Below, one piece after another: positions 1 through 26,749 of a stretch of DNA of 26,749 nucleotides (the first letter of the stretch is position 1; every line of letters begins with the position of its first letter). The stretch is from Oscillospiraceae bacterium (lineage in GTDB: Bacteria; Bacillota; Clostridia; Oscillospirales; Oscillospiraceae): positions 1-26,749 of the forward strand of contig JAGAMQ010000047.1 in the NCBI GenBank assembly GCA_017624645.1, given 5' to 3'. Made by a program: the position numbers and the translations under genes. Under the pieces are notes generated by a model. That model made no database searches. It was not told the origin of the DNA and saw only the letters and a list, made by a program, of their open reading frames with translations.

Positions 1-1742
1 ATTTCGGGACGCACGTATTTGTTCTTGCTTGCCACAACGGCGAGGGAGCGATAGGTGTCAAGCTCGGCAAGCAGCGCCGCCGTTTTTTGAATACGCACAC
101 TCTGTTCTGCAACAAAGGTGCGGACTTGCCCAAAGAGCTCATATTCGAGTGCTACGGAACGATCCTTGGCACCGAGAATGGTAGACTCCATATCCTTGAG
201 CTCAGGGGTGATATAACGCTCGCCGTTTGTAAGCGTTTGCTTGCGGATGTAGTGCTCCGGCACTTGATCCATAAAGGATTTGGAAACCTCAATGTAGTAA
301 CCGAATACCCGGTTGTATCCCACTCGAAGTGTTCGGATGCCGGTGGATTCCCGTTCCGAAGCCTCTATGGCAGCAATGGTGCCGGAGCCGCCGTCCATAA
401 TGTCCCGAAGCTGGTCGGCTTCTTCATTGGCGCCCTTTCGGATGATACCGCCTTCCCGGACTGTGAGCGGGGGGTCGTCAACAATGGTGTTTTCAATGAG
501 ATCCGCGCAATCAGCAAGGGGGTCAATGGCTTCGGCAAGCTTTTGCAGCATAGGAGTGTCCAGCATGGAGAGCTGCTGCTTGACTTGGGGGAGTGCCCGG
601 AAGCCCCGGGCAAGACCCAAAAGGTCACGGCAGTTCACAGAACCCGTAACGATCCGGGACATGACACGCTCCAGATCCGTTACATCCTTAAGGGCTTCAA
701 TCAGCTCACCCCGGCAAACCGCGGCATCGGTCAGTTCTTCTACGGCACACTGGCGGCGGGTGATTTCTGCAGGCTCCAGGAGGGGCTTTTCCAACCAGCT
801 GCGAAGCATCCGACTGCCCATGGCTGTGTGGGTCTTATCCAGGACCCAAAGAAGGGTGCCTTTCTTTTCCTTGCTGCGCAGGGTTTCTGTCAGTTCAAGG
901 TTTCGCCGGGCGTCCAGATCCAGTTCCATAAACCGACCGGTGCTGTAATATTGCAGCTGACGGATATGAGAAAGCTCGTTCTTTTGCACGAATATCAAGG
1001 CTTGCAGCAGTGTTCCTGCGGCGATCACCGCCTGAGGATGCCCCGTCAGATCCAGCTGTGCCAGCGGTGCGGAAAAATGCCGCTGCAAAAGCTCCTGGGC
1101 GACTTGCTCCTGAAACTGATCGGGTTTGGCTTCGTCCACACAGCAGGAAAGCCGGTGAAACAGTGCATCCTCCAAAACAGGATCCTTGCAGGTGATGCCC
1201 CCGCGAATGACTTCGGAAGGGGAGAAACGCCCAAGCTCTGACGCAGCACCTTGGGCATCTGCACAGGTGGTTACAAAGAAAGCACCGGTAGAAACATCAC
1301 AGAAAGCAAGTCCGTAGCAATCTCCGTCACCGTAAAGACAGCCCATGTAATTGTTGCGGCTTTCTTCCAGCATGCAGCTTTCGGTAACGGTGCCAGGGGT
1401 CACGATGCGGGTGATGTCCCGTTCTACGATGCCCTTTGCCTCGGCAGGGTCCTCCATCTGCTCACATATCGCAACCTTGTAGCCCTTGGCTACCAGTCGG
1501 GCAATGTAGGCATCCACAGAGTGATAGGGAACACCGCACATGGGTGTCTGCTCTTCCTTGGGTTTGTTTCTGTCCCGGGTGGTAAGGGTAAGATCCAGTT
1601 CCCGGGCAGCCAGCTTGGCATCCTCGTCGAACATTTCGTAAAAGTCACCCAGACGGAAGAAAAGGATGCAATCCTGGTTTCTTTCTTTAATTTGGTTATA
1701 CTGCCGCTTCATGGGCGTCAGATTGCTTTTTTCTTCGGCCAT
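1..1742 (-). CDS. mutS: DNA mismatch repair protein MutS (3' end beyond window)
   Basis: MutS recognises base mismatches and small loops and starts methyl-independent mismatch repair in the cytoplasm. The 580 visible residues begin MAEEKSNLTPMKRQY and carry the mismatch-reading motif FYEMF (F34, E36) in domain I, followed by the CGVPYHS and VAICEQMEDP segments, the connector, and the lever/clamp core with GYNRVFGYYIEVSK. The sequence runs off the left edge at YVRPE in the clamp/lever region, so the Walker ATPase domain and the C-terminus (about 280 residues by family length) are not in the window. The start at 1742 is set by an AAGGAG site that lies inside the last codons of miaB. The gap to the miaB stop is 4 nt, so the two genes are co-transcribed and probably translationally coupled. 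Confidence 0.96.
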   Translation of the reverse strand, partial: MAEEKSNLTPMKRQYNQIKERNQDCILFFRLGDFYEMFDEDAKLAARELDLTLTTRDRNKPKEEQTPMCGVPYHSVDAYIARLVAKGYKVAICEQMEDPAEAKGIVERDITRIVTPGTVTESCMLEESRNNYMGCLYGDGDCYGLAFCDVSTGAFFVTTCADAQGAASELGRFSPSEVIRGGITCKDPVLEDALFHRLSCCVDEAKPDQFQEQVAQELLQRHFSAPLAQLDLTGHPQAVIAAGTLLQALIFVQKNELSHIRQLQYYSTGRFMELDLDARRNLELTETLRSKEKKGTLLWVLDKTHTAMGSRMLRSWLEKPLLEPAEITRRQCAVEELTDAAVCRGELIEALKDVTDLERVMSRIVTGSVNCRDLLGLARGFRALPQVKQQLSMLDTPMLQKLAEAIDPLADCADLIENTIVDDPPLTVREGGIIRKGANEEADQLRDIMDGGSGTIAAIEASERESTGIRTLRVGYNRVFGYYIEVSKSFMDQVPEHYIRKQTLTNGERYITPELKDMESTILGAKDRSVALEYELFGQVRTFVAEQSVRIQKTAALLAELDTYRSLAVVASKNKYVRPE

Positions 1743-1746
1743 ACGA

Positions 1747-3159
1747 TCACTCCTTAGTGGCAAAGGTGCCGGTAAGGCTCCATGTATTGGAGCCTGTAAC
1801 GGTAATGTCTGCAAAGGTTCCGATGTGCTCATCGCCTCCGGACAGGCGGACAAGCCTTCCACCCTCTGTTCTGGCAGTGAGCAGATCGTTGTCCTTCCCG
1901 TCGATGAGGCAGCGATAGGTTTTTCCGATGTACTCTGCGTGAATTTCTTCGGAAATGGCATTTTGTACGGCACACAGCCGGTCAAAACGGCGGTTCTTCT
2001 CCTCCTTGGTGGTGGGATCCTCCATCCCGGCTGCAGGGGTGCCTGCCCGGGGGGAGAAGATGAAGGTAAACAGGGCGTCATAACGCACCTGCTGGATCAG
2101 GGAAATGGTCTCTTCAAACTCCTCCTCCGTTTCCCCGGGGAAACCTACAATGACATCGCTGGTAAGAACCAATTCCGGCATTACGGATTTGGCATAAGTC
2201 ACAGCTTGCAGATAAGTATCCCGGTCATAGTGCCGATTCATGGCCTTCAATACCCGGCTGGAGCCGGACTGAAAGGGGAGATGCAGCTGCTTTGCAATTT
2301 TGGGAGAGGCGGCCATGGTATCAAAGAGCTTTTTGCCGGCATCTCTGGGATGGCTGGTCATAAAGCGAATCAGAAAATCCCCGGGGATCTGGGCGATTTT
2401 CTGCAGAAGATCGGCAAAATCCACGCCTTCATCCAGGTCTTTGCCATAGGAGTTGACATTCTGCCCCAGCAGGGTGATCTCTTTTACACCGGAATCAATG
2501 AGCTGGCGACATTCTGTAAGGATGTCACAGCTTTTCCGGCTTCGCTCCCGTCCTCTAACATAAGGAACGATGCAGTAGGTGCAGAAGTTGTTGCAGCCGT
2601 ACATAATGCTGACCCAAGCTTTCAGCTTGCTGTCCCGCTGTTGGGGAAGACCCTCGGCAATAGAGCCTGCCTCGTCCTCCACAAAATACTGCCGCTTACC
2701 GGTGGTCAGTACCTGCAGAAGAAGCTGGGGAAACTGCCAAAGGTGGTGGGTGGAAAATACACCGTCCACATGGGGGTAACTCTTCTTGATCCGCTGCACA
2801 ACATGCTCCTGTCCTGCCATGCATCCGCACAGAAAGATTTTTTGGGTGCTGTGACGGCGTTTGGTGTGGGTCAGCGCGCCCAGATTGCCAAAGACCCGCT
2901 GCTCTGCATGCTCCCGGATGGCGCAGGTGTTCATGACCACCACATCAGCACCCTCTGCTTCCTGGGTAATGGCATAACCGGATTCGATCAGCATACCCCG
3001 GATCCGCTCCGAATCTGCCTCGTTTTGCTGACAGCCGTAAGTCTCCACATAGGCAAGGGGGGTGCGGTTTCTTTGCCGCCAATATTGTAAGATCTCGTTG
3101 CAGTAGCCCAGCTGCTGCTGTAATGCTTCCTGTGAGATAACAGTGGTTTTGCTGCTCAT
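1747..3159 (-). CDS. miaB: tRNA-2-methylthio-N6-dimethylallyladenosine synthase MiaB
   Basis: MiaB is a radical-SAM methylthiotransferase that converts i6A37 to ms2i6A37 in tRNAs reading UNN codons. The 470-aa product has the N-terminal UPF0004 domain with its three cluster cysteines (C43 in ETYGCQQNEADS, C79 in MNTCAIREHA, C113 in LCGCMAGQ). The radical-SAM cluster motif is C189-x3-C193-x2-C196 (CNNFCTYC), and a C-terminal TRAM-like region ends at FATKE. The start at 3159 has AGAAGGAG 9 nt upstream. The reading frame stays open to 3642, but that extension would overlap the divergent promoter and foldase gene and has no support. It is the first gene of the miaB-mutS unit, a pairing common in Clostridia. 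Confidence 0.96.
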   Translation of the reverse strand: MSSKTTVISQEALQQQLGYCNEILQYWRQRNRTPLAYVETYGCQQNEADSERIRGMLIESGYAITQEAEGADVVVMNTCAIREHAEQRVFGNLGALTHTKRRHSTQKIFLCGCMAGQEHVVQRIKKSYPHVDGVFSTHHLWQFPQLLLQVLTTGKRQYFVEDEAGSIAEGLPQQRDSKLKAWVSIMYGCNNFCTYCIVPYVRGRERSRKSCDILTECRQLIDSGVKEITLLGQNVNSYGKDLDEGVDFADLLQKIAQIPGDFLIRFMTSHPRDAGKKLFDTMAASPKIAKQLHLPFQSGSSRVLKAMNRHYDRDTYLQAVTYAKSVMPELVLTSDVIVGFPGETEEEFEETISLIQQVRYDALFTFIFSPRAGTPAAGMEDPTTKEEKNRRFDRLCAVQNAISEEIHAEYIGKTYRCLIDGKDNDLLTARTEGGRLVRLSGGDEHIGTFADITVTGSNTWSLTGTFATKE

Positions 3160-3228
3160 GATTGTACTCCTTCTGTACCGGATGTCCTGATTTGCCGGTG
3201 GCGTAAGGACATAATTCTTCAAATATAA

Positions 3229-3257
3229 ATGATAGCATTTTTTTCGATGTTTTGCAA
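3229..3257 (-). promoter_or_regulatory. sigma-A promoter for miaB-mutS
   Basis: On the minus strand, TTGCAA (3252-3257) and TATCAT (3229-3234) are separated by exactly 17 bases. The transcript would have a leader of about 65 nt before the miaB start. Confidence 0.7.
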
Positions 3258-3305
3258 GGGCTGGGAGCGTAATTTTGACGGTTTGTAAACAATTGGGAAA
3301 GGTTC

Positions 3306-3334
3306 TTGCAATTCCTAGGAAATCGTGATAGACT
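3306..3334 (+). promoter_or_regulatory. probable sigma-A promoter for the foldase gene
   Basis: TTGCAA (3306-3311), a 17-base spacer, then TAGACT (3329-3334). Both boxes match consensus at 4 of 6 positions. It is divergent from the miaB promoter and lies about 60 bases before the ATG at 3396. Confidence 0.5.
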
Positions 3335-3395
3335 ATGCCTATCATGCGCCCCTGGGCGGACGCTGCGGCAAAGTACAGGGGAGAAAGAGGATCAT

Positions 3396-4835
3396 ATGAA
3401 GTGTAAATTTTGTGAGCAGGAACTGGAAGAGGGAATCTTCCTGTGTCCTTCCTGCGGCGGTGACAATGCACCTGCCCCTGAGGAAGTTCCGGAGGAAACC
3501 TCTGCAGAGTTGACGGAAACCGAACCCGTAGAACAGGAGCAAAGTCTCGGGGAGGGGGCAGCCGAAACTCTTCCGGAAACACCGGCGGAGGAAAATGCCC
3601 CGGAGATTTCTTTGGAACAGCCGGTGGAAAAGCCCAAGGCAAAGCTGTGGCAGATCATTTTGGGAATTGTGGCGTCTGTAGTACTGCTGGCAGCATTGGC
3701 AATTGTACTTTTGTATGCCTTTGGAGTGGATCTGCGTCCCCGCCCCAATGACATCAACAAGAAGGATGTCTATACGGTGGAGGAAGACGACAAGGCTGCC
3801 AAGGCAGGCAGCAAGGTGGTGGCCACCGTCAATGGCAAGGAACTGACCAACGGTGCTCTGCAGATCTATTACAAAATGATGATCGCAGACTTTGTCACCA
3901 ACAACAGCTCCTACCTGTCCTATATGAACCTGGACTACACCAAACCCCTGGCAGATCAGCCTTGCTATTATGACGAGACCCTGTCCTGGGAGCAGTATTT
4001 TATCAATGCCGCTATCGAGACTTGGTATAATTACCAGCTTGTCTACATGTCCAGCACCGAGGCTGGCTACGTTCCCTCTGAAGAGATCCGTGCAAGTCTG
4101 GATTCACTGCCCAAGCAGCTGGAGGAAATGGCAAAGGAAGAAAAGTTTGAAACTGCGGAAGCCTTTGTCAATGACCGCTTTGGTCCCGGTACCTCCCTTG
4201 AGGATTATCTTGCGTACTGTCGGGCATATTATATTGGCGCAGAGTATATCAACATGGAACCCTCTGCTGAGGATATCGAAAAGTATTATCAGGAACACGA
4301 AGAGATGTTCAAGGAAGAAAAGATTGACAAGACCAGCGGTAATATGGTCAATGTGCGCCATATCCTTTTGGAGCCCCAGGGCGGAGTGGAGGATGAGGAG
4401 ACTGAGACTGTCACGTACACCGATGCACAGTGGGAAGCCTGTCTGAAGGAAGCCCAGGCGCTGCTGCAGCAGTGGAAGGATGCAGATGCCACCGAAGAGA
4501 GCTTTGCGGCCTTGGCAAATGAACATTCTGCCGACGGCGGCTCCAATACCACCGGTGGTTTGTATACCGGCATTACCAGTACCACCAGCTTTGTGGAGCC
4601 TTTCCTGAATTGGTGTATGGATGAAAGCCGCAAGGTGGGAGATACCGGTATTGTAAAGAGTGAGTTTGGGTATCACATTATGTTCTTTGCCCATTCCCAG
4701 GAGCAGTGGCGTTATTACGCAAAGACCTACCTGATTTCCGACCGAGCAACGACGCTCATCGATGCAGCCAAGGAAAAGTGGGAAATGGAGATCAATTTTA
4801 AGAATATCCTGCTGCCCCCTCTGGAGCTTGTATGA
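3396..4835 (+). CDS. Membrane-anchored parvulin-type peptidyl-prolyl isomerase with N-terminal zinc ribbon
   Basis: The 479-aa product probably assists folding of secreted proteins outside the membrane, as PrsA does. Residues 3-20 form a zinc ribbon (C3-x2-C6, C17-x2-C20). Residues 25-80 are an acidic Glu/Pro-rich linker. One transmembrane helix spans about 85-110, so the ribbon should be cytosolic and the rest external. Residues 140-290 resemble the SurA/PrsA N-terminal helical region, and residues 318-435 are the parvulin domain (VNVRHILLEP, FAALANEHSADGG, GGLYTGI, FGYHIMFF). The start at 3396 was chosen because GAAAGAGG precedes it and the zinc ribbon begins there; the open frame upstream to 3306 overlaps the promoter. 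No lipobox is present, unlike classical PrsA. The exact client is unknown; the convergent secreted hydrolase and its surface partner are candidates by position only. Confidence 0.85.
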   Translation: MKCKFCEQELEEGIFLCPSCGGDNAPAPEEVPEETSAELTETEPVEQEQSLGEGAAETLPETPAEENAPEISLEQPVEKPKAKLWQIILGIVASVVLLAALAIVLLYAFGVDLRPRPNDINKKDVYTVEEDDKAAKAGSKVVATVNGKELTNGALQIYYKMMIADFVTNNSSYLSYMNLDYTKPLADQPCYYDETLSWEQYFINAAIETWYNYQLVYMSSTEAGYVPSEEIRASLDSLPKQLEEMAKEEKFETAEAFVNDRFGPGTSLEDYLAYCRAYYIGAEYINMEPSAEDIEKYYQEHEEMFKEEKIDKTSGNMVNVRHILLEPQGGVEDEETETVTYTDAQWEACLKEAQALLQQWKDADATEESFAALANEHSADGGSNTTGGLYTGITSTTSFVEPFLNWCMDESRKVGDTGIVKSEFGYHIMFFAHSQEQWRYYAKTYLISDRATTLIDAAKEKWEMEINFKNILLPPLELV

Positions 4836-4842
4836 TAAGGAA

Positions 4843-4880
4843 TACCGCCTGACGAATCTTCGTCAGGCGGTAAATTTTTT
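4843..4880 (+). terminator. Rho-independent terminator of the foldase gene
   Basis: A 14-bp perfect stem (4843-4856 with 4859-4872) with a 2-base centre is followed by AATTTTTT. It lies between convergent genes and may also slow transcription from the other side, although the minus-strand exit is not T-rich. Confidence 0.85.
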
Positions 4881-6513
4881 AAAGAAGCTGGGCTGCCTCT
4901 TTTTTTCTTTTTAAATAGAAGTATGCCCCGGCGGCGCCGGCAAAGATGACGGCTTCTGCAATGCACAGGATCCACCAGGGGAAATCCTTTCGGGCCTCCC
5001 GGCAGATGGGACAATCCTCATCGGATTCATAGGTTTCGCCACATTCACAGATGTGACTGTGGGCACCGTCAAAATGCTCATGGGGAAGAGCCGGTGCCAA
5101 CTCATAAGCGCAATCGGTGCAAAGCTGGGGGGTTGCTGCAGTGGCTGCCGCACCGGGGGTATGGCTGCCGGTCATTGCCTTTTCGCCGCAGCTCTTGCAA
5201 ATCTGCCAGTGCCCCTGAGGGTCGGTGATCCAGTTTCCGTCGGGATCGTGGGGGGCGGTGCGTTCTGCGGAGCAGATGGTGCATTGGCTTTGACAATTGG
5301 TTTCGTAGGTATGTTCTGTGTAATTACATTTCTGATCGCAAAGGCTGCAGTTGTTCCAATGTCCCTTGGAATCATACATCCAGCCTTCGTTCAATTCGTG
5401 CTCATGATCTGTGCGGATTTGCAGGACCCGGTTGCAGACGGTGCAGATCTGATCGGTGGTAGCGGTGGCGGCAGGACCGGGAACGTGATCCTGCGAATCC
5501 TTGGTGAAGTTACAGTCCTTGCAGCCTGTAAAATGGACGGTTTCGTTGTGGAGCAGCTCTTTTGCAAGGTTATGAGACTTTGTTTCTTCTTTTTTACAGA
5601 CGGTGCAGCTGTGGGTGTGGGAATTCTCGTCCACAGATTCCCAGGGTGTAAAGCTGTGGGCAGCCTTGGGAATAATATCTTCTTTGGTAGCAGAGCAGTT
5701 TTTACAGGTCAGGGTTTTGCTGCCGGTTTCCTGACAGGTGGCAGCTTTGTTCACTTTTCCTTTGTTCCAATTGTGATTTAGGGTGGATTTTACCTGACAT
5801 ACGGTACATACGGCAGTGTGACTTTTGTCATTCAAATTGGCGTAGGAACTGTACTTATGATCGTTGGTCTTTTCCAACACTTCGCTTTTTTCTGCCTTAC
5901 AGCCGGAGCATACAAACTTCTTGGATCCGGTTTCTTTACAGGTGGCAGCTTTTATAACGGTGCCTGCGTCCCATGTGTGGTTCTCTTTCTTTTTCTCCCC
6001 ACAGATGGAGCAGGTGCTTTCGTGCTGACTGTCGCTGACTTTTGTGCAATTCTTGAAATCGTGACGGCAGGAGATAGTTAGAGTAGTACCGCTGACAGAA
6101 CAACTGATTTTGCCCGCTGCGCTGTCAAGATTGCCACTGCCGGAAATGGATGTGCTGCCGAATTTGGCATCGGATTTGACTTTGAATTTAAAAGTGAAGA
6201 TAGTGCCGGATACAGCTTTATCCGTTTCCAAGGCGAATACACCGCCTCCGGAGTTGACATTGCTGGTTGCAGCACCGCTGACATTGCAGCTGCCACCCTC
6301 GTAGGAAAGGATACTGCTGTCGTATTTCAGCACGATACCGCCGTTACTCACCGCAGAGCCGTTGCTGAGTTTAACAGTGACGGTAACATTATCCCCCCGG
6401 GAAACAGTGCCGGAGGATACACCGATGTGCATTTGTGCCGAAGCCGCGTAGGCGGGAAGAGCAAGACAGAACAGCAGCATAAGGGCGAAAAGACTTAAGA
6501 TAAATTTTTTCAT
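4879..6513 (-). CDS. Membrane-anchored surface protein with cohesin-like domain and Cys/His-rich array
   Basis: The 544-aa protein has a signal peptide (about 1-23, AYA cleavage). Residues 27-148 form a beta-rich domain that reads as a cohesin: MHIGVSSGTVSRGDNVTV, the GGIVLKYDSSILSYEGG core, and IFTFKFKVK. Residues 150-506 contain about a dozen CxxC pairs mixed with histidines. One unit is repeated at about 179-212 and 247-280 (AATCxETGSK...C-x2-C). A transmembrane helix (about 512-533) and a KRKK tail anchor the C-terminus, so the cohesin-like domain should project outward. The start has AGGAG 7 nt upstream, and the gene begins 15 nt after the stop of the dockerin-bearing hydrolase. Cohesins bind dockerins in a calcium-dependent way, so this is the likely receptor for its neighbour. 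Metal binding by the CxxC array is inferred. The cohesin assignment comes from sequence pattern only. Confidence 0.75.
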   Translation of the reverse strand: MKKFILSLFALMLLFCLALPAYAASAQMHIGVSSGTVSRGDNVTVTVKLSNGSAVSNGGIVLKYDSSILSYEGGSCNVSGAATSNVNSGGGVFALETDKAVSGTIFTFKFKVKSDAKFGSTSISGSGNLDSAAGKISCSVSGTTLTISCRHDFKNCTKVSDSQHESTCSICGEKKKENHTWDAGTVIKAATCKETGSKKFVCSGCKAEKSEVLEKTNDHKYSSYANLNDKSHTAVCTVCQVKSTLNHNWNKGKVNKAATCQETGSKTLTCKNCSATKEDIIPKAAHSFTPWESVDENSHTHSCTVCKKEETKSHNLAKELLHNETVHFTGCKDCNFTKDSQDHVPGPAATATTDQICTVCNRVLQIRTDHEHELNEGWMYDSKGHWNNCSLCDQKCNYTEHTYETNCQSQCTICSAERTAPHDPDGNWITDPQGHWQICKSCGEKAMTGSHTPGAAATAATPQLCTDCAYELAPALPHEHFDGAHSHICECGETYESDEDCPICREARKDFPWWILCIAEAVIFAGAAGAYFYLKRKKEAAQLL

Positions 6514-6528
6514 TATGTTTCTCCTGTG

Positions 6529-8397
6529 TTACGAACCGGAAGGAAGATCTAGAGAATATTCATACGGGAAATTTACATGCCATAGAATCTTGATTACATC
6601 ATCCCGGTTCACCTTGTTGTCTGAGGTGTAGTCAGCCGGAACGGCAATAGGGTGTTCACCAGGGAAATTGATGTGCCACAAAAGCTTAATTACATCGTCC
6701 CGGTTTACTTTCTTGTCCTCATTGATATCACCGGGAATGTAGGGAACAATGTGCACGGGGTAGGTGGCAGACTGCTCTTGATAGGTAACGGTTACGGTGA
6801 GATCTGCCAGTTTCTGAGAAGAAAATCCAGATGTGGTAAAACCGCTGCGGATATTGTGGCCGGAACCGTCGGAGTAAAGAACCTTCAGGATCAAGCCCTC
6901 TGTATCCAGTTCTTCATTCAGAAGGAAATACCGGCGTATGGGCATTTGATGGATGGACAGCTGGGATACGGCAGCAGTGCTTTCTTTCCACACAGCATAG
7001 AGTTTTACGTCCTGACTGCTTGACAGCGTATCCTTCTTAACATATTCCACGAATCTTCCACTGGGGTCGGCAGTCCATCCGAGGAAATCAAACCCTTTCC
7101 GTACAGGCACGGTATCCGAGATGGTGGTAGGTTCTCCCTTGGTCTGTATTTGGGGATTTGGTCCGCCGGTTCCGCCTTTGCAGTCATAGGTTAGCTGATA
7201 GGTTCCCCGAACAGAGAAAAAGACCTCGCTGGGCTGGGAACATCCCGTTCTGTTTCCGGCAACGATCTGCGCAGTATATTCACCGATCTGTGCTTTTTTG
7301 ATAACGAATCTCGTTTCGGTGGTTTTGGTTTCTGTTATCATCTTTTCGTCTTTATAAATACGGAGCAGAAATTCTTCCGTATTTGCAGGCTTGCTCCAGT
7401 TAACGATCACATCGCTGTCAACACGGTAAATGTACTTTTCGGTGGAAATTTCCGGTGCTTGGGGCGCCGGATAGTAAGCTTTTAGATACTTGGAAAGCAC
7501 ATGCCCCCGGAGGTTGTCATATTCAATACAGGCAAAGCCGCCGGCCATGCCGTGGACATACACAACCATGCCGTCGCCGATGTAGCCAAGGCGGGTTTTG
7601 TCGGTGACATTGTTGGTATGCCCGGGGCGTACACTGGCGACACCGTCCGGAATCTGACAAAGATAATAGCCTGCAGAAGCTTCCGAGCATCCGCAAGAGA
7701 AGCATTGCTTGCAACCGCTGACACAAACCGTATTTCCGGTATAGTGCATGGCATTGCATTTGCTGCATTGATAGTAGGTTCGGTGAGGGTGGGCGTTCTC
7801 CTGCTTAAAGACAAATTCGTGCGCCTTGTCGCCTCCCTTATAGGCAGGGGAGGCAAACTTGAACCCGGATAACTTTCTTTTGTTGGAAATGACACAGTAA
7901 CCCTCGGTGCTGTGATTGGCATTGCTGTTGCCCTCAATGGTGTAGAAGTAGTCACCCTCCACATAGTACACAAGACCCACGTGGGTATTGCCGGTTGTAA
8001 AAAACAGGTCGCCGGGAGAGGGTGTCTTTTGGTTGCTGTAGAAGGTTTTGATTCCAAAATAACCGCTTCTGGGGTCTGCCTTTGCGCTACGCTTCAGCAC
8101 GTCTGTGGGGATGTCTGCCTGTCTTGCGCACCAAGTCACAAACATGGCACACCAGGGATTATAGGGAAGGCCGTACCATGTGCCGTATTTGGTGTCGTTG
8201 TTTTTTCCCGCTTCCTGATACCCCAACTGGGTCAGGGCAACACCGATAATATCCTTGCGCTGGTCGCCGGTATTTACATATGTATTTTCATGCTCCGGCA
8301 TGGCAGCGCCGGCACTTGGCGTCAATTGGGGCAAACAGGAAAGAATGGCAGCTGCACACAGTACAACTGCCAGAATACGCTTTGTAATTCTGTGCAT
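6529..8397 (-). CDS. Secreted CHAP-type peptidoglycan hydrolase with C-terminal dockerin
   Basis: The 622-aa protein probably cleaves peptidoglycan cross-bridges or amide bonds. A signal peptide occupies about 1-31. The CHAP/NlpC-like catalytic domain is at about 45-180, with C83 in NPWCAMFVTWC, H139 in GNTHVGLVYYVEG, and E155/N157 in TIEGNSN. A short Cys-rich segment follows (about 211-237), then an SH3-like region (246-307), an Fn3-like region (313-396), a Flg_new/InlB B-type repeat (398-470, ending KLYAVW) and a bacterial Ig-like domain (478-550). The C-terminal type I dockerin (553-615) has two calcium loops: D557, N559, D561, N565, D568 and D589, T591, D593, N597, D600. The start at 8397 precedes the signal peptide and has CGGAGTG upstream; the frame upstream to 8472 overlaps the promoter. 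It is the first gene of a two-gene operon with the cohesin-like protein. Confidence 0.88.
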   Translation of the reverse strand: MHRITKRILAVVLCAAAILSCLPQLTPSAGAAMPEHENTYVNTGDQRKDIIGVALTQLGYQEAGKNNDTKYGTWYGLPYNPWCAMFVTWCARQADIPTDVLKRSAKADPRSGYFGIKTFYSNQKTPSPGDLFFTTGNTHVGLVYYVEGDYFYTIEGNSNANHSTEGYCVISNKRKLSGFKFASPAYKGGDKAHEFVFKQENAHPHRTYYQCSKCNAMHYTGNTVCVSGCKQCFSCGCSEASAGYYLCQIPDGVASVRPGHTNNVTDKTRLGYIGDGMVVYVHGMAGGFACIEYDNLRGHVLSKYLKAYYPAPQAPEISTEKYIYRVDSDVIVNWSKPANTEEFLLRIYKDEKMITETKTTETRFVIKKAQIGEYTAQIVAGNRTGCSQPSEVFFSVRGTYQLTYDCKGGTGGPNPQIQTKGEPTTISDTVPVRKGFDFLGWTADPSGRFVEYVKKDTLSSSQDVKLYAVWKESTAAVSQLSIHQMPIRRYFLLNEELDTEGLILKVLYSDGSGHNIRSGFTTSGFSSQKLADLTVTVTYQEQSATYPVHIVPYIPGDINEDKKVNRDDVIKLLWHINFPGEHPIAVPADYTSDNKVNRDDVIKILWHVNFPYEYSLDLPSGS

Positions 8398-8431
8398 ATT
8401 TTCTGTCACTCCGAAATGTCGATTTGAGTAA

Positions 8432-8460
8432 ATATTACTACATTTATGCCGAAAAATCAA
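8432..8460 (-). promoter_or_regulatory. probable promoter of the hydrolase/cohesin operon
   Basis: On the minus strand, TTGATT (8455-8460) and TAATAT (8432-8437) are 17 bases apart, 35 bases before the start codon. Confidence 0.5.
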
Positions 8461-8479
8461 GGCGGAAGGCACGTATTTC

Positions 8480-8515
8480 TAAAATAAGGAAAGCCCCCAA
8501 CATCCGTTGGGGGCA
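8480..8515 (-). terminator. Rho-independent terminator of the FGGY kinase gene
   Basis: A 9-bp stem (8493-8501 with 8506-8514) and a 4-base loop lie 9 bases after the kinase stop. On the minus strand it is followed by TTTCCTTATTTT. It isolates the kinase from the dockerin operon. Confidence 0.8.
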
Positions 8516-8522
8516 GGAAATG

Positions 8523-9989
8523 TTACATCCGGGTAACTTGCAGCATTGCATCGTACAATGCACAGAATTTTTGATATTTCTTCTCGTATTTTTCGTGATT
8601 GATGGGGGAGTAGCGCTTGGTAAAGGAGATGCACACCTTGGATGCCTCCTGGTAGCTGCGGAAAATGTTGTCGGTCACTGCGCCGATAATGGCGCAACCC
8701 AGGCAGGCAGCTTCCTTTTCCGCCGGGATGACCACAGGCAGACCGGTGATATCCGCCTGCAGCTGACACCAAATGGGGCTCTTAGAGCCGCCGCCGGTGG
8801 CAATGATATGGGAGATCTCAGTACCCTTGCTGCGGATATGGTCGCAGTTCTTACGCAGCATAAAGGCAACGCCCTCCATAACGGCGCAGGCCATGTCATA
8901 TACATCGTTTTCCTGCCGCAGACCAAAGAAGGTGCCGGAAGCGTCCACATCAAACTCCGGAGAGTTGGTGCCCACCAGATAGGGCAGGAAGATCAGTTCA
9001 TTGGGGAGGGTGCGCCGGGACAGTTCCTCGTTCATCATGTCATAGGTAACATCACCCATACAGGTGCGGCGGAACCACTCCAGGGAAACGCCGCCAGATT
9101 CTGCCACAGGCAGCATGATGTGGGTATCGGGGACAAAACCGTAATGCATTGCAATACCGGAATCCCGGGGGGCAGGCTCTGCGGACATGGTGGTAAGGGC
9201 CATAACGGTACCGGTGGAAAGGGTCATACCGCCCATCTGCACATTGCCCGTGCCGATCATACCGGTGAAATGATCCAAAGTGCCGATGTTTACCCGGGTG
9301 ATCTGGGTCAGATCCATTGCTTCTGCGCACTTGGTGGTGAGACAGCCGGCAACGGTGCAGGGTTCTGTGAGGGCAGGCAGCTGTGCCTCACTGATGCCGA
9401 TAGCGTCCAGCATCTTCTTCCAGTACTGCTTTTCGTAGATATCAAAATAGAAGGTAAAGGTGGCAATGGACATGTCAGCCAGCATTTTTCCGGTGAGTTT
9501 GTACACCACAAAATCCTTCAGCATGAGGAAAGTGCCGGCGTTCTGGAAAATGTCCGGGCGCTTGTTTTTCAGCCACAGGATCTTGGTAGCAGGCCAGGTG
9601 GGCAGCACAGCCATCTGACCGGTTACGGCTTCGATCTCTTCACGGGAGAACTGCTTTTCCAGAGACTGGCACTCGCTGACACTGCGCTCATCCATCCAGG
9701 AAATGGCGTTCATCAGCGTGTTGCCGTCCTTATCTACAACCACCAGGGATTCCGCCTGACCGGTGAAGATGATTTGGGAAACCTGCGTGGCGTCGACATT
9801 GTTTTTGCTGACCATTGAGCTGATAAGCTTCATGATGCTCTTGCAGTACTTGTCTGCGTCGAATTCCACAAATCCGTTTTCACGGATATAATTGACCGGA
9901 TAGCTCTGTCGGTCCACCAGCTGCATTTCGCTGGAATACAGGGAAACCTTGATATTGGTAGAGCCCAGATCTACACCGAAATAGTACAT
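8523..9989 (-). CDS. FGGY-family carbohydrate kinase (xylulokinase-like)
   Basis: FGGY kinases phosphorylate sugars such as xylulose, gluconate or glycerol using ATP. The 488-aa length is normal. It starts MYYFGVDLGSTNIKVSLYS (first phosphate-binding motif, D7). FTGQAESLV and SWMDERS follow at about 74-102, the likely catalytic aspartate is in the GTLDHFTG segment (about D238), and the C-terminal ATP-binding TGGGSKSPIWCQL is near 398-410. The overall pattern is closest to xylulokinase, but the DHFTG segment differs from the GDN form typical of XylB, so the substrate is left open. GGAGG stands 6 nt before the start. The gene has its own promoter and terminator, and no isomerase, sugar transporter or regulator lies beside it. 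Confidence 0.88.
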   Translation of the reverse strand: MYYFGVDLGSTNIKVSLYSSEMQLVDRQSYPVNYIRENGFVEFDADKYCKSIMKLISSMVSKNNVDATQVSQIIFTGQAESLVVVDKDGNTLMNAISWMDERSVSECQSLEKQFSREEIEAVTGQMAVLPTWPATKILWLKNKRPDIFQNAGTFLMLKDFVVYKLTGKMLADMSIATFTFYFDIYEKQYWKKMLDAIGISEAQLPALTEPCTVAGCLTTKCAEAMDLTQITRVNIGTLDHFTGMIGTGNVQMGGMTLSTGTVMALTTMSAEPAPRDSGIAMHYGFVPDTHIMLPVAESGGVSLEWFRRTCMGDVTYDMMNEELSRRTLPNELIFLPYLVGTNSPEFDVDASGTFFGLRQENDVYDMACAVMEGVAFMLRKNCDHIRSKGTEISHIIATGGGSKSPIWCQLQADITGLPVVIPAEKEAACLGCAIIGAVTDNIFRSYQEASKVCISFTKRYSPINHEKYEKKYQKFCALYDAMLQVTRM

Positions 9990-10016
9990 ATGTAACCTCC
10001 AAAAATGTTTTTCCTA

Positions 10017-10045
10017 ATCTTACCACAAAAAGCTCGAGCATGCAA
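10017..10045 (-). promoter_or_regulatory. possible promoter of the FGGY kinase gene
   Basis: On the minus strand, TTGCAT (10040-10045) and TAAGAT (10017-10022) have a 17-base spacer, in the 73-base gap after the dihydrouridine synthase gene. The boxes are only partly consensus. Confidence 0.4.
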
Positions 10046-10062
10046 CCCACAACCGCAAAATT

Positions 10063-11007
10063 CTACCGGGGGACAGCTGCTTTGGTGCGCATAGGAAGTG
10101 TGTGGATGATTTTATGAGTAATTTCCCTATATTGTGATACATCCGTTGTCTTCCGCAGAGATTTTGCCAGTTTTTCAGCGTTTTCAAAATTGGTGAGCAA
10201 ATAGTGCCAGTTTTCCTTCATGCGGAACATGGCATTTCTGGCGCTGCCAAAGCTTCTGATATATTCTTCAAACAGCTCATCATGGAAGGCCTCCAAAAGC
10301 TGAGGCGTAGTGCCGGTGGCTGAGAGCATGCCGGGATCTGCGATCAGCCCTCTTCCAAGCATAACAGCACCCACCCGGGGATAGTTTTCGGAAAATTTTT
10401 CAATGTCCTGTAGGCAGGTAAGATCTCCGTTGTAGCATACAGGGCATGTGCTTGCCTGCAAGGCATGGGCAAAGGCAGCCATGTTGGGTTTGTTGCTGTA
10501 AAAGTCCATGCGTACCCGGGGATGCACGATCAGCTCCCGGATGGGGTACTTTCCCAGGATTTCCATGATTCCGGGAAATTCCTCAGCACTTCCAAAACCG
10601 ATACGTGTTTTGACGGAAACAGGCAGGGGCGTGCTGTAAAAGATCTCATCCAAAAACCGATCCAATCCATAAAGATCCGTCAGCATACCGGCACCTTTGC
10701 TTTTGGCGGTGACGGTGCCGGAAGGGCAGCCCAGGTTCAGATTAACCTCCCGGTAGCCCCGGTCCATACATTGCTGCGCCATCCACAGAAAATCTTCCGG
10801 GACTTTGGTCAGGATCTGTGGGACGGTTTCTGCATCCCATGTGTCGGCATAAGGCAGTTCCCGCTGTTCCTTGGGGGTCAGACTGCGATGTACGGTAGGG
10901 GAGAAAAAAGGCGTGTAATACCGGTCAATTCCCGGAAAATACCTTTGGTGGAGTCTGCGGTAGATTCCGTCTGTCAGGCCCTCCATGGGTGCAAAATAAT
11001 ACTGCAT
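10063..11007 (-). CDS. tRNA-dihydrouridine synthase (Dus family)
   Basis: This FMN enzyme reduces uridine to dihydrouridine in the D-loop or related sites of tRNA. The 314-aa product starts MQYYFAPMEGLTDGIYRR, the usual Dus entry into the TIM barrel. It has the catalytic cysteine C94 in NLNLGCPSGTVTAKSKGAGM, then VSVKTRIGFG, LIVHPRVRMDF, VCYNGDLT and AVMLGRGLIADPG, which bind FMN and tRNA. The start at 11007 has AGGAG 5 nt upstream; the frame upstream to 11052 would run through the hairpin at 11027-11049 and is rejected. It lies downstream of the RNase J gene. The subtype (DusA, B or C position specificity) cannot be settled by reading. Confidence 0.93.
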   Translation of the reverse strand: MQYYFAPMEGLTDGIYRRLHQRYFPGIDRYYTPFFSPTVHRSLTPKEQRELPYADTWDAETVPQILTKVPEDFLWMAQQCMDRGYREVNLNLGCPSGTVTAKSKGAGMLTDLYGLDRFLDEIFYSTPLPVSVKTRIGFGSAEEFPGIMEILGKYPIRELIVHPRVRMDFYSNKPNMAAFAHALQASTCPVCYNGDLTCLQDIEKFSENYPRVGAVMLGRGLIADPGMLSATGTTPQLLEAFHDELFEEYIRSFGSARNAMFRMKENWHYLLTNFENAEKLAKSLRKTTDVSQYREITHKIIHTLPMRTKAAVPR

Positions 11008-11019
11008 AGCTACTCCTGT

Positions 11020-11049
11020 AAGAATACCTCCCCGGGGGATCCGGGGAGG
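11020..11049 (-). terminator. hairpin between RNase J and Dus genes (probable terminator)
   Basis: A 9-bp GC-only stem (11027-11035 with 11041-11049) lies 7 bases after the RNase J stop. On the minus strand the tail is TATTCTTAC, so the U-tract is weak; it may terminate only partly and let some transcript continue into the dus gene. Confidence 0.55.
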
Positions 11050-11056
11050 CAATAGG

Positions 11057-12712
11057 TCAAATTTCCATGATAACGGGAAGAATCATGGGATTGCGCTTGG
11101 TTGTCTTATAAAGATAGCCGCTGAGATCGTTCTTAATGGCGGATTTGATGGCGGTCCAGTCTCTGACACGCTTGCGTCCGCATCGTTCGATGGCCTCCAT
11201 AGCAACACAGCGCAGCTCTTCCATCAGTTCCTCGGATTCTTTTACATACACGAATCCCCGGGTGATGATGTCGGGACCGGTGATCACCAAACCGTCCTGT
11301 GAGGAGATGCTCACGCATACCACGATCATGCCGTCCTGGGCGAGATGCTTTCTGTCCCGAAGGACCACACTGCCCACATCGCCCACACCGGTGCCGTCCA
11401 CAAAGACCTTGCCTGCTTGCACGGTGCCGTTGACCTTAAGGGTCTTTCTGGTAAGCTCGATGACATTGCCGATCTCCGAAATGCATACATTTTTCGGCAG
11501 GGTGCCCATTTGGGTGGCAAGTCTGCCGTGGATCTGAAGATGACGCTGCTCACCGTGAACGGGAATGAAGAAACGGGGGCGGGTCAGGGCGTGAATGATC
11601 TTCAATTCTTCCCGGCAGGCGTGACCCGATACATGCAGTCCCTCGCTCTTTTCGTAGACCACGTCCGCACCCTTGCGGTACAGTTCGTTGATAATCCGGG
11701 ATACTGCTTTTTCGTTGCCGGGAATGGCAGAAGCGGAAATGATCACCCGGTCACCGGCCTGAATATCCACCTGCTTGTGGGTGGAGAACGCCATGCGATA
11801 CAGGGCAGACATATTTTCGCCCTGAGAACCGGTGGAAACAATGACGACTTTGTTTTTGGGCAGGCTTTTGATGGCCGCTAGATCCACAATGGTTCCGGAG
11901 GGGACTTTCAGATAGCCAAGCTCCTGGGCTACCTTCAGCATGTTTTCCATGCTTCTGCCGGATACCGCCACTTTTCTGCCATACTTGTGGGCGGTAGCAA
12001 GGACTGCCTGAATACGGTGCATATTGGAAGCGAAGGTAGTGACAATGATCCGCTGGTCGCAGTTTTTGAATTGCCGGTCCAAACCCTCTGCCACGATGTT
12101 CTCGCTGGGGGTGTATCCCTGACGCTCCACGTTAGTGGAATCACACAGCAGAGCCAAAACGCCCTGCTTGCCCAACTCACCCAGCCGCGCCATATCGATC
12201 ATTCCGTCCTTTGCAGTGGGGTCGATCTTGAAGTCTCCGGTCATTATGACCGTGCCCACGGGAGTGTGGATGGCAAAAGCCACTGCATCAGCAATGGAAT
12301 GGTTGACATGGATAAACTCCACGGTAAAGCAGCCGGCTTTGACCACGTCACCGGGCTTGTGGGTGATGAGCTTTACTTTATCAGCAATGCGGTGCTCCTC
12401 CAGCTTCAGCTTCACCAGACCGCAGGTCATGGCTGTGGCGTGGATGGGGCAGTTTACCTGCTGCATGCAGTAGGGGATGGAACCAATGTGGTCTTCGTGA
12501 CCGTGGGTAATGAACATACCCCGCAATTTCTTTTCGTTTTGGACAAGGTAGGTAAAATCCGGGATCACCAGGTCCACGCCGTACATGTCCTCATCGGGGA
12601 AACCCACACCGCAGTCAACGACGATCATATCCTTGCCGTATTCCAAAACGGTGATATTCTTGCCGATCTCATCCAGACCGCCAAGGGGGATAATCTTTAG
12701 TTTTTCCGCCAA
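11057..12712 (-). CDS. rnj: Ribonuclease J
   Basis: RNase J is a metallo-beta-lactamase-fold 5'-3' exo- and endoribonuclease central to mRNA decay and rRNA maturation in Firmicutes. The 551-aa product has the metal-binding HGHEDHIG (H70, H72, D74, H75), H138 in HVNHSIAD and D160 in MTGDFKID. The beta-CASP part has VSGRSMENM and IVSTGSQGE, HVSGHACREE and PVHGEQRHL, then the C-terminal dimerisation region. The start is assigned to a TTG at 12712, giving MAEKLKIIPLGGLDEIGKN, because this matches the family N-terminus and AAAGGAG lies 10 nt upstream. A GTG at 12787 in the same frame has no ribosome binding site and would read through a terminator-like hairpin. It is transcribed from an extended -10 promoter with a long leader. 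Confidence 0.95.
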   Translation of the reverse strand: MAEKLKIIPLGGLDEIGKNITVLEYGKDMIVVDCGVGFPDEDMYGVDLVIPDFTYLVQNEKKLRGMFITHGHEDHIGSIPYCMQQVNCPIHATAMTCGLVKLKLEEHRIADKVKLITHKPGDVVKAGCFTVEFIHVNHSIADAVAFAIHTPVGTVIMTGDFKIDPTAKDGMIDMARLGELGKQGVLALLCDSTNVERQGYTPSENIVAEGLDRQFKNCDQRIIVTTFASNMHRIQAVLATAHKYGRKVAVSGRSMENMLKVAQELGYLKVPSGTIVDLAAIKSLPKNKVVIVSTGSQGENMSALYRMAFSTHKQVDIQAGDRVIISASAIPGNEKAVSRIINELYRKGADVVYEKSEGLHVSGHACREELKIIHALTRPRFFIPVHGEQRHLQIHGRLATQMGTLPKNVCISEIGNVIELTRKTLKVNGTVQAGKVFVDGTGVGDVGSVVLRDRKHLAQDGMIVVCVSISSQDGLVITGPDIITRGFVYVKESEELMEELRCVAMEAIERCGRKRVRDWTAIKSAIKNDLSGYLYKTTKRNPMILPVIMEI

Positions 12713-12888
12713 ATAAATCAATTCTCCTTTCAAAATGGCAACACAAAAGCAGGCAGCCGCCTGCAGTTTCCCTCGGCCCTGAATCACCGGAGGAAAAGCA
12801 ACCCGCCTGCAAAATCTGTATGTTCAGTTCTCTATGCGGAACAGCCGCACCCTGTGCCCAGACCTGCTGTCTGACGCCTTCTTTGGTT
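12713..12888 (-). promoter_or_regulatory. structured 5' leader of RNase J mRNA with terminator-like hairpin
   Basis: About 170 nt separate the promoter from the TTG start. In transcript order there are hairpins at 12859-12873 (5-bp stem) and 12835-12849 (5-bp stem), then a 6-bp GC stem at 12749-12764 followed by TTTTGTGTT, just before the ribosome binding site. A second copy of the left arm (GCAGGC on the minus strand, 12805-12810) could compete for the same pairing partner. This resembles an attenuator, but no known riboswitch or T-box motif was recognised. Confidence 0.45.
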
Positions 12889-12917
12889 ATTATACCACGA
12901 TTTTGCGGTTTTGTACA
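12889..12917 (-). promoter_or_regulatory. strong promoter of the RNase J gene
   Basis: On the minus strand, TGTACA (12912-12917), a 17-base spacer and a perfect TATAAT (12889-12894) preceded by TGG form an extended -10 element. Confidence 0.8.
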
Positions 12918-12991
12918 CCATTATTTTCTTTTATCTCATGGTAGCACAGTCCGTTTCCGAAAAAAGTCGATAAGGGAAAGGGAAAAAACAG

Positions 12992-13020
12992 TTGCACCCT
13001 GTGGACAGATTTGTTATAAT
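12992..13020 (+). promoter_or_regulatory. strong promoter of the gdpP-rplI-dnaB cluster
   Basis: TTGCAC (12992-12997), a 17-base spacer and TATAAT (13015-13020) with an upstream TGT form an extended -10. It is divergent from the RNase J promoter, about 100 bases away. Confidence 0.8.
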
Positions 13021-13074
13021 AGATAAAATAGTGCTAACTATGGGAAAGTGTACCGTAACAGGAGGTGCTGACCA

Positions 13075-15051
13075 ATGAATAAGAAGCTTGGAAATGCGCT
13101 TAATACCGGCGTTTGGCCGTTCTTTGTGGGACTTGTGGGATTTACGGTTGCCACTGCTGTACTGGGAGAATATGTGCTGGCAGCTGTTGAATCAGTGGTA
13201 ACGGCATTGGGATTTGTCCTTTATATGCTCTATCGGTCCTTCCGCAGAAAGCAGCTGCAGAATTTTTTGCAGAAGGTTACCAATGAAGCGACACATGCCG
13301 ACGGCGCAAAATCCCCGTTCCCCACGGTACTGGTGCGGATGGCGGATGGCGGCATCGTATATGCTAATACCGATTTTGTCCGTCGGGCAGAACTGAACGA
13401 TACCTTCACCACCCGCAAAATCGAGGATGTGCTGCCCGGCTTTTCTTTGGAATGGCTGTCTTCCGGCAAAACGGAATCCCCCTATGATGTGACCCTCTCC
13501 GGGCGGCGTTACCGGATTCACGGAGCGGTGGTCAAGGGCGATGATCCGCAAAATACCCAACTGGGCGTTTTGTATCTTGCAGATCTGACAGAGCTATATC
13601 AGGTACGGGATGAGTACATCCGTTCCCGTCCTGTGGTGTCGGTAATCCTTGTGGACAATTACGATGAGCTGACCCGTAACATGACGGAGGCTGCCATCTC
13701 CGGACTGAACGCCCGGATCAATGATGCCATTATAAAATGGTCGGAGAAATACCACGGACTTTTGCGGAGACTGGAAAAAAACCGGTTTCTTCTGGTGTTT
13801 GAGAAAAGGGATCTGAAGCAGGCTTCTGAGGAAAAATTCTCCATTTTGGAAGCGGTTCACGAGATCACAAGTCCTTCCGGACTTGCGGCGTCTATTTCCT
13901 TTGGATTGGGTGTGGATGCGGCAACCTTTGAGGAAGGCTATGCTTTCGCCACCCTTGCCCTTGAGATGGCCCTCAGCCGCGGCGGCGATCAGGCTGTGGT
14001 CAAGGATCGCATGAATTTCAGCTTTTACGGTGGCCGCAGCAAGGAAACTGAGCGTAGAAGCAAAGTCCGCTCCCGTGTTACGGCAGGTTCTATGCTGGAG
14101 CTGATCGGGCAAAGCAGTGAAGTTTTTGTGATGGGTCATAAAAATGCTGACCTGGATGCTGTGGGTGCTGCGGTGGGTATCGTGTGCCTTTGCCGGAAGA
14201 GGGGGACCCCTGCCTATATCGTACTGGATATGGAAGATAATTCCGCGGGGGAGCTGATCCGGCAGATCCGCGCCACTGCCGAATATAAAAATGTGTTTAT
14301 TTCCGCCCAGGAAGCATTGCTTCGCTGCGACAACCGCAGTACTTTGGTGGTTGTGGATACCAACCGTCCGGATCAGGTGGAGAGCCGTAACCTGCTGGAA
14401 ACCGTCCACAGGGTTTGCGTTGTAGACCACCATAGACGGGCAGCGGATTATATTACGCCCGTGGTGGTAAATCTTCATGAACCCTACGCATCTTCTGCTT
14501 CGGAACTGGTAACGGAGATGCTGCAGCATGCCCTGGAGAAAAAGGATGTCCTTCCCATAGAGGCAAAGGCGCTGATGGCGGGCATTTTTTTGGATACCAA
14601 GAGCTTTAACGTGCGGACCGGTGAGCGGACCTTTGAAGCTGCTGCCTACCTTCGCCAGCTGGGTGCCGATCCTGTGGATGCCAAAAAGCTCCTGCAGAAC
14701 AATCTGGACGATACCCGACTGAAATACAAGATCATCGATTGCGCAAGACTTTACGGTAATGATATCGCCATTTCCATGCTGGCTGATGAAGTGCCCAGAC
14801 CCTTGGCAGCGCAGGCTGCAGATGCACTGCTGGATATTTCCGGTATCAATGCGTCTTTTGTGGTGTACCCCAGCGGGGATCGGGTCATTGTGTCTGCCCG
14901 TTCCATCGGTGATGCCAATGTGCAGGTGATCCTGGAGCCTTTGGGCGGCGGCGGTAATGCTGCCACAGCCGGAGCGCAGATCCCCGACACCACCGTAAAG
15001 GATGTGGTCCAGCAGATCACACAGTCCATTAAAAAATTCTACGAGGAATAA
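13075..15051 (+). CDS. gdpP: Cyclic-di-AMP phosphodiesterase GdpP
   Basis: GdpP is a membrane-bound phosphodiesterase that hydrolyses c-di-AMP to pApA and so tunes cell wall, potassium and osmotic control. The 658-aa product has two transmembrane helices (about 13-31 and 34-53) and a PAS-like segment (about 85-170). A degenerate GGDEF domain (about 185-315, SRGGDQAVV) lacks the GGDEF signature, as in the family. The DHH domain has H355, D359 and D361 in MGHKNADLDAVG, D428 in VVVDTN and D451-H452-H453; a DHHA1 domain ends with LGGGGN near 625. Length and layout match full-length GdpP. The start at 13075 has AGGAGG upstream. It leads the gdpP-rplI-dnaB-tilS-ftsH cluster. Confidence 0.96.
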   Translation: MNKKLGNALNTGVWPFFVGLVGFTVATAVLGEYVLAAVESVVTALGFVLYMLYRSFRRKQLQNFLQKVTNEATHADGAKSPFPTVLVRMADGGIVYANTDFVRRAELNDTFTTRKIEDVLPGFSLEWLSSGKTESPYDVTLSGRRYRIHGAVVKGDDPQNTQLGVLYLADLTELYQVRDEYIRSRPVVSVILVDNYDELTRNMTEAAISGLNARINDAIIKWSEKYHGLLRRLEKNRFLLVFEKRDLKQASEEKFSILEAVHEITSPSGLAASISFGLGVDAATFEEGYAFATLALEMALSRGGDQAVVKDRMNFSFYGGRSKETERRSKVRSRVTAGSMLELIGQSSEVFVMGHKNADLDAVGAAVGIVCLCRKRGTPAYIVLDMEDNSAGELIRQIRATAEYKNVFISAQEALLRCDNRSTLVVVDTNRPDQVESRNLLETVHRVCVVDHHRRAADYITPVVVNLHEPYASSASELVTEMLQHALEKKDVLPIEAKALMAGIFLDTKSFNVRTGERTFEAAAYLRQLGADPVDAKKLLQNNLDDTRLKYKIIDCARLYGNDIAISMLADEVPRPLAAQAADALLDISGINASFVVYPSGDRVIVSARSIGDANVQVILEPLGGGGNAATAGAQIPDTTVKDVVQQITQSIKKFYEE

Positions 15052-15063
15052 GGAGAACGTGTT

Positions 15064-15510
15064 ATGAAAGTCATTTTGCTTCAGGATGTTAAAGGTAAGG
15101 GTAAGAAAGGACAGCTTTTGGAGATTTCCGACGGCTATGCCAGAAATTTCCTGCTGCCCCGGAAGCTGGCAGTGGAAGCGACCGCGGATGCAATGAATAC
15201 CAAAAAGATGAACGATAAGGCTGCTGCGGAGAAGGAGGCCAAGGAGCGCGCCGAGGCGCTGGAGATCTCCAAACAGCTTCGGGATACGGTTCTTGTGGTC
15301 ACCGCCAAAGGCGGCGGCGCCGGCAGACTGTTCGGCTCTGTGACCAATCAGGAGATTGCGGAAGCATTGAAGGCGAAGACCGGCATCCAGCTGGATAAGC
15401 GGAAGATCGTGATCAGCGATGCCATTAAAAGTGTAGGTACCTATACCGTCCAGTGCAAGCTGGGCTACGAGATCACAGCACCCCTGACTGTTAAGATCGA
15501 GGAAGCCTGA
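15064..15510 (+). CDS. rplI: 50S ribosomal protein L9
   Basis: L9 binds 23S rRNA near the L1 stalk base and helps maintain reading frame. The 148-aa product is full length: an N-terminal RNA-binding domain ([19 protein letters not shown], then [12 protein letters not shown]), a long charged helix (about 45-80), and the C-terminal domain with [22 protein letters not shown] precedes the start, and only 12 nt separate it from gdpP. The gdpP-rplI-dnaB order is a conserved Firmicute arrangement. Confidence 0.98.
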
Positions 15511-15545
15511 TTTTAGAGGAATCTGTTAAAGAAAGGAGAAGACAC

Positions 15546-16895
15546 ATGGAAGAAGAATTGCTGTCTTATCAGCCTCCCCAGTCCTTGGAAGCAGAGCAGT
15601 CCCTGCTGGGTTCGATCCTCATTGACAGCCGTTGTTTGACGGATGTGATCGGCATTGTTCGGCCTGAGGACTTCTACCTGCGGCAGAACCGGGAGATTTA
15701 TGAGACCATATATACCATGTTTAATTTCTCCCAAACCATCGACCCCGTCACCGTGTTGGATAAAATGCGGGAACTGGGTTATTACCGGGAAACGGAGCAG
15801 GAAAACTCCCGCAGTTATATTCAGCAGCTTATGGAGATCACGCCTACCGCTGCACATGCGGTGCGCTATGCCGGAATCGTCCGGGACAAGGCGATGCTCC
15901 GTGGCCTTGCGGATGCGGCAAAGGATATTTCCGAGACTGTCCATACCCAAAAGGGAACCCCCGGAGAGATCCTGGAAAGCGCGGAAAAGAAGATCTTTGC
16001 CCTTCGTAAGGGGGAGCGGGGAGATTCTTTGGAGCATATCGGTACGACCCTGCGCCGGGTTTTTGACAATCTGACGGAATTGAGTCAGTCCGATTCCACC
16101 ATTCCCGGACTTTCCACCGGTATGCGCGATCTGGACGCCAAGATCAACGGTCTGAATAAGTCCGACCTCCTGCTCCTTGCAGCCAGACCCGCAATGGGTA
16201 AAACGGCGTTTGCCTTGAATCTTTGCCTGAATGTAGCAAAAAAATATAATGTACCCGTTGCCGTCTTCTCACTGGAAATGTCCCGGGAACAGCTGGCAAT
16301 GCGCCTACTGTCTATCGAAAGCTTTATTGACGGACAGAAATTAGCCACCGGCAAGCTGACCAATGAGGAGTGGATCACCCTTTGTAAGGCGTCTGCTGCC
16401 TTGAGCCAGACGGATATCCGTGTGGATGACAATGCGTCTATCACGGTGGCGGAGATGAGCGCCAAGTGCCGCCGGGTGGAAAACCTTGGCCTTGTGATCG
16501 TGGACTATTTGCAGCTGATGAACGGCTCCGGCTACGGCAAGGGCGGTGACAGCCGTGTGAATGTGGTCAGTGATATCTCCAGAAGCCTTAAGATCATGGC
16601 GAAGGATCTGAACGTTCCCGTGGTGTGCCTGAGTCAGTTATCCCGAGGACCGGAAGGTCGCCCTGACAAGCGACCCATGCTTTCCGACCTGCGTGAATCC
16701 GGCGCTATCGAGCAGGATGCGGACGAGGTGCTGTTCCTGTACCGTGATGAATACTATAAGCCGGATACCGAGGATAAGGGTATTGCCGAATGTATCGTGG
16801 CGAAGAACCGTCACGGTGAGGTGGGCACCGTAAAACTGCAGTGGATTCCCCAGTTCCAGACCTTTACGGACCGGGAGTGGAAGCATGCTGAATAA
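15546..16895 (+). CDS. dnaB: Replicative DNA helicase DnaB
   Basis: DnaB is the hexameric helicase that unwinds DNA ahead of the replisome (called DnaC in Bacillus). The 449-aa product has the N-terminal primase-interaction domain (about 8-110, PPQSLEAEQSLLGSIL) and a linker helix. The RecA-like domain has Walker A ARPAMGKT (213-220), VFSLEMS (240-246), Walker B LVIVDYLQLM (316-325) and LSQLSRGPEGRPDKRP (362-377), with SDLRESGAIEQDAD downstream. AAAGGAG lies 7 nt before the ATG. No intein is present. Its 3' end overlaps tilS by 11 nt. Confidence 0.98.
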   Translation: MEEELLSYQPPQSLEAEQSLLGSILIDSRCLTDVIGIVRPEDFYLRQNREIYETIYTMFNFSQTIDPVTVLDKMRELGYYRETEQENSRSYIQQLMEITPTAAHAVRYAGIVRDKAMLRGLADAAKDISETVHTQKGTPGEILESAEKKIFALRKGERGDSLEHIGTTLRRVFDNLTELSQSDSTIPGLSTGMRDLDAKINGLNKSDLLLLAARPAMGKTAFALNLCLNVAKKYNVPVAVFSLEMSREQLAMRLLSIESFIDGQKLATGKLTNEEWITLCKASAALSQTDIRVDDNASITVAEMSAKCRRVENLGLVIVDYLQLMNGSGYGKGGDSRVNVVSDISRSLKIMAKDLNVPVVCLSQLSRGPEGRPDKRPMLSDLRESGAIEQDADEVLFLYRDEYYKPDTEDKGIAECIVAKNRHGEVGTVKLQWIPQFQTFTDREWKHAE

Positions 16896-18156
16896 GATCC
16901 CGGCATTTATCCGTCAATATACCATGGTAGAACCGGGGGATACTGTGATTTGTGCAGTGTCCGGCGGTGCGGATTCCATTGCGCTTTTGTTCTCCTTGTA
17001 TCTGCTTCGGGATAAGCTTAAGATCAATTTGCAGGCTGCGCATTTTAACCATGGACTGCGAGGTACCGAATCTGACCGGGATGAAGCATTTGTCCGGGAA
17101 TTCTGTGAACGGTACGACATAGTGCTGCATGTTGGCAGTGGACAGGTAGTGTCGGGAAAGAAAGGACTGGAGGCGGCTGCCAGGGAGGCAAGATATGCCT
17201 TTTTTCGCACCCTGCCCGGTAAGATCGCCACAGCGCATACTGCTGACGATAATGCGGAAACTGTACTCATGCATTTGATTCGGGGGACAGGTCTTAAAGG
17301 TCTGGGGGGCATTACGCCTGTCTCCGGACAACTGATCCGCCCGATGCTTTCTGTAACCAGAGAAGAGGTTCTTTCTTTCCTGCGGGAGTATGCCCTTTCC
17401 TGTGTGGAGGATTCCTCTAATGCAGGGGACCAATTTCTACGCAATCGGCTGCGGCACAGTGTCCTGCCCCTTTTACGGCAGGAAAACCCCGGGGTGTCCC
17501 AAAGCATCTCAGCTACCGCGCTGCAGCTTCGTCAGGACGAGGCATATCTGCAATTTCTTGTGCCGGAGGAGCTACCGGAGATTCCCGTTTTGCGCCAAAT
17601 GCCCTCTGCTTTGCGCAGCCGTGCATTGTCCCGATTTCTTGCGCAGAACGGACTTCCGGAGTGTCAAAGGGAGCATATTGCCTTGTTGGAGCAGATCGTG
17701 TTTTCTGGGAACCCCTCAGCATCTGTTCGTCTTCCGGGTGGACTGGTTGTTCGAAGATGCTACGAAAAACTGGAGATGGGGCGCGATCTGCCGGAATTGC
17801 AGGAATGTATCTTGCCTGTACCGGCAAATATGGAGATCCCGTCCCTTGGTATACAGGTCTGCACCAGGCAGGCAGAATCTTTGTGGTCAGAGAAAAACCG
17901 CTTTTGCGTGAGCGTCAAGGGAAGTTTGCGGATTCGTTCCCGTCGTACCGGTGATACGATGGCATTGCCCGGTGGCAGCAAATCATTGAAAAAGCTTTTA
18001 ATTAATAAAAAAATACCGGCACATCTGCGCAGCCAGATTCCTGTGTTGGAGGATGACGATGGGATCGTTGGTGTTTACGGATTTGGTGCGGATCGGCGCC
18101 GGATCGCCAAGGATTTCCCTTGCGTAGAGATCTGTTTTACAGAGAATTCTCATTGA
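16885..18156 (+). CDS. tilS: tRNA(Ile)-lysidine synthetase TilS
   Basis: TilS attaches lysine to C34 of the tRNA-Ile with anticodon CAU, switching it to read AUA. The 423-aa product has the ATP pyrophosphatase P-loop SGGADS (26-31), AAHFNHGLRGTESDRD, IATAHTADDNAETVLM and LIRGTGLKGLGGI. A C-terminal domain has RIRSRRTGDTMALPGG and KKLLINKKIPAHLR. It starts inside the end of dnaB (11-nt overlap) with GGGAG upstream. In many Firmicutes hpt sits between tilS and ftsH; here ftsH follows directly after 21 nt. Confidence 0.96.
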   Translation: MLNKIPAFIRQYTMVEPGDTVICAVSGGADSIALLFSLYLLRDKLKINLQAAHFNHGLRGTESDRDEAFVREFCERYDIVLHVGSGQVVSGKKGLEAAAREARYAFFRTLPGKIATAHTADDNAETVLMHLIRGTGLKGLGGITPVSGQLIRPMLSVTREEVLSFLREYALSCVEDSSNAGDQFLRNRLRHSVLPLLRQENPGVSQSISATALQLRQDEAYLQFLVPEELPEIPVLRQMPSALRSRALSRFLAQNGLPECQREHIALLEQIVFSGNPSASVRLPGGLVVRRCYEKLEMGRDLPELQECILPVPANMEIPSLGIQVCTRQAESLWSEKNRFCVSVKGSLRIRSRRTGDTMALPGGSKSLKKLLINKKIPAHLRSQIPVLEDDDGIVGVYGFGADRRRIAKDFPCVEICFTENSH

Positions 18157-18177
18157 ACAGTTTAAGGAGTTAATGCA

Positions 18178-20052
18178 TTGAAGAAACGTAAAATTTTGCC
18201 CTTGATTCTATACGCAGCAGTTCTCATTCTGCTGTTTTCCTGGATGATGGGCATCTTTGGATTGGGGCAGGACCAGCTGACCTATTCGGAGGTGCTGGGT
18301 CTGTTCCAGAATAAACAGGTCCGCAGCTTCGTGGTTGAGGACGGCAAGATCAGTATGGAACTGAATCAGCCTTACGACGGCAAATCCAGCCTCCGTGTAC
18401 CTCTGGCAGATCCGGAGAGCTTCCGCAGCGAGATGTGGCAGACCATTCAGGAACAGAGTGAAAGCGGAATACTGCTGACCTACGATTTTATTCCTGAAGA
18501 GAAGGGCTCTGCCTTCGATTATATTCTTCCTTTGATCATTGCCGGCGTGGTGCTGATTTTTGTTTGGATTCTGCTGGCAGGCAGAGCAGGGAACAATAAT
18601 CCCATGAGCAATTTTGGCAAAGCCCGCACTGTCAACGGTTTGCCTGTGGGTCAGAAGGTGACCTTCCAGGATGTTGCCGGCGTGGATGAGGAGAAAGCGG
18701 AACTGCAGGAGGTTGTGGATTTTCTGCGCAACCCCCAGAAATTTGCGGACATTGGTGCCAAGATTCCCCATGGCATTTTGCTGTCCGGCCCTCCCGGTAC
18801 CGGTAAGACCCTCCTGGCCCGGGCTGTGGCAGGGGAGGCTGGGGTGCAGTTCCTGTCCATCTCCGGTTCTGATTTTATGGAGATGTATGTTGGTGTGGGC
18901 GCCAGCCGTGTCCGGGACCTGTTTGATCAGGCAAAGCGGGTGGCACCTGCCATTATCTTTATCGACGAGATCGATGCGGTAGGCCGTAAACGCGGCTCCG
19001 GTTTGGGCGGCGGCCATGATGAGAGAGAGCAGACTCTGAACCAGCTTTTGGTGGAAATGGACGGCTTCGGTCGGACAGAAGGTGTCATCGTTCTGGCTGC
19101 GACCAACCGTCCGGATATTTTGGATCCTGCGCTTTTGCGCCCGGGCCGTTTTGACCGTCAGATCTACATTGGTGCGCCGGATGTTAAAGGACGCGAGGAT
19201 ATTCTTAAGATCCATGCAAAGGGAAAGCGCCTGGATGGTTCTGTAGATCTGCATTTGGTTGCCCGTTCTACCCCCGGTTTTACCGGTGCGGACCTGAGCA
19301 ATCTGATGAACGAGGCTGCGATCCTGGCGGCTCGTGATGATAGACCTGTGCTGAATATGGATGACCTGAATGAAGCGATGATGAAGATTATGGCAGGTCC
19401 CGAGAAGCGCAGCAGACTGTTGACTCGCAAGGATCTGAAGGAAACGGCCATCCATGAAGCAGGACATGCCATCGCTATGTACCATCTTCCTACCCAGGAA
19501 ACTGTCCGGCAGATCACCATTGTTCCCCGGGGTAACGCATTGGGGGCAACCTGGTATATCCCCAGGGATGATTCTGCCAGCTTGACCCGCAACCAAATGT
19601 ATGAAAAAATAGTGGGGCTTCTTGGAGGCCGGGTGGCAGAAGCCTTGTTTGTAGGAGATATCTCTGTGGGTGCGTCCAATGATATTGACCGTGCCACGAA
19701 GCTTGCCCGGGACATGGTTGCCCGTTACGGTATGTGCGAAAAGCTGGGTACCGTTTCCTATACCGGCGGCGATGAGCTGTTTATCGGACGCAATTATGAG
19801 CGCACCAAGAGCTACTCGGAGAAGGTGGCAGGCACCATCGACGATGAGGTGAAAGAACTCATCGACAGGGCGTATGCCCATTGTGCCCAGATCCTTAAGG
19901 AAAATGAGGATAAGCTCCATCAGGTGGTGGAATTCCTCCTGCAGCATGAGGATATGTCCGGTGTGCAGTTTGCCCAGTGTATGAAGGGTCAGCCCATCAG
20001 TGAGGATTCGGATTCCTCTCTCTTTGCACTCCCGGAGGATAAAGTAGACTAA
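18178..20052 (+). CDS. ftsH: ATP-dependent zinc metalloprotease FtsH
   Basis: FtsH is a hexameric membrane AAA+ protease that removes misfolded or unassembled membrane proteins and some regulators. The 624-aa product has transmembrane helices at about 7-27 and 115-134 flanking a small external domain. The AAA+ module has Walker A GPPGTGKT (204-211), Walker B IIFIDEID (259-266) and the second region of homology [20 protein letters not shown]. The protease domain has the zinc site HEAGH (426-430) and D502 in GASNDID. The start is a TTG at 18178 with AAGGAG 9 nt upstream; the nearby ATG at 18173 runs into a stop after two codons. Last gene of the cluster. Confidence 0.97.
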
Positions 20053-20059
20053 TGTGATG

Positions 20060-20090
20060 CCGCGGCAGTGTTACACTGCCGCGGTCTATT
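20060..20090 (+). terminator. hairpin between convergent ftsH and hemolysin III genes
   Basis: A perfect 11-bp GC-rich stem (20060-20070 with 20074-20084) with a 3-base loop stands 7 bases after the ftsH stop. The tail is TCTATT, so the U-tract is weak. It probably acts from both sides. Confidence 0.65.
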
Positions 20091-20760
20091 ACAGGACATA
20101 TAGGAAAATACAGAGAAACTGTAAAACACTTCCGGCAACTACGAAGATGTGGAATACACTGTGCATCCAGTGCCGCTTTGAGCCAATTCCGTAAAGGACC
20201 GCACCAACAGTATAAACGCAGCCACCGGCGAGCAAGAGTCCGAAGCCTGCCGGATAAAGCACTTCAAGGGCTTGCGGCAGAAAGAAAATGATCGCCCAGC
20301 CCATAAAGACATAACAGATCATGGAAAACAGATTGTATTTTTTTAGATCAATGGCAGTCAATGTTGCCGCTAAAATTCCAAGCCCCCATTCCAATCCTAA
20401 AAGGCCCCACCCAATCACCGGATACACCGGTAAAAACGATAGGACAAGGATAGGTGTATAGGTACCGGCAATCAAGGCGTAGATCATACAGTGGTCAATG
20501 ACCTGCAAAACCTTCTTTCCTGTGGAAGGGTGCATACCGTGATATATGCTTGAGATGCAATATACGCACATCATGCTGATTCCATAGATCGCCATGGAAA
20601 CCGCTGCGCCGACGCCCTGAGGATACGCCCTCCATAGCCCCAGGAACAATACCAGGATACTGAAAGCACCACCGACGATGTGGGTGACCATGTTCACGAT
20701 CTCCTCTGCCGATGTATAATCGGGCAACAGTCTGTCTGCCAATTTGATGCGTTTTCTCAT
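20089..20760 (-). CDS. Hemolysin III / PAQR family membrane protein
   Basis: The 223-aa product is a seven-helix membrane protein of the YqfA/TrhA (hemolysin III) family, related to PAQR receptors. Family motifs are present: EEIVNMVTHIVGG near the N-terminus, SSIYHG (about 90-95), DHCMIYALIAGTYTPI (about 109-124) and the C-terminal HWMHSVFHIFVVAGS (about 196-210). The conserved Glu, Asp and His residues that would bind zinc are all present. Hydrolase activity is known for some PAQR members, but the bacterial role is loosely tied to membrane fluidity and should not be read as true haemolysis. AAAGGAGG precedes the start. It is monocistronic. Confidence 0.93.
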   Translation of the reverse strand: MRKRIKLADRLLPDYTSAEEIVNMVTHIVGGAFSILVLFLGLWRAYPQGVGAAVSMAIYGISMMCVYCISSIYHGMHPSTGKKVLQVIDHCMIYALIAGTYTPILVLSFLPVYPVIGWGLLGLEWGLGILAATLTAIDLKKYNLFSMICYVFMGWAIIFFLPQALEVLYPAGFGLLLAGGCVYTVGAVLYGIGSKRHWMHSVFHIFVVAGSVLQFLCIFLYVL

Positions 20761-20785
20761 GAAGATACCTCCTTTGTTTGAGGGG

Positions 20786-20794
20786 AGTATAACA
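20786..20794 (-). promoter_or_regulatory. extended -10 promoter of the hemolysin III gene
   Basis: On the minus strand TGTTATACT is an extended -10 (TATACT 20786-20791). The -35 position (about 20809-20814) is poor and overlaps the left arm of the inverted repeat at 20800-20846. Confidence 0.5.
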
Positions 20795-20799
20795 CAAAA

Positions 20800-20846
20800 T
20801 GCCCGGTAGAGGTTCTACTCTTGTGGTGCGGATACTCTACCGGGCA
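20800..20846. repeat. 12-bp inverted repeat next to the hemolysin III promoter
   Basis: TGCCCGGTAGAG (20800-20811) and its exact reverse complement CTCTACCGGGCA (20835-20846) are 23 bases apart. Another CTCTACC stands at 20858-20864. No T-tract follows on either strand, so an operator or structured leader is more likely than a terminator. Confidence 0.6.
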
Positions 20847-20874
20847 CGGGATAGGCACTCTACCACTTGTGGAG

Positions 20875-20891
20875 TTGTGCAAAATGCACAA
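20875..20891. promoter_or_regulatory. operator-like dyad
   Basis: TTGTGCA and TGCACAA are a perfect 7-bp dyad with a 3-base centre, in the divergent intergenic region. No regulator family is assigned. Confidence 0.4.
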
Positions 20892-20920
20892 AAACAATGA
20901 AGTAAATTCGTCACCGAAAC

Positions 20921-20939
20921 AACTTATTTACAATAAGTT
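20921..20939. promoter_or_regulatory. operator-like dyad upstream of the CBS gene promoter
   Basis: AACTTATT and AATAAGTT form a perfect 8-bp dyad with a 3-base centre, 26 bases upstream of the TATAAT at 20966. Its place suggests an activator or repressor site. Confidence 0.45.
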
Positions 20940-20965
20940 TTCAGTCTTTTTTTCAATATCCGTGC

Positions 20966-20971
20966 TATAAT
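20966..20971 (+). promoter_or_regulatory. -10 box of the CBS gene promoter
   Basis: A perfect TATAAT stands 39 bases before the ATG. No good -35 box is found at 16-18 bases upstream, which fits a regulated promoter. Confidence 0.5.
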
Positions 20972-21009
20972 GGTATGGGCAGCAAGAAGCTGACCGGTAA
21001 GGAGCTGCT

Positions 21010-21423
21010 ATGAATAATATTTTGTTTTTCTTGACACCGAAAGCAATGTGCTCGTTTGTATATGATGATTTTACGGTTCGGCAAGCGTTGGAAAAAATGG
21101 AGGCTACCAGCTATACCTCTTTGCCCATCCTGAATAAGCGCGGTGAATACCGCGGCACCTTGACGGAGGGTGATCTGTTGTGGGCGCTGAAGAATATGTG
21201 TTACATGGATATGCGCCAGGCGGAATCCCGGAAGATCATGGAGATCTCCCGACGGAAGGATAACATACCTGTTCGTGTCACAGCCAACATGTTCGATTTG
21301 GTGAAGAGGGCAAGTACACAAAATTTTGTTCCGGTGGTGGACGATAAGGATGCCTTTATCGGCATCATCACCCGAGGTGCCATCATCAAATACTGCCAGC
21401 AGCAGTTGTTTTCTGAGGACTGA
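21010..21423 (+). CDS. Two-CBS-domain protein
   Basis: The 137-aa product is almost entirely one CBS pair (Bateman module) that would bind an adenosine-type ligand. CBS1 is about 8-62 (VRQALEKMEATSYTSLPILN, then YRGTLTEGDLLWAL) and CBS2 about 80-135 (VRVTANMFDLVKRASTQNF, then FIGIITRGAIIKY). No effector or DNA-binding domain is fused, so it probably acts on a partner protein; the partner cannot be named from the sequence. AAGGAG lies 5 nt before the ATG. The gene is monocistronic between its own promoter and terminator. Confidence 0.88.
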   Translation: MNNILFFLTPKAMCSFVYDDFTVRQALEKMEATSYTSLPILNKRGEYRGTLTEGDLLWALKNMCYMDMRQAESRKIMEISRRKDNIPVRVTANMFDLVKRASTQNFVPVVDDKDAFIGIITRGAIIKYCQQQLFSED

Positions 21424-21427
21424 AAAA

Positions 21428-21455
21428 GCAGACCCGGCGGGGTCTGCTTTTTTGT
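21428..21455 (+). terminator. Rho-independent terminator of the CBS gene
   Basis: An 8-bp stem (21428-21435 with 21440-21447), loop GGCG, is followed by TTTTTTTG. Confidence 0.92.
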
Positions 21456-21484
21456 TTGCAATCAAAGGGAGAATCTGCTATAAT
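21456..21484 (+). promoter_or_regulatory. sigma-A promoter of the six-gene unit
   Basis: TTGCAA (21456-21461), a 17-base spacer and a perfect TATAAT (21479-21484). It begins directly after the preceding terminator. Confidence 0.82.
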
Positions 21485-21518
21485 GGCACATATATGAATT
21501 AAGGATAGGAGGAGAAGT

Positions 21519-22181
21519 ATGGACGACGAAAAATTGAAAAAACAAATCGGCGCCAATATTGTTTCCTACCGCAAACGCTTTGGTATGACGCAGGCAACGC
21601 TTGCAGAAAAATTAAACTATTCTGATAAAGCTGTGTCCAAATGGGAGAGGGGAGAATCCGCTCCGGATGTGCAAACACTGGTGCAGCTTGCAGAGTTGTT
21701 TTCCGTGACGGTTAACGACCTGTTGGTAGACCCCAATGCATTGCCGGAGAATCCCGGGACAGTGGAGCGGGTCATGGGAATGGCTGTGGAGAAAACACTG
21801 AAACGGAAGGCAAATAAAAAGATTATCCTGATGCTGTCATCCATTCTTGTGTGGTTTGTGGCATTGCTGAGCTTTGTGGTACTTTCATTGTTTGATGTGC
21901 CAAAGGGATGGGTGGCGTTTTTATATGCCATTCCTGTGGATGCCATCGTGATGCTGAGCCTGCGTTCTGCATGGAAGGATTTTCGTTGGAATCGGGCGCT
22001 GATCTCTGTAATTATGTGGGGCAGCCTGCTGGCTGTTTTTACATCAGTTCTGGTGTTTGTTACGCCTCTGATATGGCGTAAGCTTTGGATGCTGTTCCTG
22101 CTGGGAATTCCCGGACAGGCAGCGATCCTGTTGTGGTTTGAGATTTACCGTAAACCCAAGAAGGAGCATGCAGATGGATAA
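21519..22181 (+). CDS. XRE-family transcriptional regulator with C-terminal membrane segments
   Basis: The 220-aa product has an N-terminal helix-turn-helix of the XRE/Cro type (about 7-66: IVSYRKRFGMTQATLAEKLN, YSDKAVSKWERGESAPD). Hydrophobic segments follow at about 101-123, 131-148, 160-182 and 187-207, so the DNA-binding domain would be tethered to the membrane. This layout is common in clostridial regulators that read membrane or envelope state; the signal is not known here. AGGAGG precedes the start. It heads a unit of six closely packed genes, and its stop overlaps the next start by 8 nt. Confidence 0.88.
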   Translation: MDDEKLKKQIGANIVSYRKRFGMTQATLAEKLNYSDKAVSKWERGESAPDVQTLVQLAELFSVTVNDLLVDPNALPENPGTVERVMGMAVEKTLKRKANKKIILMLSSILVWFVALLSFVVLSLFDVPKGWVAFLYAIPVDAIVMLSLRSAWKDFRWNRALISVIMWGSLLAVFTSVLVFVTPLIWRKLWMLFLLGIPGQAAILLWFEIYRKPKKEHADG

Positions 22182-22707
22182 GAAAGAATTGCGCCGTCAG
22201 ATCCAACAAAAAAAACGGGCAATGTCCGAAGAACAGATTGAGGTTGCCAGCCGGGAGCTTGCCCGGAAATTTCTGGCAACAGAGGCGTACCGCGACGCAA
22301 AGACCTTGTATGGCTATTTGCCATATAATCAGGAGGTTCGCACCGCGGCCATTCTTGCCCAGGCACTGAAGGATGGGAAGCAGGTGGCTGTTCCAAAGGT
22401 GTACGGTGAGGAAATGCGCTTTATCCTGCTGGAGGATCTTTCCGGTGTGGAAAAAGGTTATGCCGGAATCCCTGAGCCTGTGGCAGACGGCCCTGTGGCC
22501 CAGGACCCTACTGCCCTTGTGCTGATGCCAGGTCTTGCCTTTGACGCTGAAGGGCACCGGATCGGCTACGGCGGCGGTTTTTATGATCGCTTTCTGGAGA
22601 AGGAACCGGGGCATCCCACGGTGGCGCTGTGCTATGATTTTCAAATGTTGGAGCGATTGGAAACCCAGGAGCATGATATCCCGGTGGATATGGTGATTTG
22701 GGCGTAA
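22174..22707 (+). CDS. 5-formyltetrahydrofolate cyclo-ligase
   Basis: This enzyme (MTHFS) uses ATP to turn 5-formyl-THF into 5,10-methenyl-THF, returning folate to one-carbon metabolism. The 177-aa product begins MDKKELRRQIQQKKRAMS. It contains the folate site region (YGYLPYNQEVRT), VPKVYGEEMRF, and the signature MPGLAFDAEGHRIGYGGGFY followed by DRFL. The start at 22174 was preferred because AAGGAG (22161-22166) is 7 nt upstream; the ATG at 22168 is only 1 nt from it. It overlaps the regulator gene by 8 nt. Confidence 0.94.
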   Translation: MDKKELRRQIQQKKRAMSEEQIEVASRELARKFLATEAYRDAKTLYGYLPYNQEVRTAAILAQALKDGKQVAVPKVYGEEMRFILLEDLSGVEKGYAGIPEPVADGPVAQDPTALVLMPGLAFDAEGHRIGYGGGFYDRFLEKEPGHPTVALCYDFQMLERLETQEHDIPVDMVIWA

Positions 22708-22708
22708 T

Positions 22709-23278
22709 ATGGAAATTCTAATTGTGATCGCTGTGTGTGCGGTGGTGTTCGGTGCGTGCTTTTTGCTGGATAAAGGTTTTACAGCTGTTTTCCGTGGAAA
22801 GAAGGAGCATATGACCGGTATGGCTGTCCGTCAGAGCAAGCGTTATGCATCCTTCGGTTTGATTCTTGGTGTCGTTGGAATCGCTGCCATGTTTCAGGGT
22901 ACAAAAAATGGCTGGCTGCTTCCTCTGGGCGGAGGAGTACTGTTCCTTTTAGGTGCGGTATTGGTCGTCTTTTACATGACCTTTGGCATTTTTTATGATA
23001 CCGATACCTTTATACTTACGACCTTTGGAAAGCGCAGCGTCACCTATCGCTACGCACAGATCAATGGGCAGCAGCTTTATGTGTCCTATGGGACTGTGAT
23101 CCTGGAGCTATACATGGATGACGGCAGGACGGTCCAGCTTCAATCCAGGATGGACGGCGCTTATGAATTTTTGGATAAGGCGTTTGAAGCATGGCTTCGT
23201 CAGACAGGCAGAACATTGGAGGATTGTCCCTTTTATGATCCTGCCAACAGCTGCTGGTTTCCGCCTGTGGAGGTGTAA
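22709..23278 (+). CDS. Membrane protein with PH-like domain, function unknown
   Basis: The 189-aa product has three hydrophobic segments (about 2-20, 47-62, 68-92). A soluble domain at about 95-162 (DTFILTTFGKRSVTYRYAQI, then VILELYMDDGRTVQLQSRM) reads like the small beta-rich bacterial PH fold. The C-terminal tail has two cysteines (C173, C182) and is proline-rich. It starts 1 nt after the previous stop with no good ribosome binding site, so translation is probably coupled. No catalytic motif is seen. Confidence 0.75.
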   Translation: MEILIVIAVCAVVFGACFLLDKGFTAVFRGKKEHMTGMAVRQSKRYASFGLILGVVGIAAMFQGTKNGWLLPLGGGVLFLLGAVLVVFYMTFGIFYDTDTFILTTFGKRSVTYRYAQINGQQLYVSYGTVILELYMDDGRTVQLQSRMDGAYEFLDKAFEAWLRQTGRTLEDCPFYDPANSCWFPPVEV

Positions 23279-23281
23279 AAG

Positions 23282-23899
23282 ATGCATATTCCCAAAGGTG
23301 AGACTAGCCTTCTGGAACTTATAACCTTTCAGGATGCGCTGAAGGCTGCCGATACCCCCAATCCGGATTACGATATTGGCAAATGGATCTATGCCCCGAA
23401 TTTCTATTCAGAATACCGGTACATACTGGGAACCCGGGGACAGAATCCCTTGATCTGTATTGGCATCAATCCATCCACAGCAAGACCGGATGATTTGGAC
23501 AATACATTGAAATCTGTGGAACGCATAGCCTTGGGCAACGGATTTGACAGCTTTATTATGTTCAATGTATACGCCCAGCGAGCAACGGATCCGGATGCTA
23601 TGGAGAAGCAGTGTAATATCCTGCTTCATAGGGAGAATATGGATGCGTTTCGTTATGTGCTTTCTATTTCTCAGAAACCTGCGGTTTGGGCTGCATGGGG
23701 CACTATTATAGAAAAACGGGAGTACCTGTCCCAGTGCCTCCAGGATATGCTGGCCATTGGTGATCAATACGGTGCCCAGTGGTACTGTGCCGGTGCGGTG
23801 AGTAAAAAGGGACATCCCCACCACCCATTGTATCTTCGCAAGGATGAGAAGTTAAAACCCTTCGATGTGCAGGCGTATCTTGCTTGCCTTGTGAGGTGA
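23282..23899 (+). CDS. DUF1643 family protein
   Basis: The 205-aa product shows the marks of DUF1643: ICIGINPSTARPDDLDNTL (about 58-76), FNVYAQRATDP (94-104), WAAWG (136-140) and KGHPHHPLYL (176-185). The biochemical role of the family is not established; members are found near phage and DNA-related genes as well as in housekeeping contexts. GGAGG stands 8 nt before the start, inside the end of the preceding gene. Confidence 0.85.
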   Translation: MHIPKGETSLLELITFQDALKAADTPNPDYDIGKWIYAPNFYSEYRYILGTRGQNPLICIGINPSTARPDDLDNTLKSVERIALGNGFDSFIMFNVYAQRATDPDAMEKQCNILLHRENMDAFRYVLSISQKPAVWAAWGTIIEKREYLSQCLQDMLAIGDQYGAQWYCAGAVSKKGHPHHPLYLRKDEKLKPFDVQAYLACLVR

Positions 23900-23904
23900 T
23901 ATCC

Positions 23905-24075
23905 ATGAATGAGTGTGAGACCTGCTGGTATTATGACTATGATGAGGAATACGACGAGTATGTATGCATCATGGATTTGGATGAGGATGAAGTTTATCGG
24001 ATCATGACCTCTGCCAATCAGCATTGCCCCTTTTACAGACAGGGTGATGACTATACATTAGCAAGGAGACAGTGA
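23905..24075 (+). CDS. Small acidic Cys protein (DUF6472-like)
   Basis: The 56-aa product starts MNECETCWYYDYDEEYDEYV and has a C-x2-C pair, a strongly acidic Tyr/Asp/Glu stretch, a third cysteine in VCIMDLDEDE and a CPFY motif, ending DDYTLARRQ. This pattern matches a small clostridial family recalled as DUF6472. Four cysteines (C4, C7, C28 and the CPFY cysteine) could hold a metal. GAGGTGAT precedes the start at 23905. It ends 2 nt before the lipoprotein start. Confidence 0.8.
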   Translation: MNECETCWYYDYDEEYDEYVCIMDLDEDEVYRIMTSANQHCPFYRQGDDYTLARRQ

Positions 24076-24077
24076 GG

Positions 24078-25883
24078 ATGAAACGCTATCTTACAGCTCT
24101 TTTAGCAGTGCTTCTTTTGGCTGGATGTGCAGGAAATGCCCAGCCGGACCTGGATCAAACGGAGGATTTTCAGGCTGTAGGGAAGGAGCAGACCCTCTAT
24201 GTTCCAAAAAGCGCGGCAGAGCAGCAGACCCACGGCGCAGTAACCATGTACACCCTTCCCCGGGAGGATGTTACAGGTTTGGCTGCAGTGGGCAACCGGC
24301 TGCTGTTGAAGATGGGAACGGAATCGCCCCTGCTGATGACCGTATCTCTGGATGGAGGTGTTCCGTCTGGTCCGATTCCTTTGCCCTCGGGTTTTGATTG
24401 GGATGGAGTATGGATGCCTACCAACAACGGTCTGATCTACCATGATGCACAGACCCATCAGGCGGTTGTGCTGGATCAGCAGCTGAATGAATGGAAGCGG
24501 ATTGCTCTTCCGGAAATGGATTCCCCACCTGTGTTTACTGAGGATAATGCCCGGATCTTTTACTGTAAGGGACAGGAGATTCATGCTCTGGAGCTGGATT
24601 TGGGAATCGATCGCCTGATCCGGACCCATACCTGCCGTAACCAGAGCCTTGTGGGAAGCCTTTTGTCAGGAAAAGTGCTTATCTGTCAGCTGGAAGATGA
24701 AAACGGACAAGCCCGTAAAATATACATTTCTTCTGAAAATGGGCAGAGTCTGAGCGAGAATCAAGGTGTCCTTTCCATTACCTCCGGTGATACATACTAC
24801 TGGGCAACCGTACAGGAAGGAACCTTGAAGCAGCAGCGTGTGGGCAGCACTGACGGAAGACCTATGACACTGCATACAGGCCAGGGGCAGACCCTTCGTT
24901 CCGCACTGGAGCTTGACGGTGTCCTTGGCTTCCAAACCGTGGAAGATAAACACCTTGCGTTGTCTTTCTATGATCTAAAGACAGGAAAACTTGGCGCATC
25001 TGTCACTGTTCGGGGTGTGGGCACTCCGGAACACTATTGGGCTGACGTGCGGGGGAAAAGCATTTGGTTCCTTTCTGCAGATCCTGCAACGGACCTGACA
25101 GCATTGTTTCGTTGGGATGTCAGCAAATCCTCTGTGGGGGATGGTGCTTCCTGCGTGACAAGCTGGTACGATGCAGAAAATCCGGATACGGAAGGGATCA
25201 AGCAATTGCAGTCCCGTGCAGACAAGCTCGGAAAAAGTTACGGCGTGAACATCCGGATTTGGCAGGATGCACTGAAAAGCAATGACCGATATGTGCTGGA
25301 ACCGGAGCACCAAACCACCGCTATCTCAGAGGCGTTGGATGAATTGGAAGGTGTGCTTGCCGCATATCCGGAAAAATTCCTGAGTAAGAGTACGGACAGC
25401 AAGCTGCGCATCTGTATCCTGCGGAGCATTTCCCGGGAAATTACCGGCGCACAGCTTTGGTCCGGATCTGATCCCTATATTTTTCTTAGTGTCGGCTGTG
25501 ATATGGAAAGGGAATTTGCAAAGGCCCTTGGCTATGTGGTCACAAGCCGCTCCCTTGGAAATATCACGATCATGGATGACTGGCAATCTCTGAATCCCCA
25601 AGAGTTTCAGTATGGTACCACGCCGGATAAATCCCTTCTGGAGGGGCAGAGCAGGGCCTTTGTAGATGCGGAAGCAGCCACCTCCGTGACGGAGGACCGC
25701 AGCCGTACATTCTGGCGGGCAATGCAGCCGAATAATGAAAAGCTGTTTGAATCCGAGATCATGCAGAAGAAGCTCACAAAGCTGAGCCTTGCCATCAGAG
25801 ATGCCTACAGTATGAAAAAACGCACCGAGGTGTTCCCGTGGGAGCAGTACCTGCATACACCTATTGCCTATGTGAAGAAATAA
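24078..25883 (+). CDS. Lipoprotein with beta-propeller-like region and a degenerate zinc-peptidase-like C-terminus
   Basis: The 601-aa product has a lipoprotein signal (lipobox LAGC, C17). Residues 45-350 are repetitive beta-strands with propeller-like blades (LDGGVPSGPIPLPSG, GQEIHALELD, WFLSADPATDLTALFRWD). Residues 370-600 resemble the gluzincin-like domain seen in many clostridial lipoproteins: LDELEGVLAAYPEKFL, then DDWQSLNPQEFQYG (500-513) and TEDRSRTFWRAM (538-549). The expected HExxH position reads R478-E-F-A-K482, so both histidines are replaced and it is probably catalytically dead. The start at 24078 has AAGGAG 9 nt upstream; a GTG at 24072 is too close to that site. It is the last gene of the unit. 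The peptidase relation is from pattern memory. Confidence 0.7.
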   Translation: MKRYLTALLAVLLLAGCAGNAQPDLDQTEDFQAVGKEQTLYVPKSAAEQQTHGAVTMYTLPREDVTGLAAVGNRLLLKMGTESPLLMTVSLDGGVPSGPIPLPSGFDWDGVWMPTNNGLIYHDAQTHQAVVLDQQLNEWKRIALPEMDSPPVFTEDNARIFYCKGQEIHALELDLGIDRLIRTHTCRNQSLVGSLLSGKVLICQLEDENGQARKIYISSENGQSLSENQGVLSITSGDTYYWATVQEGTLKQQRVGSTDGRPMTLHTGQGQTLRSALELDGVLGFQTVEDKHLALSFYDLKTGKLGASVTVRGVGTPEHYWADVRGKSIWFLSADPATDLTALFRWDVSKSSVGDGASCVTSWYDAENPDTEGIKQLQSRADKLGKSYGVNIRIWQDALKSNDRYVLEPEHQTTAISEALDELEGVLAAYPEKFLSKSTDSKLRICILRSISREITGAQLWSGSDPYIFLSVGCDMEREFAKALGYVVTSRSLGNITIMDDWQSLNPQEFQYGTTPDKSLLEGQSRAFVDAEAATSVTEDRSRTFWRAMQPNNEKLFESEIMQKKLTKLSLAIRDAYSMKKRTEVFPWEQYLHTPIAYVKK

Positions 25884-25902
25884 ATCTGCAAAAGAACATG
25901 TC

Positions 25903-25932
25903 TTGAAGAAAATCAGGAAATTCCGTTATAAT
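25903..25932 (+). promoter_or_regulatory. promoter in front of the transporter remnant
   Basis: TTGAAG (25903-25908), an 18-base spacer and TATAAT (25927-25932). A GTAGGAAAAACTT site and an ATG (25974) follow, but that frame stops after 14 codons. Confidence 0.5.
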
Positions 25933-25973
25933 GTCCCCCGACAAAATAAAATTCCACATTGTAGGAAAAACTT

Positions 25974-26334
25974 ATGTCTGCTGATCTGGACCAACCCCTT
26001 TGCCGGCTTCGGTATTGAGGCTGCTAGCAAGGTCGCAGTTGGTTACTACCTGCAGCTGTGGGGGATCTTCACTGCCTTTATGTTTGTTGGCATACGCAAT
26101 CACAACCGGGCAGCACAGGTTGTCTTTTGTAGCTTGACAGTACTGTTCTTCCTGCTTGCTCGCGGTGATTATACCGGTATTCATACGATTACCGTAATTT
26201 CCGGCATTGTGGGCATCTTCTGTGGTCTGTCTGCTATCTACAGCGACATGGGTCAGATCCTCGACGCCGAATTTGGCAAAAAGATCATCCCTCTGGGCGA
26301 ATGGAAAACGGAAAGAACCCCCCGGCTTCAATGA
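25974..26334 (+). pseudogene. SatP/GPR1/YaaH acetate transporter remnant (N-terminal half missing)
   Basis: A coding stretch from about 25984 to the TGA at 26332 encodes the C-terminal half of a succinate-acetate/proton symporter: NPFAGFGIEAASKVAVGYYL, LQLWGIFTAFMFVGIRN, VFFCSL-type helix (VVFCSLTVLFFLLARGDYTG) and GIFCGLSAIYSDMGQ, ending FGKKIIPLGEW. The family is about 190-210 aa with six helices; here only about 110 residues and three to four helices remain. A promoter, a ribosome binding site and ATG at 25974 stand just upstream, but that ATG is out of frame and stops at 26016-26018. This fits an internal deletion that joined the 5' start region to the 3' half. The stop lies inside a terminator hairpin. 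Confidence 0.8.
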
Positions 26335-26345
26335 GCCGGGGGGTT
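26308..26345 (-). terminator. Rho-independent terminator shared by the two gene remnants
   Basis: A 12-bp stem (26316-26327 with 26334-26345) and a 6-base loop. On the minus strand it is followed by TTCTTTCCGTTTTCC, so it best serves the GGGtGRT-like tail copy; it also overlaps the transporter stop. Confidence 0.75.
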
Positions 26346-26362
26346 AATGCTGGGAGGTTAAT

Positions 26363-26419
26363 TTACTTCAAGGATTCCTCAACAGCAACAGCAACGCTGA
26401 CGGTCATACCGACCATGGG
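26363..26419 (-). pseudogene. Duplicated 3' tail of a GGGtGRT gene
   Basis: The last 19 codons (PMVGMTVSVAVAVEESLK and stop) match the 3' end of the gene at 26654-26749. The two DNA copies differ at seven positions but code for the same residues except the last one (Lys against Thr). The match ends abruptly at the start of a hairpin-rich element, so the body of this copy is absent. Confidence 0.8.
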
Positions 26420-26602
26420 GGAGCGATCCGACCGCCGCCTGTGGCGGAAAAAGGGAGGGGAGCGAGTGGCAGCGGTCGATAAAATCGAGGATAAGCGCAA
26501 GCCCGAAGATTTTATCGGGCACCGCAACAGGGGGAGCAATGCCCTGCATTGCGACTCAAATCTGCAGCCTGTACTTGCAGGCTGCAACCTTACCATGGTC
26601 GG
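26409..26602. repeat. hairpin-rich element with 10-bp terminal inverted repeats
   Basis: The stretch is bounded by CCGACCATGG (26409-26418) and CCATGGTCGG (26593-26602). Inside are a 7-bp stem (26429-26435 with 26472-26478), a 10-bp stem (26477-26486 with 26508-26517), a 7-bp stem with 3-base loop (26536-26552), and a 9-bp stem (26563-26571 with 26578-26586). GGGGAGC is repeated near 26418, 26457 and 26531. It holds no plausible gene. It could be a MITE- or REP-like intergenic repeat or a structured RNA. Confidence 0.5.
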
Positions 26603-26634
26603 AAAAATATCCCGGCTCATTAGAGCCGGGATAT
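26600..26634 (-). terminator. Rho-independent terminator of the GGGtGRT gene
   Basis: A 12-bp stem (26607-26618 with 26623-26634), a 4-base loop, then TTTTTCC on the minus strand, about 20 bases after the stop. Confidence 0.88.
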
Positions 26635-26653
26635 GAGAGGCTGTGAAGTGAAA

Positions 26654-26749
26654 TTACGTCAAGGATTCCTCAACAGCAACAGCCACGGAAACGGTCATGC
26701 CGACCATGGGGTTGTTGCCTGCGCCCAGGAAGCCCATCATTTCCACGTG
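26654..26749 (-). CDS. GGGtGRT protein, C-terminal end only (runs off the window)
   Basis: The visible 31 residues read HVEMMGFLGAGNNPMVGMTV and then SVAVAVEESLT before the stop. This matches the C-terminus of the GGGtGRT family recalled from anaerobic Firmicutes, about 330 aa long and of unknown function. The rest of the gene, including the glycine-rich signature, lies beyond the right edge. A terminator follows the stop. Confidence 0.72.
   Translation of the reverse strand, partial: HVEMMGFLGAGNNPMVGMTVSVAVAVEESLT

Follow-up and report, generated by a model that had tools for sequence, protein, structure and literature searches.

A cohesin-dockerin gene pair that may tether a predicted cell-wall hydrolase to the surface of an Oscillospiraceae bacterium

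The cohesin-dockerin interaction is best known for holding cellulosomes together. A window of 26,749 nucleotides from an Oscillospiraceae bacterium (contig JAGAMQ010000047.1, the whole stretch analysed here) raises the question of what the two modules do on a pair of adjacent genes, here called B and A. The initial annotation had described a cohesin-dockerin gene pair built around a cell-wall hydrolase and had read it as a plug and its socket. We confirm the pair as an observation, and the plug-and-socket interpretation is supported. Judging from sequence, we consider it probable that genes B and A form a dedicated one-enzyme surface-tethering pair, in which the dockerin likely docks with calcium on the cohesin of the adjacent gene. 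The interaction would then serve as a private tether for cell-wall hydrolases.

Organization of the gene pair

Gene B (6529..8397, minus strand, as are all features of both genes) encodes a secreted CHAP protein of 622 residues with a C-terminal dockerin. A signal peptide, assigned by eye to approximately residues 1–31 (8305..8397), precedes the CHAP domain (residues 77–157, 7927..8169), which scores 36.5 bits with Pfam PF05257 against a cut-off of 26. The WC, HVG and EGN motifs of this domain lie in the segments NPWCAMFV, THVGLVYY and IEGN, which we take to hold the predicted catalytic residues of CHAP; the predicted catalytic cysteine and histidine are both present. The product is a predicted peptidoglycan hydrolase that would have CHAP activity and may act on the cell's own wall. 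Further downstream are a Flg_new (List_Bact_rpt) repeat found by HMM match (residues 400–469, 6991..7200) and a Pfam Big_3 Ig-like domain (residues 495–549, 6751..6915). The latter stands before the dockerin, which is not an X-dockerin arrangement.

The dockerin (6550..6735) consists of two near-identical loop-helix repeats, NRDDVIKLLWHINFP and NRDDVIKILWHVNFP, with the calcium-loop/helix units DINEDKKVNRDD and DYTSDNKVNRDD; the second calcium loop has a threonine at position 3. In the AlphaFold model, helices span positions 22–33 and 54–65. Its score with PF00404 is 12.9 bits, below the curated cut-off of 22.9, and 110 bits with a profile of its own class, of which it is itself a seed. Some siblings of this class pass the Pfam cut-off (L100 with 29.3 and L119 with 27.3 bits) and others fail it. 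The class profile matches solved dockerins, among them 2mte at 1e-7. Both repeats and the profile match bear out the earlier assignment of a complete two-loop dockerin on a secreted CHAP protein.

Gene A (4879..6513) encodes a membrane-anchored protein of 544 residues with a single cohesin match. It follows gene B after a gap of 15 nt (6514..6528) that contains a ribosome-binding-like AGGAG sequence. A signal peptide, identified by eye at approximately residues 1–24 (6442..6513), is followed by the cohesin domain (residues 29–148, 6070..6429), a cysteine-rich stalk with CxxC repeats that matched no Pfam family (4999..6066), and a C-terminal hydrophobic helix with a basic tail (4915..4983, by eye), the putative membrane anchor. 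A search of gene A for an LPXTG sortase signal found none. Gap and anchor are as initially annotated. A 13-pair hairpin between gene A and a convergent gene (4843..4872) is terminator-like on both strands; across the region, terminator-like sites number 7 versus 4.7 expected, and a promoter scan gave 5 sites versus 4.3 expected.

The cohesin scores 37.5 bits with PF00963 (residues 29–134, curated cut-off 24.1), and a fold comparison of its model yielded the cohesin β-sandwich. The matched structures include PDB entries 4dh2 and 3ul4, which we take to be the OlpC-Doc435 and OlpA-Doc918 complexes of Clostridium thermocellum, and the non-cellulosomal cohesins 2vo8, 2jh2 and 2xdh from Clostridium perfringens and Archaeoglobus. 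In 2vo8 the cohesin belongs to a glycoside hydrolase, whereas in gene A it heads, at the N-terminus, a stalk protein with a membrane anchor. Another Ig-like fold for residues 25–148 is disfavoured, as the top HMM and fold matches are cohesins, in agreement with the first assignment of this segment. Matches of full-length gene A to antibody chains (phmmer against the PDB, best E-value 7e-4) extend over approximately residues 1–54, the leader and first strand, and we discounted them. The NCBIfam matches, to ExtJ and others, lie under their own cut-offs.

Recurrence of the pair and its cargo

Among 99 Pfam cohesin rows from 101 genomes of the genus, at least 30 are preceded on their own strand by a dockerin that ends no more than 1 kb away; 92 of the 99 rows were placed, in 91 genes. 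We further surveyed 136 genus genomes with class profiles, at self-set thresholds of 70 bits for dockerins and 80 bits for cohesins (cohesin scores drop from 81.5 to 69.0 around this value, without a wide gap). Of 30 class cohesins, 29 have a class dockerin ending 69–325 nt upstream, as do 12 of the 13 that were not profile seeds. The dockerin of G074:C63, split into two pieces (52.9 bits), was left out of the class count. The genus contains about 30 pairs of this class and more of other classes, and some pairs occur in other families of the order. In a locus survey, 20 loci were inspected of the 58 matches listed. A search of named genomes for related loci gave no locus with a single protein as query and one distant locus with a two-row alignment.

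By Pfam, 20 of 29 class pairs carry a GH24 or CHAP cargo (the partners of L102, L108, L093 and L182 were left out of this run). Other cargos are leucine-rich-repeat, transglutaminase-like and unassigned proteins. The notion of a minimal one-enzyme pair gains from the adjacent pairs in relatives; it does not hold as something unique to this locus or for every cargo, not all of which are hydrolases.

Within both the genus and the order, leucine-rich-repeat and other non-enzyme-looking cargos ride on the same type of tether, as would be expected of a general display device. GH24 and CHAP domains are common among phage and bacterial lysins. Both points speak for an outward-facing lytic display, in which the tethered hydrolase would cut wall debris or the walls of bacteria nearby, for foraging or predation. 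We regard this as unlikely: the anchor has the look of a membrane helix and not of an attachment to wall or S-layer, which would place the enzyme beneath or inside the wall of its own cell. The prevalence of hydrolases among the cargos, together with a gene order that places one cohesin behind one dockerin, would also suit a brake, with the membrane cohesin capturing the hydrolase to restrain autolysis and not to aim it. This is quite unlikely, as leucine-rich-repeat proteins, a non-hydrolase cargo, use the same type of pair and cohesins are not known to obstruct catalytic domains.

Search for a cellulosome

In the source assembly, which is 68% complete, we found one further dockerin gene and one further cohesin gene. 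They are adjacent to each other and form a second pair, probably of a separate plug-socket class, with a GH24 (lysozyme) cargo. Between the two pairs the dockerins are 37%, the cohesins 29% and the stalks 68% identical. No multi-cohesin scaffoldin was detected in this 68% of the genome, its two cohesin matches belonging to two single-cohesin genes, and no dockerin was found there on a plant-polysaccharide enzyme, the two dockerin genes being those with CHAP and GH24. Many dockerins served by a scaffoldin elsewhere in the genome, which the initial annotation had named as a finding against its reading, were not seen in this part.

In 17 of the 27 genomes with this class, its dockerin and its cohesin each occur exactly once; among the 17 are G054, G011, G096 and G097, all at least 90% complete, and some of these one-to-one genomes carry additional dockerins or cohesins from other classes. 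The one-to-one relation is not universal, since a class cohesin is missing next to 22 of the 51 class dockerins (G074 has 15 of these, the 58% complete G083 four, and G022, G086 and G077 one each).

A remnant of a cellulosome-like network, whose dockerins and cohesins cross-bind and whose larger scaffoldins are encoded in the third of the genome that the assembly lacks, is very unlikely. The incompleteness of the assembly leaves room for such genes, and some members of the genus are rich in dockerins (besides G074, G010 with 20 dockerin and 8 cohesin matches; Coh-Doc proteins occur in some members). The one-to-one genomes argue against it, as does the divergence of the recognition domains relative to the stalks in the two pairs of the source genome.

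Symmetry and covariation of the recognition modules

At thirteen variable positions the two dockerin halves have a likeness of 0.87 (null 0.42), and position 18 is equal in both halves in 27 of 27 pairs. Gene conversion is disfavoured as the source of this symmetry, because loop positions 2–7 are near background likeness and the halves use different codons at 82 of the 200 code residues that they share. Codon identity at shared residues (0.59) is somewhat higher than the 0.45 expected from usage, so some homogenisation is possible. Docking in two orientations, via helix positions of either repeat, is likely.

AlphaFold read-through models were calculated for a single chain running from the gene B dockerin through the gene B stop and the gene A signal peptide to the gene A cohesin. 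Neither the first (49 alignment rows, pLDDT 90.9, pTM 0.60) nor the second (12 rows, pLDDT 82.5, pTM 0.52) showed confident docking. Possible reasons are the helix of the signal peptide within the chain and the two-fold symmetry. At these values binding is neither shown nor excluded, and we do not count the models as support.

Dockerin and neighbouring cohesin covary with r = 0.69 over 35 of 37 pairs (L045 and L183 were dropped, failing the dockerin pattern), a value reached in none of 10,000 permutations, which ignore phylogeny although neighbouring genes have common ancestry. For class pairs alone the correlation is 0.59 (n = 27). Controlling for the stalk gives a partial correlation of 0.60 (n = 30). 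In GH24 pairs (n = 17) the dockerin correlates with the neighbouring cohesin at 0.63 (partial correlation 0.62) versus 0.16 with its own GH24 domain (p = 0.12). Symmetric helix positions correlate with the cohesin at 0.55, other loop positions at 0.11; column by column, the cohesin tracks the dockerin code weakly (at most 0.37). C160 and L050, which differ in cargo, share 81% identity in the dockerin, 63% in the cohesin and 38% in the stalk, so that plug and socket move together.

That the two proteins are co-inherited surface proteins without mutual binding, their covariation reflecting shared ancestry, would agree with the models and with the correlations of cohesin and own stalk (0.50), dockerin and the next gene's stalk (0.49) and, weakly, cohesin and upstream GH24 domain (0.33, p = 0.002), but is highly improbable, as the dockerin of GH24 pairs follows the cohesin of the next gene four times more closely than it follows the catalytic domain of its own protein, and the class signal is confined to the symmetric helix positions. 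Binding of the gene B dockerin to the gene A cohesin, as we infer it, is supported by the recurrence of the pair and the covariation of recognition residues. As the pairs recur and plug and socket change together, each pair likely tethers one enzyme to its own surface without a cellulosome.

Proposed mechanism

Based on these sequences we propose the following mechanism for the tethering pair. Both proteins would be exported by their signal-like starts, B with the dockerin at its end and A with the cohesin at its start, followed by the cysteine-rich stalk and held by the membrane-helix-like end. The dockerin would then use helix positions such as 10, 11, 14, 18, 21 and 22 to grip the cohesin of its neighbour, as the covariation suggests; since these are available in either repeat, two docking orientations are likely. 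The reach of the enzyme from the membrane would be fixed by the stalk. It would thus cut the cell's own wall locally in growth or division and not be lost to the medium. With the GH24 pair probably being of a different class, the cell may hold two hydrolases on separate, non-crossing pairs, both on the 68% identical stalks.

Relation to known systems

According to the passages cited, the OlpC-Doc435 and OlpA-Doc918 complexes have a single binding mode, and there is no mention there of peptidoglycan-hydrolase cargo or gene adjacency (PMC5429695). Dockerins of the gene B class, unlike these partners, show symmetry at the residues presumed to mediate recognition. The same source describes dual-mode docking as proposed to relieve crowding in cellulosomes (PMC5429695). 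We lean towards the view that, outside the cellulosome, cohesin-dockerin forms a diversifying lock-and-key cassette with a private specificity for each unit. Its code would be kept two-fold symmetric by selection despite a single enzyme and anchor, and several hydrolases could stand on similar stalks without cross-talk. If true, this contradicts dual mode having evolved against cellulosome crowding. Pairs of this type could also supply orthogonal connectors for protein engineering.

A close likeness is to RflaF_05439 of Ruminococcus flavefaciens, which combines two NlpC/P60 modules with a dockerin and reportedly binds the ScaE cohesin (authors' unpublished results, PMC3573020), i.e. a peptidoglycan-peptidase-like dockerin protein on a single-cohesin surface anchor. 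In the portion cited, that system comprises an X-dockerin and a shared cellulosome anchor with a sortase signal, the organism has more than 220 dockerin proteins, and a two-gene unit is not described (PMC3573020). Genes B and A differ in that an anchor of the hydrolase's own, with a plain membrane helix, is encoded next to it; the 68% complete assembly showed no cellulosome. In R. flavefaciens FD-1, the 222 dockerin sequences include one from a GH24 protein (group 4a), an entry in a large cellulosome inventory for which the cited text mentions no dedicated neighbouring anchor (PMC2930009). For R. albus, the authors of the cited excerpt consider it likely that isolated dockerin enzymes are held at the surface by a single cohesin (PMC6118326); there one cohesin serves many dockerins, whereas genes B and A stand one for one.

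Gene B and gene A

The neighboring genes proved to have the composition described in the initial annotation. Gene B (positions 6529–8397, minus strand) encodes a protein of 622 amino acids with a signal-peptide-like start, a CHAP domain, Flg_new and Big_3 modules and a C-terminal dockerin. Gene A (4879–6513, minus strand) encodes 544 amino acids: a signal-peptide-like start is followed by a cohesin and a Cys-rich stalk, and the C-terminus is formed by a hydrophobic helix and a basic tail. The stalk (window 4999–6066) contains 12 CxxC motifs and matched no Pfam family. The cohesin of gene A and the CHAP domain of gene B both exceed the curated Pfam cut-offs, and a fold match further confirmed the former. 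The type I dockerin proposed for gene B was less clear-cut: Pfam Dockerin_1 gave only 12.9 bits (E = 0.14), short of the curated cut-off. We nevertheless call it a dockerin, because both calcium loops are present, an AlphaFold model contains the two dockerin helices, and a profile of 18 dockerins of the same type (hereafter the class), including that of gene B, matches the solved dockerins 8x39 (9e-9), 1daq (8e-8) and 2mte (1e-7).

A profile built from gene A together with the paralogue matched 553 of 7995 scored protein-database candidates. The database protein P0030, assigned by NCBI to an Oscillospiraceae bacterium, equals the anchor of the same-genus pair L092 over all residues compared, from the second onward. 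The mode of anchoring seems to vary. At four loci in related genomes (L040, L049, L051, L097) the terminal helix of the anchor is preceded by PxTGD, a motif resembling a sortase signal; the window anchor ends in a plain helix.

A second pair in the same genome

A search of the genome's own assembly (190 contigs, 68% complete) with PF00404 missed the window dockerin and yielded one other dockerin gene, on contig C160. The cohesin profile PF00963 matched gene A and one gene on C160; the class profiles added no further dockerin or cohesin genes in this 68% complete assembly. On C160 a gap of 10 nt separates the dockerin gene from the cohesin gene downstream of it. The dockerin protein combines a GH24 lysozyme domain and a 50.8-bit dockerin with SH3-like repeats (26.6 bits, cut-off 27). 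The assembly thus contains two pairs, and a wall-hydrolase domain is present in both. The stalks of both anchors are 68% identical, whereas the cohesins share 29% and the dockerins 37% identity, so that similar stalks are combined with a different plug and socket. Cross-talk between the pairs would presumably be absent.

Pairing across the genus and beyond

In 101 same-genus genomes, drawn evenly, Pfam matched cohesins in 43 and, among the matches listed, dockerins in at least 52; weak dockerins like that of the window are missed in these counts. For 30 of the 99 cohesin rows, one of the 150 dockerin matches listed ends upstream, in the same orientation and at most 1 kb away; for 13 a listed dockerin lies just downstream (partly inside one Coh-Doc protein), for 4 on the opposite strand, for 26 at 1–5 kb and for 4 beyond 5 kb; the other 22 are on contigs without a listed dockerin.

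Class profiles (A3, 18 dockerin rows; A4, 17 cohesin rows) were seeded from adjacent pairs and searched over 136 genomes of the genus. Above the thresholds chosen in this analysis (70 bits for dockerins, 80 bits for cohesins) the class comprises 51 dockerins, spread over 27 genomes, and 30 cohesins, spread over 24. As to the co-occurrence that the initial annotation had proposed to survey, a class dockerin ends 69–325 nt upstream of 29 of the 30 class cohesins. Since the seeds are adjacent by construction, non-seed cohesins were counted separately; 12 of 13 adjoin a class dockerin, one of these (L051) having supplied a dockerin seed. Exactly one class dockerin and one class cohesin occur in 17 of the 27 genomes holding the class. 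Against one-to-one pairing count 22 of the 51 class dockerins, which are unpaired, 15 of them in genome G074 and 4 in G083. G074 (L193–L197; 75% complete) has no class cohesin above 80 bits; either its cohesin lies in the missing part of the assembly or a different partner is used.

Other arrangements were also seen. L051 (G061:C20) is a tandem of two class pairs, with an LRR protein in one and a transglutaminase-like protein in the other. In four genomes (L087, L116, L125, L132) the cohesin and dockerin genes are divergent, back to back; the cohesin gene ends in a C-terminal hydrophobic helix, and the dockerin-like repeats, of another class, start near the N-terminus at about residue 96–103. 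Genome G010, with 20 dockerin and 8 cohesin matches in total, contains four frames of ~1800–1970 residues, open at the stretch end (L098, L105, L117, L118), each with a dockerin at about residue 630–690 and a cohesin at about 1670–1690. The related L109 has a terminal sequence that by eye resembles an S-layer homology repeat.

At the order level the class cohesin profile (E 1e-12) matched 32 of 394 genomes and 25 of 168 genera, and a dockerin gene, recognized by a motif pattern made in this analysis, lies directly upstream at 8 of 20 loci inspected. Nine proteins from these loci were scanned, namely the 8 upstream dockerin proteins, of which L230 is truncated where its contig stops, plus a ninth; GH24 or CHAP was absent from all of them at E 0.001, and one (L235) gave a sub-threshold NlpC/P60 match. 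Hence the two-gene unit occurs widely, and its use with GH24 or CHAP is, within what was sampled, confined to this genus.

Covariation and presumed recognition positions

Distances between dockerins correlate with those between the neighboring cohesins (r = 0.685, n = 26; 0 of 20000 permutations as high), also in a larger set (r = 0.694, n = 35; 0 of 10000) and in class pairs alone (r = 0.589, n = 27). Because shared ancestry can make linked genes correlate, GH24 pairs (n = 17) served as a control. Here r was 0.634 for dockerin and neighboring cohesin, 0.158 (p = 0.12) for dockerin and GH24 domain of the same protein, and 0.334 (p = 0.002) for cohesin and GH24; the partial dockerin–cohesin correlation given GH24 was 0.624. 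With the stalk as reference (n = 30) the values were 0.700 (dockerin–cohesin), 0.504 (cohesin–stalk) and 0.486 (dockerin–stalk), and 0.603 for dockerin–cohesin given the stalk. C160 (GH24) and L050 (LRR) differ in cargo and share 81% identity in the dockerin, 63% in the cohesin and 38% in the stalk, an example of plug and socket moving jointly.

Within 27 class dockerins, one half matches the other at helix positions 10, 11, 13–15, 18 and 20–22 (identity 0.78–1.00 within a dockerin, 0.15–0.60 between dockerins) and not at loop positions 2–7 (0.11–0.44 within, 0.10–0.48 between). Half-to-half identity at 13 chosen positions averages 0.869 (null 0.424, null maximum 0.544). Variation at the six symmetric positions 10, 11, 14, 18, 21 and 22 follows that of the cohesin (r = 0.546), which is not the case for loop positions 2–7 (r = 0.112, p = 0.064); after removal of near duplicates (n = 23) the respective values are 0.505 and 0.070. 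The cohesin columns that best track the dockerin code, weakly (0.37–0.30), are residues 68, 36, 33, 119 and 34 of the window fragment; residues 33–36 adjoin the strand that in the C. thermocellum CipA cohesin carries Asn37 and Asp39.

Proposed mechanism

Two read-through models gave no confident dockerin–cohesin interface (pTM 0.60 and 0.52). Most likely, the hydrolase of gene B would be exported, fold with calcium and be captured, in either of two orientations, by the membrane-anchored cohesin of the next gene. It would then act on the cell's own wall within reach of the stalk. The modules, their order, their recurrence and the covariation are observed here; binding, calcium dependence, the cell's own wall as target and the absence of cross-talk are inferred.

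The nearest known system is RflaF_05439, with two NlpC/P60 modules and an X-dockerin, said in PMC3573020 to bind ScaE on the basis of unpublished results. PMC2930009 lists one GH24-dockerin protein among 222 sequences of R. flavefaciens FD-1. In C. thermocellum, dockerins bringing single enzymes to the surface have a single mode, and a crowding role was proposed for the dual mode (PMC5429695); PMC12484212 states that dual modes occur beyond enzyme recruitment and that there is no definitive evidence of selection on them. Titles and abstracts from the literature searches, with subscription journals mostly outside coverage, contained no description of dedicated hydrolase-dockerin/cohesin-anchor gene pairs.

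Cargo of the dockerins

Pfam assigned GH24 (Phage_lysozyme) to the cargo of 17 of 29 class pairs, CHAP to 3, LRR_5 to 2 and a transglutaminase-like domain to 1; the tally includes two unscanned pairs (L102, L108). The L182 cargo is GH24-like by tblastn, and Pfam found no enzyme family in L097, L188 and L191. The E..D..T/S pattern, which we take to be the GH24 motif, is kept in 17 of 17 GH24 domains (16 of the class, without L183, and C160). Among pairs of other classes, L093 left out, C160 carries GH24, L050 LRR, L049 a sub-threshold CHAP, L039 a Coh-Doc protein, L040 a CBM_X2 protein and L046 a Big_2 protein; the cargo proteins of L045 and L047 show a dockerin match only. Six GH24 pairs (L120, L127, L134, L179, L180, L184) lie near a gene that resembles ribosomal protein S9, which suggests a common chromosomal site.
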